In this document: positions 1-64,000 of the stretch, one piece after another | How positions within the stretch are numbered: position 1 is the first letter of the stretch | Layout: the number at the start of each line of letters is the position of its first letter | Origin: Candidatus Zipacnadum vermilionense | GTDB taxonomy: Bacteria > Armatimonadota > Zipacnadia > Zipacnadales > Zipacnadaceae | Reading direction: 5' to 3' | Length of the DNA: 64,000 bases | NCBI GenBank assembly: GCA_029821755.1 | Contig: JALGSV010000003.1 | Location: 1-64,000, forward strand | Made by a program: the position numbers and the translations under genes | Notes under the pieces: generated by a model | What the model was told of the DNA's origin: nothing | The model's input: the letters and a program-made list of their open reading frames with translations, nothing else | Database searches by the model: none

Positions 1-890
1 CGGAGGGTATCCACCAGCAACTGGGGTCCCCTGCTCAGAGCTTGCCGGGTGGCATTCCCGTCGTCTTGGGGATCGGTGAAGACCATGTAGAAGAGCTTGG
101 TCACTGACTGGCCGGGCCCCAGTTTCCCGAGGGGGCACCGCAGGCCGCAGGAGGTGTCCGGGAACCGGAGGAGGCTGCTGCGGTCAGCCTTGGCGGGGTC
201 GAAGGGGAGTGATACCTCGTCCAAGACGGTGGTGCGGCTGTCCAGGTAACCACAAGCCATGCCGAAGTTCCCGGCCGTGAGCCGAGCCTCCCCGTCCACG
301 ATCTCCGGATCGAGGGCGGTAAGCCCATGCACAAGGCTGACCGGGCCCAAGCTGCGCTTTCGTCCCGTGTTACTGAGCTCCATGATCCGGACGAGCGCCC
401 GGTTCTGCGGCAGGGCGAAGTCGTACGTGGTCAGAGTGAGGCCGTCCGCAGCGGTAGAGACGGTACGAATGAGGCCGCCGGGGCGAACCCACGTCATCTC
501 CTGCTTCTCCCACATTGCCGGATCGACACCCAGGTAGACGACCGGCACCAATTGGCCGAAGGTGCCGGGCACCTTCTGGTAGGTGGGCCCAAGAATGTTC
601 TCCACCACGCCCAAGGGGTAGTGCAAGCCCGTGTAGGCAAAAACTTCGCCGTTGCCAATCGGGAATCCGGCGAGAGATGACGCTGAGGGCAGCTTGGCGG
701 CGGAATAGTCGACGGAGACCTTCCATTCGGAGGTCACTTGAGCGAGGCCTTCAGTGCTGGCGAGGACCTCATCGAGCGAATAGGCACCGTGGCTCCGGTT
801 GTAGCGCGCGGCGCGCCATTCGCCACATCCAGTAAGAAGTACGACGCCGAGGAAAAGAGGAATCACACGTAACGCAAGGGACATACGCAT
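1..890 (-). CDS. Glycosidase-like lipoprotein, 3' end missing
   Basis: An open frame runs from an ATG at 890 off the left edge without a stop (296 codons visible). The N-terminus is a lipoprotein signal: a hydrophobic stretch ending in the lipobox LTGC, with the cysteine near residue 24. The following sequence (FPIGNGEVFAYTGLHYPLG, then a TYDFALPQNRALVRIMELSN segment) looks like the beta-sandwich that precedes the catalytic barrel in GH15/GH65-like glycoside hydrolases, with an invariant-looking GNG turn and many aromatic strands. That assignment rests on my recollection of the fold and is inference. The catalytic part would lie outside the window, so activity cannot be judged. The upstream SD (GGTGACC) is weak. 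The gene follows the NAGPA gene on the same strand, behind a hairpin. Confidence 0.7.
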   Translation of the reverse strand, partial: MRMSLALRVIPLFLGVVLLTGCGEWRAARYNRSHGAYSLDEVLASTEGLAQVTSEWKVSVDYSAAKLPSASSLAGFPIGNGEVFAYTGLHYPLGVVENILGPTYQKVPGTFGQLVPVVYLGVDPAMWEKQEMTWVRPGGLIRTVSTAADGLTLTTYDFALPQNRALVRIMELSNTGRKRSLGPVSLVHGLTALDPEIVDGEARLTAGNFGMACGYLDSRTTVLDEVSLPFDPAKADRSSLLRFPDTSCGLRCPLGKLGPGQSVTKLFYMVFTDPQDDGNATRQALSRGPQLLVDTL

Positions 891-920
891 TGCAGGTCAC
901 CGTTTGAGCATGAAGCGGAT

Positions 921-941
921 GGGCGGGCCAGAAGCCCGCCC
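921..941 (-). terminator. GC-rich hairpin downstream of the NAGPA gene
   Basis: GGGCGGGC and GCCCGCCC are perfect 8-bp arms around a 5-base loop. The hairpin lies between the stop of the NAGPA gene and the start of the lipoprotein gene. No U-tract follows, so it may be only a weak or Rho-assisted terminator, or an attenuating spacer between co-transcribed genes. Confidence 0.45.
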
Positions 942-975
942 CCGCGGATTGCAGGGAAGGCGGGCACCCCTCTCG

Positions 976-2823
976 CTACCGCCGAGGAACCACGACCAGG
1001 GCGGTCGAGACCGGACGGGGGTCAGCGGCCACACGGTTGATGATGCGATCCCCCACCACGACGGTGGTGGAGCCGCCTCCATCCCAGTTCATCGCCTGGT
1101 AGGCGCCCAGCTTCTTCATGATGGCTGCCATTTCGTCCAAGTACAGCCCACCCCGACCCGTCCCGGGGCTCTCGACAGCCACCAGCAGTATCTCTCCACT
1201 CTTGGTGATCCCGATCCCCGAGCGCGAGCCGCGACCATAGCGAACGTCATCACGGAAACGTTCCACATCGGCGTAGTTGCAGACCCCCCCGTCTACCATG
1301 CAGCGCGGACCACCCTCCAGCAGGCTCCACAAGTCGGGCAGCGGCGGGTCGGTGCCCAGATCCAGCCGTACACTCTCCCCCACCTCGATCTTCTTCAGCA
1401 GTTCCGCATACTTACCCCGTCCCGACAGGACGCACCCTTTCTCTGGGATTTGCACCTCGCGCCCCGAGCTCTCCTTGAGCGTGACCACATCGCCCTCGTC
1501 TATCACCAACCGCGTGTAGATCACGTTGCCCTTCAGGGCCGTGGCATACCGGCGGGTGAACATGATGAGCTCGTCGCCCGCGTAGTGGCTGCGGTTGATG
1601 GCGTTGATCCGTAGATAGCCATGCTCACCAAAGTAGGCGTGTCCATTAAACCGCCAGCGGCCCATGCTGAGCTTGCCGTCCTTGCTGATGGCCAGGCAAG
1701 TGCGGCGGAAGGGCTTCACGGGAGTGCATATCCACTCGCCATCGATCACGACGGTGCCCACCGGGGGCCCTTCCCAGGCGAAATACCCGGCGTTCAGACC
1801 GGCTACCCCGCCCACTTGGCGGACCATGCTCAGCACCGTGCGCCGCCGGCGAATGGTGTCGCCAGCCAGTACCGGCCTGAGCGTCCAGCGGGCGTCTGAC
1901 TGCGGAAACCGCATGACGTAGGCGTTCATTACCCCGAGCTGCATGGGGAACTGCAGCACCTTCCAGGTCGGGCGTCCCTCGCGCGGAGGCGGGGCCGGAG
2001 GGGACGCTGGAGTGGGCCTGGGGCCACTGACCTCCTGGGACAGCGGGATATCAATCACGATCCGTGCCGGATTGGAGAGAGTGAACACCTCCGGAGTGCT
2101 GTCTTCCTTGAGGTTGATCTCCACCAGAGCAAAGCCCTCCGGCGACACCGTTCGCGATACCTCGCACACCACCTTCAGGTTGAACCCCTCCAGAGAGACC
2201 TGGCGCGCGGGCAGCGGGGCGCTGGGAGGACGAGCTAGATAGAGTTCCACCTGGTCGCCCGTGCATTGCCAGTCGAAGAGGGACTCAGCATCGAGGTCGA
2301 GCACCACCCGCTCACGGTCGGGGTGCGAGCCGGCGCGCGCGGCGGTGATGCGAACGCCGGAGGTGTACATGCGCAGGACTGAAAGCCCCTGCGCATCCTG
2401 ACCACGTTCCATCACCAGCCCGAAGGCGCTCCGCAGCAGTTGGGCCGGGACATAGACACCGTAGGCCTCCTGGAAAGCTGGGGCGTCCAGAGTGATCTCC
2501 CCGGCGGGACCGGTGGCACGCGGCTGGCCCAGAGTGAAGCGGATCCGTTTCTCGAAGAAGGAGAGCTGCCACTCACGACCGCCGGGTTGAGGCGTCGCGG
2601 AAATGCCCAGACCGTGGATGACCAGATTGAGAGGGATGAAGAGGTTGTCACCCCGCACCAGCGCGGGAGGAGAGAGAGAGAGCTCACGATCTCGGAGGAG
2701 GGCCCGGTCGAGCGCTTCATCGGCACGTGCCGTGGAGACGGTCGGCCCTCCCAGACCGCCGAGCACGATCGTCCACAAGCAGGCCAGCCCTAACCATGTC
2801 CGTATCTTGCGAAGTGGTTGCAT
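976..2823 (-). CDS. Secreted phosphodiester glycosidase (NAGPA family) with stalk domain
   Basis: The protein has 615 residues from ATG 2823; a TTG four codons upstream (2835) is an alternative. A signal peptide (about 1-34, ending STARA) is followed by a copper-amine-oxidase-like stalk domain (about 45-135; pattern NLFIPLNLV, then GVYVPAQLL), an AMIN-like beta segment (about 150-265) and a Pro-rich linker. The C-terminal half is a NAGPA (PF09992) domain: GLNAGYFAW near 345 and the hallmark MNWDGGGSTTVVV near 580. Family members cleave phosphodiester-linked sugars or remodel exopolysaccharide and peptidoglycan; the true substrate here is unknown. The protein should act outside the cytoplasmic membrane. 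It follows the 2866-3522 gene by about 43 bases, so the two are probably co-transcribed. I see no clear SD at either start. Confidence 0.88.
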   Translation of the reverse strand: MQPLRKIRTWLGLACLWTIVLGGLGGPTVSTARADEALDRALLRDRELSLSPPALVRGDNLFIPLNLVIHGLGISATPQPGGREWQLSFFEKRIRFTLGQPRATGPAGEITLDAPAFQEAYGVYVPAQLLRSAFGLVMERGQDAQGLSVLRMYTSGVRITAARAGSHPDRERVVLDLDAESLFDWQCTGDQVELYLARPPSAPLPARQVSLEGFNLKVVCEVSRTVSPEGFALVEINLKEDSTPEVFTLSNPARIVIDIPLSQEVSGPRPTPASPPAPPPREGRPTWKVLQFPMQLGVMNAYVMRFPQSDARWTLRPVLAGDTIRRRRTVLSMVRQVGGVAGLNAGYFAWEGPPVGTVVIDGEWICTPVKPFRRTCLAISKDGKLSMGRWRFNGHAYFGEHGYLRINAINRSHYAGDELIMFTRRYATALKGNVIYTRLVIDEGDVVTLKESSGREVQIPEKGCVLSGRGKYAELLKKIEVGESVRLDLGTDPPLPDLWSLLEGGPRCMVDGGVCNYADVERFRDDVRYGRGSRSGIGITKSGEILLVAVESPGTGRGGLYLDEMAAIMKKLGAYQAMNWDGGGSTTVVVGDRIINRVAADPRPVSTALVVVPRR

Positions 2824-2865
2824 AGAAAGCTGCAATAGTGCGGCGCACGTCCGGACCGAGGGGGT

Positions 2866-3522
2866 CTACCGGCCTTCGGACTTCTTCTGGCCGGCCGAGT
2901 AGCGCATGTACTCCAGGGCCACTGCCGTAGCCGACAGGTCTACATTCGTAGCGATGCGATCCACCGCGCGGTTCACCTGGCGCTCGTGCGCTTCATCGGC
3001 AGCCGACTCCTCGGCACGAGCGGCGTGCTCGGCCTTGTACAAGATCGGGAGAGCCTTGATGAGCAGCCGCGCTTTGGTGGTACCATAGGCTCGCGCGCGC
3101 ACCCCGGCAAACGCCTGGTTGATCTCATGGTACGCCGCCTCCCAAACGGCCTCCGCGCCCTTGAAACTGGCGGCTCGACGGATGCCGGCGACTGCCTTCT
3201 CCTCTGCCTCTTTCTCGCGCTCCTTGGTTTTCTGCCAGTCCTCGGCGCTCTCGCCCGCGATAACGCGGAGGTCAGCGTCTATCCCGCAGCATTGCGTGAT
3301 AAGCTGCCGCAGAAGTGCGCGGTTGACGTCGGTCTGTATGTACGAGGCGTGGCGGAAGTTGGCAGCGGTGATGCCCAGGATGAGCATCCGCTCTTCGAGG
3401 GCCAGCGGCTTGGCAACCTCCGCAGCGTCCCAGAGAGCGCGATTGACGGGCCCCTCCCGGAGGAGACGGTTAACCTCGGCCCACACTGCCTCGAGATCCA
3501 CGTCCTGCCCGGCATTGCTCAT
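2866..3522 (-). CDS. Conserved protein with DnaA-domain-I-like N-terminus
   Basis: The protein has 218 residues. The start ATG 3522 is fixed by an AGGAGGGG SD six bases upstream; upstream in-frame ATGs lie in the pyk promoter region. Residues about 9-90 (AVWAEVNRLLREGPVNRALWD, then LALEERMLILGI, then NRALLRQLITQCCG) follow the layout of DnaA domain I: helix, then a strand with PL..., then an ANFRHASYIQ helix leading to a longer helix. A charged helical stretch (KTKEREKEAEEK) and a predicted all-alpha C-terminal half come next. There is no ATPase domain, so it is not DnaA itself. It could be a stand-alone domain-I module for protein-protein contacts; that is inference from pattern only. It diverges from pyk and leads the NAGPA gene. 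Confidence 0.8.
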   Translation of the reverse strand: MSNAGQDVDLEAVWAEVNRLLREGPVNRALWDAAEVAKPLALEERMLILGITAANFRHASYIQTDVNRALLRQLITQCCGIDADLRVIAGESAEDWQKTKEREKEAEEKAVAGIRRAASFKGAEAVWEAAYHEINQAFAGVRARAYGTTKARLLIKALPILYKAEHAARAEESAADEAHERQVNRAVDRIATNVDLSATAVALEYMRYSAGQKKSEGR

Positions 3523-3577
3523 GGCGCCCCTCCTGTCCAAAATGCGGCCGGCCCATGCACGGCTCGCCCGTCTCGGT

Positions 3578-3606
3578 TTGACACTTGACAGCACGTTCTG
3601 TATCCT
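3578..3606 (+). promoter_or_regulatory. Sigma70-type promoter of the pyk operon
   Basis: TTGACA at 3578-3583, a 17-base spacer, then TATCCT at 3601-3606. A second TTGACA at 3585-3590 has no matching -10 box. Transcription would start near 3613, about 46 bases before pyk, inside the divergent gap between pyk and the DnaA-domain-I-like gene. Confidence 0.65.
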
Positions 3607-3658
3607 TCTGGGGATCGGATTATAGCATAGCCCAAGGGAGACTGCCAAGCTGGACACT

Positions 3659-5092
3659 ATGATGCGCGAGTACAACCCCACCAAGATCGTCTGCACCCTG
3701 GGTCCGGCCTCGCAGAGCCCCGACGTGATTGCGGGGCTCATAGAGGCTGGGATGGATGTGGCCCGGCTCAACTTCTCCCATGGCAACCATGCCAGCGCGA
3801 GTGCGTTGGTGCGACAGGTACGGGATCTGGCCGAGCAGCAGGGGAAGTATGTGGCGATTCTGGGGGACCTGCAGGGGCCCAAGATTCGGACGGGGAAGCT
3901 GGAGGGCGGGGAGCCGATACTTCTGGAGGCCGGTCAGGACCTTGTGATAACCATTGACCCCGTGCCGGGCACGGCGCGTAGGATTAGCACCACCTACGAG
4001 CCTCTGCCGCTGGACGTCGAGCCCACCGACCAGATCCTGATAGACGATGGGTTGATCGCGCTGGAGGTGGCGGCGACCCATGAGCGCGAGGTGCACACGC
4101 GGGTGGTGGCGGGCGGGTTGCTGGGGGAGTGCAAGGGAATCAACTTGCCCGGCGTCAGGATCAGCGCGCCATCACTGACCAACAAGGACCTCGCCGACCT
4201 GCAGTTCGCCCTGGACAAGGGCTTTGACTACATCGGTTTGAGCTTTGTGCGCTCCGCCGACGACGTCCGGCAGTTGCAGGAACTGGTCACAGTGAACGGA
4301 GGCGAGGCGGCAGTCGTCGCCAAGATTGAGAAGCCGGAGGCGCTGGCCGAGATCGAGCAGATCGTGGAACTGTCCGACGCGGTAATGGTAGCGCGAGGCG
4401 ATCTGGGGGTGGAGATGCCACCGGAGGAGGTCCCGATTCTGCAGCGACGGATCATCGCCCTGGGGGCGGCACGGCGGAAGCCGGTGATCATCGCGACCCA
4501 AATGCTGGCGTCGATGCGCGAGCACCCGCGGCCCACCCGAGCTGAGGCTTCCGACGTGGCCACGGCGGTCTTCGAGGGAGCTGATGCGGTGATGCTCTCG
4601 GGCGAGACCGCGATCGGCCACTACCCAGTGGAGACGGCACAGATGATGAAGCGCATCTGTGTGGCGGCCGAGCGGGAGGTGATGTCCGGACAGCACCTGC
4701 GTGTCTCGTCCGGAGAAGGTGGATTCATCAGCTTCCCCGATGCCATCGCCCGCTCAGCGGCGCAAGTCGCCGAGGAAGCAGGCGCGGCGGCGATCGTGGC
4801 CTTCACGCAGTCCGGTTCCACCGCCCGGCTCATCTCCATGTGCCGTACCCGCGTGGCGGTGTTCGCCGCGACTCCCCTGGTCTCGACCGCTCGCCGCTGC
4901 AGCCTCTACTGGGGTGTGCAGCCGGTGCTGATCGCCCCGGTCAACAGCACCGACGAGATGATCACGAATGTTAGCCGCACGATGAAGGCGATGGGCGTGG
5001 TCAAACCCGGGGATGCCATCCTCATCACCGCCGGCACTCCGGCGGGCCAGGCAGGCGGGACGAACATGGTGAAACTGCAGACGATTGAGTAG
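3659..5092 (+). CDS. pyk: Pyruvate kinase
   Basis: The 477-residue length is usual for bacterial enzymes. It converts phosphoenolpyruvate and ADP to pyruvate and ATP in lower glycolysis. Clear motifs are KIVCTLGPAS at the N-terminus, ARLNFSHG, GDLQGPKIRTG, the catalytic-lysine stretch KIEKPEAL (about residue 221), ARGDLGVE (about 244) and IATQMLASM...PTRAEASDVA (about 280-300), then the allosteric domain C (about 350-477). The extra C-terminal PEP-utiliser domain of some Firmicutes enzymes is absent. Two tandem ATGs (3659, 3662) begin the frame; I took the first. The SD is poor (GGGAG lies 18 bases away). It leads a run with eda, DUF366, queE and the HgdB-like gene, all closely spaced on one strand. 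Confidence 0.97.
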   Translation: MMREYNPTKIVCTLGPASQSPDVIAGLIEAGMDVARLNFSHGNHASASALVRQVRDLAEQQGKYVAILGDLQGPKIRTGKLEGGEPILLEAGQDLVITIDPVPGTARRISTTYEPLPLDVEPTDQILIDDGLIALEVAATHEREVHTRVVAGGLLGECKGINLPGVRISAPSLTNKDLADLQFALDKGFDYIGLSFVRSADDVRQLQELVTVNGGEAAVVAKIEKPEALAEIEQIVELSDAVMVARGDLGVEMPPEEVPILQRRIIALGAARRKPVIIATQMLASMREHPRPTRAEASDVATAVFEGADAVMLSGETAIGHYPVETAQMMKRICVAAEREVMSGQHLRVSSGEGGFISFPDAIARSAAQVAEEAGAAAIVAFTQSGSTARLISMCRTRVAVFAATPLVSTARRCSLYWGVQPVLIAPVNSTDEMITNVSRTMKAMGVVKPGDAILITAGTPAGQAGGTNMVKLQTIE

Positions 5093-5117
5093 ACCCGCCA
5101 ACGGGAGGGAGACGACT

Positions 5118-5762
5118 ATGTTGGACCGCAAGGCAGCCCAGGAACGCATCAAGCAATGCGGTGTGATGGCCGTGTTGCGCCGCACGGAGCTAGCCCAGAT
5201 TCGCCCGGTGATTGACGCCCTGTTAGCCGGAGGCGTCGACTGCGTGGAGCTACCTATTGCCACGCATGCCGGAATTCTGGCCTTGCCTAAGGTGCATGAG
5301 GAATATGGCGACCAGATCTGCCTGGGAGCAGGGAGTGTCTTTAATGCGGACCTGGCGACCCTGGCCGCGGGTATGGATGTGGACTTCATCTCGGCACCCA
5401 GCTCCGACATGGCCATCGTCGAGCTCTGCAAAGCCCGGGACGTCGTCTCCTTCCCCGGCGCTATGACCCCCACGGAGATCATCCGCGACTGGCATGTGGG
5501 CGCGGATCTTATCAAAGTCTTCCCTTCGGACATGCTCGGCCCGAAGTATTTCAGCAACATGCTCATGCAATTGCCCGGGCTACCCCTGGTGGCGGCCGGC
5601 GGCGTCAACGAGAGTAACCTGGCGGCCTTCCTGCAGGCCGGGGCCCTGGCGGCAGTGATGGGACGGGGCATGCTGGGCGAGGCGGCGCCGGGTGAAGGAG
5701 ACTTCACCGCCGTCACCGAGCGGGCCCTGCGCCTGCGAGAGATTGTCAACAGCAGCCGGTGA
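5118..5762 (+). CDS. eda: KDPG/KDPGal aldolase-family protein
   Basis: The protein has 214 residues; start ATG 5118 follows a GGGAGGGAG SD. It is a class I aldolase of the Entner-Doudoroff KDPG aldolase fold, which splits 2-keto-3-deoxy-6-phospho-sugars to pyruvate and glyceraldehyde-3-phosphate. The Schiff-base lysine is K133 in LIKVFPSDMLGP, the same number as in E. coli, and the general-base glutamate is E44. Other signatures are GAGSVF, SFPGAMTP, AAGGVNESN and VMGRGML. The usual phosphate/carboxylate-binding arginine of the E-x-T-L-R-T motif is missing: the sequence reads ELPIAT, with Ala at the Arg position. The substrate may therefore differ from KDPG. Placement right after pyk fits a pyruvate-producing route. 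The symbol denotes the family only. Confidence 0.85.
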   Translation: MLDRKAAQERIKQCGVMAVLRRTELAQIRPVIDALLAGGVDCVELPIATHAGILALPKVHEEYGDQICLGAGSVFNADLATLAAGMDVDFISAPSSDMAIVELCKARDVVSFPGAMTPTEIIRDWHVGADLIKVFPSDMLGPKYFSNMLMQLPGLPLVAAGGVNESNLAAFLQAGALAAVMGRGMLGEAAPGEGDFTAVTERALRLREIVNSSR

Positions 5763-5789
5763 GGGCCGCAGGACGCTGAGCGTCACCCC

Positions 5790-6347
5790 ATGCATACACT
5801 TCTGTCGGACAAGCCAATTCCCTACGTCGGCACCAATCTGCGCTCGGGCTGGGTACAGGAGACCTTCGGCCTGGAGGGCGAAACGCTGGTGGCCTGGAGG
5901 GGACCTTGCCACGTGCGGACGGAGGATCTCGTCGACCTGGAGGACGTAGCAGCCGGGGCGGAGATCCACGCGGCGGTCATGCTGCATTTCTTGGCTGAGC
6001 ATCCAGGGGATGACCTGCTGGTGACCGTCTGCCGCCAGCGGCTGTTGGTAGCCGAGGCGCTGGAAATCCTCCGCGCACAGGCACCGGGAGTCAGCTTGAC
6101 ACGTCAGGGAGATGACCTGTGCAGTGGTGACCGCAAGCTATCGGTCTCCATCGCTACCGGGTCGCCCCGGTCTGGGCTGATCCATTTCGGGGTGAATGTG
6201 GACCCGACCGGCGCCCCGGTGCCTGCTGTTGGCTTGGCGGAGTTGGGGGTAGACCCCGCGGAGTTCGCGCGGCGCCTGCTGGCGGCTTACGCCGAGGAGA
6301 TGGCCGGCATCGAGAAGGCTCGACACAAGGTCAGAGAGGTGGCGTGA
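5790..6347 (+). CDS. DUF366 family protein
   Basis: The protein has 185 residues. The sequence follows the DUF366 layout from start to finish: IPYVGTNLRSGWV near residue 10, FGLEGETLVAWRGPC, the conserved DLVDLEDV, an AAVMLHFLAEH block, RQRLLVAEAL, and IHFGVNVDP in the C-terminal half. DUF366 is known from archaea and scattered bacteria, and I know of no established biochemical function. The stop codon is followed immediately by the queE start (zero spacing), so the two are almost certainly translationally coupled. The product probably works with QueE; that is inference from context. The SD upstream of ATG 5790 is weak. Confidence 0.85.
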   Translation: MHTLLSDKPIPYVGTNLRSGWVQETFGLEGETLVAWRGPCHVRTEDLVDLEDVAAGAEIHAAVMLHFLAEHPGDDLLVTVCRQRLLVAEALEILRAQAPGVSLTRQGDDLCSGDRKLSVSIATGSPRSGLIHFGVNVDPTGAPVPAVGLAELGVDPAEFARRLLAAYAEEMAGIEKARHKVREVA

Positions 6348-7106
6348 GTGGGCGACGCCAGTGCGCCACTGCATGAGGTGTTCTTCTCCGTACAGGGGGA
6401 GGGCCTCTGGATCGGGGTGCCGCAGGTGTTCGTTCGGGTGGCGGGCTGCGATCTCGCTTGCTGGTACTGTGACACAGTCGCCGCTCAGCGCGTTAGTCCC
6501 GAGTGGCCCGTGGACCTCCCCGGCCGGGAGCCATCGACAGAGAGCAACCCCGTAGCGGCTGACCACCTGGCAGGTCTATTAAGGGCATGGCTTGCACTTC
6601 CCGACCGCCCACCGGTGCACTCGATGGCTCTGACCGGTGGAGAGCCGTTGCTTTACCCCGGGTTTGTTGCGGCTTTGGGCAAGGCCCTGGTAGAGTTGCG
6701 CGTGCCTATGTACCTGGAGACGGGCGGTCACCATCCGAAGGAACTGGCGCGGGTACTGCCGTGGGTGGACTACGTATCGCTCGACTACAAGTTGCCCTCG
6801 ACGCTGCCGGAGCCGGTACCGGCGCGGATCTTCGCGGAATCGACGCGCATCACGGCGCAGAGACAGTTTTTTGTCAAAATGGTCGTGACCGACCGGATCA
6901 CCGAGGGAGAGCTGCTGGAGGCGTGCGCGGCTATCGCGGAGGGGCAACCGGGAGCGCCGGTGGTGCTCCAGCCGGTCACAGGAGTATCCCGGGCAGGCGG
7001 GCCTCCCGCGGCGGAGCAGCTATTGGAGTGGTTGAGGCTGGCCAGGCGCTATCCGCTGCAGGTCCGCGTCATCCCGCAATGCCACAAGCTACTGGGCGCG
7101 CGCTGA
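6348..7106 (+). CDS. queE: Radical SAM 7-carboxy-7-deazaguanine synthase (QueE)
   Basis: The protein has 252 residues and starts at GTG 6348 directly after the DUF366 stop, with AGAGAGG as SD inside the upstream gene. QueE rearranges 6-carboxy-tetrahydropterin to 7-carboxy-7-deazaguanine on the way to preQ0 and queuosine. Visible signatures are FFSVQGEGLWIGVPQVFVRV, the 4Fe-4S motif C34-x3-C38-x2-C41 (GCDLACWYCDT) and the SAM-binding TGGEPLLYPG near residue 100. YLETGG and YVSLDYKLPS follow as expected. No queC, queD or queF is in the window, so partners must be elsewhere, or this paralogue serves another 7-deazapurine route with its two neighbours. It is co-transcribed with DUF366 and the HgdB-like gene. 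Confidence 0.92.
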   Translation: MGDASAPLHEVFFSVQGEGLWIGVPQVFVRVAGCDLACWYCDTVAAQRVSPEWPVDLPGREPSTESNPVAADHLAGLLRAWLALPDRPPVHSMALTGGEPLLYPGFVAALGKALVELRVPMYLETGGHHPKELARVLPWVDYVSLDYKLPSTLPEPVPARIFAESTRITAQRQFFVKMVVTDRITEGELLEACAAIAEGQPGAPVVLQPVTGVSRAGGPPAAEQLLEWLRLARRYPLQVRVIPQCHKLLGAR

Positions 7107-7124
7107 TTCCCGCTGCTTCACACC

Positions 7125-8114
7125 ATGTCGCTGATCGGCCTGACTACAACCATCCCTGTCGAGGTCATCTTCGCCGCCGGACTCACTCCGGTGGACCTTA
7201 ACAACGTCTTCATCACTGATCACGATCCCTATCGCCTGATTCGGCGGGCGGAGCACGATGGCTATCCGCGCAACTGCTGCGGGTGGATCAAAGGCATCTA
7301 CGCCGCGACGTTGGAGCGGGGGATTAGGCGGGTGATAGCTGTCACGCAGGGCGACTGCAGCCAGACGCACGCGATGATGGAGACGCTGCAGGCCGGAGGG
7401 GTCGAGGTCATCCGCTTCGCCTACCCCTATGACCGCGACCCGGAGCTCCTCCGCGGGCAAATCGAGAAGCTCCAGACCCACCTGGGGGTCGGCCGGGGCC
7501 AGGTGGAGGAGGCGCGCGCTCGGCTCCGCCCGGTGCGGGAGACCGTCGCGGAGATAGACCGCCTCACCTGGCAGGAAGGTATCGTCACTGGCGCGGAGAA
7601 TTTATATTGGCAGGTGTCGTGTAGCGATTTCGAGGGCGACCCCGAAGGGTTCGGGGCCCGGGCGCGGCAGTTCGTGGAGACGGTGCGCGCAAGGGAGGCT
7701 GCACCGGAGGGTATCCGGCTGGGGTTTCTCGGCGTACCGCCGATCATCTGCGGCCTGCATGACTTCGTGGAAGCGTGCGGAATGCAGGTAGTCCACAACG
7801 AGATTCCCCGCCAGTTCACGATGGCCGATTCTCTCGACACGGACCTGGTCGAGCAGTATCGCCGCTACACGTACCCCTACGATGTCTTTGCGCGCATCGA
7901 AGACATCAACGAGCAGTGTCGTCGGCGACAGTTGGACGGGCTCATACACTACACACAAGCCTTCTGCTTCCGGCAGATCGAGGACCTGCTGATCAAGCGC
8001 GGGGTGCCTCTGCCGGTGCTGACCATCGAGGGCCAGGATCCTGCCGAAGTGGATGCGCGGACCGCGATGCGTCTGGAAGCCTTCCTGGAGATGCTGGCCG
8101 GGCGGCGCAGTTAG
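7125..8114 (+). CDS. 2-hydroxyacyl-CoA dehydratase-like Fe-S protein (HgdB/BcrC superfamily)
   Basis: The protein has 329 residues. It belongs to the HGD-D (PF06050) fold: the opening IGLTTTIPVEVIFAAGLTPV is typical, and three cysteine positions able to bind a 4Fe-4S or double-cubane cluster are visible: C51/C52 (RNCCGWIKG), C78 (TQGDCSQTH) and C281 (TQAFCFRQIED). The C-terminal LPVLTIEGQDPAEVDART is also characteristic. Family members carry out ATP-driven low-potential reductions or dehydrations. They normally need an activator ATPase (HgdC type), and none is in this window. It starts 18 bases after queE without a good SD, so coupling to queE translation is likely. The substrate is unknown; a role in 7-deazaguanine chemistry is inferred from context only. 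Confidence 0.85.
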   Translation: MSLIGLTTTIPVEVIFAAGLTPVDLNNVFITDHDPYRLIRRAEHDGYPRNCCGWIKGIYAATLERGIRRVIAVTQGDCSQTHAMMETLQAGGVEVIRFAYPYDRDPELLRGQIEKLQTHLGVGRGQVEEARARLRPVRETVAEIDRLTWQEGIVTGAENLYWQVSCSDFEGDPEGFGARARQFVETVRAREAAPEGIRLGFLGVPPIICGLHDFVEACGMQVVHNEIPRQFTMADSLDTDLVEQYRRYTYPYDVFARIEDINEQCRRRQLDGLIHYTQAFCFRQIEDLLIKRGVPLPVLTIEGQDPAEVDARTAMRLEAFLEMLAGRRS

Positions 8115-8121
8115 GGATTGA

Positions 8122-8210
8122 GGAACGATGATTGATGACTGACGGTCTTGGGACAGGACATTGCCGCGTATGCCCAGACGCATTCCCTCTGTTCATCGTT
8201 CATCAATCAT
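8122..8210. repeat. Imperfect inverted repeat in the gap after the HgdB-like gene
   Basis: ATGATTGATGA (8128-8138) recurs inverted at 8200-8210, and GAACGATGA (8124-8132 region) recurs inverted as TCATCGTTC about 8193-8201, so the two arms overlap in two registers. The arms are 60 bases apart and much richer in A+T than their surroundings. It may be a terminator-like or transcript-end structure, a decayed repeat element, or a protein site. Confidence 0.4.
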
Positions 8211-8254
8211 GGTCCATCAATTCCCCCCACAGTCCCATGCCTTGAAAGGACGAG

Positions 8255-8995
8255 GTGAGCAAGATGCGAAGGAACTACAGCGAGACAATCCTGCTGGCGG
8301 TAGCTATGTTGGTGATCGCGGGGGCTGCCTACGCACAGGGAGCAGCCCTGGAGGGAACGGTCACTCTCAAGGGCGGCAAGACCCTCACGGGAGAGATCAA
8401 GGTCGCCCAGGTAGGCGTGTTGCAGGGCTGTGGCATCGGCACGTTGTTGCCGGAGATGGGATTCTTCCGGGTCAAGGTGGATGATAAAGCCGTCGAGGTG
8501 AAGGCCGCTGACTTGGCCGTGGCCGAGGTGGAGTGGGGATTGGCTGACGAGAACGACCCACAGTCGTGGGAGATCAAGCAGATCAATCTCATTGGGCGGG
8601 ACGGCACCACCATCACGGGCAAGCCGACCTGGACTGTACAGGCGACCTCGGTGGTGGTGGATGCACAGCCCGCGGTGTACGCCTTCCCTAAAGCGGGCAT
8701 GGACTTCTCCGCGGACAATCTCCTGGCCAAGATCGAGATCGCCGGGGCAATGCCGGCGACCGTGGAGCCGGGTGCGACAGTGCCGCCGACGACTATCCCA
8801 CCGCCGACCACACCGGATACGACCCCGGAACCGCCGGCCACGCCGGGCACGACTGCCCCGCCCCTAGTGGTGACTGGAGAAGTGCAACCGGCTATCGGCC
8901 AGGGGGCGATGGAGGTTGTGATAACCTGCCCCCACTGCGGAGAAAAGATGATCGTGCGCGTTAACGTGAACGTCTCGTCGGCAGCCGGCGAATAG
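8255..8995 (+). CDS. Secreted protein with Pro/Thr linker and C-terminal zinc ribbon
   Basis: The protein has 246 residues from GTG 8255 (SD AAAGGA); ATG 8264 three codons later has AGGTGAG upstream and is equally possible. The N-terminus is a signal peptide (ETILLAVAMLVIAGAAYA, cleavage after YAQ or so). A beta-rich region of about 130 residues follows, opening with ALEGTVTLKGGKTLTGEI, which resembles proteins whose repeats start with a G-x-V/I-x-L-x-x-G strand. Then come a Pro/Thr-rich linker (residues about 165-200) and a tail with CPHCGEKMIVRV. A CxxC motif in an exported protein could bind zinc or form a disulfide; only one CxxC pair is present. Its function is unknown. It stands between the HgdB-like gene and tyrS. 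Confidence 0.8.
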   Translation: MSKMRRNYSETILLAVAMLVIAGAAYAQGAALEGTVTLKGGKTLTGEIKVAQVGVLQGCGIGTLLPEMGFFRVKVDDKAVEVKAADLAVAEVEWGLADENDPQSWEIKQINLIGRDGTTITGKPTWTVQATSVVVDAQPAVYAFPKAGMDFSADNLLAKIEIAGAMPATVEPGATVPPTTIPPPTTPDTTPEPPATPGTTAPPLVVTGEVQPAIGQGAMEVVITCPHCGEKMIVRVNVNVSSAAGE

Positions 8996-9017
8996 CGCTC
9001 ACCTAGCGACTTGCCAC

Positions 9018-9064
9018 GGGCCGGAGGAGAGGCTGCGGACGATCCGCGCTGGCCCCTCCGGCCC
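9018..9064 (+). terminator. Long hairpin between the secreted protein gene and tyrS
   Basis: GGGCCGGAGG (9018-9027) pairs perfectly with CCTCCGGCCC (9055-9064); inside is a second hairpin GCGGA-CGA-TCCGC (9035-9047). No U-run follows. It could end the upstream transcript or form the leader of tyrS. I looked for the T-box consensus expected in some tyrS leaders and did not see it. Confidence 0.45.
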
Positions 9065-9118
9065 TCGCATACCTACGGAAGAGAGGGCGAGACCACCAAC
9101 CTGTCGCCCCGAGCAATC

Positions 9119-10327
9119 ATGGTACCTGAAGAGCAACTGCACATTCTTACTCAGGGAGCGGTAGACGTAGTTGACGAGAAGGAACTCCTAGCCAAGCTGC
9201 GGCAGGACCGGCCGCTGCGCATCAAGTATGGCGCGGACCCCAGCGCTCCGGACCTGCATCTGGGCCACAGCGTTCCCTTGCGTCGCCTGCGCAAGTTTCA
9301 GGATCTGGGTCACCAGATCGTCTTCATCATCGGGGATTTCACTGGTCGCATCGGCGACCCCTCGGGGCGGTCGAAGACCCGGCCTATCTTGTCCGAGGAG
9401 CAGATCAAGGCCAACGCCCAGACCTATGCCGAGCAGGTGGGGCGGATTCTAGACGTTAGCCGCGCTGAGATCCACTACAACAGCGAATGGTTCGGGCCCA
9501 TGTTGGCATCAGACCTGCTAGCCCTGGCCTCGCACTATACCATCGCGCGGATACTGGAGCGCGACGACTTCCATCGGCGGATCATCGGGGGCATTCCCAT
9601 CTCCATGCTGGAGACGATGTACCCGCTGGTGCAGGCCTACGATTCGGCGGCTATCAGAGCGGATGTAGAGATCGGGGGCACGGACCAAACCTTCAACTTC
9701 CTGGTGGGGCGAGACATCATGCGCGCCTACGGGCAGGAGCCGCAGGTGGTGATGACGTGGCCGCTCCTGGTGGGGCTGGATGGTACGGAGAAGATGAGCA
9801 AGTCGCTAGGAAACTATGTCGGCATAGCCGAGCCGCCTGGAGAGATGTTCGGCAAGCTGATGTCCATCCCTGATGACCTGATGCCGCAGTACCATCGGCT
9901 GCTGTTGCATTACAGCGACGAACAGGTGGCGGAGTTGGAAGCGAGTATCGCCTCAGGAACTCTGCACCCGCGCGAGGCCAAGGCCCGGCTGGCCGAGGCG
10001 CTGACCGCGCAGTACCACGACGCCGCGGCGGGATGCAAGGCGCGAGCAGAATTCGACCGCGTATTCTCGGAGGGGCTGTTACCCAGCGAGATGCCCGGAG
10101 TGGCGGTGACGGCGGAGGATCTGGCAGCAGGGGGCATGCGGATCGTAGCGCTCGTGGCGCGAGCGGGGTTCGCTCCCAGTAACTCGGAAGCGCGCCGGCT
10201 GGTACAGCAGGGGGCGGTCACCCTCGGGGGAACGTCCGTCCGCGACGTCAACGCGCAGGTCACACCTCAGGACGGCGACGTATTGCAGGTGGGCAAGCGC
10301 CGATTCGCACGCGTGCGCCGAGTCTAG
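9119..10327 (+). CDS. tyrS: Tyrosyl-tRNA synthetase (TyrZ-like)
   Basis: The protein has 402 residues from ATG 9119; the frame is open further upstream but that part shows no conservation. It charges tRNA-Tyr with tyrosine. The class I catalytic core has the HIGH-equivalent HLGH near residue 48 (YGADPSAPDLHLGHSVPLR), DFTGRIGDPSGRS, the tyrosine-pocket stretch IGGTDQTFNFLVGRD and the KMSKS loop EKMSKSLGN near 225. The C-terminal 65 residues form an S4 RNA-binding domain (NSEARRLVQQGAVTLGG). The sequence style (GADPSAPDLHLGH) is that of the TyrZ subgroup rather than E. coli TyrS. The stop overlaps the end of the convergent zinc-ribbon gene by four bases. Confidence 0.97.
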   Translation: MVPEEQLHILTQGAVDVVDEKELLAKLRQDRPLRIKYGADPSAPDLHLGHSVPLRRLRKFQDLGHQIVFIIGDFTGRIGDPSGRSKTRPILSEEQIKANAQTYAEQVGRILDVSRAEIHYNSEWFGPMLASDLLALASHYTIARILERDDFHRRIIGGIPISMLETMYPLVQAYDSAAIRADVEIGGTDQTFNFLVGRDIMRAYGQEPQVVMTWPLLVGLDGTEKMSKSLGNYVGIAEPPGEMFGKLMSIPDDLMPQYHRLLLHYSDEQVAELEASIASGTLHPREAKARLAEALTAQYHDAAAGCKARAEFDRVFSEGLLPSEMPGVAVTAEDLAAGGMRIVALVARAGFAPSNSEARRLVQQGAVTLGGTSVRDVNAQVTPQDGDVLQVGKRRFARVRRV

Positions 10328-10725
10328 TCCGGCGGGGAAGACGGAGCGCCGGAGCCGCCGGAGGGAGCTTCTGCCCCGCACCTGCGGCAGAAGCCGTCAT
10401 TAGGCTCCAGGCTGCGGCCGCACTCGGCACAGACGCCGGAGCGCGGCTGCTGGTCCGCCTGGTAAACCTCGTCGACCTGCGCGCGCAACTGGTCCAGCTC
10501 CTGCTGTAGGCTGGTAATCCGCGTCATCAGTATCTCAAAGTCGGAATCGGTAAAGACCCGGGCGCGCCATAGCTCCCGGGCGCGGTGGCCCGCTTCCCCG
10601 TATTGCCGCTCCAGTTCCGTCTGGATCTCCCCCATCCGCGTCTGCAGTTGTAGCACCGTCGCCTGCGTCGAGGCGCTCTGCGCCAGATCCCCAAGCGCTC
10701 TGCGTGCGCGATCGAAGATGTCCAT
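10324..10725 (-). CDS. Coiled-coil protein with C-terminal double-CxxC zinc ribbon
   Basis: The protein has 133 residues. Start ATG 10725 has the SD GAGGTGATC; a longer upstream frame lacks support. The first 90 residues (MDIFDRARRALGDLAQ..., then RITSLQQELDQLRAQVDEV) are predicted long helices that should form a coiled coil. The last 40 residues hold CAECGRSLEPNDGFCRRCG, a two-knuckle zinc ribbon of the zinc-ribbon (DZR-like) type, followed by a Gly/Ser/Pro tail. There is no signal peptide, so it is cytoplasmic. Such small zinc-ribbon proteins often bind other proteins or the membrane; nothing more specific can be said. The gene is convergent with tyrS, and the stop codons overlap. Confidence 0.82.
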   Translation of the reverse strand: MDIFDRARRALGDLAQSASTQATVLQLQTRMGEIQTELERQYGEAGHRARELWRARVFTDSDFEILMTRITSLQQELDQLRAQVDEVYQADQQPRSGVCAECGRSLEPNDGFCRRCGAEAPSGGSGAPSSPPD

Positions 10726-10838
10726 GTGATCACCTCTCACCCGTAGCCCGTTCAATTGCCCAAGCTCTGCCCGGCGGGGCTGAACCTGCCCCCCCAAGGC
10801 GGCCTTGCACCATTCCACCTACGCCTTCCAGAAACCTG

Positions 10839-10866
10839 CTGCCGCCGGCCCGAGGGCCGGCGGCAG
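10839..10866 (-). terminator. Strong GC hairpin after the Tyr-rich protein gene
   Basis: CTGCCGCCGGCC (10839-10850) and GGCCGGCGGCAG (10855-10866) form a perfect 12-bp stem with loop CGAG. It sits 35 bases past the stop of the 10902-11294 gene on the minus strand. No clear U-tract follows. Confidence 0.55.
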
Positions 10867-10901
10867 CCAGGTTGCGGGGGCTGAGGCCGCAACTCACGCC
10901 A

Positions 10902-11294
10902 TCAGTAGCACCAGCCGCCCCCGTAGGCTGGCGGAGGGCTATAGCTGCCACGGGAGCCGTAGCCGCCTCGATAGCCATAGCTGCCGTCGTCGTAGCCGGT
11001 GCGGTAGCCGTCGTTCCAGCCGTCGCCATACCCGCGGTTGTACCAGCGGCGCGGGCTTTCCCGGTAATAGCCGCCGCGGGGCGGGTTGTAGCTCGCATGC
11101 GGGCTGGGAGTGTATCGGCCCTGGTAGCGGGGGATGTCGTTGTCGAGGGCCCGGTACACCAGGTAGCCAACCGCTGCCCCGGCGATGATCGCTGCCGCGT
11201 CGTTGGCCTGGGCCGGGCGAGGGGCGACCACTCCCGTACCTAACGCAGCCACCAGAGCTACCAGCGTCAGCGTCGTCCAGACTCGATAGGTCAT
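10902..11294 (-). CDS. Small secreted Gly/Tyr/Arg-rich protein
   Basis: The protein has 130 residues; ATG 11294 has an ideal SD (AAGGAGGCGGCAAC). The signal peptide is about residues 1-30 (VALVAALGTGVVA, cleavage near AQA). A short hydrophobic patch (AAAIIAGAAVGYLVYRAL) follows. The rest is low complexity: Gly, Tyr, Arg, Ser and Asp with repeats such as GYGDGWNDGYRTGYDDGSYG, ending in WCY. It resembles structural or surface-coating proteins, but I recognise no family. Its promoter shares an operator with the 11388-11789 gene. Both genes lie divergent to marR, so they may respond to the same envelope or stress signal. Confidence 0.8.
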   Translation of the reverse strand: MTYRVWTTLTLVALVAALGTGVVAPRPAQANDAAAIIAGAAVGYLVYRALDNDIPRYQGRYTPSPHASYNPPRGGYYRESPRRWYNRGYGDGWNDGYRTGYDDGSYGYRGGYGSRGSYSPPPAYGGGWCY

Positions 11295-11320
11295 GTTGCC
11301 GCCTCCTTATCCTAAGAGGT

Positions 11321-11348
11321 ATCTTACTACCATAGGTAGTACAGTCAG
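11321..11348 (-). promoter_or_regulatory. Promoter with 17-bp palindromic operator TACTA-N7-TAGTA
   Basis: Read on the minus strand, -35 CTGACT (11343-11348), 16-base spacer, -10 TAAGAT (11321-11326). The perfect palindrome TACTACCATAGGTAGTA (11325-11341) fills the spacer and touches the -10 box, the classic place for a repressor. The same TACTA-N7-TAGTA frame occurs at 11843-11859. Confidence 0.6.
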
Positions 11349-11387
11349 ACACAATTACCGGCCGGCTAGAAGCTTCGCCGCCCATGC

Positions 11388-11789
11388 TTACGGGCGGTTG
11401 CCGTACGGCCAGCCCAGATCGTTCGTCTGGAACGCGTAGGCCCCCGGCTCCTTATACCAATATTGCCCCGGAATCGGCGCTGGCGAAACGAACACGGTGG
11501 GGCCAGCCGGCATGAACGGAGCCCGGACCTTCCCACCGGACGCTGCGCCCGGACGAGTGCCGACCTGCAGCCTCAGCGGCAGCCGCTGCGTGCGATACCG
11601 GTAGTAGAAGGCCGGCTGAATCGTGTTCGGATCGACCTGGTAGACGAAGCCCACCGGGGGGAACTCCGTTGCCCTGGCCGAGAAGTACCCACGATAGTAC
11701 AGCGCCTCGTCCGCGTTAGCCGGGAGTGAAGCTGAGACCAGACATCCCACGATAGCCAACCCCAGTAGCCCGCCGAGTGCGGTCCGCAT
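11388..11789 (-). CDS. Small secreted Tyr/Pro-rich protein
   Basis: The protein has 133 residues from ATG 11789. A signal peptide (about 1-27, GLAIVGCLVSASLPANA) leads a mature domain with many tyrosines and prolines (EALYYRGYFSA, YYRYRTQRLPLRL, PIPGQYWYKEPGAYAFQ). There are no recognised motifs and no repeats as regular as in its neighbour. It probably sits in the periplasm or at the surface. It has the best promoter in the region (TTGACA, 17, TAAACT) with the same operator as the 10902-11294 gene, so the two are probably co-regulated although separately transcribed. The function is unknown. Confidence 0.8.
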   Translation of the reverse strand: MRTALGGLLGLAIVGCLVSASLPANADEALYYRGYFSARATEFPPVGFVYQVDPNTIQPAFYYRYRTQRLPLRLQVGTRPGAASGGKVRAPFMPAGPTVFVSPAPIPGQYWYKEPGAYAFQTNDLGWPYGNRP

Positions 11790-11805
11790 AATCGTGACTT
11801 CCTTT

Positions 11806-11859
11806 CCATACGTACTATGGTCGCTAGTTTAGCCGAACCATCTACTACTGTCAATAGTA
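11806..11859 (-). promoter_or_regulatory. Promoter with operator TACTA-N7-TAGTA and a second palindrome
   Basis: Minus-strand -35 TTGACA (11849-11854), 17-base spacer, -10 TAAACT (11826-11831). The palindrome TACTACTGTCAATAGTA (11843-11859) encloses the -35 box. Between the -10 box and the gene, CCATACGTACTATGG (11806-11820) is another inverted repeat near the expected transcription start. Both placements fit repression. Confidence 0.65.
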
Positions 11860-11932
11860 AAACGACGCTGCGTGCAAAAGGTTCCGTCCGCCAGGAAAAA
11901 GACCGGCAATGCGCCCGGGACGGGAACTTTTG

Positions 11933-11961
11933 TTGAGGTCTAAACATTTTATATGTACAAT
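11933..11961 (+). promoter_or_regulatory. Promoter of marR, predicting a leaderless transcript
   Basis: TTGAGG (11933-11938), exactly 17 bases, TACAAT (11956-11961). The expected start of transcription (about 11967-11969) coincides with the marR ATG at 11969. The spacer contains the palindrome-like ACATTTTATATGT, a possible autoregulatory site. Confidence 0.55.
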
Positions 11962-11968
11962 AAGGTAG

Positions 11969-12472
11969 ATGAGAGCCCCCCAGGGAAAACCCCAAGCTTC
12001 AGGCAACAGGTCATGGCGAGCGATCGTCCATGCCAAGATGCGGATCTCCAGCGAACTCCGCCCCCTGCTGGCGGAGTACAACCTGACTGGACCGCAGTGG
12101 GCAGTGCTGCACACCCTGGACAAGGCCGCGCCTGAGGGCCTACGACTGAGCGAGTTGAGCCGGCGTCTGCGGGTTACTGAGGGGAACGTCACGGGCCTGG
12201 TAGACCGGCTGGAGGAGGGCGGCCTGATAGTGCGGATTCCGTACTCCGAAGACCGGCGCGTCATCATCGCCCGGTTGACCGCAGAAGGCAACGAGGTGTG
12301 CGGGCGGGTAGCGCCCCTGTTCCTGCAACGGCTTGAGGAGCTATTCTCGGCTTTGTCAGCGGAACGCCGCGTGGCCCTCACCGAGGCGCTTGAGCAACTG
12401 GCAAAGCCGCTTGAACCCGAGGAAGCGGCCTGCACCGAACCGGAGTCCCCGGCGGCCGGGGACGGGAAGTGA
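11969..12472 (+). CDS. MarR-family transcriptional regulator
   Basis: The protein has 167 residues. It has the winged helix-turn-helix of the MarR family: LTGPQWAVLHTLDKA (about 40-54), recognition helix VTEGNVTGLVDRLEEGGLI and the wing SEDRRVIIARLTAEG with the D-x-R motif. It is probably a dimeric repressor sensing a small molecule. ATG 11969 keeps the first helix (AIVHAKMRISSELRPLLAEY) intact, whereas the next ATG (12038) would cut into it. No SD precedes ATG 11969, and the promoter implies a leaderless mRNA. The gene leads a run with tolC, macA, macB and permease genes, so it probably controls that efflux set. It may also control the divergent Tyr-rich protein genes. Confidence 0.9.
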   Translation: MRAPQGKPQASGNRSWRAIVHAKMRISSELRPLLAEYNLTGPQWAVLHTLDKAAPEGLRLSELSRRLRVTEGNVTGLVDRLEEGGLIVRIPYSEDRRVIIARLTAEGNEVCGRVAPLFLQRLEELFSALSAERRVALTEALEQLAKPLEPEEAACTEPESPAAGDGK

Positions 12473-12485
12473 GGCAGACGAGAAC

Positions 12486-13883
12486 ATGAGTGTGGCGAGA
12501 ACCCTTCTCATGCTCACATTGGCGACACTGATGGCCGGGACGGCGCTGGCGGCAGACTCTCCCCCACCATCGACCGCGGCGGTCTCGACCAGCTCTGGCG
12601 AGGCAGGTGGTGGTCCAGGCCTGAAGCTACCAGCGGGGTGTGACTTGAACACGCCCCTGACCCTCCTAGCCTGTGCACGCCTCGCCTTAGCGCTAAACCC
12701 CGCCCTGGCTGTGGCGGATCGAAGGGTCGCCCAGGCTAACGCCTCCGCTACCCAGGCGCGGGCAGCGCTTCTGCCCAACCTATCTCTGGGGGCCGGCCTC
12801 TCGGCGAGTCGGGCCCTGCGCAGCGCCGGGACCTCCACCACAAGCACCACCTCCACGACCACGCGCAACACCACCCGCGACCTGTCGCTGCAACTCAATC
12901 AGACTTTCTACGAAAGCGGTTTGCCCCAGCAAATCGCCGCCGCCCAGGCCTCGGCCCGCGCCGCCCTGTGGGGATTCAACGACTCTCGGCGGACGCTGCT
13001 GCTGGACGTCGCCCAGAGCTACTTCAATGCCCTGGCAGCCATGGCCCTGGCCGACGTGACCCATCAAGCGGTGGAAGCTTCCACCCTGCATTTGGACGCC
13101 GCCAACGCACGTATTGAGGCCGGTACGGCCGCCAAGTCCGACCGCTATCCCTTCGAAGTAGAGTTGCAGCAGGCGCTGGTGCAGGCCATCTCGGCGGAAA
13201 ACCAGATTACCCTCAGCATGAACGCGCTGAAGGGGGTACTGGGACTACCCGCCACCGCGCCGTTGAAGCTGGCCGAGGCGCTGGGCCAGCCGAGCCCACC
13301 GAAGAAGGCAGAGGGTCTGTTGGCGCAAGCCATGGAGGAGCGACCGGACGTGGCGCAACGGCGCGAGCAGGTGGAGGCGGCGTTGCAGTTGGTGCGGGTT
13401 GCCCAGATTCGGCGTGGCCCAGTGGTCACCGCCAGCGGTTCTGATAACTACGGCTTCCACACCAAGGTTGACGGCAATGCCTGGCAGGTGCAATTGGGCG
13501 TCTCCTTGCCGATATTCGACGCCGGGGCGACGAAGGCGGCCGCCGACAGTGCTCGCGCGGCGCTGCAGATCGCCGAGCAGAACCTGCGCCAGACGCAACT
13601 GGCGGTTAGCGCTGAAGTGGAGAACAGTTTCGCCACGGCGCTGCAGGCCAACAAGCAGATCGATGTGACGCAAGCTGCCTTGACCGCCGCCCAGGTGAAC
13701 TCGCAGGCAGCCAGGGAAAGGTATAGGGCCGGACTGGGAACCGTCATCGATGTAACGGATGCCGAACTGAAGTTGCAGCAGGCCCAGACGGACCAGGTAC
13801 ACGCGCTCTACAGCTACAACATCGCTCTGGCGGCTCTCCGAGCTTCTGTAGGCGAGGCGGCGGTGGAGGGCGTAGAGCCTTGA
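12486..13883 (+). CDS. TolC-family outer membrane efflux protein
   Basis: The protein has 465 residues from ATG 12486, which lies 13 bases past the marR stop; a longer frame runs back into marR and is not used. After a signal peptide (about 1-24, LATLMAGTALA) there is a Ser/Thr/Pro-rich stretch. Two OEP repeats follow: the first from CARLALALNPALAVADRRVAQA to the middle, the second from ERPDVAQRREQVEAALQLVRVA to the end. Each has long helices and two strands (LSLQLNQTFYESG and WQVQLGVSLPIFDAG) that form part of the trimeric barrel. It should be the outer-membrane exit duct for the MacA/MacB-like pump encoded just downstream. A Thr/Ser-rich insertion (TSTTSTTSTTT) interrupts the first strand region. 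Confidence 0.93.
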   Translation: MSVARTLLMLTLATLMAGTALAADSPPPSTAAVSTSSGEAGGGPGLKLPAGCDLNTPLTLLACARLALALNPALAVADRRVAQANASATQARAALLPNLSLGAGLSASRALRSAGTSTTSTTSTTTRNTTRDLSLQLNQTFYESGLPQQIAAAQASARAALWGFNDSRRTLLLDVAQSYFNALAAMALADVTHQAVEASTLHLDAANARIEAGTAAKSDRYPFEVELQQALVQAISAENQITLSMNALKGVLGLPATAPLKLAEALGQPSPPKKAEGLLAQAMEERPDVAQRREQVEAALQLVRVAQIRRGPVVTASGSDNYGFHTKVDGNAWQVQLGVSLPIFDAGATKAAADSARAALQIAEQNLRQTQLAVSAEVENSFATALQANKQIDVTQAALTAAQVNSQAARERYRAGLGTVIDVTDAELKLQQAQTDQVHALYSYNIALAALRASVGEAAVEGVEP

Positions 13884-13925
13884 GAACACCCTACTCCAAG
13901 TGATCGGCGATAGAGGACAACAAAC

Positions 13926-15851
13926 ATGGCACAGGCCAGCAATAACCTGATCCAGTCTACCCGGAAGCGCCGCGTGTGGCCATGGCGCATCGTGATACCG
14001 GTGGTGACGTTGGTCGCCATTCTCGGAACCATCGCGATCGTGCGAGGGCGCAACGGCAATCAGGAGGGCGGCGGCGTCCGCACGGCTAAGGTCGAGCGCG
14101 GCGACCTGGTGCAGACGATCAGCAGCACCGGGGTCGTCGCCGCGGAGACCGGGGCGAACGTCAAGATCGGATCGCAGATCACCGGGCGCATCAAGCAGCT
14201 CCATGCCGACCTGGGCGACCGGGTGCAAGCAGGGCAGATTGTCGCCGTCCTGGATGCGCCGGACCTGGCCGCCAACCTGGAGTCGACTCGCCGCAGCCTG
14301 GCGCAGGCGCAGTCCCGCTACCAGCAACAGCTAGCCGGTGTCTCCATGCAGCACACGCAAGTTTCCACGGCGTTCGAACAAGCCACGGAGGGGATCCGCC
14401 GCGCCGAGGCGCAGCGAGATCAGGCCAAGGCGACGGTGGTTTCGGCCCAAGCGCGGCGGCGCTCGAGCCAGGCCGGTCTATCCGGCGCCCAGGCACGACA
14501 GAAGTCTGCTGAGTCCTCGCTGCGCTCTACCCAAGCCTCGGCGAAGTACCAGCCCGAGGTGACCTCTGCGAACGTGGCCCGGGCCAAAGCGGCGCTGAGC
14601 ACCGCCCAGTCCACCCAACGGCAGGTGGAGAGGAGCGCCGACCTGCAAATCGCCAGCACCACGGCCGCGCTCCGGCAGGCCGAGTCCCAGTTGACCTTGG
14701 CGACCGCCACTCTCGAGCGGCAAGAGAAGCTGCTGGCCAAGGGTTACCTGGCTGCGCAGGACGTCGATGCGGCACGTAACGCGAAAGAGGTCGCGCGCCA
14801 GCAAGTCGATTCGGCGCACTCGGCTCTGGCCCTGATCCAGGAGAAAGTGGCCGCTGACCGCCAGGCCGCCGTGGATCAAGTCGCCCAGGCCCAGGCAAGC
14901 CTGGCTGCAGCTCAGGCAGAGGGGTACCAAGACGTCGTGCGCACGGAAGCCGTCTCCTCCGCGGAGTCGGCTCTGGTCGAAGCCAAGTCCTCTGTGCTAC
15001 AAGCCCAGACCTCGGTGGAGAGCGCCACGGCCGATCTGAGTTCGGCGCGGGCCTCGCTGGCGGGTGCGGAGAGCGAGGTGCGCAACGCGCAGCAGGCTCA
15101 GAGGGCGGCTCTTGGCAACCTCACCCAGGACCAGCTCAAGCAGAAAGACGTGCAAACCGCTTACGAGGCCATGCGGCAGGCGAGCGCCCAGGTGCAGTAC
15201 CAGGAAGCCCAGTTTGACAAGAGCAACATCCGCACGCCGGTCTCGGGCACGGTCGTGAGCCTGACCCAGCAGCAGGGAGAGACGGTTGTGGCCGGACTGT
15301 CGGCACCCACCCTGATGGAGGTGGTCAACCTGGCCAAGCTGGAAGTGCATGCGTTTGTGGATGAGACGGACATCGCCCAAGTCCACTTGGGGCAGCCGGC
15401 GGAAGTCACGGTGGATGCCTTCCCGAAGCGCAGGCTCCCCGGAAAGGTCAGCAATATCTCGTCCGCCGCGACCATGCAAGACAACGTCGTAACCTACATG
15501 GTGACCATTGGGCTAGACAAGTACCCCGAGGGGATGCTGAAACCACAGATGACAGCCGATGTCATCCTCACCCTGTCTGAGGAGAATGACGTTCTCCTGG
15601 TGCCTAGTGAAGCGGTGAAGCAGAAGCAAGGCGTCAACCAGGTCGTGGTGCTCAAGGGCGGCAAGGGCGAGGTCCGCTCAGTGGCCATCGGCGCTACAGA
15701 CGGTACCTCCACCGAGATCAAAGAAGGCCTGCAAGAGGGTGACACGGTAGTGTTGGCGGGCTTCGCGGAATTGGGCCTACCGGACTTCGCGAGCGCCGCC
15801 CGACTCCCCAGGTTCTTCACCCGCGGCCCACTGGGCACGAGGAGCCGGTAG
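13926..15851 (+). CDS. HlyD/MacA-type periplasmic adaptor with very long coiled coil
   Basis: The protein has 641 residues, longer than E. coli MacA (about 370). An N-terminal membrane anchor ([20 protein letters not shown], about 18-37) is followed by a lipoyl-like half ([20 protein letters not shown]), a helical hairpin of some 330 residues rich in Ala/Gln/Ser (about 95-430), the second lipoyl half ([20 protein letters not shown]), a beta-barrel domain ([20 protein letters not shown]) and a membrane-proximal domain ([10 protein letters not shown], then [15 protein letters not shown]). It would link the inner-membrane ABC components to the TolC-like duct. The extended hairpin may span a wide periplasm or adapt to a short TolC. 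It sits 42 bases after tolC and 49 before macB. Confidence 0.93.
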
Positions 15852-15900
15852 CCGCCGACCCACCCGGCTGCCTGGGGCTGACAACGAGCGGCAACCAAAC

Positions 15901-16632
15901 ATGAACCTGATCCGGATGGAGAGCATAACCAAGGAGTACTCGCTGGGCGAGGTACTGGTGCGCGCCCTGCGCGGGGTCTCTGTTTCGGTGGAGCCGGGAG
16001 AGTTCGTGGCCATTATGGGCCCCTCGGGCTCGGGCAAGAGCACCCTCATGCACATCATGGGGTGCCTGGACACGCCCACCTCCGGATTTTACCAACTGGC
16101 CGGCGTGGAAGTCTCCTCGATGAATGACACCGAGCTGGCGCAGGTGCGCAATAGTCAGATCGGCTTCGTCTTCCAGCAGTACAACCTTCTCCCGCGCACA
16201 ACCGCGTTGGAGAATGTAGAGTTGCCGTTGCAGTACGCGGGAGCTACGGATCATCGGCGCGATCGCGCGCTGGCAGCGCTGGAGCGAGTCGGCCTGGGCG
16301 ACCGCTTGGGCCATTTTCCCAGCCAACTGTCGGGAGGGCAGCAGCAACGCGTAGCGGTTGCACGGGCGCTGGTCACTGACCCACCGATCATCATGGGCGA
16401 CGAGCCCACCGGCAACTTGGCCAGCCGCCAGGGCGAGGAGATCATGGCCATCCTCCAGGACCTGAACGATTCGGGGATCACCGTGGTGATGGTCACTCAC
16501 GAACACGACATCGCGATGCACGCCAAGCGCGTCGTGACCGTCCGGGACGGACTGATAGTGGAGGATCACCAGGTGGAGGATCAAACGCGGGCCACGGAGA
16601 TCCTGGCGGGAATGCCGGAGGAAGCGCCGTAA
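15901..16632 (+). CDS. MacB-type ABC transporter ATPase
   Basis: The protein has 243 residues. It is the nucleotide-binding subunit of a MacB/LolD-like exporter. Walker [10 protein letters not shown] (40-48), Q-loop region [11 protein letters not shown], signature [15 protein letters not shown], Walker [14 protein letters not shown] (Met-Gly where most relatives have Leu-Ala) and the switch histidine in [13 protein letters not shown] are all present. It is a separate chain, not fused to the permease as in E. coli MacB. The closeness of tolC, macA and permease genes indicates a tripartite efflux pump for a peptide, lipid or antibiotic. The permease GTG start lies 22 bases beyond its stop. Confidence 0.95.
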
Positions 16633-16654
16633 GTGGCAGGAGCGCGAGAAAAAC

Positions 16655-17893
16655 GTGAACATCTGGGAATGCATTAAGACAGCACTGCGAGCGCTGCGCA
16701 GCAACAAGATGCGCACCGTCCTAACGATGCTGGGCATCGTCATCGGAGTGGGGGCGGTTATCGCCATGGTCGGCATCGGGCAGGGAGCCGCCCAGCAAAT
16801 CCGCGACCAGTTCGCATCGATGGGCACCAATCTGCTGACCGTATCCCGAGGCAACCGGGCGCGACGCTTTGGTGGCCCCGCACCCACCTCCACGCAGGCC
16901 AACTCGCTAGTCCCGGCCGACGCCGAAGCGATACTGCGCAAGTTCCCCGATACCGTAGCGGCGGTGGCGCAGGTGTGCCGGGGAAGCGCAGTGTGCAAAC
17001 TGGGAAACAGGTCCTGGTCAACGCAGGTGCAAGGGGTGTCCCCGGACTATACCATGGTAGCCAAGTGGGAGGTGGCGGAGGGCAGGTTCATCAACGACCA
17101 GGACAACACCGGCCGCACGCGGGTGGCCGTGGTCGGTCGCAGCCTGATCGAAAACTTGACCGGCGATCGGAACGCCGACGTCATTGGGCAAGACATGCTG
17201 ATCAACCGATCCCGATTTCACATCATCGGGATACTCAAGGAGAAGGGCTCCGGTGCGTTTGGTCAGGACCAAGATATCGTGGCCATGATCCCAGTGAACA
17301 CAGCCATGCGCCGGGTCTTCAACCGCACCTCGCTGAATGAAATTAACGTCAGTTGTCGCACCGAACAGGACATGCCCATGGCAATTGAGCAGATCACCAC
17401 ATTCATGCGCGAGGAGCACAAGCTCCGCCCGCCCTTCCCCGACAACGACGACTTCACGGTGCGCAGCCAGTCGCAGATTCTGGAGGCCAGCGCGCAGAGC
17501 TCACAGACCATGACCTCGCTGCTGGGGGGTATTGCACTGGTGTCGCTGCTGGTCGGCGGCATTGGCATCATGAACATCATGCTGGTGTCGGTCACCGAAC
17601 GGACGCGCGAGATTGGTATCCGCAAGGCGGTCGGCGCCACCCGGCATGACATCCTGATGCAGTTCCTCATCGAGGCGATGGTGATCTCGCTGCTGGGGGG
17701 GATTCTCGGGGTATTGATCGGGGTGGGTATCGGCCAACTCGCGGCGAGCGTGTTGAACCTGGGCACCGTCATCCAGCCCTCGGTGGTAATAATAGCGGTA
17801 CTGGTCTCCGGCGGCATCGGGGTCTTCTTCGGTATCTACCCGGCCCGACAGGCCGCGATGCTCAACCCGATTGACGCTCTGCGATTCGAGTAG
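16655..17893 (+). CDS. MacB-type ABC permease (MacB_PCD plus FtsX)
   Basis: The protein has 412 residues from GTG 16655. Topology is as in MacB: a membrane helix near 20-43 (VLTMLGIVIGVGAVIAMVGI), a large periplasmic domain (about 50-275, MacB_PCD, starting IRDQFASMGTNLLTV) and three C-terminal helices of the FtsX domain. GGIALVSLLVGGIGIMNIML, the coupling segment TERTREIGIRKAVGATRHDI and the end PARQAAMLNPIDALRFE are characteristic. It partners the ATPase at 15901 and the adaptor at 13926. It is the last gene of the marR run; a bidirectional hairpin follows at 17929. Confidence 0.95.
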   Translation: MNIWECIKTALRALRSNKMRTVLTMLGIVIGVGAVIAMVGIGQGAAQQIRDQFASMGTNLLTVSRGNRARRFGGPAPTSTQANSLVPADAEAILRKFPDTVAAVAQVCRGSAVCKLGNRSWSTQVQGVSPDYTMVAKWEVAEGRFINDQDNTGRTRVAVVGRSLIENLTGDRNADVIGQDMLINRSRFHIIGILKEKGSGAFGQDQDIVAMIPVNTAMRRVFNRTSLNEINVSCRTEQDMPMAIEQITTFMREEHKLRPPFPDNDDFTVRSQSQILEASAQSSQTMTSLLGGIALVSLLVGGIGIMNIMLVSVTERTREIGIRKAVGATRHDILMQFLIEAMVISLLGGILGVLIGVGIGQLAASVLNLGTVIQPSVVIIAVLVSGGIGVFFGIYPARQAAMLNPIDALRFE

Positions 17894-17928
17894 GGCAAAA
17901 GGTGCAGTTCTTACGTATGATGCCCCGG

Positions 17929-17948
17929 GGACGCGGGAGCCCGCGTCC
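17929..17948. terminator. Bidirectional hairpin between convergent genes
   Basis: GGACGCGGG and CCCGCGTCC are perfect 9-bp arms with a 2-base centre, located midway between the permease stop (17893) and the stop of the glycosidase on the other strand (17971). There is no U-tract on either side. Confidence 0.5.
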
Positions 17949-17970
17949 TCGCTTCGTCTGCGTCCCTGCC

Positions 17971-20046
17971 TCACCAGCAGTCGACCCGATACGCGCGCCA
18001 CGGGCGCAGGCGGAGAATCTCGGTCCCTCCGATGATCTCCCCGCTCAACAGGTCCGTCACCTGACCCCGGCAGGGCAAGGCCAAGTCCTTCCTCCCGAAA
18101 GACCAGATCACGGCGCCCGGCTGTGAGGCCGAGTTCCAGATGACCCCCGCGTCGTCCGGCAGCAAACGAGGCACGTCCATTACGTCGCGCACCTGCGCAT
18201 AGGCGCGGTTCCAGGAGACCACGTCATCGGTGACCCAACCCCACAGTGTCGGGGCGTCGGGGTGCGTGATGGGACACAGGGGCCCGCGGGCGGCCAGGGA
18301 GCGGAAGTAGTCAGTCGGGTCGACCCAGCCGGCGTCTATCCACTTCTCCTCTACGCGCAGGTTGGCGTCGATAAGGCTGTACGCCCTCTCTCCCGCGTAG
18401 TCACTGAAGAAGTTGCCGTGGAACATCCCGGTGTGTTGACCGGCGCCGGTACCGGCCCCGCCGATGCCGCAGGAGGCAATCCCGAAGGGGCCATCGCCCT
18501 CGATTTCCCAGTACACGCCGCGCTCCTGGCACCAGGCCTGGAACTCCCATAGGCGCTTGATTCCAGGACGCAACTGCGGGTCAGCGTAGTTGACCGGCAT
18601 GGCCGCCAGGTTGGGATAGGAGTCGAAGAACCAGGCCTGCACGCCGACCTCCTCGACGTTGTGGCGCAGACACTCGAACCAGCGGTCGCCGAAACCCCCC
18701 GCCAGGTCGCCGGAGGCGATCTCCGCATAGCCGCCCGAGTAGTGCCCGCCAAAGATGTCCCGCACCAAGTAGTCGGGGTGGTCCTTGAGTAGGGGCGAAT
18801 CGGGGAAGAGAGTGGTGATGTGCGCGGCGAGCCAGGGCATGGCGGCGACGCCGAGGCGCTTACCGGTATCGCAGACCTCGCGCATCAGCTTGTCCCCGCC
18901 CCACTGCTCGGCAAAACGATAGTCGTAGGGCGCGCAGATGGAATGGGCGTTGTTGTTGAGCGTGCCGGGCAGGTCTTCCGCCAACGCGCACTGCCACCGC
19001 GGGCCGAAGAAGACGGCCTCGAAGCCAAGCTGGGCGGCGCGAGGCAAGATGACATCGCGCAGGTGCTCGGAGATGGCGATGCCTGTCTCCGGCCGGCCCA
19101 ACGCAGGAGTTGCCTCCACCTGGTACATGAGAGGCGCCCGTACCGGCGCAATGCCTACCTGATGCCCATAGTGCTCCCGGGACCACTGCCAGCAGCGCAT
19201 CCAACGGGTGCGGCCCTCCCAGACGGTCTCCTCACGGCCCGCCGGGCGGAACAGCACCCAACGGGCGGGCGGACGAGCATCGCCTGTCAGCTCGAACCAG
19301 TGCTCGTCGATTACCTGGACCCAGTCACTCCCCGCCTCCTTATGCACGAGACCGTTGATGTAGTCGGGCCGATCCCAGGCCAGCAGTAGACTGCCGCGGG
19401 GATTCCACTCGTAGTCGAAGCATTGCATCGCGCCGAAGCGCGGGCGCAGTTGCATGAAGGTCCCCTCAACGTCGTCGGCGGAGGGCCCGTACTCCTCGGA
19501 GGTCGTATATCGGCCGGCCCGGGTAAGTTGAGCTTCTACCGGGGAAAAGCAGGCGCGCGAGATGAGCAGGTTGCCCTCCGCTCGCCCACCGACCTCCCAG
19601 GTGCCCCAGTCGAGCAGGCGATGGATGCGGCGCTGGTCGCTGAGGAAGCGGTACGAATACGACATGCCCTCCCACGTCTCGCTGCCGATCTCCTGGCGGA
19701 GGGGGGCGAGTCTCCATTCCAGGAGGTCCTCGACCGGAGTGTCCGGCAACTCCGTGGAAATCATGGGGCGATAGTAGTCAAAGCGGGGATGGGGCCCGCC
19801 GGCGGAACCGATCAGCTTGACGCGCAACAGATACCCACCGTCTTCCTGGACCGTCTCAATCAACTCCAGGCGCTCATAGCGCAAGCCCTCCGCGGTGGCT
19901 ATCTGGGGCCGCAGCGGCCAGGCCCCGCTGCGCACGGGCACGCTCGCGGCCCGGATCTCCCCCAGGCCCAGGAAAGCTTCGCCCTCGAAGCGGAGCTCGA
20001 TTTCCACGCCGTTGCTCAGTCGCAGCCATTTCTCGTTCGTGGCCAT
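17971..20046 (-). CDS. TIM-barrel glycoside hydrolase, clan-D-like
   Basis: The protein has 691 residues with no signal peptide, so it is probably cytoplasmic. The N-terminal 300 residues are beta-rich. The centre reads like a barrel: LGFEAVFFGPRWQ, YDYRFAEQWGGDKLMREVCD, GVAAMPWLAAHIT, a candidate nucleophile strand VQAWFFDSYPN, and a candidate acid in YWEIEGDGPFG. The tail from about 600 (VIWSFGRKDLALPCRG, GEIIGGTEILRLRPWRAYRV) is a small all-beta domain. The order resembles alpha-galactosidase-type (GH36/clan D) enzymes, but I cannot assign a family or substrate. The gene starts 35 bases after the FAD oxidoreductase stop, so the pair forms an operon, a common pairing in plant-polysaccharide users. 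Confidence 0.75.
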   Translation of the reverse strand: MATNEKWLRLSNGVEIELRFEGEAFLGLGEIRAASVPVRSGAWPLRPQIATAEGLRYERLELIETVQEDGGYLLRVKLIGSAGGPHPRFDYYRPMISTELPDTPVEDLLEWRLAPLRQEIGSETWEGMSYSYRFLSDQRRIHRLLDWGTWEVGGRAEGNLLISRACFSPVEAQLTRAGRYTTSEEYGPSADDVEGTFMQLRPRFGAMQCFDYEWNPRGSLLLAWDRPDYINGLVHKEAGSDWVQVIDEHWFELTGDARPPARWVLFRPAGREETVWEGRTRWMRCWQWSREHYGHQVGIAPVRAPLMYQVEATPALGRPETGIAISEHLRDVILPRAAQLGFEAVFFGPRWQCALAEDLPGTLNNNAHSICAPYDYRFAEQWGGDKLMREVCDTGKRLGVAAMPWLAAHITTLFPDSPLLKDHPDYLVRDIFGGHYSGGYAEIASGDLAGGFGDRWFECLRHNVEEVGVQAWFFDSYPNLAAMPVNYADPQLRPGIKRLWEFQAWCQERGVYWEIEGDGPFGIASCGIGGAGTGAGQHTGMFHGNFFSDYAGERAYSLIDANLRVEEKWIDAGWVDPTDYFRSLAARGPLCPITHPDAPTLWGWVTDDVVSWNRAYAQVRDVMDVPRLLPDDAGVIWNSASQPGAVIWSFGRKDLALPCRGQVTDLLSGEIIGGTEILRLRPWRAYRVDCW

Positions 20047-20081
20047 GAACCGAATTCCCTCCCGCTGGTCTCTGAAGTGGA

Positions 20082-21863
20082 CTAATACGCCCTGATCTCG
20101 AAGGCGCCGACCTCCGACGCGCCTTGCGTGGCCAAGACGATCAAGCGCAGCGCCTCAACTCCTTTCGCGTCGACGGCATGCACCCGTTTGCGCTGGTAAT
20201 TGCCGCGCGCCTGCAGCAGCGGACGCCACTCGCCGTTGATCAGCGCCTCCAGGTCGTAGTCCCGCACCGTTTCCGGCTGCGGGCCACGCACCATCTGCGC
20301 GGCTAAATAGTCGTAGTGGGTATGAGCCAGGGGCCGGGCAAACCCGGTGTCGAAAGTCAGATGCACCTCCGCCAGGTCGACGGCCTTCGGCCAGGCCAAC
20401 TCCAGGCGCTGCGGCAGGTCCGCGCCAGGAGAGGAACGCCACTGATGGGACTCCCCCGCCAGTTCGCGGGTCCAGCCGTCTAAGACCGCCTCCGGCGGAT
20501 GGCCGGGCGCGGCAGAGGTGGCGCTGACGGAGGCGTGGCGCGCAAGGTCAGCGGGGTCGGTCCCAGGGATGCCGGGGATATGTTGATCGTCGCGCAGGAG
20601 AAGCTGCTGGATCTCACGGACCTGAGCAGGGGTGAGTTCACCAGGGACACAGCCTGCCCGCGCACACAGGGCCGCGGCGCTTCCCGCCGCCTGGCCTACG
20701 ACGGAACCAGTACCCATAACGCGGGTGGACCCCATGGCCATGTGGGTGCAGGAGATGTTGCGGCCAGCCATGAACAGGTTGGGCACGTTCCGCGAGTAGA
20801 GGGCCCGCAAGGGGATGCCATAGACCTCGGGAGCGTGCAGGAACGTGCAGGGCGGCTCCGGGGAGAACAGACCTGCGGGCGGGTGGGTGTCTATGGGCCA
20901 ACCGCCGTGGCCGATAGCGTCGTCAAACTGCCGGTTTTCCACCAAGTCAACCTCGGTGAGTATGTACGGTCCCAACAGGCGACGGGATTCGCGGTGGCCA
21001 GGCAGAAACCCCCACCAGGTCAAGTCCCAATTCTCAGCCCCCTCGGTGCCACTGTGGTTCTTGTGGAAGTCCCACACACCCATGAGGCAAGCGATCAGCT
21101 CGTCGCGAATCTTCTCCGTGTCGTGCAGAATGTCCAGTTCCCCTCCGTACTCAATCCACCAGTGACCGTGCTCCATAGGTCCCCCGTGCAGACGTTGGGG
21201 CAGGTCCTCGGCCTTGGTGAACTTGCGAGCCCAGGGGGGCGGGGCAAAGGTGACCGGATGCCCCACATCCCGTGCGCACCAAAGGAGGCTGGCACCCATG
21301 GTATTACTGTCCGGCCCTTCCGCGTGGGGCTCGCCGTGCTCCTCGGGGCCCTCGCGTCCAATGCGAAAGTCCGCTCCCGCCAGGTGCCCGAGGCGCCCGT
21401 GCCCGGTACAATCGATGAAGTAGTCGCCGGTGATATGGTAGACGGTCTCCGTGGTAGCCTGGCGTGCGGAGATGGCGGTGATCCGGCCTGCCTCGTCGGT
21501 CTCCACGGCGTCGCACGAGGCGTTGAGCAGCAGCGTCAACAGGGGTTCCGCCTGGACTTTCTCCCATAACACCAGGTCCCACATGCAGGCGTTGCGCTCC
21601 GGGTTGCGCACCGCCTCCTCTAAGCGAAACTCCTCCAGCAAACCGCCCTCGCGGAAGCCAGGACGTTGTCCGGCGTCGTCGGCGCCGGTGACGTGCACCC
21701 GAATCTCGCTGCTAGAGTTACCCCCCAGCACCGGCCGGTCCTGCACCAACACGGTAGTCGCCCCGTTTCGGGCGGCGGCTATCGCCGCGCAGACTCCGGC
21801 CATGCCCCCGCCCACAACCACCACTCGGGGGTCAAACGCTTCCAGTCGAGTCTTGCTGGACAT
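20082..21863 (-). CDS. FAD-dependent oxidoreductase with C-terminal discoidin-like region
   Basis: The protein has 593 residues. The FAD_oxidored layout is clear: dinucleotide-binding VVVVGGGMAGVCAAIAAARNG at residues about 13-33, DRPVLGGNSSSEIRV right after it, YFIDCTGHGRLGHLAGADF in the middle, and NLFMAGRNISCTHMAMGSTRVMGT near 390 before a helix-rich end. The last 150 residues (LAEVHLTFDTGFARPLAHTH and onward) look like a discoidin/F5_F8-type beta-sandwich used for sugar binding. The sugar substrate is unknown. Start ATG 21863 has a GGAGGAG SD lying inside the 3' end of the methyltransferase gene (32-base overlap), which implies coupled translation. The glycosidase follows 35 bases after its stop. 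Confidence 0.88.
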   Translation of the reverse strand: MSSKTRLEAFDPRVVVVGGGMAGVCAAIAAARNGATTVLVQDRPVLGGNSSSEIRVHVTGADDAGQRPGFREGGLLEEFRLEEAVRNPERNACMWDLVLWEKVQAEPLLTLLLNASCDAVETDEAGRITAISARQATTETVYHITGDYFIDCTGHGRLGHLAGADFRIGREGPEEHGEPHAEGPDSNTMGASLLWCARDVGHPVTFAPPPWARKFTKAEDLPQRLHGGPMEHGHWWIEYGGELDILHDTEKIRDELIACLMGVWDFHKNHSGTEGAENWDLTWWGFLPGHRESRRLLGPYILTEVDLVENRQFDDAIGHGGWPIDTHPPAGLFSPEPPCTFLHAPEVYGIPLRALYSRNVPNLFMAGRNISCTHMAMGSTRVMGTGSVVGQAAGSAAALCARAGCVPGELTPAQVREIQQLLLRDDQHIPGIPGTDPADLARHASVSATSAAPGHPPEAVLDGWTRELAGESHQWRSSPGADLPQRLELAWPKAVDLAEVHLTFDTGFARPLAHTHYDYLAAQMVRGPQPETVRDYDLEALINGEWRPLLQARGNYQRKRVHAVDAKGVEALRLIVLATQGASEVGAFEIRAY

Positions 21864-22743
21864 AGGTCTCCTCCTGGCCTGCAGCGGACGCTGGCTTGCG
21901 CCGTCCGGACGGTCGCGGCCGTCCCGGTCGTAGAGGCGGCTTGCGAAAGTTAAGGCAATAATGGTGCATGGTGTTGCTCACCCAGGCATTGCCCATGCCG
22001 AAAGGCGCCAGGCGCTGGTTGTCCTGGCACCAGATCTTCTCATCCTTCAGGTCCAAGAAGTCGCCGACGAGACGCCCCAGATCCCAGGCCAGGGGGTACA
22101 CCGTGCCGCCCTTCTTAACGTTCTTGACGATGATGGTGGCGTAGGCTCCGGGTCTCATGATCTCAGCCACCCGGCGGTAGATCTCCACTAACTGCGCCAG
22201 GAACTCCTCGTAGTCGTCCACGTTACCGAGGTCGGCCTGATCGTCAGAGTAGTACATGTCCAGGTCAGCGGCTTCACGACGCTTCTTCTGGGTCTCGAAG
22301 CCCCGGCGACGGAGCATGTCCCAGTAGGGCGGACTGGTGAGAACGTAATCGACAGCCTCGATGTTCAGCTCTGGCAAGTCCCGGGCATCGGCCTGGATGA
22401 CGCGCCCCACGAGGCCCTTCGGCCCGAGCGGCAAGCGACTCCCCAGCTCTGCCGCGATTCGCTCCTGGGCGATGGCGGCGTACTTCGGGTTCAACTCTAC
22501 ACCAATCGCGCAACGACCACAGCCGACGGCCGCGACCAGGGCGCTGCCGGTTCCAGCCATCGGATCCAGGACCGTCTGGCCCTGCTTGGTGAAGAACTCA
22601 ATGAACTCTCGGCAGAGGCTCTCCGGGAACTTGGCTGGGTGCAGCAAGACGCTCTTTCCCCGCGGAGGTGGGTTGTGAATGAACCACGACTTCTGGAAAA
22701 GCAGCCAATCGCGGGGACTCAGGTCGTTGATGCGGTTTCTCAT
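21832..22743 (-). CDS. DNA methyltransferase, orphan, TSPPY type
   Basis: The protein has 303 residues; ATG 22743 is the first start after an in-frame stop. It is an amino-type DNA methyltransferase: motif X-like HPAKFPESL (35-43), SAM-binding motif I DPMAGTGSALV (60-70), catalytic TSPPYW (136-141). TSPPY is more usual in N4-cytosine enzymes, although the X-I-IV order is that of the gamma layout. A 90-residue segment of unclear role and a basic Pro/Arg/Gly-rich tail follow. No restriction endonuclease gene is adjacent, so it is an orphan, possibly epigenetic. Its 3' end overlaps the FAD oxidoreductase by 32 bases, an odd location between sugar genes. A phosphate permease remnant lies just upstream. 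Confidence 0.88.
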   Translation of the reverse strand: MRNRINDLSPRDWLLFQKSWFIHNPPPRGKSVLLHPAKFPESLCREFIEFFTKQGQTVLDPMAGTGSALVAAVGCGRCAIGVELNPKYAAIAQERIAAELGSRLPLGPKGLVGRVIQADARDLPELNIEAVDYVLTSPPYWDMLRRRGFETQKKRREAADLDMYYSDDQADLGNVDDYEEFLAQLVEIYRRVAEIMRPGAYATIIVKNVKKGGTVYPLAWDLGRLVGDFLDLKDEKIWCQDNQRLAPFGMGNAWVSNTMHHYCLNFRKPPLRPGRPRPSGRRKPASAAGQEETYVQQDSTGSV

Positions 22744-22823
22744 AGGCGGTCGGCTCTACTTCCCTCCCCGACGCGGATATCCTCTCTCGAAGGCAGTCGG
22801 GCCAAGACCGGCGGAAGACATAG

Positions 22824-22970
22824 GCCACGCACGTCATCTCCTCGGCCATCATGCGTGTGAGCGTGTCCCGGCGGCTGTCGACGGTGCGGTGGGGACTGGT
22901 GGGGAACGCCCTGGGCGCGTGGGTGATGGCTTTACCGATGGCCGCCCTTGCGTACGGAATCATCGGCTGA
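22824..22970 (+). pseudogene. 3' remnant of a PiT-family inorganic phosphate permease
   Basis: In one plus-strand frame, 48 codons end in TGA at 22968-22970 and read THVISSAIMRVSVSRRLSTV, then RWGLVGNALGAWVMALPM, AALAYGIIG. This is the signature C-terminus of PiT transporters (THVISSAIMGVG...RLSAVRWGVAGN...AW...P). A stop codon (TAG 22821) and unrelated sequence precede it, and the space before it belongs to the methyltransferase gene on the other strand. It is therefore a truncated copy, probably left when the methyltransferase region arrived. No gene is otherwise visible in 22744-23041. The start-codon candidate ATG 22851 would make a peptide of only 39 residues. Confidence 0.72.
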
Positions 22971-23041
22971 CTCAATCCGGGCGGGACGTAAGCGCGGCCC
23001 GGAGGGGGCGCGCCCCGGCGCAGCAACAAGCCGCTGGCGCG

Positions 23042-23530
23042 CTACAGGGCCGCCAGGATCAGGTCACAGACCTCGCGCACAGCCCCGCGGCCCCCGGGGG
23101 CACTAGCGACGTACTTGGCCGCTGCCAGAACCTGGGGCACGGCATCGGCCGGAGCCGCGGGGTGCCCCACCTCGCGGAAGGCCGACAGGTCGGTTACATC
23201 GTCCCCCATGTAGCACGCCCGCTCCGGCGCCATCCTCCGCTCCGCGAGTATCTGCCGCACTGTGCAGCCCTTGTCATCGCATCCCAGCTCCACCCGCTCT
23301 ATGCCCAGCTTCCGGGCCCGGGTCGCGGTGATAGGCGACTCGTCCGCGCTGATGATGGCGACCTCCACCCCTGCCTCTCGCAGCCTCACCAGCCCCAGGC
23401 CATCCTTCACGTCAAAGCGCTTCATGCCAAGTCCCTCGGCAGAGTAGTACATCCCGCCATCGGTCAGGGTGCCGTCTACATCGAGCATTAGTATCATGAT
23501 CGGCCCACTGGGCCAATCGGGTTTGTTCAT
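23042..23530 (-). CDS. kdsC: HAD phosphatase, KdsC/YrbI type
   Basis: The protein has 162 residues. Start ATG 23530 has the SD AAAGGTGG; the longer frame adds an unconserved N-terminus. KdsC removes phosphate from 3-deoxy-D-manno-octulosonate-8-phosphate in lipopolysaccharide core synthesis, and close relatives act on acylneuraminate-9-phosphate. Motif I is LDVDGTLTDGGMYYSA (D17 and D19), motif II sits in VAIISADESP (most KdsC have S-G-R), and motif IV is CYMGDDVTDLSAF. Residues RFDVKDGLGLVRLREAG match the KdsC flap region. The start lies two bases past the stop of the propeller-like gene, so the two are coupled. Substrate choice is inferred. Confidence 0.88.
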   Translation of the reverse strand: MNKPDWPSGPIMILMLDVDGTLTDGGMYYSAEGLGMKRFDVKDGLGLVRLREAGVEVAIISADESPITATRARKLGIERVELGCDDKGCTVRQILAERRMAPERACYMGDDVTDLSAFREVGHPAAPADAVPQVLAAAKYVASAPGGRGAVREVCDLILAAL

Positions 23531-23532
23531 AG

Positions 23533-24957
23533 TCACCCACCTTTCGGGCATTCTTCGCCCGGCTTGATCTTCCATTCCTCGGCACTGGTCGGATCTTGGG
23601 CCAGCAGTTGACGCTCATCCAGCCTGAGTAGCCAGGCTTCGCTGCTCAGGCCGCTCGTAAAGATGCGAAGGAAGTTCTCCGGCCGCGCAGTCTTCTCCAG
23701 CAGCAGCAGATTCCCTTCCGGGCTGGTCGTGCCCTGCGTTACCAGCATTTCCAGGGCGCCCCAATCTGTTACCGGGTAGAACCGGCCTTGCGGGATGTTG
23801 TAGCCGTAGAGTCGGTACACGCGCCGGTTGTCGCGGTAGCGCTCTTGCTCCACCAGTATCCAGCGCCCGCCCAGAAAGCGCGCCCGGGGATAGTCGGCGG
23901 TGTCCGGGAGAGCCTCACTCAATCGCCGCGCGCGGCCGAGGCCCGGATTCAGGGCGTAGAAGGCGCGGGTCCCGCCCCCGGGCGGGAATCGCCTGGTGGT
24001 GAGGACCTCGTCTGCCATCAGCGGCGCGGCGCTGCGCCCCGATGTCTCCTGCACGGAACAAGCGCTCGTGGTCCCCGCGGGCAGGAAAACGCGAGCCACG
24101 GCCCACCGCTCTCCCTCGGCACCCGAGCCCCAGGCGTAGAGGTTGCCCAGAGCGTCCCAACTCAATCCGTAAGGGATGTCGGCGCGAAGTCTGGTGAGCA
24201 CCGGTCCGCCGGGCTGGGGCAGTAGGACATAGGTCTCGTGGTCCCCATTCTTATGGGTGACCGAGAACGCAACCCCTACTCGGCCGACGGCCAGGCGGGG
24301 ATGCCCATTAACCTCGGAGATTCTCTCCGCATGCCCATCGTCCGGGTTCACCAGCCAAACACGGCGTGGCCCATAGCTGTCCCTGGTGGGTTTGTCCTCC
24401 GTCGGCGAGTACGACTTCCGAGTTAACACAAGCAGCCGGCCGTCTGGCCACCAGACCGTCTCCTCGACCTCCGCGTCCGGCTCCGGTCGGGGCAGGGCCC
24501 GGCTGGCGCCAGTGATCGCGTTCACCACCAAAACGCGACTGGTCAAGGCCTCTCGCGCCACGCGCTGTTGTTCCTTCTGAGCCTTCGGGATCTCCCACGG
24601 CTGCGTCGGCTCCTTCGGCATGAGCTTGCGGAAGCTCACACCGGGCATGCCGCAAAGCGCAAACGTCTGCCCGTCGCGAGACCAAGCAGCGGTGGTGGCG
24701 AAGAGCACATCCAGGTCGAGTCGACCAGCTAGACCGGCAGGCTCTGTTCTCACGGGGCTATCCGGCTGGCCGGAGAAGAGCACCGCAGCGGCGCCGGTCG
24801 GGTCGCGGCGCATGGCCTCACGCGCCCACCATCCCAGCGCCACCATCCCGGCCGCGCCGAGTAGGGCCACGATCAGACAGCCGCCCAAGCAGCCACGCTG
24901 AGCACCGGTGAGGGGCCGAGTGGGACCGCGGCGGGATGGCGGGGCGGGTGCGGTCAT
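23533..24957 (-). CDS. Membrane-anchored beta-propeller-like protein
   Basis: The protein has 474 residues from ATG 24957; an upstream frame reaches further but contains no conserved sequence. One membrane helix (GCLIVALLGAAGMVALGWWA, about 26-45) follows a short basic cytoplasmic N-terminus. The outer part is all-beta with repeated WD40/TolB-like blades, for example WSRDGQTFALC, WWPDGRLLVLTRKSY and LSWDALGNLYAWGSG, and the last third includes NLLLLEKTARPENFLRIF. There are no catalytic motifs. It may bind another envelope protein. It is unusual in sharing an operon (two-base gap) with kdsC, which suggests an envelope role, but I do not recognise the family. Confidence 0.75.
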   Translation of the reverse strand: MTAPAPPSRRGPTRPLTGAQRGCLGGCLIVALLGAAGMVALGWWAREAMRRDPTGAAAVLFSGQPDSPVRTEPAGLAGRLDLDVLFATTAAWSRDGQTFALCGMPGVSFRKLMPKEPTQPWEIPKAQKEQQRVAREALTSRVLVVNAITGASRALPRPEPDAEVEETVWWPDGRLLVLTRKSYSPTEDKPTRDSYGPRRVWLVNPDDGHAERISEVNGHPRLAVGRVGVAFSVTHKNGDHETYVLLPQPGGPVLTRLRADIPYGLSWDALGNLYAWGSGAEGERWAVARVFLPAGTTSACSVQETSGRSAAPLMADEVLTTRRFPPGGGTRAFYALNPGLGRARRLSEALPDTADYPRARFLGGRWILVEQERYRDNRRVYRLYGYNIPQGRFYPVTDWGALEMLVTQGTTSPEGNLLLLEKTARPENFLRIFTSGLSSEAWLLRLDERQLLAQDPTSAEEWKIKPGEECPKGG

Positions 24958-25059
24958 GCTGGCAATGCCGCGAACTGTTTCGCGGCGCGGGGCGAAGGAC
25001 CTTCCCCACACGTAGAAGTCGCGCAGGTCAGGCAGTGCCCAGCCTGGTTGCACGCGCCC

Positions 25060-25088
25060 TTGACAACCCACCGACTGCACCCTATTCT
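25060..25088 (+). promoter_or_regulatory. Promoter of the dxr-rseP-ispG run
   Basis: TTGACA (25060-25065), exactly 17 bases, TATTCT (25083-25088). Transcription would begin about 25095, leaving a 36-base leader before the dxr ATG. The promoter lies in the divergent space to the propeller-like gene. Confidence 0.65.
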
Positions 25089-25130
25089 TGATAGTGGGAT
25101 TTCAGACCCTCCAGGGCGGTTGGGGTACCT

Positions 25131-26285
25131 ATGGCAGAGAAGACCCTCGTGATTCTAGGCTCAACCGGTTCCATCGGCCGGCAGACATTGGAGATTGCCG
25201 CCTCCCACCGAGATCGCCTGCGCGTGGTGGGGCTGGCCGCGGGGCGCAACGCCGCGGGACTGCAAGCACAGGCGGAGGAGTGGGGCGTCGCCCAAGTAGC
25301 GCTCGCCGACGAAGCCGCCGCCACGCAGTTGGGCCAGAGCAGCGACTTGCGTGTTCACTCCGGCGCGGACGGGCTATGCTCGTTGGTGCGCGAGTTGCGG
25401 GTGGACCTGGTGGTCGCGGCGATTTCGGGAGGAGCGGGGCTGGCCTCAATCCTGGCGGCGCTAGAGACAGGCTCAAATGTTGCCCTGGCGAACAAGGAGC
25501 CACTGGTAGCCGCCGGCAACCTGGTGACGCAGGCCGCGGCCCGGTTCGGAGCGCAATTGCTCCCCATCGACAGCGAGATCTCGGCCGTGTGGCAGTGCCT
25601 GCGCGGGGAGAACCGACGTGAGGTGGAGAAGGTGCTGCTTACCGCCTCCGGAGGGCCCTTCGCGAGTTGGGACGCCGCGAAGCTGGCGCACGTGACGCCG
25701 GAGCAGGCGCTCGCCCATCCTACATGGCGCATGGGACCGAAGGTGACCGTCGACTCGGCCACTTTGATGAACAAGGGCTTTGAGATCTTCGAAATCAAGT
25801 GGCTATTCGGGCTGGAGTTCCGCGAAATTGAGGTAATGATCCACCACCAGAGCGTTATACACTCAGGGGTGCAGTTCCGGGACGGGTCGGTGCTGGCGCA
25901 GATGGGGCGACCGGACATGCGAGTAGCCATCCAGTTCGCCTTGAGTTACCCGGAGCGCTGGGAAAACGACGTACCGCGAATGGACCTGCCGACCTTGGAG
26001 CAGTTGACCTTCGGGCGGCCGGATGCGACGCGTTTTCCCTGCCTACGTCTGGCGCGGGAGGCTGGTGAGGCGGGCGGCAGCTACCCGGCCGTCCTCAGCG
26101 CAGCGGATGAGGTAGCCGTGGAAGCATTCCTCCAGGGCCGCTTGCGGTTCACAGACATACCTCGCCTCCTGGAGCGAACATTGGAGGCGCATGAGCACTT
26201 CCCGTTGACCAGTCTGGCCGAAGTGCAGCGCGCGGAGCAGTGGGGGCGGGAGCAGGGCGGGCACCTGGTGTCGACCATGGGATAG
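25131..26285 (+). CDS. dxr: 1-deoxy-D-xylulose 5-phosphate reductoisomerase
   Basis: The 384-residue length is standard for the enzyme. It converts DXP to MEP with NADPH and Mn/Mg in the non-mevalonate isoprenoid pathway. The N-terminal NADPH site is VILGSTGSIGRQTLEI (7-22). ALANKEPLVAAG and LLPIDSEISAVWQCL carry substrate and metal residues (Asp in IDSE). Then come LTASGGPF, HPTWRMGPKVTVDSATLMNKG, and the hinge EVMIHHQSVIHSGVQF with WENDVPRMDLP. It leads dxr-rseP-ispG, with rseP starting 43 bases after its stop. The SD (GGTTGGGG) is weak. The early placement with ispG is a common co-transcription pattern for this pathway. Confidence 0.97.
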   Translation: MAEKTLVILGSTGSIGRQTLEIAASHRDRLRVVGLAAGRNAAGLQAQAEEWGVAQVALADEAAATQLGQSSDLRVHSGADGLCSLVRELRVDLVVAAISGGAGLASILAALETGSNVALANKEPLVAAGNLVTQAAARFGAQLLPIDSEISAVWQCLRGENRREVEKVLLTASGGPFASWDAAKLAHVTPEQALAHPTWRMGPKVTVDSATLMNKGFEIFEIKWLFGLEFREIEVMIHHQSVIHSGVQFRDGSVLAQMGRPDMRVAIQFALSYPERWENDVPRMDLPTLEQLTFGRPDATRFPCLRLAREAGEAGGSYPAVLSAADEVAVEAFLQGRLRFTDIPRLLERTLEAHEHFPLTSLAEVQRAEQWGREQGGHLVSTMG

Positions 26286-26328
26286 GTTCGGTCTGGGAGC
26301 GCACCGGGCCGATGATAGGAGTTGGCGC

Positions 26329-27744
26329 ATGGAAGTAGTTCAGCAGCTTACGTCGGGAGTGTGGGGGATAGCCTCGGCGATTGTCTTGTTGGGGCTGTGC
26401 ATCTTCTTCCACGAGGCCGGGCATTTCCTGATGGCCAAGTGGTGTCGGATGCGAGTGGACCAATTCTCGCTCGGGTTTGGGCCCCCTATCGTTGGTTTGA
26501 CCTACGGCGAGACCTACTACGCGATTCGCTGGATCCCCCTCGGTGGCTCGGTAGCGATCGCCGGGATGGAACCGGGCGAGACGGATGTCGACCGCGGCTT
26601 CCATTCCCGCCCTCGCTGGATGGGGGCGCTGGTTATACTGGCCGGCGTGACCATGAATCTCGTGTTGGCCATATTGCTCTACGCCGCCGTGGCCCATTTC
26701 CAGGGCCTCCCCGTGCCCGGCGCGCCCGGCAACGTAGTGGCCAACGTCTTCCCGGGATCTCCGGCCTCCCAAGTCGACCTCCAGAAGCAGGATCAGATTG
26801 TCGCGGTGGACGGCTCTCGGCACGGTCTCACCCTGGCCTCTGTTGCCACCGGCTCGCCGGCAGCCCAGGCAGGCCTGAAAACCGGCGACCGCATAGTGCA
26901 AGTGGGCGATGACCTGGTGGGAGCGCCGGTGGACCTCGCGGCTCGCCTGGCCGCTCCGGACGGGGCCGAACCACAGGTGGCCTTCTTCGACAGCGCGGCC
27001 AAGGACATCAGCAGCGCCGTGAAGGTCGGGAAGCTGCCGGCCCTGTCCGCAACGGTCGGCCGCCTCTCGCCCGAGGAGGCGACGCGTGTGCTGGGTGAGC
27101 GCCTGGGACTGACCTTTGAGCCGTTGGCGCAGGCCGATATCGTTGCTTACACCTCACTGCGCCCGACCAAGACTATCGTGTTGACTGTCAGTCGCGAGGA
27201 CGCAGAGGTGCAAGTGCCAGTCACCACTGAGGCCACTGAAGCGCGCATAGCCCGGGTCGATGCCCGCGGGCGGTTGGAGAGCCCGATCATGACCATCGGC
27301 CGTATCGGGATCGCGCTGACGACACCCACGGAGTCGGTACCCCTCGCCCAAGCGATCCGCATCGGAGCAATCGATTCCGTCAACGCGGTGAGGCTCATCG
27401 TGCAGACGCTCCAAGGCTTGATCAGCGGCAAGATCGCGGCGACGCCGGGAGGCCCCGTGAGCATAATCGCCATGACCTACCAGCAGGCGCAACTGGGCTG
27501 GCCGGCGGTGGCCGGCTTTGGCGGTTTCCTCAGCGCAAACCTGGCCGTGTTTAACCTGCTCCCGATTCCGCCCCTGGATGGATTCATTCTGCTCTTGCTC
27601 GGCTTCGAAGCCGCTATCCGTCGCCGCATCGACGCACGCCTCGAGCGCATCGTGAAGGTGGCGGGGTTCGTGATGCTGATGGGGCTGTTCCTGATCCTCA
27701 CCTCCAACGACGTGGCCAATCTGATCATGCACGGGACGCCCTAA
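26329..27744 (+). CDS. rseP: RseP-type site-2 intramembrane zinc protease
   Basis: The protein has 471 residues; AGGAG SD before ATG 26329. It cleaves anti-sigma factors or signal-peptide remnants inside the membrane. H28-E29-A30-G31-H32 (HEAGH) in the first transmembrane helix and the third zinc ligand in the LDG motif of NLLPIPPLDGFILLL (near 420) are both present. A second helix (LVILAGVTMNLVLAILLY) and a periplasmic PDZ domain (PGSPASQVDLQKQDQIVAVDG, about 145-200) follow the usual order. A second PDZ-like half (GSPAAQAGLKTGDRIVQVGDD) is also visible, so the region has two PDZ-like elements. It sits between dxr and ispG as in many bacteria. Confidence 0.95.
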   Translation: MEVVQQLTSGVWGIASAIVLLGLCIFFHEAGHFLMAKWCRMRVDQFSLGFGPPIVGLTYGETYYAIRWIPLGGSVAIAGMEPGETDVDRGFHSRPRWMGALVILAGVTMNLVLAILLYAAVAHFQGLPVPGAPGNVVANVFPGSPASQVDLQKQDQIVAVDGSRHGLTLASVATGSPAAQAGLKTGDRIVQVGDDLVGAPVDLAARLAAPDGAEPQVAFFDSAAKDISSAVKVGKLPALSATVGRLSPEEATRVLGERLGLTFEPLAQADIVAYTSLRPTKTIVLTVSREDAEVQVPVTTEATEARIARVDARGRLESPIMTIGRIGIALTTPTESVPLAQAIRIGAIDSVNAVRLIVQTLQGLISGKIAATPGGPVSIIAMTYQQAQLGWPAVAGFGGFLSANLAVFNLLPIPPLDGFILLLLGFEAAIRRRIDARLERIVKVAGFVMLMGLFLILTSNDVANLIMHGTP

Positions 27745-27774
27745 CGTGCGCCGGAAGGTGTCCGAACCATCGCT

Positions 27775-28854
27775 ATGAAGAAAGGCCCCCGCAACTGCAG
27801 CGCGCGACGGACTACCCGACCGGTACGCGTCGGGGGCGTCGAGATCGGTGGCGGCGCTCCTGTGTCGGTCCAGACCATGACCAAGACCGACACCAGCGAC
27901 GCAGAGGCGACCCTGGCTCAGATCAAGCAGGTGGCCGCGGCCGGTGCCGACCTGGTGCGGGTGGCCCTCCCCAACGCCGGCACACTCGATGCCTTTGAGC
28001 GCCTGTGCGCCGAGTCGCCCCTGCCGGTGATCGCCGATATCCATTTCGACCACCGTCTCGCCATCGAGACAGCACGGCGAGGCGCGGCCAAGCTGCGGAT
28101 CAACCCAGGCAATCTGGGCGGACGGGAACGCCTGGCCGCGGTGCTGGAAGCGGCGACCCAAGCCGGCATCCCGGTCCGCGTGGGCGTCAACGCCGGGTCG
28201 CTGCCCAGGGATCTGCTGGAATCCCACGGCGGACCGACCGCCGAGGCCATGGCCGAGTCAGCGGTGCGCATGGTGGACGAGGCACAGGACCTGGGCTTTG
28301 GCGACCTAGTCGTCTCACTCAAGGCCTCCGACGTGTCGCGGACCATCGAGGCCAACCGGCTTTTCGCGGCGACCAGTGACCTACCGCTGCATCTGGGGGT
28401 GACGGAGGCCGGGCTCGGCCAGGAGGCCGTGGTGCGCTCCGCGGTGGGCATCGGCACTTTACTGGCCGAGGGCCTTGGCGACACAATCCGCGTCTCCCTG
28501 ACCGAGGACCCAGGGCAAGAGGTGCGAACGGGGCGGCAGATCCTGCAGGCCCTAGGCATGATACCCGGCCCGGTGTTGGTCTCCTGCCCCACCTGCGGGC
28601 GGTGCAAGGTCGACCTGAGGCCCCTGGCGGAGGCGATACGGCTGGCTCTGGAAGGGGTCACGGAGCCGGTGGTGGTGGCGGTGATGGGCTGTGAGGTAAA
28701 CGGTCCGGGGGAGGCTCGACACGCCGACGTCGGCCTGGCCGCGGGTCAGGACACCGTGGTCCTGTTCCGGCGGGGCGAAATCGTCGGTCGCGTTCCCATG
28801 GCAGAGGCAGCCCCCGCGTTGATCGCTGAACTCGCGAGCCTCCTGGGCAGATAG
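27775..28854 (+). CDS. ispG: 4-hydroxy-3-methylbut-2-enyl diphosphate synthase (flavodoxin/ferredoxin)
   Basis: The protein has 359 residues. It reduces MEcPP to HMBPP with a 4Fe-4S cluster in the MEP pathway. Signatures are PVSVQTMTKTDTSDAEATLAQI at the start of the TIM barrel, ADIHFDHRLA, KLRINPGNLG, VSLKASDV, LHLGVTEAG and RVSLTEDP. The C-terminal cluster ligands are CPTCGRC (near 271) and the third cysteine in MGCEVNGPGEARHADVG. It follows rseP by 30 bases without an overlap. It completes two of the seven MEP pathway steps present in the window. Confidence 0.97.
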   Translation: MKKGPRNCSARRTTRPVRVGGVEIGGGAPVSVQTMTKTDTSDAEATLAQIKQVAAAGADLVRVALPNAGTLDAFERLCAESPLPVIADIHFDHRLAIETARRGAAKLRINPGNLGGRERLAAVLEAATQAGIPVRVGVNAGSLPRDLLESHGGPTAEAMAESAVRMVDEAQDLGFGDLVVSLKASDVSRTIEANRLFAATSDLPLHLGVTEAGLGQEAVVRSAVGIGTLLAEGLGDTIRVSLTEDPGQEVRTGRQILQALGMIPGPVLVSCPTCGRCKVDLRPLAEAIRLALEGVTEPVVVAVMGCEVNGPGEARHADVGLAAGQDTVVLFRRGEIVGRVPMAEAAPALIAELASLLGR

Positions 28855-28875
28855 TCGCACCGCGGTCCCGATACC

Positions 28876-29547
28876 ATGTTCGCCGAGATTCTCGCTTTTC
28901 TGAGTTACTACCCCAACGTCCTGCGGCAGGTGCCCCCTGTGGCCTGGGCAGTCTTCGCCGGCATCTGCCTGTGGCAAGCGGCCATCAGTTGGTCAGTCCA
29001 CCGGCAGACAGGCATGCGCAGCTATGTGGGGGCTACAGTCGGTTCGCTGTTGGTCATGGCCGGGGCTATCCTGGCCCCGGTCGCCTTCAACCTTCTGCAG
29101 TTCGTCCTCTTACCCGCGCCGCTGCTAGTGGCCGGCTTCATGGTGTTGAGCCTGAGCGATGCGCGCAGCTGGTTCTCGCCCGAAGCACACGACAAGTACT
29201 ACCTTATCCGCCGCGGTGGCCTGCGGCTGCGCGTGCTCGGAATGGTGCCGCCGGGATTCGTTCACCAGAAATCCCTCCCCGCCTCCTGGCTGCAGGGGCT
29301 GGTCGTGGGCGGGATGACGCTGGTCCTTATGAGCGTACTCTACGTCGGCATTTGGCATGCCTACGGACGGGAGGCGCTCAGCAGCACTGCCTTCGGCTGG
29401 ACGACCCTCGCCTGCGGCCTGGTTGCTTTTCACTGTCTAGCTCTGGTCTTGTGCGGGCTGCTGTTCGGGTCGACGTCACGCGCGGCTAGTCGGCGCACGG
29501 AACCGGAAGCAGAGGGCGGGTCATCCGGCAGCACTCCTGCGCAGTAG
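28876..29547 (+). CDS. Polytopic membrane protein of unknown function
   Basis: The protein has 223 residues, just 21 bases after ispG. Four to five likely transmembrane helices are visible: VAWAVFAGICLWQAAISW, SLLVMAGAILAPVAFNLLQFVLLPAPLL, LVVGGMTLVLMSVLYVGIW and TLACGLVAFHCLALVLCGLL. A soluble loop between the second and third helices (FSPEAHDKYYLIRRGGLRLRV) is conserved-looking and basic. The tail is Ser/Glu/Gly-rich. I recognise no family. Co-transcription with isoprenoid and protease genes is likely given the spacing, but this may be incidental. Confidence 0.7.
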   Translation: MFAEILAFLSYYPNVLRQVPPVAWAVFAGICLWQAAISWSVHRQTGMRSYVGATVGSLLVMAGAILAPVAFNLLQFVLLPAPLLVAGFMVLSLSDARSWFSPEAHDKYYLIRRGGLRLRVLGMVPPGFVHQKSLPASWLQGLVVGGMTLVLMSVLYVGIWHAYGREALSSTAFGWTTLACGLVAFHCLALVLCGLLFGSTSRAASRRTEPEAEGGSSGSTPAQ

Positions 29548-29773
29548 GCTCGCTTCTCTCCTCCCTCAATAACGGTAGTCGTCGCGGACCGGCGTATACC
29601 CGGAGGAGTTGTCCTGTAGCGTACGTGGTCGCCGGGCCTATGCAGCTGCCGCTCCCCTGCCGTGTCGTCATGTCGACCGCTTTGCCCTCCCTGGTCACGT
29701 TCCTACTGCTCGCGGCCGTGTTCCTCCCGGGCTGTGTAGTGCCCGCACGGACCAATGCAGGAAGGCGTCCCAT
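29548..29773 (+). other. Intergenic stretch with no convincing gene
   Basis: A plus-strand frame starting at 29670 reads MSTALPSLVTFLLLAAVFLP then GC, which looks like a lipoprotein signal but runs into an unrelated sequence and stops at 29876. It may be a coincidence or the broken start of the following small gene. No promoter or RNA structure stood out. Confidence 0.4.
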
Positions 29774-30115
29774 TTGTTCGACGTGGCCAAGTCCGCCGTC
29801 GTCTGCGTTTTCGCGATCTACCAGGCGCGGAGCTTCAATGATAAGTCTTGGCAGGAGTGGCTGCCGACGGTGGTAATCGTGGCGATCGCTATCATCGCGC
29901 TGGTCGTGCCAGCGGTGGTGCTGGTGACCCGCGCCGACAAGCGCCCCCAAGGCGCAGCCGCTGATGGCCGGTTACACCGTGGACGGCCCCGCGGCCCCGA
30001 TGCCGCCGGTTGCCCAATCGGTGCCGCCCGTCCAGGCTCCGGCACCCCGGCCGCCCATGCCCCCTCCCTCGTCGCCTCCAACGCGCACGGGGTAGCCGGG
30101 ATCGCTGTTTCGTAG
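29774..30115 (+). CDS. Small membrane protein, probably frameshifted at a C-run
   Basis: Start TTG 29774 has AGGAAGG nine bases upstream. The product begins FDVAKSAVVCVFAIYQ, then SWQEWLPTVVIVAIAII and ALVVPAVVLVTRADKR, a single strong membrane helix. After the codon for K (ADKR) a run of five C (29944-29948) occurs. In the annotated frame the tail is Gly/Arg/Ala-rich and unconvincing, ending at 30115. If one C is absent, the frame becomes PKAQPLMAGYTVDGP, then a Pro/Met-rich tail ending at a TAG (30093-30095), typical of a real C-terminus. An indel, a slippage site or a pseudogene are all possible. It lies between the membrane protein gene and proS. Confidence 0.5.
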   Translation: MFDVAKSAVVCVFAIYQARSFNDKSWQEWLPTVVIVAIAIIALVVPAVVLVTRADKRPQGAAADGRLHRGRPRGPDAAGCPIGAARPGSGTPAAHAPSLVASNAHGVAGIAVS

Positions 30116-30145
30116 TAGCACAGGGAAGGCCTCGCGGGGTCTCCC

Positions 30146-30174
30146 TTGTGTTCTGACCGCACAGTCGGTATCAT
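30146..30174 (+). promoter_or_regulatory. Promoter upstream of proS
   Basis: TTGTGT (30146-30151), 17-base spacer, TATCAT (30169-30174). The -10 box is strong and the -35 weak. Transcription would start near 30181, leaving a leader of about 37 bases before the GTG start of proS. Confidence 0.5.
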
Positions 30175-30217
30175 TGAGGCTAGTTGGTGCCCAACACCGT
30201 CCGGAGGTCTTTTTCTA

Positions 30218-31921
30218 GTGCGAGCATCCCAGTACTACCTTCCTACCCTACGCCAGGCCCCGGCGGAGGCCGAGATTGCCAGCCACCGACTGCTCCTGCG
30301 CGGGGGATTCATCCGGTCCCTGGCAGCCGGAGTCTTCTCTTTCCTGCCCCTGGGCCTACGCGTACTGCGCAAGGTCGAGGAGGTCATCCGTACAGAAATG
30401 AACCGCGCCGGGGCGATGGAGGTCCTCATGCCGGTGCTTCATCCCCGGGAGCTGTGGGAGCGCACCGGCCGCTGGACTGCCTTCCAGCCCTGCCCTCTTC
30501 GCGTCAAAGACCGGAACGAGCGCGAGTTCTGTCTTGGTCCCACCCACGAGGAAGTCGTCACCGATCTGGTGGCCCGCGATGTGACCTCTTACAAGCAGGT
30601 CCCGCTGACGCTGTACCAAATCCAGACCAAGTTCCGCGACGAGATCCGCCCGCGCGGCGGGCTGATCCGCGTCAAGGAATTTACCATGAAGGACGCATAC
30701 TCATTCGATGTGGACGAAGCGGGCCTGGACCGCTCGTACTTGGCCATGTACGACGCCTATGTGCGCATTTTCGATCGGCTGGGGCTGCCTGTCCAGATTG
30801 TCGAGGCCGAGGCCGGCTCGATGGGCGGCCATGACACGCGCGAGTTCATGGTGCTCAACGAGTCGGGAGAGGACACAATCTTCATCTGCGACACCTGCGG
30901 CTACTCGGCCAACGCCGAGTGCGCGGTGGCGCGTCCTCCGGCGTCGACCTCTCGCGAGCGCACGGAAAAGCCGCGACTGGTCTCCACGCCCAATGCCAAG
31001 ACCATCGACGCCGTCTGCGCCGTGCTGGGCCTGCCGGCCGACCAGCTCATCAAGACGCTCATCTATCGGGCAGGTGAGGAGTTTGCGGCGGTGCTGGTCC
31101 GCGGTGACCGCGAACTGAACGACTTCAAGCTCGCCGGATTCCTGCGCGCGCCTGATCTGCGCATGGCCACTCCCGAGGAGATTGAGCAGGTCACGGGCGG
31201 ACCTGTCGGCTTCAGCGGCCCCATTGGCTTGCCGGAGTCCGTGCGGATCATCGCCGACTGCGAGATCGCCTCGGTCACCGACGCCGTGGTCGGCGCCAAT
31301 CAGGCCGACGCGCATCTAGTCGGCGCCGATCCCGGCGTGGACTTCCAGGTCGAGACTTACACCGATCTGCGCGAGGCCGTACATGGCGATCCCTGCGCTC
31401 GCTGCGCCGGGACGTTGCAGGCCAAGCGGGCCATTGAGGTTGCGCACGTTTTCAAGCTGGGAACCAAGTACTCGGCGGCACTGGACGCGGTGGTGGACGA
31501 CGAGCATGGGGAGCAGCGACCGCTGATCATGGGCTGCTACGGGATCGGCGTCAGCCGGATCGTGGCCGCTATTGCCGAGATATACCACGACGACAACGGC
31601 CTCGTCTGGCCGGCGGCAGTCGCGCCGTTCCAAGTGGCACTGTTGCTCCTGGATCCGGACCGCGAGGACCTTCGGCAGATCGCCGAGCAGATTACGGCCG
31701 ACCTGGAGGCGGCGGGTTGCGAGACCATCCTGGACGACCGGGATGAACGCGCGGGGGTCAAGTTCAAGGACGCGGATTTGATCGGCCACCCGTTGCGGAT
31801 TGTCGTGGGCAGGAAGACCGCAGAGACCGGCGAAGTGGAGTTGCAGCGGCGCCGTGACGGGGTTCAGGCGATGGCCAAACCCGAGGAGGTCGTTGCCAAA
31901 GCCGGGGAGCTGCTCGCCTAG
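30218..31921 (+). CDS. proS: Prolyl-tRNA synthetase with editing domain
   Basis: The protein has 567 residues from GTG 30218, preceded by GGAGG 11 bases upstream; a longer frame to 30146 carries only promoter sequence. It is a bacterial-type class II enzyme. RSLAAGVFSFLPLGLRVLRK and MPVLHPRELWERTGRW begin the catalytic core. Motif 2 lies in FCLGPTHEEVVTDLV followed by TKFRDEIRPRGGLIRVKEFTMKDAYSF. An INS editing domain (about 240-395, DAVCAVLGLPADQLIKTLIYR to VTDAVVGANQADAHLVGAD) removes mischarged alanine. Motif 3 is MGCYGIGVSRIVAAIAE, and the anticodon-binding domain ends at residue 567. The length matches the family. Confidence 0.97.
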   Translation: MRASQYYLPTLRQAPAEAEIASHRLLLRGGFIRSLAAGVFSFLPLGLRVLRKVEEVIRTEMNRAGAMEVLMPVLHPRELWERTGRWTAFQPCPLRVKDRNEREFCLGPTHEEVVTDLVARDVTSYKQVPLTLYQIQTKFRDEIRPRGGLIRVKEFTMKDAYSFDVDEAGLDRSYLAMYDAYVRIFDRLGLPVQIVEAEAGSMGGHDTREFMVLNESGEDTIFICDTCGYSANAECAVARPPASTSRERTEKPRLVSTPNAKTIDAVCAVLGLPADQLIKTLIYRAGEEFAAVLVRGDRELNDFKLAGFLRAPDLRMATPEEIEQVTGGPVGFSGPIGLPESVRIIADCEIASVTDAVVGANQADAHLVGADPGVDFQVETYTDLREAVHGDPCARCAGTLQAKRAIEVAHVFKLGTKYSAALDAVVDDEHGEQRPLIMGCYGIGVSRIVAAIAEIYHDDNGLVWPAAVAPFQVALLLLDPDREDLRQIAEQITADLEAAGCETILDDRDERAGVKFKDADLIGHPLRIVVGRKTAETGEVELQRRRDGVQAMAKPEEVVAKAGELLA

Positions 31922-31960
31922 ACAGCAACTCTCTGCGCACTGACAGCGGGGTGAGTCAGC

Positions 31961-32812
31961 ATGACCGGCCCGATACGGGAGTCGGCGGTAGCCGGGCAGT
32001 TCTACCCCGGAAACAGCGGAAGCCTGCGGCGAGAGATTGAGGAGTCTTACCGCAGCCCGCTCGGGCCGGGGGCCCTGCCGGTGGTGGAGGAAACCGGCCC
32101 GCGCCGGATACTGGGGTTGGTGTCACCGCATGCGGGTTACGCCTATTCCGGTCATGTTGCCGCCACCAGCTACGCTGCGCTCGCCGCGGACGGGCGGCCG
32201 GACACGGTCGTTGTTCTCGGCTTCACCCATCGCTCCCGCCTGACCGGGGGCGCGCTGCAGACCTCGGGGGCTTGGCGTACACCGCTAGGCGATACCCAGA
32301 TTGATGAGTCACTCGCCACGGAGGTCGCGGCGCGTCTGCCGGAAATGGCTGATAATGTGGTGGCCCTATCCGGTGAGCACAGTCTCGAGGTGCAGCTGCC
32401 CTTTTTGCAGCACCTCTACGGCGACAAGCTCCGCATCGTGCCGGTGATGATGGACGATCAGGGCGTGGAAGCGGCCCGGCGCGTCGGAGCAGCACTTGCC
32501 GCAGCCGCGGCGGGGCAGGACGTCGTCATCGTCGCCAGTACTGACATGAGCCACTACGTGCCGGCCCCCGTGGCCCGGCGGCAGGATCTGCACCTGGCCG
32601 AGTTCGTCCGCACGCTCGATGCGGAGGGGCTGATTCGCGAGGCACACCGGCAAGGCATAACCATGTGCGGGACGGGGGTCACCGCGGCCATGATACTGGC
32701 CGCCCAAGGCCTGGGTGCGACCCGCGGGGAAATACTGGCGTATCACCACTCGGGCGAGGTCACACCCATGTCCGAGGTGGTAGGCTACCTGTCGGCGAAG
32801 GTGACCAAGTGA
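31961..32812 (+). CDS. MEMO family protein (AmmeMemoRadiSam system B)
   Basis: The protein has 283 residues. It has the MEMO layout: GQFYPGNSGSLRREIEE, LVSPHAGYAYSGHVAA (His of the active-site cleft), LGFTHRSRLTGGALQTSG, EHSLEVQLPFLQHLYG, IVPVMM, STDMSHYVP and MCGTGVTAAMILAAQGLG. Bacterial members commonly sit with an AMMECR1 (A) gene and a radical SAM protein; neither is in this window, so the gene is solitary here. The human relative binds metal and phosphotyrosine peptides, and the bacterial function is unsettled. It starts 40 bases after proS, and no promoter is apparent between them. Confidence 0.93.
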   Translation: MTGPIRESAVAGQFYPGNSGSLRREIEESYRSPLGPGALPVVEETGPRRILGLVSPHAGYAYSGHVAATSYAALAADGRPDTVVVLGFTHRSRLTGGALQTSGAWRTPLGDTQIDESLATEVAARLPEMADNVVALSGEHSLEVQLPFLQHLYGDKLRIVPVMMDDQGVEAARRVGAALAAAAAGQDVVIVASTDMSHYVPAPVARRQDLHLAEFVRTLDAEGLIREAHRQGITMCGTGVTAAMILAAQGLGATRGEILAYHHSGEVTPMSEVVGYLSAKVTK

Positions 32813-32883
32813 ACGCCGCCGCAGCGACGCGTTGACCTGCCCGTAGGCAGGCGCGCCCGCATTGCATAAGAAGAGGGAGGACC

Positions 32884-33087
32884 ATGTACGAGTACTGGCT
32901 TGAGCACAAACCCGCCGGTGGGAGAATGGAATCGGTGAAAGAGCGCATCAACAGGATGGCCGCCGAGGGCTGGGAACCCTTCATGATGTCGGGTAGCGAC
33001 GACCTCACCGTCATGCTGCGGCGGCCCAAGCGGCAAGTTCCCCCAGCGCAGGTGTCCGGCGACCAGCTCGCCGCGACCTCAGACTAG
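32884..33087 (+). CDS. Small DUF4177-like protein
   Basis: The protein has 67 residues; the start ATG 32884 follows GAGGGAGG. It opens MYEYWLEHKP and contains INRMAAEGWEPFMMSGSD, the compact beta-alpha-beta pattern typical of DUF4177 (AEGWE core). The tail is basic and Pro/Gln-rich. It is very small and has no membrane segment. It stands alone between MEMO and larB. The function is unknown; homologues are often described as small hypothetical proteins. Confidence 0.75.
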   Translation: MYEYWLEHKPAGGRMESVKERINRMAAEGWEPFMMSGSDDLTVMLRRPKRQVPPAQVSGDQLAATSD

Positions 33088-33147
33088 TACCGGTGCGGTC
33101 GGGCGGTGCGCGGACGGTCGACCGGCCGTCCAAAGGGCTGAGTGCGC

Positions 33148-33912
33148 ATGGACGAGCAGAACCTGCGACAACTACTGGAAGCCGTGGCGGCTGGGCGGAT
33201 GCCCGCGCAGGACGCTTTGGAGCGCCTGCGTTCTCTGCCGTTTGAGGACCTAGGCCACACCAAGGTGGATCACCACCGCGCGCTGCGCACCGGCTTTCCC
33301 GAGGTTGTCTTCTGCCCCGGCAAGACGCCGGAGCAAGTCGCCGAAATCGTGGCGTGCCTCCGCCCCCACGCGCGGGTAGTGCTGGCCACCCGCGCAGATC
33401 GCGCGACATATGAGGTCGTGTGCGCCCAAGTTCCCGAGGCCGAGTACCGGGACCCCGCCCGGATCATCTGGGTCGGTGAAGCCGAGCCCCGGGCCGGTGC
33501 GATCGCCGTGGTCAGTGCCGGAACGTCAGACATTCCTGTTGCCGAGGAAGCCGCGGTGACCGCTGAGGCCACCGGCATTACCGTTCACCGCATCTACGAC
33601 GTGGGGGTGGCGGGCCTGCACCGGCTACTCCACCACCTGGACACGCTCCGAGAGGCGGCGGCCATCGTTGTGGTGGCCGGCATGGAGGGAGCACTCGCCA
33701 GCGTAGTGGGCGGGCTGGTCGACACGCCGGTGATCGGCGTCCCCACTTCTATTGGGTACGGAGCCAGCTTCGGGGGAGTCGCGGCCCTGCTCGGGATGCT
33801 CAATTCCTGCGCCACGGGAGTGGCCGTGGTCAACATCGACAACGGCTTCGCGGCCGGCTACATGGCTGCTCTGATCGCCTTGCGCCACAAGACGCCGGAG
33901 GAGGCCGTCTGA
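33148..33912 (+). CDS. larB: LarB: NaAD carboxylase/hydrolase of nickel-pincer cofactor synthesis
   Basis: The protein has 254 residues from ATG 33148; GTG 33142 two codons earlier is an alternative start. LarB carboxylates nicotinic acid adenine dinucleotide and cleaves it, the first step to the nickel-pincer nucleotide cofactor. The N-terminal helix region LRQLLEAVAAGRMPAQDALERL and the C-terminal PurE-like domain are clear: VVSAGTSDIPVAEEAAVTAE, VAGMEGALASVVGGLVDTPVIGVPTSIGYG and VVNIDNGFAAGYMAA. It has LGHTKVDHHRALRTGFPEVVF in between. larC and larE are not nearby. LarA-type enzymes may use the cofactor. Isolated larB genes also exist; context gives no further clue. Confidence 0.93.
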   Translation: MDEQNLRQLLEAVAAGRMPAQDALERLRSLPFEDLGHTKVDHHRALRTGFPEVVFCPGKTPEQVAEIVACLRPHARVVLATRADRATYEVVCAQVPEAEYRDPARIIWVGEAEPRAGAIAVVSAGTSDIPVAEEAAVTAEATGITVHRIYDVGVAGLHRLLHHLDTLREAAAIVVVAGMEGALASVVGGLVDTPVIGVPTSIGYGASFGGVAALLGMLNSCATGVAVVNIDNGFAAGYMAALIALRHKTPEEAV

Positions 33913-34107
33913 ATAACTGGAGCAACGTCCCCGGCGCTGTCTGTACCTCTGCCATCTTGGCGAAACTTCACCCCTCCCTCAAGCGTTATACTATTAGCAC
34001 GCTAGCCGACGCAACACCGCCCGGCGGCCGTAGGTCCTGCAGCCCGGTCGTCGGGGTTTGCGTGTTTGGCAGTGCACAACCAAGACGTTCGAGGAGGCAT
34101 ACTTGAG

Positions 34108-35676
<1,569 letters not shown>

Positions 35677-35698
35677 TACTTTAGCAGGCAATGCACAG

Positions 35699-35734
35699 AA
35701 CGGGGTCCTGTGGTAACTCAGGACCCCGTTTTTT
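35699..35734 (+). terminator. Rho-independent terminator of degP
   Basis: AACGGGGTCCTG (35699-35710), 8-base loop TGGTAACT, then CAGGACCCCGTT (35719-35730) followed by TTTT. The textbook stem and U-tract end degP. The same DNA encodes the last residues of the convergent methyltransferase gene, so the hairpin is bidirectional and read as coding on the other strand. Confidence 0.9.
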
Positions 35735-36518
35735 GCGCCACAGCGAAGAGCGTGGGAGAAAATCGTCGCCCCATGATTGGCAGGCGGTTGAGCGAACGGG
35801 CCAGAGCTTGCAGGGCCCCCGCCGGCACCAAGCGCTTCAGCCCACCGAGCCGGTTGGAGAACAGGGCGCTGCTCAGGTAGCTGACTCGAACAGCACCCAG
35901 ACCCGCTTCATGGAGCAACTGGCGCAGTGAGTGGGGCGTGAAAGCGAAGAGATGATCGGCGCCTTCCGGACCGAACTGCCGGTCACGCAGTTGCTCGTCC
36001 ACGATTCCCGGCTGATACAGCGGCAGACGCGACCGCCCATAGCACCCGTTGGGGGTGGTGACTAGCAGGTGTCCCCCCGGACGCAAGGTACGGAACGCCT
36101 CGGCCACGATGACTGACGGGTCGGCGCAGTGCTCCAGGATCTCGCCGAGGAGCACACAGTCGAAGCAACCGGAGTGCACCGGCAGCGCTTCGGCTGAACC
36201 GACGGCCACCTGGAAGGGCCCGCGCTCGTACTTAGCCCGCGCGTAGGTCAGGGCTTCCGGGAGGAGGTCCACGGCCAGAACGGTGAGCCCGGCCTCGGCG
36301 AGTATAAGGCCGGCGTTGGCCTGCGAGCAGCCGACCTCCAGAACCGACCCGCCCGGGCCGGCCCGGCGACGCGCTGTGTGGGTCACGGCTGCCAGCCGGA
36401 CCACGTACTTGAGCCGGAACAGGTCACGAGGCTGCTCGGAGTCGATCTCCCGCATGTCGTAAGCTTGCAGGAGTCGGTGGTGGGCGCAGACAGGTTGGAC
36501 CTCGCGCGCATGCTTCAT
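35718..36518 (-). CDS. SAM-dependent methyltransferase (UbiG/Methyltransf_11 type)
   Basis: The protein has 266 residues from ATG 36518 (MKHAREVQPVCAHHRLLQ); ATG 36578 is an alternative start with no SD. It has a class I Rossmann methyltransferase core: motif I LEVGCSQANAGLILAEAG, motif II LAVDLLPEALTYARAKY, motif III FDCVLLGEILEHCADPSVIV and FRTLRPGGHLLVTTPNG. The C-terminal 100 residues (FTPHSLRQLLHEAGLGAV) are helical. The substrate is unknown; it may be a lipid, quinone or sugar. The last five codons (QKTGS) and stop are read through the stem of the degP terminator. The gene diverges from the toroid-protein gene. Confidence 0.88.
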   Translation of the reverse strand: MKHAREVQPVCAHHRLLQAYDMREIDSEQPRDLFRLKYVVRLAAVTHTARRRAGPGGSVLEVGCSQANAGLILAEAGLTVLAVDLLPEALTYARAKYERGPFQVAVGSAEALPVHSGCFDCVLLGEILEHCADPSVIVAEAFRTLRPGGHLLVTTPNGCYGRSRLPLYQPGIVDEQLRDRQFGPEGADHLFAFTPHSLRQLLHEAGLGAVRVSYLSSALFSNRLGGLKRLVPAGALQALARSLNRLPIMGRRFSPTLFAVAQKTGS

Positions 36519-36706
36519 CGCCCTGCTATTCGGGGGGAGTCTGCCTGGTTCCTCCCTGCCGGGCGCAGCCCGCTTCATCGCGGTATCGGATAGCTGTGCG
36601 GGAGGTGTCTGTCTCCGGCATGTCGAATAGGGCTTGTCTTTGCCAAGCCTATAGTCTACCTTGGTACTAAGCGGTTCCCGCGGAGCCGCAGACGGAGGAC
36701 TCACTG

Positions 36707-37711
36707 ATGGATCTACGTCGCTGCCGCAGCGCTACGGTGGCGGCCATCAAATGGCTGCTCACCCAACAGAACCCCGACGGGTCGTTCGCGCCCGTCGAGT
36801 ATGGCATGGCCACGCATAACAAGCTGCTGTGGGCCCTCAACGACATGGGGCAGCAGCCCAAGGCGGCGCAGTTGGCCGCCTGGCTGCGCGAGTACGCCCT
36901 CGATGAGGAGGGGGACTTTGGCGGGCTGGTGCGCCCGACACCCCACGACCATTACTATGCCGTCGGCAACGCCTTCCTGGGCTGCGGGGCCATGCGCCTG
37001 GGTCAGTTTGCCCTCGCCTATCCTGCGCTTGGTCTGCTCACCAGTCTGCAGCACCCGCGCAGCGGGGGCTTCCTAACCGCCGGGCCGGAGGCCACGCTGG
37101 TCGACGAACAGGACATGGTCACCACCTCCCTGTGCGGGCTGGCCTGTCTGCAAGGCGGTCAGTTGGACGCCGCCGAGGCTGCCGGACGGTTCCTCCTGGA
37201 CTTGTGGGAGGCTCAGCCGGGCGGAGCCGCCGCACGGCTCTTCCTGGCGGCCAGCGGCGACCAGCCCACACCCGTGACCGAGTGGGAGTCCGGGCAAGGC
37301 GCCTGGTACGCAGTCGACACTAATCTCTCGGAGCAGCCTTACCACGCCCCGGCGCTCGCGGCGGGTTTCCTGGCGCTCTTGCACGATGCTTCCGGCACCA
37401 CAGACTACCTGGAGGGCAGCCATCGGTACCTACAGTTCTTGGACTCGTGCAACGAGGACCGCTTCCAGGGCGAGCGCAGCGCCTGGCTCGCCTGGGCGGG
37501 TGCTCTGGTCTTCGAGATGACGGGGAACGCCAACTACCAGCGCAATGCGGAGCGGGCGGCGGAGGGACTGCTGTCAATGCAACTGGCCAACGGGAGCTGG
37601 CTGAAGGGCACCATGGGAGCCGATCTGACCTCCGACGTGGTCGAGGCTACCGCCGAGGGAATTATCGCCCTCAACCAGGTCATGAGGTCGATGATCAGCG
37701 CGGAGGAGTAG
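36707..37711 (+). CDS. Alpha-toroid protein (prenyltransferase/terpene-cyclase-like repeats)
   Basis: The protein has 334 residues; start ATG 36707 follows GGAGG. It is helix-rich with repeats like AIKWLLTQQNPDGSFAP (near 13-29) and LLTSLQHPRSGGFLTAG, LLSMQLANGSWLKG and RYLQFLDSCNEDRFQG. These are QW-motif-like segments of (alpha/alpha)6 barrels such as squalene-hopene cyclase, and also of beta-subunit prenyltransferase and glycosidase toroids. No DXDD cyclase motif is visible, so a cyclase activity is not supported. There is no signal peptide. The function is unknown. It diverges from the methyltransferase gene and converges with a small gene at 37730. Confidence 0.75.
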   Translation: MDLRRCRSATVAAIKWLLTQQNPDGSFAPVEYGMATHNKLLWALNDMGQQPKAAQLAAWLREYALDEEGDFGGLVRPTPHDHYYAVGNAFLGCGAMRLGQFALAYPALGLLTSLQHPRSGGFLTAGPEATLVDEQDMVTTSLCGLACLQGGQLDAAEAAGRFLLDLWEAQPGGAAARLFLAASGDQPTPVTEWESGQGAWYAVDTNLSEQPYHAPALAAGFLALLHDASGTTDYLEGSHRYLQFLDSCNEDRFQGERSAWLAWAGALVFEMTGNANYQRNAERAAEGLLSMQLANGSWLKGTMGADLTSDVVEATAEGIIALNQVMRSMISAEE

Positions 37712-37729
37712 CCCCTCCCGATCCGGGGG

Positions 37730-38008
37730 TCAGATGATCGAGTCGATCTCGGCCAGGAAGAGCCCCAGGTTGGTCGCCCCCTGCCGCGCGTTGTAGACGA
37801 GGTACGCGGTCCCGTTCGGGGTCGCCAGGGAAAGGCTCAGGTCCAGCCGGCCGTCGGCCATATAGGGGACGGAGACGACGCCGGAGCCGATCGCGCTGGC
37901 GATGGTGAGTCCGAGGTCGCCCTCTCCCGGCTTGACGAACACCGTGTACATCAGCAGAATCCGGTCCGGGAGCAGGCACATTTGCCAGGCGATTGGGGCA
38001 CAGCACAT
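37730..38008 (-). CDS. Small hypothetical beta-rich protein
   Basis: The protein has 92 residues from ATG 38008, with GAGGTAGG upstream; an alternative start is ATG 37951 (MYTVFVKPGEGD). The sequence has beta-strand-like alternation (TVFVKPGEGDLGLTIASAIG, VPYMADGRLDLSLSLATPNG, TAYLVYNARQGATNLGLF). No signal peptide or motif is present. It converges with the toroid-protein gene and lies divergent to the secreted barrel gene at 38155. It may be a real small gene or a chance frame; the length, good codon use and SD favour real. Confidence 0.6.
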   Translation of the reverse strand: MCCAPIAWQMCLLPDRILLMYTVFVKPGEGDLGLTIASAIGSGVVSVPYMADGRLDLSLSLATPNGTAYLVYNARQGATNLGLFLAEIDSII

Positions 38009-38079
38009 GCCTCGCCTACCTCGCTCCTGAGGGCTGGTGGAGCGGCTGGCAGCCCCCAGGTTGCGGGCACTGCTGACCC

Positions 38080-38128
38080 TTGACGCCAAGGGGCCGTGTG
38101 TGTATACTCCCTGCGGTATGTAGCATAC
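38080..38128 (+). promoter_or_regulatory. Strong promoter with a palindrome at +1
   Basis: TTGACG (38080-38085), exactly 17 bases, TATACT (38103-38108). The palindrome GTATG-TAG-CATAC (38116-38128) covers the predicted transcription start, a good place for repression of the 38155 gene. Confidence 0.65.
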
Positions 38129-38154
38129 TTCACAGCCTTGGGAGGGACCCAAAT

Positions 38155-38892
38155 ATGCCCCGTGCTCTTGCAGTAACGCTTGCGCTCGTCTGTTGGTTCT
38201 CCTTCTCTGTCCTCGCCGTCTCCGCCGATGATTTCCTCTATGGCCCCGTGACCAGGCCCGGACCAGCCACCAATGCCACCGCCTCCTACCTTGGCGCCAC
38301 TGGGCTGCTCATCACACCCACCGCCATGATCGCGGCACCCCTGAAGGTGTCCGGGTACTGGCACCAGATTCGCTCCGATCTCGACCAGAGGTTCTACGGA
38401 GCGACCCTCGGGCTGCCCGGGAACCTGGAGGTCAGCGGAGTGCGCTTGACTAACGTTGAACCCCTGCCCGGTCAGACCACTCCTACTCGCGACGAGACAG
38501 TGGTCAACGCCAAGTACCAGGTGCCACTGGGCAATCTCCTCACTGATCCCCTCCTGCCCAAGGTAGCGGTGGGGGTCTTTGACGCGTCCGATAAGGTCAA
38601 CCGGACCTACTACGTGACTGTAAGCCGCTCCCTCAGCCTCACGCAGAGCAACAACGCAGCGATCAACCTGCACGCCGGTTGGGGTCATCCGAATGTAAGC
38701 GACACCCGGCTCGACGGCTTCTTCGGCGGGCTCGACTTCTCCCCCTTCGCAGCAGTGCTAGTGCAGGTTGAGTATGACGCCAAAGACCTCAACGCCAACC
38801 TCCGCTACCAGGCCGCGCCCTGGCTTTCCCTGGACGCCGGAGTGGTCGCCAATGATTTGGCTTTCGGGGCGACGCTCCGCGGCGATTGGTAA
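38155..38892 (+). CDS. Exported beta-barrel protein, YjbH-like
   Basis: The protein has 245 residues; start ATG 38155 follows GGGAGGG. A signal peptide (about 1-23, LALVCWFSFSVLAVSA) is followed by beta-rich sequence: NATASYLGATGLLITPTAMI recalls the GT-G-L-x-x-PTA motif of the YjbH family of exopolysaccharide-linked outer-membrane proteins. Repeated amphipathic strands (LKVSGYWHQIRSD, TYYVTVSRSLSLT, AINLHAGWGHP, VLVQVEYDAKDLNANLRY) support a barrel. It ends GATLRGDW with a terminal aromatic residue, as is usual for outer-membrane proteins. It is shorter than typical YjbH (about 700), so it may be a single barrel. It has its own strong promoter, and a second barrel gene follows. Confidence 0.75.
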   Translation: MPRALAVTLALVCWFSFSVLAVSADDFLYGPVTRPGPATNATASYLGATGLLITPTAMIAAPLKVSGYWHQIRSDLDQRFYGATLGLPGNLEVSGVRLTNVEPLPGQTTPTRDETVVNAKYQVPLGNLLTDPLLPKVAVGVFDASDKVNRTYYVTVSRSLSLTQSNNAAINLHAGWGHPNVSDTRLDGFFGGLDFSPFAAVLVQVEYDAKDLNANLRYQAAPWLSLDAGVVANDLAFGATLRGDW

Positions 38893-39020
38893 CCGAACTG
38901 ACTTTCTGCTAGGCATTTCCCTGCCGGGGAGACGCAGCAACTGAACACCGACACCAGGGCAGTCCTCGGTATTACTCGTATTTGCACCACTATTCACATT
39001 CCCAGAGGAGGGAACAGGAA

Positions 39021-39563
39021 ATGAGAAAGACGTTCGCTATCGTAGTGATCCTGGGGCTTCTGGCCTTGGGGTCGGCCGTCTTCGCCCAGGGCGGATACGG
39101 TTCCGAGTACGCGACGCAGGCCTTCCAGGGCCCACGCGCCCACGTCGGCTGGGTTGACCCCGGCGACGTGGACAGCACCGTCATCATCGGTGCCTCCTAC
39201 ATCTGGCAGAATGCGCTGCTGAGTGCCAACTACTTCAAGAGTGACGTCACGAACTTCCCCGGCGTGGTCGCGAAGATGTTCTCTCTGGAGGCATCGTACA
39301 TCTGGCGCGCCGAGACCGACCCAGGCCTATACTACGGTGGCGGCTATGGGTTCGCCTACGCTGACATCTCGGGCCCCGGGGGCCCGGAGACGGACACCAC
39401 CGGCATGTGGAACATCGTGATAGGCAAGGAATTTAATTCGCCCGAAGAGTTTGGCGAGCCGGGTCTGTTCGTTGAGGCGCGCTGGAACTTGGCCACCAGG
39501 CTCACCTTCGACGTGGAGGGCGACATAAACGGCCCCCGCGTGGTGGCCGGGTGGAAGTTCTAG
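39021..39563 (+). CDS. Small outer-membrane beta-barrel protein
   Basis: The protein has 180 residues from ATG 39021; AGGAA and the more distant AGAGGAGGG lie upstream. A signal peptide (about 1-22, VVILGLLALGSAVFA, then QGG) precedes a barrel-like region: YIWQNALLSANYFKSD, FSLEASYIWRAETDPGLYYG, NIVIGKEFNSPEEF, GLFVEARWNLATRLTFDVEG, ending VVAGWKF with terminal phenylalanine. No known family is apparent. It may form a small 8-stranded barrel. It lies 128 bases after the YjbH-like gene and is followed by a terminator, so it may be transcribed with it or separately. Confidence 0.75.
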   Translation: MRKTFAIVVILGLLALGSAVFAQGGYGSEYATQAFQGPRAHVGWVDPGDVDSTVIIGASYIWQNALLSANYFKSDVTNFPGVVAKMFSLEASYIWRAETDPGLYYGGGYGFAYADISGPGGPETDTTGMWNIVIGKEFNSPEEFGEPGLFVEARWNLATRLTFDVEGDINGPRVVAGWKF

Positions 39564-39597
39564 GCAGTATTCCGCTCACGCCGTCCGACCGTATCTG

Positions 39598-39633
39598 GCA
39601 GCCCTCCTTCCTCCTGGTCGGAGGGCTGCTTTA
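39598..39633 (+). terminator. Terminator of the small barrel gene
   Basis: GCAGCCCTCC (39598-39607) and GGAGGGCTGC (39620-39629) form a perfect 10-bp stem with a 12-base loop, followed by TTTA. It lies 35 bases after the stop at 39563. The remainder of the gap to 39912 holds no gene that I can support. Confidence 0.75.
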
Positions 39634-39847
39634 CTTGCTGCTCCTCGCACGATCCGCGGTGTTATTGTTCGGTGTAGTCATCCTCTCTCTGTGGCTGCTC
39701 TGCCACCCCCCTCTCCTGCCACCGGGGTCGGCCCCCAGAGAGGGGCAGGGAGTGAGCCTCTACGGCCGCCGATGAACGTGGCAATATGCCACACCAATAG
39801 GACGTGCTTGTTACAGAGGGACACCTCCGGTCCCTGGCGGGAAGCAG

Positions 39848-39878
39848 ACGGCCCTCCGCCCGAAGGGCGGAGGGCCGT
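39848..39878 (-). terminator. Strong hairpin downstream of argD
   Basis: ACGGCCCTCCGCCC and GGGCGGAGGGCCGT form a perfect 14-bp stem with loop GAA. It lies 35 bases beyond the argD stop on the minus strand and is the likely end of its transcript. No U-tract follows. Confidence 0.7.
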
Positions 39879-39912
39879 TACCGTAGGCCGCGGCGCGTGA
39901 GCCGGGTATACT

Positions 39913-41103
39913 CTACGATAGGCACCGCACGATCACGTCAACCGCCCGGTGGCATTCCTCTTCGCTGACGACCAGGGGCGGCGCCAGGCGCAGGCGATCG
40001 TCACCCATAGCGTTCAAGACGAGGCCCTCGGCGAGGGCCCCGCTCTGTACCTCCCCTGCCTTCCGATACTCCGGATCAATGACCAGTGCCAGGAGCAGGC
40101 CCTTGCCCCGCACCTCCCGGAAGGCCGGATGGCTGCCCAGCCGCTCCTCCAGCAGACTCCGGAGCAACGCCCCCCGTTCACCGGCCCTTGCGACCAGTCC
40201 CTCCTCCTCCATAACGTCCAGGGTGGCCAGCGCCGCACTACAGCACAGATGATTACCGCCGAAGGTAGCGGCGTGGTCACCGGGCTCAAACACCGCGGCC
40301 GCAGAGGTGGCCAGACACGCCCCAATGGGCAAACCAGACCCCAGCGCCTTGGCCAGCGTCATCACGTCTGGCGTGATCCCCCAGTGTTCATGACCAAACC
40401 ACCTGCCCGTTCTTCCTAGCCCGGTCTGCACTTCGTCCAGGACAAGCAGGGCGCCCCGGTCGGTGCACAGCTCTCGCACCGCGGGCAAGTAATCGTCAGC
40501 AGGCACATTCACGCCGCCCTCCGCCTGGATCGGCTCCAGCACGACGGCGCAAATGTCCTCCGTTAGGGCACTGCCCAGCGCTCCCAAGTCGCCAAACGGT
40601 ACGTACGCGAACCCAGGCAACAGCGGCTCGAAGGCCTTCTGGTACTTGTCCTGGCCCGTCGCGCTGAGCGCGCCCAGGGTGCGCCCATGAAAGGACTTGT
40701 GGGCAGCGATGATACCCCGCCCGCGTTCGGGCTGCTGCCGTCCGGCCCATTTCCGCGCCAGCTTGAGGGCCGCCTCGTTGGCTTCGGTACCACTGTTGCA
40801 GAAGAAGCACTCGTCGGCGAAGCTCAGCGAGGTCAAGCGCTCAGCGAGTCGCGCCTGCGGCTCTATCAGGTACAGGTTGGAGGTGTGCACGATCTGTGCC
40901 GCCTGCCGCTGCACCGCCTCCACTACCTTCGGGTGCGAATGACCAACAGCCATCACCGTGATCCCCGCGACGAAGTCCAGGTACTCGCGACCCTCCGCAT
41001 CCCACACCCGGCAGCCCTGTCCGCGCACAAAGGCCACCGGCAGGGGCCGGTAGGTCCGCATGACGTGCTGCGTGTATAGTTCGCCGATTTCGGAGTTGGT
41101 CAT
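39913..41103 (-). CDS. argD: Acetylornithine-type aminotransferase
   Basis: The protein has 396 residues from ATG 41103. It is a PLP enzyme of the class-III (ArgD/GabT) family. Visible features are MRTYRPLPVAFVRGQGCRVW, FVAGITVMAVGHSHPKVVEAV, FFCNSGTEANEAALKLARKW, AHKSFHGRTLGALSATGQ, LVLDEVQTGLGRTGRWFGHEH and the PLP lysine in TLAKALGSGLPIGA (about 249), then HAATFGGNHLCCSAA. It most likely converts N-acetylornithine to N-acetylglutamate-semialdehyde in arginine synthesis. Family membership alone does not exclude succinylornithine or lysine-biosynthesis substrates. It is a single gene, flanked by strong hairpins at both ends. Confidence 0.9.
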   Translation of the reverse strand: MTNSEIGELYTQHVMRTYRPLPVAFVRGQGCRVWDAEGREYLDFVAGITVMAVGHSHPKVVEAVQRQAAQIVHTSNLYLIEPQARLAERLTSLSFADECFFCNSGTEANEAALKLARKWAGRQQPERGRGIIAAHKSFHGRTLGALSATGQDKYQKAFEPLLPGFAYVPFGDLGALGSALTEDICAVVLEPIQAEGGVNVPADDYLPAVRELCTDRGALLVLDEVQTGLGRTGRWFGHEHWGITPDVMTLAKALGSGLPIGACLATSAAAVFEPGDHAATFGGNHLCCSAALATLDVMEEEGLVARAGERGALLRSLLEERLGSHPAFREVRGKGLLLALVIDPEYRKAGEVQSGALAEGLVLNAMGDDRLRLAPPLVVSEEECHRAVDVIVRCLS

Positions 41104-41154
41104 GTCGCGCTCATCTCCACCGTAGAAGAGGTCACTACCGCCGATTAGCCAAGC

Positions 41155-41175
41155 GGCGGGGGCATCGCCCCCGCC
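41155..41175 (-). terminator. Hairpin ending the Gld-like/DUF4340 operon
   Basis: GGCGGGGGC and GCCCCCGCC are 9-bp perfect arms with loop ATC. It lies 70 bases past the DUF4340 stop and upstream of argD on the same strand. Confidence 0.55.
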
Positions 41176-41245
41176 ACCGGGTCATCGCAATCATCTTACC
41201 ACCGCCGCCCCTTTCCTGCAAGCGGAGGCTGGAGAGAAGCCACTA

Positions 41246-42757
41246 CTAGGGCCCGCCCGGCCCTCCCGGCGGCGGTGCCATGGGAGGCATACCCGGAGGC
41301 ATCCCCGCAGGCATGCCGGGCAGCACCCCGTTCGCACCTGTCGCCCCCGCCGGTGCGATCAGGCTGTTCGTCGTCTCGGGCAGGCCACGCAGCAGGCCCC
41401 CGTCTATCTCGTAGACATCAGTGGCCAGCGAGGTCCGCGCGTAATAACGCTCGGTCTCATTGGGCACCTTCGCGCCTATCCAGATGGTGATTGGCTTGCC
41501 CCGATTTGCCGTTCCCACCGTGATGGTGGCCTGCGGGAGGTTGAGGCCGTACTCATCCAAGTCAGCCTCGGCCCCGTTCTCCACCGGGTAGGCCAAAGCC
41601 TGCAGATCGATCAAAGCGAATAGGAGATCACTCACCGCTGTGGAACTGGCTTTGCCCGTTTTGGGCGCGGTCACCTGCCATTCCTGCCCGGACTTCATCA
41701 TGCTGAAGTTCAAGCCCTGTTCCCGTTGCGCCCGCACGCTGTCGATCTCGTCCTGCTTGACCTGCAGAATGTGTTTGTCGCGCAGGTCCAGAACGCCCTT
41801 GTTGAGTTCGGTGAATAGCGGAGCTCTGATCATCAGGATCTCCGGGCGACCCTCGCACGTCGCGTAGATGATGGCCTCGTCGGTGGTCCCGGCCGTCTCC
41901 CCTGGAGCCGTCGCGGCGGTCTCCACTGCATGCTTGCCCTCGCCCCCCACGTAGATGGTGGTCGGCTCGGAGCCCTCGTGCGTAACGGTGATCGTAAGCC
42001 GAGGCTTGTCTAGCCCGGTCGTGGCCAGATTCTCCTGCGTATAGGGCATGAAGGCCACGGCCTCTGCCCCGCTCAGGCCGAAGGTGGCCGCCTCCACCGC
42101 AGCCTTGTCCGCCTTTAGCGGGCGCGGGGCCGTGATCCGCCACGTCGTTTCCTTGGCGAGCGGCACCAGCGCCGCGGTCACGGTCTCGTCGCCCCGCTGG
42201 ATAGTGATCTGCTTGACGGCGTCCGTCTTGAGGTCGGCCACCAGCTTCTTCTCGCGCATTGTCTCGGGGTCCTTGTCAACATCCGAGAGGAACGACTGGT
42301 TGATCAGGAACAGCGCTGTGGGTTCGTTGCTGATAGTAGAGAAGACCATCGACCCCAGCGGGCTCTGCTTGCCCAGGCGTATAACGGCCGTACGATTCCC
42401 TTTGTAGGTGACCGTCACCGTTACCTGCGGGGCGTCGAGCCCGAACTCGGGATCCTGCAAATTCTTGCCCTCGCGCTTCTGCGGCTTGAGCGCGGCGATG
42501 GCCTGCACTACCTGCTTGGCGGTGTCCTTCGCCATCAACCCCTCGAAGGGCTGAGTGATCCACCACTCCTCCCCGCGCCGAGCCATAGTGTACTTGTAGT
42601 CCTTGGCCTGGACTTGAATCTGGGAGATGTCCGCCAGTTGCAGGGAGAAGTACTCGCCCTTCTCGGTGACCCGGCCGCGCTGCTGGAGCATCATATAGAC
42701 CAGCAGACCAGCGAAAACCACTCCGACTATTGCTGTGGTACGGTAGCGCTTCTTCAT
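41246..42757 (-). CDS. DUF4340 protein of the Gld-like ABC module
   Basis: The protein has 503 residues; start ATG 42757 has a GGAGGAG SD. One membrane helix at the N-terminus (AIVGVVFAGLLVYMML, about 8-23) is followed by three repeats of a beta-rich DUF4340-type unit (ISQIQVQAKDYKYTMARRGEEW, VKQITIQRGDETVTAALV and IDSVRAQREQGLNFSMMKSG). Each ends with a Y/F-x-L-D/N-x-P segment such as EFGLDAPQVTVTVTY, TGLDKPRLTITVTH and EYGLNLPQATITVG. The tail is Pro/Met/Gly-rich. DUF4340 proteins usually sit next to GldG-like proteins and ABC exporters, as here, and act in the periplasm. The start lies four bases past the GldG-like stop. Confidence 0.85.
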   Translation of the reverse strand: MKKRYRTTAIVGVVFAGLLVYMMLQQRGRVTEKGEYFSLQLADISQIQVQAKDYKYTMARRGEEWWITQPFEGLMAKDTAKQVVQAIAALKPQKREGKNLQDPEFGLDAPQVTVTVTYKGNRTAVIRLGKQSPLGSMVFSTISNEPTALFLINQSFLSDVDKDPETMREKKLVADLKTDAVKQITIQRGDETVTAALVPLAKETTWRITAPRPLKADKAAVEAATFGLSGAEAVAFMPYTQENLATTGLDKPRLTITVTHEGSEPTTIYVGGEGKHAVETAATAPGETAGTTDEAIIYATCEGRPEILMIRAPLFTELNKGVLDLRDKHILQVKQDEIDSVRAQREQGLNFSMMKSGQEWQVTAPKTGKASSTAVSDLLFALIDLQALAYPVENGAEADLDEYGLNLPQATITVGTANRGKPITIWIGAKVPNETERYYARTSLATDVYEIDGGLLRGLPETTNSLIAPAGATGANGVLPGMPAGMPPGMPPMAPPPGGPGGP

Positions 42758-42761
42758 GGGG

Positions 42762-44429
42762 CTATCTCCTCCGCGTCCACCACACCGACACCCCGGCCAC
42801 AATGATCCCGAGCGGGATGAAGACCATCACCACGAAGATGATGAAATTCTTCTGCGTGCTGGTCAGCAGCAGGTTGTGGGGTGTCTCTGTCTTCGGCGGA
42901 ATAGAGATCAGGCGGACGTTCTTCGACAGCCACGCGATCGAGTTGAGCGCCAGGTAACTGTTGAACTTGAACCGCTGCGCGATGGCATCGGTTAGGGCCA
43001 GGTCGCTACCGATCACCACGATGCGCGTGGCGTCCTGGTCCTGCTGGGGAGGGGGCGGAGACCCGGGCATCGCCGGCGGTGCCGGCGGAGCCTCGTCCAC
43101 AGTGGCAGCCATTGCGAAAGCACCCACCTCCGCGTTGGCCGGCTTCTGCGGCATCCCGGCCTGCTCCGGGTTCGTCTGCAGCCAGGCCGAAGCGCTGGAG
43201 TCCAATAGACCGACAGCGGGCCCCGAGGGGGGGGGCGGCATCCCGGGCGTTGTCGGAGGTGCGCTAGACTGCACCTGCATGGCGCGCGCGAAAGGCATCA
43301 CCAGACGTTCAACTCCCTCTACTATCGGCGAGCCCGGGTTAGGGGTCACCAAGGGGACTTGTTCCTGGCCCAGGAAGTTGGCGTCCGGATCGATCACCAC
43401 GCCGGCCAGCACTGTGACCCCGCGCTTGGCGAGTATCGCCGAGAAGTCCGGCGCGGGCGGCGGAGCCAGGGCCAGCAGCAGCTTGCCTTTGTCGTCCACC
43501 CAGCCCTCAATAGCCTTCATCTCCTCGGGCGTCGGCGCCTGCTTGGCCCCGATGATGGCCAGGACGTCACAGTCCTGCGGGATTTCTGGCGTTGCCATCT
43601 TGGCCAGATCCAGATCGTTGACCACATATTGTTGGTTGCCCAGGTCGGACTTAAGCGCCGCTACGCTATTCTGCCCGCCGGCCGTGCTCGTCTCTCCATG
43701 CCCCACCAGGAAGTACACGGTGGTCTTGGTCTCAGTGGTCACCGAGAGAATGGCGGAGGTCATCCGCGACTCGTTCACGTCGGTGACCTTCTCCTTCCGA
43801 TCACCCGACTTGACCACCACCGTCCCGGGGAACGTAACCTCGTATTGTTTGGCCAGAGTCACATCGGTGTAGTCTGCCCAGGTGATCTTCATGTGCGGCG
43901 ACAGCGTGGCGTAAAGCTGCACCAAGTCGCGGGAGCTCTTGGGGCTACCGGAATCCTGGGGCAGGAACGCGATCATCTCAATGTCATTGTCTAGCCCCTT
44001 GAGCACCGCCATCGACTGCGGCGCCAGGGAGTGGATCTTGTTCTCCGTCAGATCCAGCCGCGGATGGTGACGAGCGACGATGACATTGAGGCAGACGACA
44101 ATGCCCAGCACGAACAGGACAAAGCCGACCGAGTTGAGCACCAACCTGGCCGCCCGCGTGCCGGCAATCTCACGTAGATTGCGCAAATTGTACGCCACCC
44201 ACATGGCTACGCCCAGCACACCGACCGCGCCGATGAGGACCGGCGGCAACGTCAGCTTGCCCGCAATGCCCCACCAGGCCAGCGAGACAACGAGCAGGCC
44301 AAGACCGACCCAGATCACGATCTGGGTGCTGCGCACCAGCCCTGCAGCGGCCTGCGGCCGCTGCAGCCGGGGGTCCGCACCTCGGGCGAGTTGCTTTTCT
44401 GGTTTCGGAGTGTTTTTCTCTTCGCTCAT
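42762..44429 (-). CDS. GldG-like ABC auxiliary protein
   Basis: The protein has 555 residues. Three membrane helices near the N-terminus (IVIWVGLGLLVVSLAWWGIA, LPPVLIGAVGVLGVAMWVAY, LVLNSVGFVLFVLGIVVCLN) precede a periplasmic domain of the ABC_transp_aux/GldG type: RLDLTENKIHSLAPQSMAVL, IEMIAFLPQDSG, YFLVGHGETST and QDCDVLAIIGAKQAPTPEEM. A second half with a Pro-rich insert and a last membrane helix (FIIFVVMVFIPLGIIVAGVSVW) follows. GldG is part of the gliding-motility ABC complex of Bacteroidetes, but homologues are widespread in non-gliders. The neighbouring permease and ATPase complete the set. It probably handles an envelope lipid or polymer. Confidence 0.88.
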   Translation of the reverse strand: MSEEKNTPKPEKQLARGADPRLQRPQAAAGLVRSTQIVIWVGLGLLVVSLAWWGIAGKLTLPPVLIGAVGVLGVAMWVAYNLRNLREIAGTRAARLVLNSVGFVLFVLGIVVCLNVIVARHHPRLDLTENKIHSLAPQSMAVLKGLDNDIEMIAFLPQDSGSPKSSRDLVQLYATLSPHMKITWADYTDVTLAKQYEVTFPGTVVVKSGDRKEKVTDVNESRMTSAILSVTTETKTTVYFLVGHGETSTAGGQNSVAALKSDLGNQQYVVNDLDLAKMATPEIPQDCDVLAIIGAKQAPTPEEMKAIEGWVDDKGKLLLALAPPPAPDFSAILAKRGVTVLAGVVIDPDANFLGQEQVPLVTPNPGSPIVEGVERLVMPFARAMQVQSSAPPTTPGMPPPPSGPAVGLLDSSASAWLQTNPEQAGMPQKPANAEVGAFAMAATVDEAPPAPPAMPGSPPPPQQDQDATRIVVIGSDLALTDAIAQRFKFNSYLALNSIAWLSKNVRLISIPPKTETPHNLLLTSTQKNFIIFVVMVFIPLGIIVAGVSVWWTRRR

Positions 44430-44536
44430 CTCTGTATCACCTGGGGACAGGGAAAGGACTGACTTGCATTAGAAGAACAGGCTGCCCGGCTAGCGCCTGC
44501 GTGTATGGCCCCAGCCGATGATCTCGAGCTCGAGCG

Positions 44537-45253
44537 TCAGATGCTCCGCCGGTTCTCGACGAGCCGCTCGGCGAGGAACACGAAGAACCCGGCGACGCTA
44601 AGGAAGTAGACGACATTCTTCAGGTCGATTACCCCGCGTGCGAAGTCCATGTAGTTCTCCACGAAGGACAGGTGGTTGAGGACGCCACCTATCGCCGCAG
44701 GCACTGACTGGCCCACGAAGCCGATAATCCAGAACAGCAGCAGAATAAAGAAGCTGCCCAGCGCTGCGCCTATCTGGTCCGACGTTATGGCGCTCCCGAA
44801 TATCCCGATGGCCAGGAAGGCCAGCCCCGCACAAAGGAGGCCCAGGTACCCGGCGAAAACAGAACCCCAATCCATCTCACCGCCAACCGACATCATCAGC
44901 GGAAACAGGAGGGTGACGATCAGTAGGCTGACGTACAGGCCCGCCGCCGCGAGGTACTTGCCGACGACGATGGCCCAATCGCTCACCGGACGTGTCATGA
45001 GCAGTTCCAGGGTCCCTCTTCCCCGCTCCAGGGCCAGCAGCGACATTGTCAGCACCGGGGCCATCATCAGGGCGATGAAGACCATCGACTGGAGTACATC
45101 CCGGTAGTTACTCGTCTGGGCCTGAGGCATGGTCAGGGTCATCACAAAGATGAGCCCGCTCACGCCCAGGAAGAACAGGATGACCACATAGGCCATGGGC
45201 GCTGTGAAATAGCCGCGAAACTCCTTTGCCGCAACGGTTAGCATGGATTTCAT
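44537..45253 (-). CDS. GldF-like ABC-2 permease
   Basis: The protein has 238 residues with six predicted membrane helices in the ABC-2 arrangement: MAYVVILFFLGVSGLIFVM, MVFIALMMAPVLTMSLLAL, AGLYVSLLIVTLLFPLMMS, VFAGYLGLLCAGLAFLAIG, SFFILLLFWIIGFVGQSV and FLSVAGFFVFLAERLVEN. The conserved cytoplasmic part ERGRGTLELLMTRPVSDWAIVVGKYLAA matches the ABC-2 family. It follows the ATPase with the stop and start codons adjacent. The ATPase, this permease and the GldG-like and DUF4340 proteins make a four-gene operon, comparable to gldA-gldF-gldG plus DUF4340. About 107 bases of non-coding sequence separate it from the GldG-like gene. Confidence 0.9.
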   Translation of the reverse strand: MKSMLTVAAKEFRGYFTAPMAYVVILFFLGVSGLIFVMTLTMPQAQTSNYRDVLQSMVFIALMMAPVLTMSLLALERGRGTLELLMTRPVSDWAIVVGKYLAAAGLYVSLLIVTLLFPLMMSVGGEMDWGSVFAGYLGLLCAGLAFLAIGIFGSAITSDQIGAALGSFFILLLFWIIGFVGQSVPAAIGGVLNHLSFVENYMDFARGVIDLKNVVYFLSVAGFFVFLAERLVENRRSI

Positions 45254-46183
45254 CTAGGCCGCACTCTCCTTCCGCGTCAGAGCGTGGAAGACGTCCTCCA
45301 GCGTCATCTCCAGCGGAGACAACTCCAGCAGGCCCCAGCCCTTTTCCACCGCGTTCTTCACCAGTTCGCTGCGTGGGTCAGTCCCGATGCGGGCGTCAAC
45401 GAGGTACGTATCGCGCGCCTGCTGCTGGGCGCCCACTACATTGGGGATCTGCCGCAATTGGGCGAGGATGCCTTCGGACGGGCTCTTGACCACGAGCCGG
45501 TAGGTCTCTGCCTGGCGAATCTGGGCCGTCAGGCGGCTGGGAGCTCCCTCGGCGATGATGCGCCCGTGGTTCATGATCAACACCCGCTCGCACGAGGCCT
45601 GCGCCTCGGGGAGGATGTGGGTGGACAGGAGGATCGTGTGCCGACCGGCCAGTTCTTTGATCAAGCCCCGGACTTCGACGATTTGAATGGGGTCCAGGCC
45701 GATGGTGGGCTCGTCGAGGATCAGCACCGGGGGGTCGTGCAGCAGCGCCTGGGCCAGGCCGACACGCTGCCGATACCCGAGCGAGAGGAAGCCAATCATC
45801 GAGTCCGCCCGGTCCTCCAGGGAGCACTTGCTCAGCACGAAGGCCATACGGTCCGCCAGTTCCTGGCGGCCCATGCCCTCCAGTTTCCCGCAGTAGGTCA
45901 GGTACTCCGTGACCCGCATATCAGGGTAAAGCGCGATGTGCTCCGGCATGTACCCCACATGGCGTCGCGCCTCCAGAGACTCTTCGGAGACATCGTGCCC
46001 GGCTACGAAGGCCCGGCCCGCAGTCGCCGACATGTACCCGGTCAGGATGCGCATAGTAGTGCTCTTGCCGGCACCGTTGGGGCCCAGGAAGCCAACGACC
46101 TCCCCCTCCGCGACCTCAAACGACACGTCCATGATGGCCGGATGGGGCCCATAGAATTTGGTCAAACCCACAGCCTCAATCAT
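45254..46183 (-). CDS. GldA-like ABC transporter ATPase
   Basis: The protein has 309 residues. It has a complete nucleotide-binding domain: Walker A GPNGAGKST (34-42), Q-loop VGYMPEHIALYPDMRV, signature LSLGYRQRVGLAQALLHDPP, Walker B LILDEPTIGLDPIQ and switch His in LLSTHILPEAQASC. The extra 90 residues at the C-terminus (SRLTAQIRQAETYRLVVKS onward) are common in the CcmA/NatA-like subgroup that pairs with ABC-2 permeases. It leads the GldF/GldG/DUF4340 operon. GldA homologues are needed for gliding in Bacteroidetes, but in other bacteria they likely serve envelope export. Confidence 0.92.
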   Translation of the reverse strand: MIEAVGLTKFYGPHPAIMDVSFEVAEGEVVGFLGPNGAGKSTTMRILTGYMSATAGRAFVAGHDVSEESLEARRHVGYMPEHIALYPDMRVTEYLTYCGKLEGMGRQELADRMAFVLSKCSLEDRADSMIGFLSLGYRQRVGLAQALLHDPPVLILDEPTIGLDPIQIVEVRGLIKELAGRHTILLSTHILPEAQASCERVLIMNHGRIIAEGAPSRLTAQIRQAETYRLVVKSPSEGILAQLRQIPNVVGAQQQARDTYLVDARIGTDPRSELVKNAVEKGWGLLELSPLEMTLEDVFHALTRKESAA

Positions 46184-46377
46184 GCTCGATCCTCCCGGCG
46201 GTCAACTCTTTCCGCATAACACAAACCCCCGGCGCGCCGCCGCACCGCGGGTTGCAGTCGCCCCGATGACGCTTAACAATGAGGGTACCCCGCTGCAGAA
46301 ACCGGCAGGGCCGGTAGCGAGGTGCTGCCTAGTATAACGCCGGCTTCCCGAAGATGGTTCCCGGAGAAGCCGCTTTT

Positions 46378-47016
46378 CTAGACGAGTCTGGTCAACTTCT
46401 CCCACAACTCGTCCGCCCGCGCCTGCAGCGCGGCGCGGTCCCCGTCATTGACCACCACCTCGTCCGCTGGCCCCTGCTCCACGCCCATCTCTTCGTGCAG
46501 TGCGATTAGCCGCGCCGCCATCTCTTCGCTGACACCCTTGCCTGCACGCAGTCGCTGCGCGCGCACCTCCGACGGCGCGGTCACCAGAACCACGCGATCA
46601 AACCAACCTTCCGTCGGCAGTTGGCCCAGGATCGCACCTTCCACCACCAGCACCGGCGTTCCGGGCTCCGCCCGGAACTCGGCGAGGGCCACACACAAGC
46701 GCGCTAGCATGGGTGGGTGCACGATTCCATTGAGGCGCTGTCGCGCCGCGCCATTGGAGAAGGCACGCGCTGCCAGCGCCGCACGGTCCACCGACCCGTC
46801 GGCCAGTAGTACCTCGTCACCGAACGAGGCCCGGAGCTGTCCGTACTCCTCCGTACCAGGGCGGAGCAGGTCGCGCGAATAGTCGTCGAAGTCGATGGTC
46901 GCCGCACCCCGGCGAGCCAGCGCCTCTCGGACCGCCGACTTGCCGGAACTCGCCGGCCCGACCAGCGCGACCACGACAGGGGACCGGTCTTCCGGCCTAT
47001 CGTGCGGCTCCGGCAA
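46378..47016 (-). CDS. coaE: Dephospho-CoA kinase
   Basis: The protein has 212 residues from TTG 47016, with GGAGGTG as SD inside the rpsA 3' end. It phosphorylates dephospho-CoA to CoA in the last step of the pathway. The P-loop is GPASSGKS (20-27; usual G-x-x-x-S-GKS), then LARRGAATIDFDDYSRDLLRPG, DRAALAARAFSNGAARQRLNGIVHP (typical CoaE), VLVVEGAILGQ, FDRVVLVTAPSEVRAQRL. The Asp expected after the P-loop is in IDFDDYSR. rpsA ends two bases before it, so the two are coupled. Confidence 0.92.
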   Translation of the reverse strand: MPEPHDRPEDRSPVVVALVGPASSGKSAVREALARRGAATIDFDDYSRDLLRPGTEEYGQLRASFGDEVLLADGSVDRAALAARAFSNGAARQRLNGIVHPPMLARLCVALAEFRAEPGTPVLVVEGAILGQLPTEGWFDRVVLVTAPSEVRAQRLRAGKGVSEEMAARLIALHEEMGVEQGPADEVVVNDGDRAALQARADELWEKLTRLV

Positions 47017-47018
47017 GG

Positions 47019-48650
47019 CTACACCTCCGCGGCCGACTCCTCCGGAGCGCTCTCCTCCTCGGGCGAACCCTCCTCCGCCGACTTCGCTGCTCCTTCGACG
47101 GGCTCGGCTGGCGGCTCCTCGGTCACGGGCGGCTCACAGGCTAACTTAGCCAGCTCCTCCACCTGTTCCTCGGCCGGCTCGCCGGTCGGCGGCTCTTCCG
47201 TCGCCGCTTCCGTCTCGGCTGCTGACTCGACCTGAGCTTCGACGGGAGTCTCAACCGGTTCCTCCGCCGGAGCAGCTTTGGCCTTCGGCGCCCGCTTGGC
47301 CCGGGGCTTGCGGACAGGGGCTTCCTCCGCGACAACTGGCTCCTCCGCCGGCACCTCTGCGGTCGGAACCTCCTCCGCCTCTCCCTCCGCCCCCTCAATG
47401 GCTGCCTTGGCGCCCATCAGGATGTCGCCGAAGCGATCGCCCAGGGTGACACCCCCGCCGCCAGCGTTCTGCGCTGCCATGTATCCCTGCGCTTCCTCAC
47501 GCCGCCGGGCAGTCCCTGCCGCAACCAGGCTCAGCGTCATCTTGTGTGCCTGCGGCTGCAGGTCAAGGACCTTGGCCTCCGTCTTCTGCCCGGCCTTGAC
47601 GACTTCCTCCGGGCGCTTGATCCGATACTCAGCCAGCTCCCGCATGGGGATGAAGCCCTCTACCTCGGAATCAGCAGGATGGGCAAAGGCGCCGGTCGAG
47701 ACCAGCCGCGTGATTTCCACCTTGACGGTGTCCCCGACAGCGTACTTGCCGACCAATTCCTTCCACGGATCGGGAAGGATCTCGCGGCGGCTGAGGGAGA
47801 TGCGGTCGCCGCTGCTCTCGATCGACAGTACGACGACCCGCACGATGTCGCCCTTCTTCAGTATCTCGGAGGGGTGGCTGACGTGGTGCCAGGCCATCTC
47901 GGAAACGTGCAGCAGACCATCGACTCCGCCCAGGTCAATGAAGGCGCCGTAGGCGGTCAGGCTCACCACACGCCCCTCGCAAACTGCCCCCTCGTAGAGC
48001 CGAGCCATCGTCTTTTCGCGGCGCTTGATCCGCTCTTCCTCCACGGCCGTCTTGTGGGAGAGGATCACCTTATTCGCACGACGGTCCACCTCGACGATCC
48101 GTAACGGCAGCGTGCGGCCGACGAAGCGGTCCAAGTGACGGACGTCCCTGGTTATGACCTGGGAGGCCGGGATGAACCCGGGCAGGCCCACATTCACACG
48201 CAGGCCGCCCCGGACTCTTTCGGTTACCATGCCGGCAATCGTGCGCCCTTCCTTATGTGCTTCGTACAGCTCCGCCCACACCCGCTCGTAGTCGGCCCGC
48301 CGCTTGGAGACGCGGATGCGCTCGTTCTGCTCATCCACGTTGACTACCGCCACCTTGACGTCATCACCAACCTGGGGGAGCTCTTCATCAGAGGTGAACT
48401 CGGAGCGGGGAATGAAGCCTTCGTACTTGGTGCCCAGGTCCACGACCACCATCTGGTCCTGAACATCCACCACGTGCGCCTGCACCAGGTCGCCACGCTG
48501 CACCGTCTTGGGGGCCAAGCTCTCCTCCAGTTCTATCCATTCCGCTTGTTCTGGTTCCTCGCGAGCATCTTCCGAGGGCGTCGCACTCTCCGCCTCCGTT
48601 GACTGCTGCTCGGCCTCGTAGAGATCGTCTACCTGCACCTGATCGTCCAT
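47019..48650 (-). CDS. rpsA: S1 RNA-binding protein (ribosomal protein S1-like, four domains)
   Basis: The protein has 543 residues from ATG 48650, with a GAGGAG SD. Four S1 domains are visible in order: KTVQRGDLVQAHVVDVQDQM (about 48-115), GRTIAGMVTERVRGGLRVNV (about 130-200), GAVCEGRVVSLTAYGAFIDLGG (about 215-285) and VGDTVKVEITRLVSTGAFAHP (about 300-370). E. coli S1 has six. The N-terminus is acidic, and the last 130 residues are low-complexity Pro/Ala/Glu-rich. It helps mRNA binding to the 30S subunit. Four-domain forms are usual in cyanobacteria, Gram-positives and Armatimonadota-like lineages. It precedes coaE. Confidence 0.94.
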   Translation of the reverse strand: MDDQVQVDDLYEAEQQSTEAESATPSEDAREEPEQAEWIELEESLAPKTVQRGDLVQAHVVDVQDQMVVVDLGTKYEGFIPRSEFTSDEELPQVGDDVKVAVVNVDEQNERIRVSKRRADYERVWAELYEAHKEGRTIAGMVTERVRGGLRVNVGLPGFIPASQVITRDVRHLDRFVGRTLPLRIVEVDRRANKVILSHKTAVEEERIKRREKTMARLYEGAVCEGRVVSLTAYGAFIDLGGVDGLLHVSEMAWHHVSHPSEILKKGDIVRVVVLSIESSGDRISLSRREILPDPWKELVGKYAVGDTVKVEITRLVSTGAFAHPADSEVEGFIPMRELAEYRIKRPEEVVKAGQKTEAKVLDLQPQAHKMTLSLVAAGTARRREEAQGYMAAQNAGGGGVTLGDRFGDILMGAKAAIEGAEGEAEEVPTAEVPAEEPVVAEEAPVRKPRAKRAPKAKAAPAEEPVETPVEAQVESAAETEAATEEPPTGEPAEEQVEELAKLACEPPVTEEPPAEPVEGAAKSAEEGSPEEESAPEESAAEV

Positions 48651-48723
48651 GACAGAGTACTCCTCTCGCGTAGTCGGGCAGACCTTACTTCTCGGATCGT
48701 AGTCGGGTGAGCCTGCGGGCTGG

Positions 48724-51369
48724 TTAGGCCCGGACTGCGACCATGTCTCGCCAGTTGGGACCGACTTTCAGGTCCACTACCAGCGGCACGGATAACTTCG
48801 CCGCAGCCTCCATAATCTCCTTCACCCGTGCCGCTACCGGAGCCAATCCCGATTCCGGCAGCTCAAACAACAACTCGTCGTGCACCTGCAACAGCAGCTC
48901 GGTCCCCGAGGCTACGTTCTCCAGCGCGCTGGCCATCCGCACCATCGCTATCTTGATGATGTCGGCCGCCGAGCCCTGGAGTACGCTATTCGCCGCCGCC
49001 CGCTGCGCATAGGCCCGCACCCCCGGATTGGGGCTGCGCAATCCCGGAAGGTATCGCCGCCGGCCAGTGAGCGTTTCGACAAACCCCTGCTCCTCCGCCG
49101 ACTGCACCACCAGGTCCAGATACTGCTTCACCCCGGCCAGCCGCTCGAAGTACTGGCAGATGTATTCGTCCGCCTCGGCGCGGCTGACCCCAATCTGCTG
49201 GGCCAACGCGCCGGCACCTTGGCCATAGATTACAGCATAATTGACTGTCTTGGCAATACGTCGGTTCCGTTCAGTTACTTCTGCGGGGTCTACCCCGAAG
49301 ATGATGGCCGCGCTAGCTCGGTGCACATCCTGCTCTTGCTGGAAGGCCTCCACCAAGCTGGGAGCTGCCGAGAAGTGCGCCAACAAGCGCAACTCGATCT
49401 GTGAATAGTCGGCAGAAAGCAGCACCTGGTCCGCATCTCCCCCCAGGAAGCAGGCGCGGATCTCGCGCCCCAGGTCGGTCCGGATAGGCACGTTTTGCAG
49501 GTTGGGGTTGCGGCTGGACAGCCGTCCTGTCGCCGTAACGGTCTGCTCCAGCGTGGTGTGGACCCGACGATCCTGCGGGTCAACTTGGGCCAGCAGACCT
49601 TTGACGTAGGTCGAACGCAGCTTGGCATATTCCCGGTACTCCATCACCAGCCGCGCGATCTCATGCTCTTCGGCCAGCATCCCCAGAATCTGTGCGCCGG
49701 TGCTCCACCCCGTCTTTGTCTTCTTGCCTCCGGGCAGTCCCAGTTGCGAGAAGAGCACCTCCCCCACCTGCTGCGGCGAGTCGGGGTTGAACTGCGTCCC
49801 GGCGAGTTCGTACATGCGCGTGGCGAGACGCGCCAGCTCGGCCGCGAACACCTCGTCCAGATGCTCCAGCGCCGCCGTGTCCACGGCTACCCCGGCCGCC
49901 TCCATCTCAGCCAGCACCGGGGCCAGCGGCATCTCCACCTGGTCAAAGTAGGCCTCCAGGCCCAGACCACGGAGTTCCTCGCGCAGCGCCGCCTCCAGCG
50001 CTGGCAAGCATCGCACCTCCGCCAGCGCCCGCGCCTCGTGTTCCGCCCGCCCCGGCAGGTGCTCGCTAAGGTACTGCAGTACCAGCATGTCCATGCTGTG
50101 GTCACGCCGGTGCGAGGCCAGTAGATAGTCGGCCACGGCTGCATCGAACTGGTAGCCGCGCAGCTCCGTGCCCCGCTCATGGAGGGCGCTGGCGAGTGCC
50201 TTGAGCTCTGGCCCCCGTTTGCCTAGTGCCGGATCTGCCAGCGCCGCTCTCAGTTCAGCGGGGAGGACAGCTTCCTGCGCTTCCGGGAAGAGACTGTCAC
50301 CGCCGCTTGACACCACCGGCACATACGCCGCCTCGCCCTGCTCCTCGCCTACTGCCAGGCCAATCAGGTTGTCCCCATGCCAGGCCCCTGCCAGATGGAG
50401 CCGCCCCTGGTTACGGGTCTGCTCCAGTACGGTAGCCAGCCCGGTCGGCGGCGCCGGGGCCGGCTCATCCGCCCCGCCCTCCCGTGTCATCGGCTCCAGC
50501 CGCTGCCACAGTTTGCTGAACTCCAGGTCCAGCAGCAGCCCCTGGAGTCTCACCCGGTCAAACCCGTGCCACCTGTACTGCTCCGCGGAGAACTCAATCG
50601 GCGTCTTCCCCGGGTCCAGCTTCGCGAGGCGCCGGTACAGGCGGGCCTCCTCCGCCTGGTCGGCCAGCAGTCGCTGCAGGCGCGCCGGATTGACGTCCCC
50701 CACGTGCTCTAGTAGATTTTCCACCGTGCCGTACTGCTGCAGCAGCGCCTTGGCCGTTTTGTCCCCGATACCCCGCACTCCCGGCAGGTTGTCACTGCTG
50801 TCCCCGGCCAGGCCCTTGTAGTCAGGCAACTGCTCAGGGGTCAGTCCATACTCCTTCTCGACCTCTGCTCGACCATACAGGCGCGTGTCGGCTACACCCC
50901 GGATGGTCGCCAGCACCTTGACGTGTTCCCCCACCAACTGCAGCAGATCCCGGTCGCCGGTAACCACCAGCACGTCATACCCTCGGCGGGCGGCCTGGTC
51001 GGCCAGAGCCGCGATCAGGTCATCCGCCTCATAGCCCGCCAACTCCGCCTGTTCCAGCCCCAGCGCCGCCACCAACTGTCGGGCCACCGCGAACTGGGGC
51101 ACCAGGTCCTCCGCCGGCGCCTTGCGGGTGGCCTTGTACTCGGCGTACTCCTCATGGCGGAAGGTGGGCCCGGGGGCGTCGAACGCTACCAGCGCGGCCT
51201 GCGGGGGGTGCTGCTCCAAGAGCGAGACCAGCATGGTGGCGAGGCCATAGACGGCGTTGGTGGGGCGGCCGTCGGAGGTAGTCAGCGGGGGCAGGGCGTG
51301 GTAAGCCCGGTGCAGAAGACTGTTGCCATCCACCAGGAGCAGTTGTGGGCGCGAGGGGCGCTCAGGCAT
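48724..51369 (-). CDS. polA: DNA polymerase I
   Basis: The protein has 881 residues, near the family norm. The N-terminal 5'-3' exonuclease has LLVDGNSLLHRAYHALPPL, GYEADDLIAALA, VVTGDRDLLQLV and YKGLAGDSSDNLPGVRGIGD. In the 3'-5' exonuclease region the expected D-x-E metal motif is not visible (the stretch reads LAGAWHGDNLIGLAV), so proofreading is probably lost, as in Taq and Bacillus enzymes. The polymerase has motif A DYSQIELRLLAHFS, motif B RRIAKTVNYAVIYGQG and motif C QVHDELLFELP. It fills gaps in repair and Okazaki processing. It lies seven bases past the sppA stop. Confidence 0.96.
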   Translation of the reverse strand: MPERPSRPQLLLVDGNSLLHRAYHALPPLTTSDGRPTNAVYGLATMLVSLLEQHPPQAALVAFDAPGPTFRHEEYAEYKATRKAPAEDLVPQFAVARQLVAALGLEQAELAGYEADDLIAALADQAARRGYDVLVVTGDRDLLQLVGEHVKVLATIRGVADTRLYGRAEVEKEYGLTPEQLPDYKGLAGDSSDNLPGVRGIGDKTAKALLQQYGTVENLLEHVGDVNPARLQRLLADQAEEARLYRRLAKLDPGKTPIEFSAEQYRWHGFDRVRLQGLLLDLEFSKLWQRLEPMTREGGADEPAPAPPTGLATVLEQTRNQGRLHLAGAWHGDNLIGLAVGEEQGEAAYVPVVSSGGDSLFPEAQEAVLPAELRAALADPALGKRGPELKALASALHERGTELRGYQFDAAVADYLLASHRRDHSMDMLVLQYLSEHLPGRAEHEARALAEVRCLPALEAALREELRGLGLEAYFDQVEMPLAPVLAEMEAAGVAVDTAALEHLDEVFAAELARLATRMYELAGTQFNPDSPQQVGEVLFSQLGLPGGKKTKTGWSTGAQILGMLAEEHEIARLVMEYREYAKLRSTYVKGLLAQVDPQDRRVHTTLEQTVTATGRLSSRNPNLQNVPIRTDLGREIRACFLGGDADQVLLSADYSQIELRLLAHFSAAPSLVEAFQQEQDVHRASAAIIFGVDPAEVTERNRRIAKTVNYAVIYGQGAGALAQQIGVSRAEADEYICQYFERLAGVKQYLDLVVQSAEEQGFVETLTGRRRYLPGLRSPNPGVRAYAQRAAANSVLQGSAADIIKIAMVRMASALENVASGTELLLQVHDELLFELPESGLAPVAARVKEIMEAAAKLSVPLVVDLKVGPNWRDMVAVRA

Positions 51370-51375
51370 AGGCGA

Positions 51376-52440
51376 TCAGGGCCTCCCCGAGGCGTCCGAC
51401 ACACCGGTGATCGACCCCTGGTAGAGCCACAGCGGGTAGGTGCCGATCGAGGGAAGCGGCCCCGGTGCACGCACCGGAATCGGGGCCCGACTCGAGGAAG
51501 ACAGCAACAGGTCGGCCAATCCCCGAGGCCGTCCCAGGAAGCGCGGCTTCGGCTCGCCCGTCACGCCGGCTTCCTTAGCCGCCAGGTCTAGGGCGTCGTA
51601 GAGGTTACCCAGCTCGTCCACCAGGCCGATCTTCTGCGCCTGCGCCCCCGTCCAGACCCGACCAGTCGCGAGAGCGCGCACCTTACTCTCGTCCATGTGG
51701 CGCCCCCTGGCCACATCCTTCACGAACTGGTCGTAGGTGTCCTGGAGCATCTCCTGGATCAGCGCCCGCTCGTCCGGACGCATCTCCCGGAAGGGCGACA
51801 TCATATCCTTATACTTGCCCGTGGTGATAGCCTGCGCGTCGACCCCGTACTTCTCCAGCAGCTTATGGACGGTGATCGACTGGGTAATCACGCCGATACT
51901 GCCGGTGATCGTAGCCGGGTTGGCCACTATCCTACGGCACTGCGAGGCGATGTAGTACCCACCGGAGGCGGCCACGTCACCCATCGTCGCGATTACCGGC
52001 TTCTTCTCGTTGAGCCGCCGCACCTCCGCCGCGATGGCTTGGGAGGACGCGGCGCCCCCGCCGGGGCTGTTGATGTTCAACACCACGGCCTTGAGGTCGT
52101 CCTCCTCGCCGGCCTTGCGTAGGAGTTGCATGATAGGCTGATCCGCACCCGCCTCGGCGAATAAGCCCCCGCCGCCGCTGTGGATCTGTCCGCTGACGTC
52201 TATCACCCCGATGTTCCCCCCCCGCTCCAAGCCGCCTCCCCCTCGCATGGCAAGGAAGGGCAGCATTATCCCCATGACGATCGCCAGCACGACGAACACC
52301 ACGCAGCCCACACCCAGCACCGGCCAGATCGATCGCCGAGCCGGAGCCGGCGCGATCACGACTGGCCGGGGCATCGGGGGAGGTGGCGGCGGCGTGGAGC
52401 CGTTATCCGGCGGAAAGGGTGGCGAGGGATACTGACTCAT
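51376..52440 (-). CDS. sppA: Signal peptide peptidase SppA
   Basis: The protein has 354 residues. A Pro-rich N-terminus (about 1-36) leads one membrane helix (IWPVLGVGCVVFVVLAIVMG, about 38-57), so the catalytic domain faces the periplasm. Catalytic Ser159 is in DVAASGGYYIAS, and the general-base Lys lies in TGKYKDMMSPFREM. Other family parts are LNINSPGGGAASSQAIAAEV and ITGSIGVITQSI and GRVWTGAQAQKIGLVDELGN. It digests cleaved signal peptides. The size corresponds to the shorter (Bacillus-like) SppA. It leads the sppA-polA run; rpsA and coaE follow further on. A promoter upstream is listed separately. Confidence 0.94.
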   Translation of the reverse strand: MSQYPSPPFPPDNGSTPPPPPPMPRPVVIAPAPARRSIWPVLGVGCVVFVVLAIVMGIMLPFLAMRGGGGLERGGNIGVIDVSGQIHSGGGGLFAEAGADQPIMQLLRKAGEEDDLKAVVLNINSPGGGAASSQAIAAEVRRLNEKKPVIATMGDVAASGGYYIASQCRRIVANPATITGSIGVITQSITVHKLLEKYGVDAQAITTGKYKDMMSPFREMRPDERALIQEMLQDTYDQFVKDVARGRHMDESKVRALATGRVWTGAQAQKIGLVDELGNLYDALDLAAKEAGVTGEPKPRFLGRPRGLADLLLSSSSRAPIPVRAPGPLPSIGTYPLWLYQGSITGVSDASGRP

Positions 52441-52553
52441 GTTCGTGCCTCTTTGTCGGCCGACTCCTCAGCGACAGGTAGGAGTCTACGGTTTGTTGGA
52501 CGCTTCGGGCGTCCCCGCGCGTTCAGGACTGGGCCGCTTAGCGTGTCAGGGAG

Positions 52554-52582
52554 AGCATAGCAGACGGGGGGCATCAGGTAAA
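52554..52582 (-). promoter_or_regulatory. Possible promoter of sppA
   Basis: Minus-strand -35 TTTACC (52577-52582), 17-base spacer, -10 TATGCT (52554-52559). Both boxes match four of six consensus bases. The predicted start lies about 105 bases before sppA. Confidence 0.4.
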
Positions 52583-53004
52583 GCCCGGCGCGCCGGCAGG
52601 AGAGGTTCAGCGTGGGTGAGCAGAGGAAGCAAGCCGAGGCCCTACGCCACACGTGCACGCTACGAACGAGCGCCTATTCTGCGGGAAGCCCGGCCCGGAT
52701 CACGCAAGCGATGGCCGGGTAGTGGTCTCGGGAGACCAGTTCCCGCTCCCTCGCCGCGGCCCACCGAATAGGCTGCGGTAGACACTTACCACCTCCCCGG
52801 CCGATCCCACTGGGAGGCGTAGCGGCGGGTGGAGACTGCCATGTACCAGCTTGAGCAGACTGGTGGAGACCGCAATCCCCGTCTGGCCCGCTGGGCGGAC
52901 ACTCCCCCAGTATTGCCGGGGAGGGAGAATGGTCCCCGAGCGGGAACAATCATCTTGCAGCGGGCGTCCAATCCGCGTCCAGCCATCTCCGCCTTCCGTC
53001 GAGC
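52583..53004 (+). other. Gene-poor divergent region between sppA and the 1,129-residue barrel gene
   Basis: No convincing gene is present. It contains a perfect palindromic hairpin TGGTCTC-GG-GAGACCA (52723-52738). A small plus-strand frame from 52841 (MYQLEQTGGDRNPRLARWAD and onward) runs into the barrel gene, is Arg/Pro-rich and has no conserved pattern. No known riboswitch or tRNA was recognised. The length (over 400 bases) and the hairpin make a structured leader or regulator possible. Confidence 0.4.
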
Positions 53005-53010
53005 GTGCCC

Positions 53011-56000
53011 ATGTTCGCGAGCAAACCCCCAGCCCCGATTCTCGGACTGTGCGGCCTGCTGCTAGGCTGTTTGCTCGCGCCGGCCCCCGCGCGGGCGGGC
53101 TGGGCCGACTCCATCCAGGAGTTCCTGGACCGCGCCGGCCTCTTCCAGGGCGTACAAGCCAGCGGGCAAAACACTCTCACCCTCCAGCGCAACTTCTTGC
53201 AGGGCTCCCAACAGGCCTTTGAGGGGCAACGCTGGGATACCGGCAATTTCTATCGCCAGAGCAGCCTGCACCTCGAGGGACCCATCTGGAAGAAATTCGG
53301 CTTCCAAGCCGACCTGTCCGCGTCCGGGTGGGGGCAGGATTATACCCGCTGGGTACTGGGATACGTCGGAAACGACACGGCGGTCTACTACGGCGATCTG
53401 AACGTCAACCTGCCCGGCAACGAGTTCGCCTCCTTCTCCAAGAGCCTACGCGGCTTCCAGCTGGACCAGGCCCTACCCAACCGGGGCCTGCTGCGGGTCT
53501 TTTACTCTCAGGAAAAGGGCTATACCCGCAATGAGACATTCCCCGGCAACAACACCTCCGGCCCCTATTTTGTGACCTACACGCCCATCATCGATAACTC
53601 GCTAAACGTCAAGGTTGACGAGCGCATCCTCCAACTGGGAACCGACTACCGGGTGGACTACCAGACCGGGGAGTTGTGGTTTGAGCCCACTAGCGGCCCG
53701 CCGCGCATCATCCCCAGCACCTCCACCATCTCCGTCAGCTACCAGTCCTCGGGCTACAGCAGTAACGTGGGGACGCTCTCGGGGGTGCGGGCCGAGATGC
53801 CCCTGCGGCGCGGGCGAGGTGTGGTGGGGTTAACGGTGCTGCGACAGAACCGGCCCGCCGTGGGGCAGGGCGACACCGCCGGCTACCAGGAGGACATCTA
53901 CGAAGGATCGGGCACCACCGGGCCCTTTGACACCAACTACCGGCCCATCCTAGCCGATGGAGCCTCCGTGACCTACCGGGGCGAAACCAAGACCATCACC
54001 AAGGCAATAGTCGTCCTCGTGGACTTGCAGGAGCAGCGTGAGGGCGTGGACTACGATGCCTACCGTTCCATTGGCCGCGTCATCTTCCGGCGAGCCGTCC
54101 CTCCCACCTCTCTGGTGAAGATTCAGTACTACTATAGCCTCGGCATCACCTACGGCTCCCCGGATCTGCAGATCAACGGGCTGGACCTGTCATACCGGAT
54201 CTCTAATAACATGTCGCTGGTCGGCCAGTTCGCCCGCAGCACCGGCGGCTCCAGTGGCTCCTCCGGCACGGCCCTCTCGACGCTGCTTGCCTATAGCAAG
54301 CCCAACTTCAACATGACTGCCGAATGGCGCAACATGCAGCCCACCTTTAGCTACATGGACACGGTGGGCTTCTACCGCTCGGAGTCGGGGCTCAACACCC
54401 GCCTGGACTGGAGGCTGAACCAGTACCTCAGTCTCAGCAGCCTCTACTCCGACGTCAAAACCAACAACGGTCTTTCCTTCGGGTATAGCGGCTACAGCGG
54501 CTATAGTACCTTCGACACTTACAGCACCTACTCGGCGCAAGGGTTGGGACCACAGCAGACTACCACTCCCACCTCCCTCGACGTCCGTGCCAAGCACGCT
54601 TCCCTGGGGCTGCAATATCTCAAGCCGGGATTACCGGCGCTAAGCTGGACCCTGGACAACATGTCCAACTCCGGCGGTTCCCTGGGCAAGAGCACTTATA
54701 CCATCAACCAATTCCAGGTACAGCACGACTTCAGCACGCGCCTGAAAGCCCAGGCCTCCTGGCAGAACAACCACCAGACCTACGGTGGTGGCTCCGGGGA
54801 ATCGGCGACTCCCCCGGCGAGCAGCAACTCGGTCCTCTCGCTGATATCGGTCACCTGGAGTCCGAATGAGAAGCTGTCCTTTTCCGCCAACCTGAACAAT
54901 AACCGCTCCACCGGAAACTCGGCCACCGGCACTGATATCAATCCCGCCTCCTCCACAGCCACCGCCTTACAGCTCTCCGCGCGCTGGGCGCCCAGTCCGC
55001 AACTCAGCTTCAACCTCGACCGGACCGGCACCGTATCCAACGGAGCGGTGGGCAGCGGCCTCTACGGTGGGATTGGTGGAGGTCTCTACACCATGGGGAC
55101 GTCGGCAGCCACGAATCCAATGGGAGTCTCCTCCCCGACAGGGCAGCCGGCTCTGCCCTGGGCGGCGCTTGGGCCTCAACAAATCTCCGGTGGCGATAGC
55201 GATACCGATACTTCCACCCGTTACGAGGATGTTAACACCACCCTCGGGATCACCTACAGCCCCTCAGACAAGTTGAACCTGGGCATCAATCTCGCGCGCC
55301 GCAGCTATCTGAGCAGCGGAAACGTAGGGTACCTGGCCGACAGCGTGCAGAACACTCACAACCTGTTTGCCACCTATCGCTTCTCCCCCACTTGGTCGCT
55401 AACCACTAGTCTGGGTAATGACAAGCTGGTCTTCACCGACCCCGGGCGTGGTGCGGTCAGCAACAACATCTACACCGCCTCGCTCAACTACCAGCCCCAG
55501 CAGGCGCCCTGGGGACTGGGACTTACCCTCAACAAGCAGAGGGGCGCCAGCCCCACCTACGTCTCCTTCGGGGATCGGCAGCGCTATCTCATGGTGGATA
55601 CCGGCCTGACAGACATCAGCGGCCAGATTCGCTACCGATTGCACGACAACTCCAGCGTGTACTGCAACCTGGGACTATCGGATTTTGCCAGCGGCTACGC
55701 GGCCTTCAAGAAAAGTACCGCCGACGTCGGATGGCAGACCAATCTGGGCAAGTCGACCCAGCTCAACTTCGGTTACCGTTTCATCAAGAACCTGGCCGGC
55801 ACTCCCACCACCCCGATCTTTACCGGCCCCGCGGTGACCGGCCAGGACTACCTCTCCAACACCTTCGCCCTCACCATCACCACCAGCTTCAGCGGCGGGT
55901 TGGGCAGGAGCGGAACGGGCGCCAGCGGAGTCGGGCCGTTAGCGGGTACGGACTACGGCAACATGGGTTACACCGGTTTCGGCTCCGGCTTTGGCAGCAG

Positions 56001-56394
56001 CACCGGCCTGTCCACCTTCGGCGGCTACCAGACCGGCATCGGCTCGGGGTCGGGTTATTCGGGTGCCGGATACTCCAGGCGAACAGGGACGTTCGGCAGC
56101 GGCTTTGGCGGAGGTATCTCGAACTCCTACGGGAGCTACGGCAGCGGACTCGGGCGTTCGAACTATAGCGGATTCGGCTCGAGCGGCGGCTTCTCCACCG
56201 GTCTGGGGCAGTTCCAGCAGAGGGAGAGCACCACGCGGCCCTCGACACAGCCGTCACTCGGCTGGAGCCCGACTCAGCCCGGGACGCCGGCTGCCGGCGG
56301 GGAGACCCTCCCGCCCACGGCCGAGGATTACTACTGGTACTGGCAGGAGGGCCTGTCCCGCTGGGATCTCGGCGCTCCTGGGGAATGGTGGTAG
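53011..56394 (+). CDS. Very large outer-membrane beta-barrel with SprA-like repeats
   Basis: The protein has 1,127 residues from ATG 53011 (GTG 53005 is an alternative start). A signal peptide (about 1-30, ILGLCGLLLGCLLAPAPARA) is followed by a periplasmic-looking segment and then many amphipathic strands. Between 160 and 260, NSLNVKVDERILQLGTDYRV, DYQTGELWF and TSTISVSYQSSGYSSNVGTL, and again VDLQEQREGVDYDAYRSIGR, VIFRRAV, LVKIQYYYSLG, recall the (V)x-G-x-DY-x-V-D-x-x-x-G-x-(I/V)-x-F repeats of SprA-type outer-membrane proteins. Hundreds of residues of NQTT/S-rich strands, then a Gly/Ser/Tyr-rich tail (about 970-1080) follow. It heads a four-gene run. Its function is unknown; export or adhesion at the surface is possible. 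Confidence 0.75.
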   Translation: MFASKPPAPILGLCGLLLGCLLAPAPARAGWADSIQEFLDRAGLFQGVQASGQNTLTLQRNFLQGSQQAFEGQRWDTGNFYRQSSLHLEGPIWKKFGFQADLSASGWGQDYTRWVLGYVGNDTAVYYGDLNVNLPGNEFASFSKSLRGFQLDQALPNRGLLRVFYSQEKGYTRNETFPGNNTSGPYFVTYTPIIDNSLNVKVDERILQLGTDYRVDYQTGELWFEPTSGPPRIIPSTSTISVSYQSSGYSSNVGTLSGVRAEMPLRRGRGVVGLTVLRQNRPAVGQGDTAGYQEDIYEGSGTTGPFDTNYRPILADGASVTYRGETKTITKAIVVLVDLQEQREGVDYDAYRSIGRVIFRRAVPPTSLVKIQYYYSLGITYGSPDLQINGLDLSYRISNNMSLVGQFARSTGGSSGSSGTALSTLLAYSKPNFNMTAEWRNMQPTFSYMDTVGFYRSESGLNTRLDWRLNQYLSLSSLYSDVKTNNGLSFGYSGYSGYSTFDTYSTYSAQGLGPQQTTTPTSLDVRAKHASLGLQYLKPGLPALSWTLDNMSNSGGSLGKSTYTINQFQVQHDFSTRLKAQASWQNNHQTYGGGSGESATPPASSNSVLSLISVTWSPNEKLSFSANLNNNRSTGNSATGTDINPASSTATALQLSARWAPSPQLSFNLDRTGTVSNGAVGSGLYGGIGGGLYTMGTSAATNPMGVSSPTGQPALPWAALGPQQISGGDSDTDTSTRYEDVNTTLGITYSPSDKLNLGINLARRSYLSSGNVGYLADSVQNTHNLFATYRFSPTWSLTTSLGNDKLVFTDPGRGAVSNNIYTASLNYQPQQAPWGLGLTLNKQRGASPTYVSFGDRQRYLMVDTGLTDISGQIRYRLHDNSSVYCNLGLSDFASGYAAFKKSTADVGWQTNLGKSTQLNFGYRFIKNLAGTPTTPIFTGPAVTGQDYLSNTFALTITTSFSGGLGRSGTGASGVGPLAGTDYGNMGYTGFGSGFGSSTGLSTFGGYQTGIGSGSGYSGAGYSRRTGTFGSGFGGGISNSYGSYGSGLGRSNYSGFGSSGGFSTGLGQFQQRESTTRPSTQPSLGWSPTQPGTPAAGGETLPPTAEDYYWYWQEGLSRWDLGAPGEWW

Positions 56395-56397
56395 CAC

Positions 56398-58626
56398 ATG
56401 AAGTATGACAAGCGCGTAGTGAGCGGAATACTCCCAGCGGTGGCGCTGGCTCTGCTCGTCGCCGCGGCTCCGACCTGGGCCGCGTCCTTCCGCACGCTGG
56501 TAAACGAGCCCTTCGCCACCGTTTGCACGGGGCCCCAGGGGGCCATCCTGGACACGGCGCCGGCGAGGGGCAAGGTCAGCGCCATGGCGGCCGGCAACGT
56601 CGTGGCGGCGCAGCATCCCGTTACCAGTCTCCAGCGAGCCGTGCGTGGCTTGACTTTGCTGACGCGCCACGGCGGCAAGCCCCCCCGCTCGGCCGCTCGC
56701 GCCCGCTTCCCCCGCATGATGTACCGGGTCCGCAACGGTGGCCTAGTCCTGCCCAACCTGGTCCGCGCCCTCCAGACCGGCACCGGGATCGGCAATCCCG
56801 CCAACCAGCTCACCTTCCAGTTCAGGGGGTGGTCGACCGCTGACCGGACCGCCCTACAGGCGTACCTCAACAACGCCTACCCCAAGATGCGGCTGGTCTA
56901 TGGTCCTCCCGCCTTCAACATGACGATCACCATCGTCCTGGACACCTCCATCCATCCCCTGCAAGGCGGTGTGTACAACGCCACGACCAACGAGATCCGC
57001 CTGCCCCCGCTATCCGGCAACTTCCCCGAGGATACCTTCGTCCTGTGCCTGATGGTGCTCCACGCCTTCCACGACGACGTGGCCTTCTACTACGACGCCT
57101 GGGAGGGCGGCATGGCCGGTGCGGCAGCGACGGTTGTCCAGACTATGCCGGGCGTGGCTCCGGGCTACGATCCCGTCGACCCCGGCCCCTTCTACGCCTG
57201 GTCAGTCTACGAGTGCGAGAACCAGCCTGCCCTGGCCAACAACACCTTCTATCCCTCCTCGGGCTTTGACGGCATGCTGGCCTGGCGTATTGCCATGGCC
57301 CGCACCGTGTGGCTCAAGGCCTGGGCGGAGGACAACAACTTCTTCAGTAACTTCAACCAGGCCTACTACGCCGCCTCCGTTCCGGGTCTGCCGGGCGACG
57401 TACCTGCGCTCAAGGAGATTGCCGCGACCATCCTACCCGAGGTGGAGGGATTCTCCTTCCACGACTGGTACATGCGCCAGTACATCCTGGACACCTCCGT
57501 GCATACGGGGCTGAAATTGTACACCTGGAACGCCCCGCTGGAGGACGCCGTCATCCTCATCACCGATCACTACCTCACCGGCCCGAACGGTGACGAGTCG
57601 CCCCGGTCGGGCACGCCCCGGCTGATCTACTGGAACTACGACTACACCCTCAGCCTATACTCCGAGGAAGGCAACGTCATGCCGACGATCGCGGCCACGG
57701 GGCCGGGAGCCGGCGAGACCCAGTTGATCCCCTCCTTCTCCAGCGTCGGCGGCCCGCAGCGCATCACCGTGCAGTTGGACGTCAACGGCCTGCGGGGGAT
57801 GTACCCCTATGCGTACGGCGTGCGCGGCTTCAACCCCGGCGAGAATAACTTCTGGGGCTCAGTTATGGGCGGCCCCGTAGCCAACCTCGATGTTACCGGG
57901 GTCTACAACAGAGCCAGTATCGGCGCAACCCGGGGAGTCTGGGGTACGCTCTTGGGCAGCGGTCCCCGGCTTACTCCTGGCCAGATCTCGGTCCTGATCA
58001 CCAATCCCCTGGGCCAGCAGGTGGAGCGCAAGCTGAACGTCGGCTGGGACGGTTATACCGCCTTCCTGCCCGGCGGCGGGCAAGCCGGACTCACCCACAC
58101 CTTCCGACGCGAAGGCACCGGCATGAGGATGATCTCCTTCCCCCTTGAGCCCACCGAGTCCAACGCGGCGGCCCTACTGGGGATAGACGCCAGACGTCTG
58201 CTGCTGGCGCGCTGGGACCCCACGGCGCTGCCGGATGGGGCCTACCAGATCTGGCCACGTATTGACCCGTTCAGCCCGGGACGGGGGTTCTGGGTCAAAC
58301 TATACGAGGATGTCACCGTGGACGTGCAGGGCATCCTCCCGCCGACCGATCGTACCTACGCCCTGGGGGTGCCGCTGGGCTGGAGCATGGTGGGTAGTCC
58401 GCGGCGAGTGAACGTACCCGTCAGCGAACTAACGGTGCAAGCGGGCACGGACAATCCCCTACCCTTCGCCGACGCCGTCACTAACGGCTGGCTGCAGCAA
58501 GGCTTCTACCAGTATAACCCGCCAACCAACGCCTATGAAATGGCCGACACGATTGAGCCCTTCGAGGGCTACTGGCTACGGTGCCTGATGCCGGGTGGAG
58601 TCCGGGTGATCTTCCCGGCGGCCTGA
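56398..58626 (+). CDS. Secreted protein with degenerate peptidase-like centre
   Basis: The protein has 742 residues and starts four bases past the barrel gene stop, so it is probably coupled. A signal peptide (about 1-28, ILPAVALALLVAAAPTWA) leads a positively charged region, then an alpha/beta part with TIVLDTSIHPL and LCLMVLHAFHDDVAFYYDAWE, GGMAGAAATVV. The layout H-A-F-H plus a downstream E-G-G-M-A resembles a zinc peptidase (HExxH...E), but the first Glu is absent and only two residues separate the His, so catalysis is doubtful. The last 250 residues are beta-sandwich-like (AGLTHTFRREGTGMRMISFP, PLGWSMVGSPRRVNVPVSEL), similar to surface-attachment domains. It probably works with the neighbouring outer-membrane protein. 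Confidence 0.7.
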   Translation: MKYDKRVVSGILPAVALALLVAAAPTWAASFRTLVNEPFATVCTGPQGAILDTAPARGKVSAMAAGNVVAAQHPVTSLQRAVRGLTLLTRHGGKPPRSAARARFPRMMYRVRNGGLVLPNLVRALQTGTGIGNPANQLTFQFRGWSTADRTALQAYLNNAYPKMRLVYGPPAFNMTITIVLDTSIHPLQGGVYNATTNEIRLPPLSGNFPEDTFVLCLMVLHAFHDDVAFYYDAWEGGMAGAAATVVQTMPGVAPGYDPVDPGPFYAWSVYECENQPALANNTFYPSSGFDGMLAWRIAMARTVWLKAWAEDNNFFSNFNQAYYAASVPGLPGDVPALKEIAATILPEVEGFSFHDWYMRQYILDTSVHTGLKLYTWNAPLEDAVILITDHYLTGPNGDESPRSGTPRLIYWNYDYTLSLYSEEGNVMPTIAATGPGAGETQLIPSFSSVGGPQRITVQLDVNGLRGMYPYAYGVRGFNPGENNFWGSVMGGPVANLDVTGVYNRASIGATRGVWGTLLGSGPRLTPGQISVLITNPLGQQVERKLNVGWDGYTAFLPGGGQAGLTHTFRREGTGMRMISFPLEPTESNAAALLGIDARRLLLARWDPTALPDGAYQIWPRIDPFSPGRGFWVKLYEDVTVDVQGILPPTDRTYALGVPLGWSMVGSPRRVNVPVSELTVQAGTDNPLPFADAVTNGWLQQGFYQYNPPTNAYEMADTIEPFEGYWLRCLMPGGVRVIFPAA

Positions 58627-58648
58627 GGGTGGAGACTGCGACCATGAG

Positions 58649-59836
58649 ATGGTAAGACTTCTGCGTGCGACAATCTCCTACAACTGGACGCTCGGGGCGG
58701 CTGTGGCCGCCTTGATGCTGGCCGCGGGTTGCGGCGGAGTAGGCTCTGGATCAACCCCGAGCCAGCAAACGACCACCGTGATCGTTGAGACGGTCCAGCA
58801 AGGTACTACTGACCTGCTCCCCGTAGCCGCGGACCTCGTCGTCGGCGGCGTAAAAGGCAAGATTGACATGACCCAGGGCTGGGCCGTGATTGGCGGCGTG
58901 CCCTTGGGCGACAAGACGCCGCCGGAGCAGCCGCTGACCGCCAGTGCCCCGGGCTGGGTCACCGTCTCGCAGATACTCACGCTCAACACTTACTCCTACA
59001 CCTCGGTGAGCGTCGAGATGGCCGCGGCCGACCCGACTGTGACCGCTACTGTTGAGGGCACCGTGACCGCCGAGGACGGTACGCGGGCTATCGTCAACGC
59101 AGTGGTAACCTTCACCCCGGCCAGCGGCGACCCGGTCGTGGGTTACACGGACAATGCCGGACACTACAAGTTTACTGGCGTTCCTGCCGGGCAGGTAACA
59201 GTGATGGCGCAAGCTAGCGACTACCTGGAGACCACCAAACAGCTAACTCTGACCTCCGACGCGACCGGCGCTAACTCCCCGGTCAACCTCGCCCTACTCA
59301 GCGGCAGCACCAAGCTGACCGTTACTGGCCAGGTGTTGCGCGTTGGGCTTGACACTCCCATCGCCGGGGGACAGGTGCAGATCGACGACCTCCCCCCCGT
59401 CACTACCGGCGCCGACGGCAGCTTCAGTGTGCCCCAGGTGCCGGTAGGCACCCAGACCATCCAAGTTAGCGCCTCGGGCTACGACGACAAGCAGCAGCAG
59501 CTCGCCGTCACCCCCGGTATGTCACTGGTGACAATCTACCTAGCGCCCACCTCACCTTTCCCGCCGCCTACGCCCTATACCCTCACCGGCACGGTAACGC
59601 TGCTGGGGAGGAGCGACAACTCGGGAGCCACGGTGACCGCGCTGAGCAAGGATCTCGGCCAGGTGATGGACACCGCCACCACCAACGCAGCCGGGGACTA
59701 CTACCTGTTCGTGCCGCCGGGCTCCTACCGGATCACGGTCCAGTACGGCTCGCACAGCATTGGGCGCGATGTCGTGCTGCTTGGTGGCGGACGGGTGCTG
59801 ACGGGTATCGACTTCACTCTCTCCGTCACCGGCTGA
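58649..59836 (+). CDS. Lipoprotein with carboxypeptidase-regulatory-like beta domains
   Basis: The protein has 395 residues from ATG 58649; an earlier ATG (58644) hits a stop after three codons. The lipobox is LAAGC (cysteine near residue 28) after an Ala-rich hydrophobic stretch. It then carries several carboxypeptidase-regulatory-like (CarboxypepD_reg/PEGA-like) beta-sandwiches: EGTVTAEDGTRAIVNAVVTF with YTDNAGHYKFTGVPAGQVTV, TGQVLRVGLDTPIAGGQVQI with TGADGSFSVPQVPVGTQTIQ, and TGTVTLLGRSDNSGATVTAL with TNAAGDYYLFVPPGSYRITV. The domains often support binding or act as spacers. It is the third gene of the secreted run, 22 bases after the previous stop. Confidence 0.82.
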   Translation: MVRLLRATISYNWTLGAAVAALMLAAGCGGVGSGSTPSQQTTTVIVETVQQGTTDLLPVAADLVVGGVKGKIDMTQGWAVIGGVPLGDKTPPEQPLTASAPGWVTVSQILTLNTYSYTSVSVEMAAADPTVTATVEGTVTAEDGTRAIVNAVVTFTPASGDPVVGYTDNAGHYKFTGVPAGQVTVMAQASDYLETTKQLTLTSDATGANSPVNLALLSGSTKLTVTGQVLRVGLDTPIAGGQVQIDDLPPVTTGADGSFSVPQVPVGTQTIQVSASGYDDKQQQLAVTPGMSLVTIYLAPTSPFPPPTPYTLTGTVTLLGRSDNSGATVTALSKDLGQVMDTATTNAAGDYYLFVPPGSYRITVQYGSHSIGRDVVLLGGGRVLTGIDFTLSVTG

Positions 59837-59915
59837 TGCCTCCTCGCCGGGAGGTATGCAGGCGCAGGGAGATGCTATGGTGAAGAGGTGCTCTCCGAGA
59901 GGGAGGCCATATTCG

Positions 59916-61031
59916 ATGTTTCCGAACAGACTGCAACTGTTGCGGCTGATGCTTCTCCTGGGAGCGGCGAGTGCGCTTCTACCGGCGGATGCTCAGCCCT
60001 CCGCCCCTGCCGCCGGACCCAATGGCCAGCAAGGGCCGTTGCTTGAGGTCGAGGAGTCCCTCTTCGACGCTTTCTTGACCACCCCGGGGAGGCCGGACTG
60101 GGCTCCCCTGGAGATTCTGTGGGGCCACCGCGAATGGCGCGAACCACTGCTTCTACGCCTGCGAGACCAGGACCCCACCGAGCGCGCCCGCGCCGCTCTC
60201 GCCTTGGGCCTGACCGGCGCCACGCGCGCCCGGAGAGCCTTGGCTGACGCCCGGCACGACCACGAAGCCGTCGTGCGCCGCTATGCCGGGTTGGCGCTGT
60301 GCTATATGGGGGACAGTCGCGGCGAGGCGGAAGCTACGCGGGTGCTGCGCGAGGGTGAGGTCTGGGAGCGCTACCTGGCGCTGATCGGCCTATGGAGACT
60401 GGACTCGCCCAGTACGCGCACCATGCTGGAATCCCGGCGCCTCGATCAGGGCCCCCTCGTAAAGAGTCTCATCCCCTTGGCTCTGGCTTCACGCCCCTGG
60501 AAACCCACTCATCCTTACCCCAGCCGTACGGGGGACACCCCCGAGGCCGCTCCCGGGGAGGAGCTCTGGGAGCAGGTCGCTGACGATCTCGCGCTGAGTT
60601 CGGACTACTGGTGGCATGAGGGGGACTACGACCAGGTCTGCGTCCTGCTGGAGCAGTCGCTATTCTTCAGCCCCCACCGGGTAGAGACCTACGACGACGT
60701 GGCCTGGCTGCAGTGGAGTCTGGGACACGGGCAGCGGGCAGTGCAGGTCCTGGAGAAGGGGATCGCGGTCAGCCCGGAGAGCTGGCTGGCGCACTTCAAC
60801 CTCGGCTTCCACTACTTCAACACCAAGCGCTACGCCCCGGCTCTTCCCTACCTCAAGTACGCCGTCGAGCACACCGAGACATGGTGGGTGCCCCTGCACA
60901 CCTACGCTCACGACCTCGAAGCGCTGGGGAAGCGGGACGAGGCCCTCCGGGTGTGGCAAGAAACCGTGCAGCGTTTCCCCCAGGATGAGACTGCACGGAG
61001 GAATCTGGCGAGGCTGACCGGCACCCGGTAG
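59916..61031 (+). CDS. Exported HEAT/TPR-repeat protein
   Basis: The protein has 371 residues from ATG 59916 (SD GAGGGAGG nine bases upstream); ATG 59877 with GGGAG is an alternative that only lengthens the n-region. A signal peptide (about 1-26, LRLMLLLGAASALLPADAQ) is followed by HEAT-like helical pairs (RLRDQDPTERARAALALGLTG, DHEAVVRRYAGLALCYMGD) and, after residue 200, TPR-like units (DVAWLQWSLGHGQRAVQVLE, AHFNLGFHYFNTKRYAPALP, DLEALGKRDEALRVWQE). Such domains bind partner proteins. It is the last gene of the secreted cluster, converging with cdaR. Its job may be to hold the barrel or peptidase-like protein in the periplasm. Confidence 0.8.
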   Translation: MFPNRLQLLRLMLLLGAASALLPADAQPSAPAAGPNGQQGPLLEVEESLFDAFLTTPGRPDWAPLEILWGHREWREPLLLRLRDQDPTERARAALALGLTGATRARRALADARHDHEAVVRRYAGLALCYMGDSRGEAEATRVLREGEVWERYLALIGLWRLDSPSTRTMLESRRLDQGPLVKSLIPLALASRPWKPTHPYPSRTGDTPEAAPGEELWEQVADDLALSSDYWWHEGDYDQVCVLLEQSLFFSPHRVETYDDVAWLQWSLGHGQRAVQVLEKGIAVSPESWLAHFNLGFHYFNTKRYAPALPYLKYAVEHTETWWVPLHTYAHDLEALGKRDEALRVWQETVQRFPQDETARRNLARLTGTR

Positions 61032-61043
61032 GGCGCTTCCGTT

Positions 61044-62159
61044 CTATCCGGCACTCCCCGCCGAGTGCGGGGGGGGCTTCGGGGCCGGCTTGGCGGGCGG
61101 AGCGGGGCGCGGGGCGGGAGTGGTCCCCAGCCCGGGCTTGCCGCCAGGTCTGGGCGTAAGCGCGGGAGCGTCCGTCGAGGGCACAGGTGGCGAGGGTGGC
61201 GCCACAGCCGGCGGTCCAGGCTCCTGTTTCTTGCCCACCGACACCGTCACCTCGATCTCTCCCTCCCCTACTCGCTTGACCCCCGCAGGCAGCACCAGCT
61301 TGGCCTTGCGTGTCTCCTTGCTGGTCAGACCGCCAATGGAGATCGTCTCCGTGTCTACCGACTCCAGTGCTCCGAGCTCCTCCGCGCCACCGGTGAGGGT
61401 CACCTCCGCAGGCCGCGCGCTGACGCTGACGACCTCGTACCCCTCCCCCGGTTCGCCCACCTGCGGGCGTACCTTCAGAGTCTTCCTCTGCTCCGGCCCA
61501 CGAGTGATGGGAACGACCACCGTGATCTCCGAGGGGCTGACCCGCAGCCCGTCGATCGGGTTACCCTTATCATCCAGGGGCTTCACCGTACCGGGGCGTT
61601 CGGCCGTGCCCGTCAAGCCCGCGACATCAGCCTCGGCTATCACCCGGCTCACGCGCGCTATCAGGCTGCCAGCGCCGGTAAGCTGAGCTTCCGTCCGGCT
61701 CGGTTGCGGCGTCCCCAGCGTGTACCCCTTTGCCGGTTTGCCGCGCAGGCGCATCTCAATCGGATGCCTTTCCGTCACCGTCGTGTCCAACACCACCCGC
61801 ACGGTGGCAGGGGTCAAGGATTCGACGGTCACGCCCTGCGGCAACTCCGAGGGCTTCAGGGCCGCCGTGTGCTCGCCCGCCCCCCGCCCACTGAGGTCCG
61901 CCGTAAGCACGATCTGGGCGGAACTGAGGCCCTCCACTATTCGGCGCGGACCGCTCAATTGTACGGTAGCCGACTGGGGGCTGTAGCTGACTACGGTCAT
62001 GTCCTCCGGCACGTTCCGCAGCACGATGCGCGCCGGCATTCCGCGCAATACCGCCGGGTTCTCTCTGACCATCACGTAGGCCCACAGAAACGCGGCGATC
62101 AGGACCGAGATGATCTTGAGTCCCAGATTGTCACGAAACAGAGCATTCAGGTAGTGCAT
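61044..62159 (-). CDS. cdaR: CdaR/YbbR-domain regulator of c-di-AMP cyclase
   Basis: The protein has 371 residues from ATG 62159. One N-terminal membrane helix (LGLKIISVLIAAFLWAYVMV, about 12-31) anchors extracellular YbbR repeats: RIVLRNVPEDMTVVSYSPQS, a second unit starting HPIEMRLRGKPAKGYTLGTP and a third with LKVRPQVGEPGEGYEVVSVS. The tail is Pro-rich (PPSPPVPSTDAPALTPRPGG). CdaR partners the cyclase CdaA and modulates its activity at the membrane. The gene lies 91 bases downstream of cdaA on the same strand, as in Firmicutes, but glmM is not adjacent here. Its 3' end contains a hairpin shared with the convergent gene. Confidence 0.92.
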   Translation of the reverse strand: MHYLNALFRDNLGLKIISVLIAAFLWAYVMVRENPAVLRGMPARIVLRNVPEDMTVVSYSPQSATVQLSGPRRIVEGLSSAQIVLTADLSGRGAGEHTAALKPSELPQGVTVESLTPATVRVVLDTTVTERHPIEMRLRGKPAKGYTLGTPQPSRTEAQLTGAGSLIARVSRVIAEADVAGLTGTAERPGTVKPLDDKGNPIDGLRVSPSEITVVVPITRGPEQRKTLKVRPQVGEPGEGYEVVSVSARPAEVTLTGGAEELGALESVDTETISIGGLTSKETRKAKLVLPAGVKRVGEGEIEVTVSVGKKQEPGPPAVAPPSPPVPSTDAPALTPRPGGKPGLGTTPAPRPAPPAKPAPKPPPHSAGSAG

Positions 62160-62250
62160 GGCTGCGCCAGCCAGTCTGAGTCGTCAGTGTCAGTTCCAGC
62201 CGCCGGTCGATGGCATTCTCACCACTGTCCCTGTCGATTGTCACTCCGCC

Positions 62251-63066
62251 CTACTTTCTCCAGAAGAACACCCTTCGCTCGGCGCGCTGGGCCTCGAAAA
62301 GCTCCATGAGGCGCTCAGTGAGCTGCGATCGTTGTAGCGCTGGGCTCAGCGTACCGTTAAAAGCCAGCGAAATGTTGCCCGTTTCCTCCGACACTACCAC
62401 GATGACTGCGTCGGTACGCTCGGCCAGGCCCAGCGCCGCCCGGTGACGCATGCCGGTCTCCGTGGACAAGCCCGGCCGCTCCGAATGCGGCAGCACGCAA
62501 GAGGCCGCCAGAACCTGCGCCCCGCGGATCACCACGGCCCCGTCGTGCAGGGGCGTGCGCGGGCTAAAGATTGTGATTAACAGCTCCACCGATACCCGAC
62601 CGCTGATGGTCTTGCCCGTACGAGTGATGTCTACCAGCGGCTGGGCACGCTCCAGAACCATCAGCGCCCCGTAGCCCTTCTCTGCTAGAGTGGCCGCTGC
62701 CTCCACGACCTCGCCGATGACGTCGGGGCCGCTCTCCTCACTGAGCGATCCCAGCGGTGCCGGCAGGAAGCCGGTGCGCCCCAGGCGCTCCAAGGCCATG
62801 CGCAGCTCCGGCTGGAAGATGACCACCAGAGCGATAACGGCGACCGGCACGATGGCATTCAGGATGAAACGCAGCGTGGGCAGCCAGGAGGAGACCAGCA
62901 GCACCAGCAGCACCAGGACGACCCCCCGCAGCAGTGACATCGCCCGGGTGCCCCGGGCCAGCAGCAGCACTCGGTAGATCAGGTACGCCACGATCAGGAC
63001 GTCCAGGGCGTCCAGGAAGCGGACACTGATGGCCAGATTGGTGAGGATCTGCCAGAGTTCGGTCAT
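62251..63066 (-). CDS. cdaA: Membrane diadenylate cyclase
   Basis: The protein has 271 residues. Three membrane helices at the N-terminus (FLDALDVLIVAYLIYRVLLL, SLLRGVVLVLLVLLVSSWLP, AIVPVAVIALVVIFQPEL) precede a DisA_N (DAC) domain: FSPRTPLHDGAVVIRGAQVL (DGA motif, about 175) and TETGMRHRAALGLAERTDAV (RHR motif, about 205), then VVVSEETGNISLAFNGTL. It makes the second messenger cyclic di-AMP from two ATP, controlling potassium and wall homeostasis. The cdaA-cdaR pair is typical of Firmicutes, Actinobacteria relatives and some Terrabacteria. The next gene upstream on the same strand is dedA. Confidence 0.96.
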   Translation of the reverse strand: MTELWQILTNLAISVRFLDALDVLIVAYLIYRVLLLARGTRAMSLLRGVVLVLLVLLVSSWLPTLRFILNAIVPVAVIALVVIFQPELRMALERLGRTGFLPAPLGSLSEESGPDVIGEVVEAAATLAEKGYGALMVLERAQPLVDITRTGKTISGRVSVELLITIFSPRTPLHDGAVVIRGAQVLAASCVLPHSERPGLSTETGMRHRAALGLAERTDAVIVVVSEETGNISLAFNGTLSPALQRSQLTERLMELFEAQRAERRVFFWRK

Positions 63067-63155
63067 AGGGAGGCTCTCCCCCTGCGACTCCCGCTCCCTC
63101 GCGGAGCGGCGCCTACCCAGGAGGCTCGAACCTGTGGCGACTATAGCACGGCGCC

Positions 63156-63836
63156 TTACGGAGCGTCAACGGAGGTCGTGGCCTTGGGTCCCGATCGCGA
63201 CTCGCGGCGGTGCTTGAGATACTCGATGATCCCGGGCACGAGGGAGATCAGAATCACGACGACGATCACCAGCGAGAAGTGCTCCTGTACCACCTTTAGG
63301 CTCCCGAAGAAGTACCCACCGAAGACGAACAAGCCCACCCACAACAGGTTGCCGAGCACGCTGAAGATGACGAAGCGACGGTAGTGCATCGCGCCAATCC
63401 CGGCCACGAACGGGGCGAAGGTACGCACGATAGGCACGAACCGCGCCACGATGACCGTGCTGGCGCCGTGTTTCTCATAGAAGTGGTGGGTGCGCTCCAG
63501 GTGTTTCTTGTTGAGCAACCGGCTGTTGGAGTGGAAGGCGCGCGGGCCGATGAACCGGCCGATCCAATAGTTGGTGGAATCCCCGCACACCCCCGCCAAC
63601 CACAGGATCGCTAGCAACATCCCCGGCGTCAGAGCCGAGCCCGGCGTACTGGCTGTGACCCCTGCCGCAAACAGCAGCGAGTCGCCCGGCAAGAAGGGCG
63701 TGATCACCAGCCCGGTCTCACAGAAGATAATCCCCGCCAGGACGGCGTACGTCAGCGTGCCGTAATGTTGGGTGAAGGCACCGAGGTATTGGTCTAGGTG
63801 CATTATGAGGTCGAAGATGCCGGTCGGTAGCTCCAT
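63156..63836 (-). CDS. dedA: DedA-family membrane protein
   Basis: The protein has 226 residues from ATG 63836 with an AGGAGA SD five bases upstream; an earlier in-frame ATG (63875) has no SD. DedA/VTT proteins are polyisoprenoid-lipid or phospholipid scramblase-like half-transporters of the cytoplasmic membrane. The conserved elements are FCETGLVITPFLPGDSLLFA, GDSTNYWIGRFIGPRAF and RFVPIVRTFAPFVAGIG, with a last helix (VIVVVILISLVPGIIEYL). The proline/glutamate/arginine positions seen in the family are there. It is transcribed in the same direction as cdaA, 90 bases upstream of it. The SD is good, but no promoter stands out in 63837-64000. Confidence 0.92.
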   Translation of the reverse strand: MELPTGIFDLIMHLDQYLGAFTQHYGTLTYAVLAGIIFCETGLVITPFLPGDSLLFAAGVTASTPGSALTPGMLLAILWLAGVCGDSTNYWIGRFIGPRAFHSNSRLLNKKHLERTHHFYEKHGASTVIVARFVPIVRTFAPFVAGIGAMHYRRFVIFSVLGNLLWVGLFVFGGYFFGSLKVVQEHFSLVIVVVILISLVPGIIEYLKHRRESRSGPKATTSVDAP

Positions 63837-64000
63837 GTGGTCTCCTGGAGAGAGAATCGCGTCATTCCACCCCATGATCGGAAGGGGATTCGCCGCTCTT
63901 GGGTATAGGTCCTTTGTCGCCCTCTATCACGTGTGGGGCGCTTTCCCTCCCCCGCTAACTATGGTATAGTGGCTGCCCTGCAGCACCATTCTCATTCCTC

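Follow-up and report, generated by a model that had tools for sequence, protein, structure and literature searches.

Two adjacent genes for small secreted proteins of Candidatus Zipacnadum vermilionense carry copies of one 17-bp dyad, TACTA-N7-TAGTA, at their promoters, which raises the question of whether these copies are operators and, if so, which regulator reads them. Our window, i.e., the whole stretch of 64,000 nucleotides analyzed here, encodes both proteins on the minus strand: gene A (10902..11294, 130 aa) has a signal peptide, a glycine-zipper-like stretch and a Tyr/Gly-rich tail, and gene B (11388..11789, 133 aa) has a signal peptide and belongs to a Tyr-rich YYRGYF...PGQYWY family. 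The original prediction had proposed an operator common to the two promoters, bound either by the product of a neighboring MarR gene or by a BlaI/MecI-type repressor encoded elsewhere. The common operator is supported by the results below, and both 17-mers were found exactly where they had been placed.

The operator of gene A, an exact match (TACTACCTATGGTAGTA on the minus strand, 11325..11341), is located 30 bp 5' of the gene A start codon; this start has AGGAGG as its ribosome site. Its supposed position in a promoter spacer agrees with hexamers read by eye, CTGACT at 11348-11343 and, after 16 nt, TAAGAT at 11326-11321; this candidate weak promoter CTGACT-16-TAAGAT (11321..11348, minus strand) is however absent from the output of the promoter scan, as its hexamers fall below the scan threshold. 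The main operator of gene B, again exact (TACTATTGACAGTAGTA on the minus strand, 11843..11859), contains the -35 box TTGACA and is conserved in 16 aligned promoters. It covers, as predicted, the -35 box of a sigma-70-like minus-strand promoter, TTGACA-17-TAAACT (11826..11854), which the scan reports with 10 of 12 consensus bases. A third site that had been missed before, TACTATGGTCGCTAGTT at 11813..11829 (AACTAGCGACCATAGTA on the minus strand), shows one mismatch and overlaps the -10 box TAAACT. Gene B thus has two predicted operators, which span its promoter at a centre-to-centre distance of 30 bp. Paired sites recur in relatives, 30 bp apart in G001, G002, G021, and G027, and 31 bp apart in G026.

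The genome (4,389,187 bases in 115 contigs, 95.4% complete) contains one PF03965 (Penicillinase_R) gene, a blaI located on contig C38 (G000:C38, ORF about 172923-173393), whose product matches the family with an E-value of 7.7e-26 and 91.1 bits. Among solved structures its best match is 2g9w, which we take to be M. tuberculosis BlaI, Rv1846c. The blaI promoter, TTGACA-17-TATCAT, overlaps TACTATCATATGTAGTT, a copy of the dyad with one mismatch. We scanned 30 out of 45 listed blaI loci, comprising our own and those of relatives, and found that in 24 of them the 300 bp upstream include an exact N7 site. With its mismatch, the own locus is not among these 24; the others lacking an exact site are L033, L040, L052, L055, and L057, whose upstream sequence is no longer than 101 bp. 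Not one of 240 control windows contains an N7 site, even at one mismatch. Exact matches with spacings N3, N5, N6, N8, N9, and N11 are likewise absent from all 30 loci, and those with N4 (7/30) and N10 (1/30) derive from overlapping TACTACTA registers. A second collection, restricted to class loci whose upstream sequence reaches 150 bp or more, reveals an exact site at 22 of 23 blaI genes and a one-mismatch site at the remaining one; the two collections overlap in part and are therefore not independent. In named records, the relatives of this BlaI belong to MAGs of Candidatus Zipacnadia, WS1 or Armatimonadetes. The class Zipacnadia was named in PMC10290634, in the accessible portion of which the word BlaI is absent.

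Among 46 class genomes, those 34 that show a strong BlaI match have more N7 sites (0-11 each) than the 12 without one (0, 0, 0, 0, 0, 0, 1, 1, 1, 2, 2, and 5; Mann-Whitney P 1.2e-5), where G005, G008, and G009, with weak matches of E 1e-5 to 1e-3, are counted as lacking BlaI even though G008 lies above the family cut-off. G001 has five sites yet no BlaI match in an assembly that is 79% complete and split into 410 contigs. Conversely, three genomes (G006, G042, and G045) combine a strong PF03965 match with zero N7 sites. The BlaI of G006 is only 25% identical to the C38 protein. Beyond the class, 54 blaI loci, mostly from Chloroflexota, show the exact site in five cases and a site within one mismatch in 18, compared to eight for N4 and 14 for N10 within one mismatch. 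Variant dyads were seen as well: in several Chloroflexaceae-type loci among L218-L247, TACGA-N7-TAGTA precedes the BlaI match by approximately 210-270 bp, and at L055 (G006:C6) TACGA-N7-TCGTA lies 85 bp before the domain match of the distant G006 BlaI, which would suit a paralogue of other operator specificity in genus g2.

The sole BlaI gene and its orthologues carry the operator at their own promoter, which speaks for the second of the two regulators originally suggested. We consider it highly probable that the TACTA-N7-TAGTA sites are operators of the C38 BlaI/MecI repressor, and that the whole BlaI/M56 derepression scheme described below holds. Association with blaI is no proof that BlaI itself binds the sites, and a different repressor might co-regulate blaI together with the secreted genes, BlaI being merely one of its targets. 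Against this very improbable arrangement stand the site-poor genomes lacking a strong BlaI match, the presence of the site at blaI loci outside the class, and the frequent regulation of their own operon by BlaI proteins, as stated in excerpts of PMC8457756.

The other suggested regulator is encoded next to gene B, in divergent orientation (11969..12472, plus strand; Pfam MarR, start uncertain). Dyads in divergent promoters are frequent targets of MarR proteins, and this one could bind the sites and control genes A and B in addition to its own efflux operon. Yet among 23 loci around gene B relatives, some of them short, tblastn identified MarR in a single one, our own, while the operator persists. 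The sites also occur at loci far away and, across the order, at blaI promoters, and the promoter-like TTGAGG-17-TACAAT found by the scan at 11933-11961 is 74 bp away from the nearest site and contains no copy. Because of this missing linkage in other genomes, MarR was rejected as the regulator; we regard its involvement as most unlikely, and the MarR gene is probably unrelated to the operators. From 11969 to 17893, genes for MarR, OEP (TolC-type), HlyD-type, ABC ATPase, and permease proteins stand in a row, the first three identified by Pfam and the rest as ORFs, in what looks like a MarR-controlled MacAB-TolC efflux operon.

A protein-level search identified gene B relatives in 14 of 41 genomes, our own included, and TACTATTGACARTAGTA is present at nine of the 14. 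The five genomes in which it is missing (G003, G005, G006, G009, and G011, the G005 match comprising only 35 residues) belong to genera g2 and g4, where no orthologous BlaI was seen. Free variation of the sites in relatives, which would speak against an operator, is refuted by the upstream regions: 16 gene B promoters, all picked for an exact site and seven of them added via site and neighboring protein, keep TACTATTGACA[G/A]TAGTA with 16 of 17 columns invariant and free flanks. Across these promoters the site averages 1.94 bits per column, compared to 0.22 upstream and 0.33-0.36 downstream, and a TATAAT-like box follows TTGACA after about 17 nt.

How rare the dyad is depends on the control. 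Allowing one mismatch, the window contains three matches against 0.07 expected from shuffles. In the whole genome, TACTA-N3..12-TAGTA matches six times, five times with N7 and once with N10, such that the nine spacings other than N7 contribute one match in 4.39 Mb. The reversed word is commoner in its gapped form (27 versus six matches) and about equally frequent for N7 alone (four versus five exact matches). Word composition cannot decide alone, and shuffles and the reversed pattern were thus set aside as sole tests in favor of spacing and out-of-class controls. At least five of six matches at one given spacing out of ten have a probability of 5.5e-5. Of 82 genomes from other classes of the phylum, 13 contain N7 sites, 17 in total (mean 0.21 per genome over all 82), so that five in one genome are unexpected (Poisson P 2.7e-6 for at least five). 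The genome-wide scan thereby yields five exact sites of a motif that is rare outside the class, and the earlier judgement that two chance copies are unlikely is borne out by both controls. One-mismatch N7 sites are a different matter: there are 26 in our genome compared to 118 for the reversed control, and many of them are noise. The 41 genomes of the own family and order contain 282 sites over all spacings 4-10, of which 196 are N7. Chance, with A+T-rich words falling into A+T-rich promoters and N7 favored by common TACTAT-like -10 boxes, could draw on the overlap of several sites with -10-like TACTAT or TATACT, the N4 and N10 registers and the commoner reversed word, but is largely refuted and extremely improbable given the empty control windows, the low out-of-class average and the invariant columns at gene B, even though those rows were chosen for having the site. 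The two sites originally found in the window are real.

Three further sites in the genome indicate the nature of the putative regulon. Each overlaps a promoter read by eye: TTGACA-18-TACTAT upstream of a 197-aa lipoprotein gene on C71, TTGCCT-17-TATACT upstream of a 176-aa lipoprotein gene on C114, and TTGACG-17-TATACT upstream of a gene on C1 for a secreted protein with InlB-type repeats (Pfam Flg_new_2). When the dyad is extended by its flanks to ATCTACTA-N7-TAGTAGAT, C71 and C114 are exact copies, C1 has one mismatch and gene B two. A one-mismatch site at C113:5200 is followed by another signal-bearing protein. Among the 16 one-mismatch loci of our genome listed in the signal-start survey, a ribosome site and a signal-like start follow only this site and the second gene B operator.

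The survey covers 130 distinct sites in the examined loci, which are mainly neighborhoods of sites among the matches listed; 24 are linked to blaI and 106 are not. A ribosome site with a signal-like start within 120 bp was found at 73 of the 106 and at 24 of 1300 random positions, taking the better of two directions per site and applying the same rule to the control; the other 33 have no signal-like start by this rule. Recurring target families are gene A, gene B, the C114-type lipoprotein, and the C71-type lipoprotein, the last also in G001 and G002. A lipoprotein with an M48 metalloprotease domain and TPR repeats recurs under the operator in three relatives (L073, L074, and L163; Pfam on L074), secreted TPR proteins in L156, L162, and L167 (Pfam on L156), and others have no Pfam match. 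Neither a beta-lactamase nor PBP2a is among the ten target proteins scanned with Pfam, namely genes A and B, C71, C114, C1, and five proteins of relatives, including one related to gene B. In our reading, the BlaI/M56 switch has been re-used in Armatimonadota (Zipacnadia) for a probably β-lactam-independent regulon of exported proteins.

Taking the sites, their promoter positions and conservation, the link to blaI and the domain make-up as observed, we infer binding, repression, proteolysis, signal, and product functions; repression at overlapping promoters and release through M56 proteolysis are deduced from the anatomy and the known BlaI/BlaR1 pathway (PMC3305447 and PMC7593790, in excerpts). 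A BlaI dimer would bind the 17-bp dyad where it overlaps a promoter and block RNA polymerase at the blaI-M56 genes, genes A and B, and a small number of additional genes for exported proteins, i.e., the C71 and C114 lipoproteins, the C1 secreted repeat protein and probably C113. A signal at the cell surface would activate the M56 protease, BlaI would be cut, and the whole set would be derepressed together.

The presumed partner, a BlaR1-like M56 protease, is encoded just downstream of the C38 blaI (L018:1884-2876), and an ORF with HExxH directly follows blaI in 23 of 25 class loci. Our own protein (331 aa) scores 31.7 bits against Pfam M56, the cut-off being 31. Its structural model (mean pLDDT 90) aligns with residues 1-293 of S. 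aureus BlaR1 over 224 positions at 10% identity (Z 12.6, rmsd 3.7), a region that, judging by the model, corresponds to the membrane part and protease of BlaR1. A Foldseek search ranked BlaR1 first as well, with an E-value of only 3e-3, the Z-score stemming from the second structural comparison. All 22 complete class proteins, and likewise 12 from other groups, keep HExxH and the third ligand, E227, unchanged. Many M56 proteins have no sensor domain. In the class proteins the C-terminal penicillin-sensor domain is missing, as the own protein ends at 331 aa and complete class proteins comprise 309-390 aa; in BlaR1 the sensor spans residues 332-585, according to the available part of PMC9834060.

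What the class proteins possess instead may lie in three other residues. C84, in a ...PHLC... motif, and C320, in a short C-terminal tail with DSLxC, are both Cys in 20 of 22 class M56 proteins and both Ser in the related L191 and L192, and H82 is present without exception; the three residues do not occur together in any of the 12 M56 proteins from other groups. By analogy, C84 would be placed in an extracellular loop corresponding to BlaR1 EL1. Both double Cys losses may go back to a single event on the tree, and the class-specific cysteine pair is thus a lead only. It is conceivable, if rather doubtful, that this M56 protein is a surface sensor of a new type, in which a C84/C320 disulfide or metal site gates the protease such that redox or metal stress of the envelope frees the regulon.

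BlaI/BlaR1 pairs have mainly been described as switches of antibiotic resistance, but BlaI-M56 pairs whose purpose is unknown occur in many bacterial genomes. Operator and BlaI/M56 pair are already of a known kind: BlaI-BlaR1 and MecI-MecR1 of S. aureus and B. licheniformis likewise consist of a PF03965 repressor and an adjacent BlaR1-fold M56 protease and are autoregulated, and several operators lie over promoters (OP1-OP3 in B. licheniformis, excerpt of PMC3305447), as is the case here. Unlike BlaR1/MecR1, the protease has no penicillin-sensor domain, and the predicted targets sampled so far are exported proteins, not beta-lactamase or PBP2a. Staphylococcal BlaI/MecI operators contain TACA/TGTA (PMC7253601, in part), so that their half-site differs from the TACTA half-sites seven bases apart described here. 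A parallel in layout is Clostridium thermocellum BlaI_0696, which, in the accessible text of PMC8457756, is autoregulated and binds inverted GTCTAT repeats five nucleotides apart, a 17-bp dyad GTCTAT-N5-ATAGAC that occurs in pairs upstream of its targets. Its outer half-site bases differ, and its targets are three operons only, which the authors tied to the beta-lactam response. The M. tuberculosis BlaI has targets including Rv1303, co-transcribed with the ATP synthase operon (PMC12565901, in part), and M. tuberculosis BlaR is not mentioned in PMC8265638. A BlaI regulon of Armatimonadota was not found in the literature within scope, most subscription journals lying outside it. The variant is set apart by a sensorless M56 protein, altered half-sites and a putative exported-protein regulon conserved in an Armatimonadota order. 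Here the BlaI-M56 pair seems to be wired to exported proteins and lipoproteins; in some relatives these include an M48 protease. Since the operator is readable and has been kept throughout an order of uncultured bacteria, the predicted targets can be listed straight from the sequence, and the control and sensing functions of sensorless BlaI-M56 systems become testable; protein families that otherwise have no annotation also gain a regulatory handle.

Genes A and B exemplify the latter, with no Pfam match up to an E-value of 0.1. That they are related, as originally assumed, is doubtful; their sequences look like different families placed side by side. In G001, G004, G007, G019, G024, G028, G031, and G033, gene B is followed by a relative of gene A that has an operator of its own; in G001 and G033 this relative is truncated by the contig or locus end. 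The predicted structure of gene B is of low confidence (mean pLDDT 65) and its fold search gave no significant match, so that no function can be drawn from the fold; the gene B alignment was too variable for a profile scan of the genome collection. A role of both genes in envelope homeostasis is a guess. Most gene B relatives outside the genus of the window carry a zinc-ribbon-like CxxC...CxxC, which the members within this genus do not have.

Follow-up and report, generated by a model that had tools for sequence, protein, structure and literature searches.

A conserved gene set of Armatimonadota led by a giant outer-membrane barrel with SprA-like inserts, a possible channel for proteins ending in a FlgD-like domain

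Gene organization of the locus

The stretch of DNA analyzed here (64,000 nucleotides, hereafter the window) belongs to a 158 kb contig of a 4.4 Mb genome, the near relatives of which carry the label candidate division WS1 or Candidatus Zipacnadia (phylum Armatimonadota). Positions 53005-61031 hold four open reading frames on the forward strand, here called BARREL, PEPT, LIPO and HEAT/TPR, flanked on the opposite strand by SppA/PolI upstream and YbbR/CdaA downstream. BARREL (53005..56394, +; GTG start, alternative ATG at 53011) encodes a 1129-residue outer-membrane beta-barrel protein, PEPT (56398..58626, +) a 742-residue exported pseudo-peptidase with Ig-like and GWNMIGSP domains, LIPO (58649..59836, +) a 395-residue lipoprotein with three CarboxypepD_reg (transthyretin-like) repeats, and HEAT/TPR (59856..61031, +; alternative ATG at 59916) a 391-residue exported protein that is a lineage-specific neighbor. 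A sequence-only reading of the window had described four closely spaced genes in one direction, each with an export leader or a lipobox. The layout was borne out, with gaps of 3 (BARREL-PEPT), 22 (PEPT-LIPO) and 19 or 79 (LIPO-HEAT/TPR, depending on the start) bases, and signal-peptide-like N-termini were found together with the lipobox LAAGC, whose cysteine (Cys28) is invariant in 21 homologues of LIPO. The CarboxypepD_reg domains proposed for the lipoprotein were likewise recovered (E=2.9e-30), and the HEAT/TPR nature of the fourth protein was confirmed.

Conservation and genomic context

A profile search found BARREL in 40 of the 41 genomes of the order (candidate division WS1/Zipacnadia, Armatimonadota), mostly in single copy. 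BARREL, PEPT and LIPO follow one another in this order and on the same strand in all 24 genomes of the order with a contig long enough for the arrangement to be tested; in the remaining seven, the contig breaks off within the set. HEAT/TPR adjoins the set in only six relatives, every one from the window's own family, and was for this reason ruled out as a fourth core member; it probably does not belong to the conserved module. The four-gene set proposed earlier thus stands for its first three genes only.

Of the 291 genomes of the phylum, 234 are matched by the BARREL profile and 275 by the PEPT profile, some of the latter matches covering only the C-terminal domains of PEPT. Among the genomes outside the order in which both genes could be placed, BARREL precedes PEPT within 5 kb and in the same orientation in 17, is far from it in 4, and is on a different contig in 51. 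Separation of the genes in relatives, which the earlier reading had named as evidence against it, is accordingly not seen within the order and is partly seen in many other Armatimonadota. The adjacency of PEPT and LIPO, with LIPO directly downstream, is kept in nearly all loci inspected. When 84,980 species genomes were scanned with two peptide patterns from BARREL, matches were found only in Armatimonadota or in unlabelled MAGs. No Pfam family matched BARREL, and a literature search returned no description of BARREL, of DUF5693, or of a T9SS in Armatimonadota.

Mostly outside the window's order (e.g. at loci L175, L183, L187 and L190), CsaB (PS_pyruv_trans) and DUF5693 are encoded directly upstream of BARREL, and in many lineages LIPO is closely followed by LptC- and OstA-like genes. 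Clustering of the flanking genes suggests an ancestral cluster of DUF5693, CsaB, BARREL, sometimes an extra CarboxypepD_reg protein, PEPT, LIPO, an LptC-like and an OstA/LptA-like gene. Elsewhere in the phylum, the neighborhood of BARREL is one of envelope biogenesis, and the three genes are supported as an old conserved envelope module of the Armatimonadota with the giant barrel in the lead. A widespread, mostly single-copy barrel of this size that has no Pfam family points to a function at the core of an entire diderm phylum.

Predicted structure of BARREL and its SprA-like inserts

BARREL was modelled with AlphaFold2 from 32 sequences (pTM 0.65), and about 38 long strands were counted in the predicted transmembrane barrel region (residues 51-965; 53155..55899, +). 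The region is followed by a Gly/Ser-rich tail (residues 967-1129; 55903..56391, +) that is predicted to be disordered (pLDDT <50). The sequence-only reading had named an ordinary porin as the outcome that would speak against it; with the strand number predicted here, BARREL does not appear to be one, and its lumen is probably wide enough for a folded or partly folded protein. As the loops connecting the modelled strands alternate between long and short, both termini would lie in the periplasm, as would two inserts, the first between strands 8 and 9 (residues ~186-250; 53560..53754, +) and the second between strands 12 and 13 (residues ~310-378; 53932..54138, +). Profile comparison of the two inserts shows them to be homologous (hhalign probability 97.8, E=6.8e-13).

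Insert 1 carries a conserved G-DY---Y--G pattern and aligns with positions ~603-688 of the SprA/Sov model TIGR04189; in the window protein, the match to this part of the model (positions ~590-690) has E=7e-5, and the best match of the insert, in a homologue from the same class, has E=2.5e-15. Scores reached 54.8 bits at L175, 39 at L183 and 35.7 at L187, the matches overall spanning 20-55 bits over ~90 of the 2319 model positions and always falling far below the curated cut-off of 200 bits, which no protein exceeded in the 21 genomes searched, the window's own included. Two LptD-like and two other outer-membrane proteins used as controls gave no match to TIGR04189. The motif of the inserts is also similar to phage tail proteins. 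Two DY-x-V-D-x-x-x-G repeats had been reported earlier; the exact motif occurs once (DYRVDYQTG, residue 214), and the second copy departs from it (DYDAYRSIG, residue 349). Since 5% of shuffled sequences contain two loose DY-x6-G motifs, the motif alone is weak and its count was dropped as stand-alone evidence, the homology of the inserts being carried by the profiles.

Structural comparison of BARREL with Foldseek returned outer-membrane barrels including SlpA, LptD, SprA, TonB-dependent receptors and SusC, all with low TM-scores; SprA (6h3i) was among the largest matches (TMq 0.28). Apart from FlgD, no meaningful match came from searches of PDB sequences with BARREL and PEPT as queries, and no SLH, OstA, LptD (PF04453), TonB plug or SusC/SusD domain of Pfam was matched by BARREL. 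Because the insert matches stay below the cut-off and the TM-scores are low, we regard BARREL as a giant barrel with a SprA-related domain that lies outside the curated SprA family. The earlier description of the lead protein as SprA-like therefore holds for its inserts and does not extend to membership in that family.

PEPT and LIPO

The core of PEPT resembles a metallopeptidase, with a Foldseek probability of 1.0 to several M1 aminopeptidases, although the TM-scores are low, no Pfam family was matched and the HExxH motif is destroyed. The degraded motif (HAFHDD ... WE-G, residues 222-237; 57061..57108, +) was located by alignment of homologues; all 32 aligned PEPT sequences, drawn from across the phylum, show a degraded HExxH with the consensus HAFH[DG], and nearly all have an alanine at the position of the catalytic glutamate. 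None of the 32 sequences thus presents the HExxH of the M1/gluzincin zinc and catalytic residues, so that catalysis by the HExxH mechanism has been lost, and PEPT was ruled out as an active peptidase on the grounds of this phylum-wide degradation. In other families, PEPT ends in an extension of ~250 residues closed by a FlgD_ig-type domain, which most families keep; the window's PEPT and its nearest relatives have lost the extension together with this C-terminal domain. PEPT and LIPO are a conserved partner pair, probably acting as surface-exposed or channel-associated cargo and receptor.

A FlgD-like C-terminal domain that co-occurs with BARREL

A profile was built from the last 85 residues of the long PEPT homologues. 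This tail domain matches FlgD_ig (PF13860) above the cut-off. In the window's genome the profile gave 16 matches. In the seven strong ones, 0-4 residues separate the domain from the stop codon. The other nine are weak, lie within their proteins as FlgD-like domains, and were set aside. The strong set comprises tandem secreted subtilases, another subtilase-like protein, a beta-helix protein and others, and those inspected mostly have signal-peptide-like N-termini. In the loci retrieved, each of the 91 strong matches stops no more than 10 residues from a stop codon.

When strong matches of both profiles were counted in the 291 genomes, using cut-offs set by the analyst, BARREL and the tail domain occurred together in 207, were jointly absent from 66, and were found singly in 18 (273 of 291 concordant; p-values for this association ignore relatedness). 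By family, 31 have both, 13 neither and one the domain only. This is the pattern expected of a channel and its cargo signal, though shared divergence can mimic co-loss, as both profiles were built from a single order and weaken with distance; in one genus, the genomes with weak BARREL matches were weaker for PEPT too.

Several gene arrangements involving the tail domain were observed. At L243 in the window's own genome (contig C86:3573-10523), two tandem secreted S8 subtilases both end exactly in the 85-residue domain, and adjacent pairs of matches resembling this one are seen in several relatives. A further locus of the same genome (L244, contig C38:24000-43000) groups three tail-domain proteins with a clostripain-like C11 peptidase, which could act as a sortase, with a CsgG-like protein, and with what is probably an outer-membrane protein bearing an Ig domain of the invasin type. 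Fimbriimonadia-like genomes (L270-L277) encode essentially one tail-domain protein (~950 residues) followed by an outer-membrane protein of ~670 residues made of an Ig part plus a barrel, a relative of which seems to be encoded in the window's genome as well.

Possible functions of BARREL

We tentatively propose that Sec-exported proteins with the FlgD-like domain at their end cross the outer membrane through BARREL, a reading that is the most economical one and that we hold to be possible and well short of established. In such a scheme, Sec would bring the tail-domain proteins to the periplasm, where their 85-residue C-terminal domain would be recognized at BARREL, which would pass them outward across the outer membrane, with PEPT and LIPO as a dedicated surface pair. 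The earlier suggestion of an export or adhesion apparatus gains indirect support on the export side from the shared C-terminal domain that co-occurs with the barrel; adhesion found no direct support. Several observations count against BARREL as exporter: the window's own PEPT has lost the tail domain, the curated cut-offs of TIGR04189, TIGR04183 and PorV_fam are never passed, the two profiles share their divergence, the inserts have a motif like that of phage tail proteins, and the Ig-plus-barrel protein of the Fimbriimonadia-like genomes is a rival partner or exporter for the tail-domain protein encoded there.

The neighborhood of BARREL lends itself to two other explanations, both of which we consider rather unlikely and which keep their place because of the CsaB and LptC/OstA neighbors. 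BARREL might be an abundant scaffold that exports no protein, holding PEPT and LIPO on the surface and linking the outer membrane to wall polysaccharide. CsaB pyruvylates wall polymers, and SLH domains bind these; in other families BARREL directly follows CsaB and DUF5693, a Deinococcus SlpA/S-layer complex is among its best Foldseek matches, and the repeats of LIPO are adhesion-like beta-sandwiches. However, BARREL itself has no SLH domain, a protein of about 38 strands present once per genome would be unusual for a mere scaffold, and the co-occurrence with the tail domain is left unexplained. The LptC/OstA-like genes downstream of LIPO, read together with CsaB and DUF5693 upstream of BARREL, would instead suit an export or assembly channel for surface polysaccharide or lipid that works with these proteins. 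LptD barrels are among the top Foldseek matches and EpsL is matched weakly (E=2.8e-5), yet the EpsL match is below the cut-off and BARREL has no OstA domain. Like LptD and SlpA, BARREL is a large outer-membrane barrel, but it shares no sequence similarity with either. Moreover, relatives encode LptD-like proteins elsewhere (L197 and L198, so called from a weak LptD match and by eye), and the LPS channel is thus not missing.

The same two proteins largely refute the idea that BARREL replaces LptD, and LIPO replaces LptE, throughout the phylum, which we judge highly improbable. It would fit the LptC/OstA neighbors and the lack of any PF04453 match above the cut-off among 121 Armatimonadota. In the control set, however, PF04453 matched only Escherichia coli and Caulobacter and missed a Bacteroides genome with an OstA-type protein, so its absence means little. 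The Pfam LptD model also misses L197 and L198 or scores them below the cut-off. The pairing of a barrel with a lipoprotein, and the SusC structures among the Foldseek matches, recall SusC/TonB-like uptake of large nutrients with LIPO as the surface-binding lipoprotein; this is improbable given that neither a TonB plug nor SusC/SusD was matched in Pfam and that the inserts are predicted to sit in periplasmic turns, not in an N-terminal plug.

Should the export reading be true, the proteases that these bacteria, most of them uncultured, secrete would have a candidate exporter in BARREL, and T9SS-like secretion would be older or more mobile than thought.

Comparison with the type IX secretion system

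T9SS has been reported from Bacteroidetes only (PMC4793230) or from the FCB superphylum (PMC11205867), whereas the host phylum here is Armatimonadota. BARREL resembles SprA, the barrel of which has 36 strands (PMC10994853), in what is predicted to be a giant single-chain outer-membrane barrel, and its one insert domain of ~90 residues matches the SprA model in many homologues. It differs in its length (1129 against ~2300 residues), its about 38 predicted strands, its scores far below the curated cut-off, and its duplicated inserts, predicted to be periplasmic.

Other components show a similar mixture. PorV/PorQ-like outer-membrane barrels, all below the cut-off, are encoded in 14 of 21 genomes of the order (L249-L252; best 65 of 90 bits, E=8e-18); none of the 21 has a PorV_fam protein above 90 bits, and no PorV/PorQ relative was detected in the window's own genome. 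The match to the PorU model was confined to its C-terminal-domain part. On the reverse strand of the window (41246-46183, -), 7 kb from BARREL, lies an ABC transporter set resembling GldA (E=2.9e-90), GldF (E=4.2e-39) and GldG, all below the curated cut-offs, together with DUF4340.

As the tested T9SS features stay below curated cut-offs, the BARREL system may work like T9SS and is not claimed to be one. That a channel for T9SS-like export exists beyond the phyla in which T9SS is known is a prospect that we raise with reserve. More doubtful is the complete picture of an Armatimonadota secretion system working like T9SS and combining the SprA-like barrel, a FlgD-type sorting domain, PorV/Q-like carriers, possibly the C11 sortase, and the PEPT/LIPO surface module. 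The putative cargo offers a parallel: these genomes, like those with T9SS, encode secreted proteins with an Ig-like C-terminal domain. Unlike the type A C-terminal domain of T9SS (TIGR04183/PF18962), the tail domain passes FlgD_ig and reaches TIGR04183 with at best 17.4 bits against a cut-off of 23, which none of the PEPT homologues tested exceeded; like it, the tail domain has ~80 residues, is Ig-like, stands at the extreme C-terminus of exported enzymes, and carries a basic residue at or near its end.
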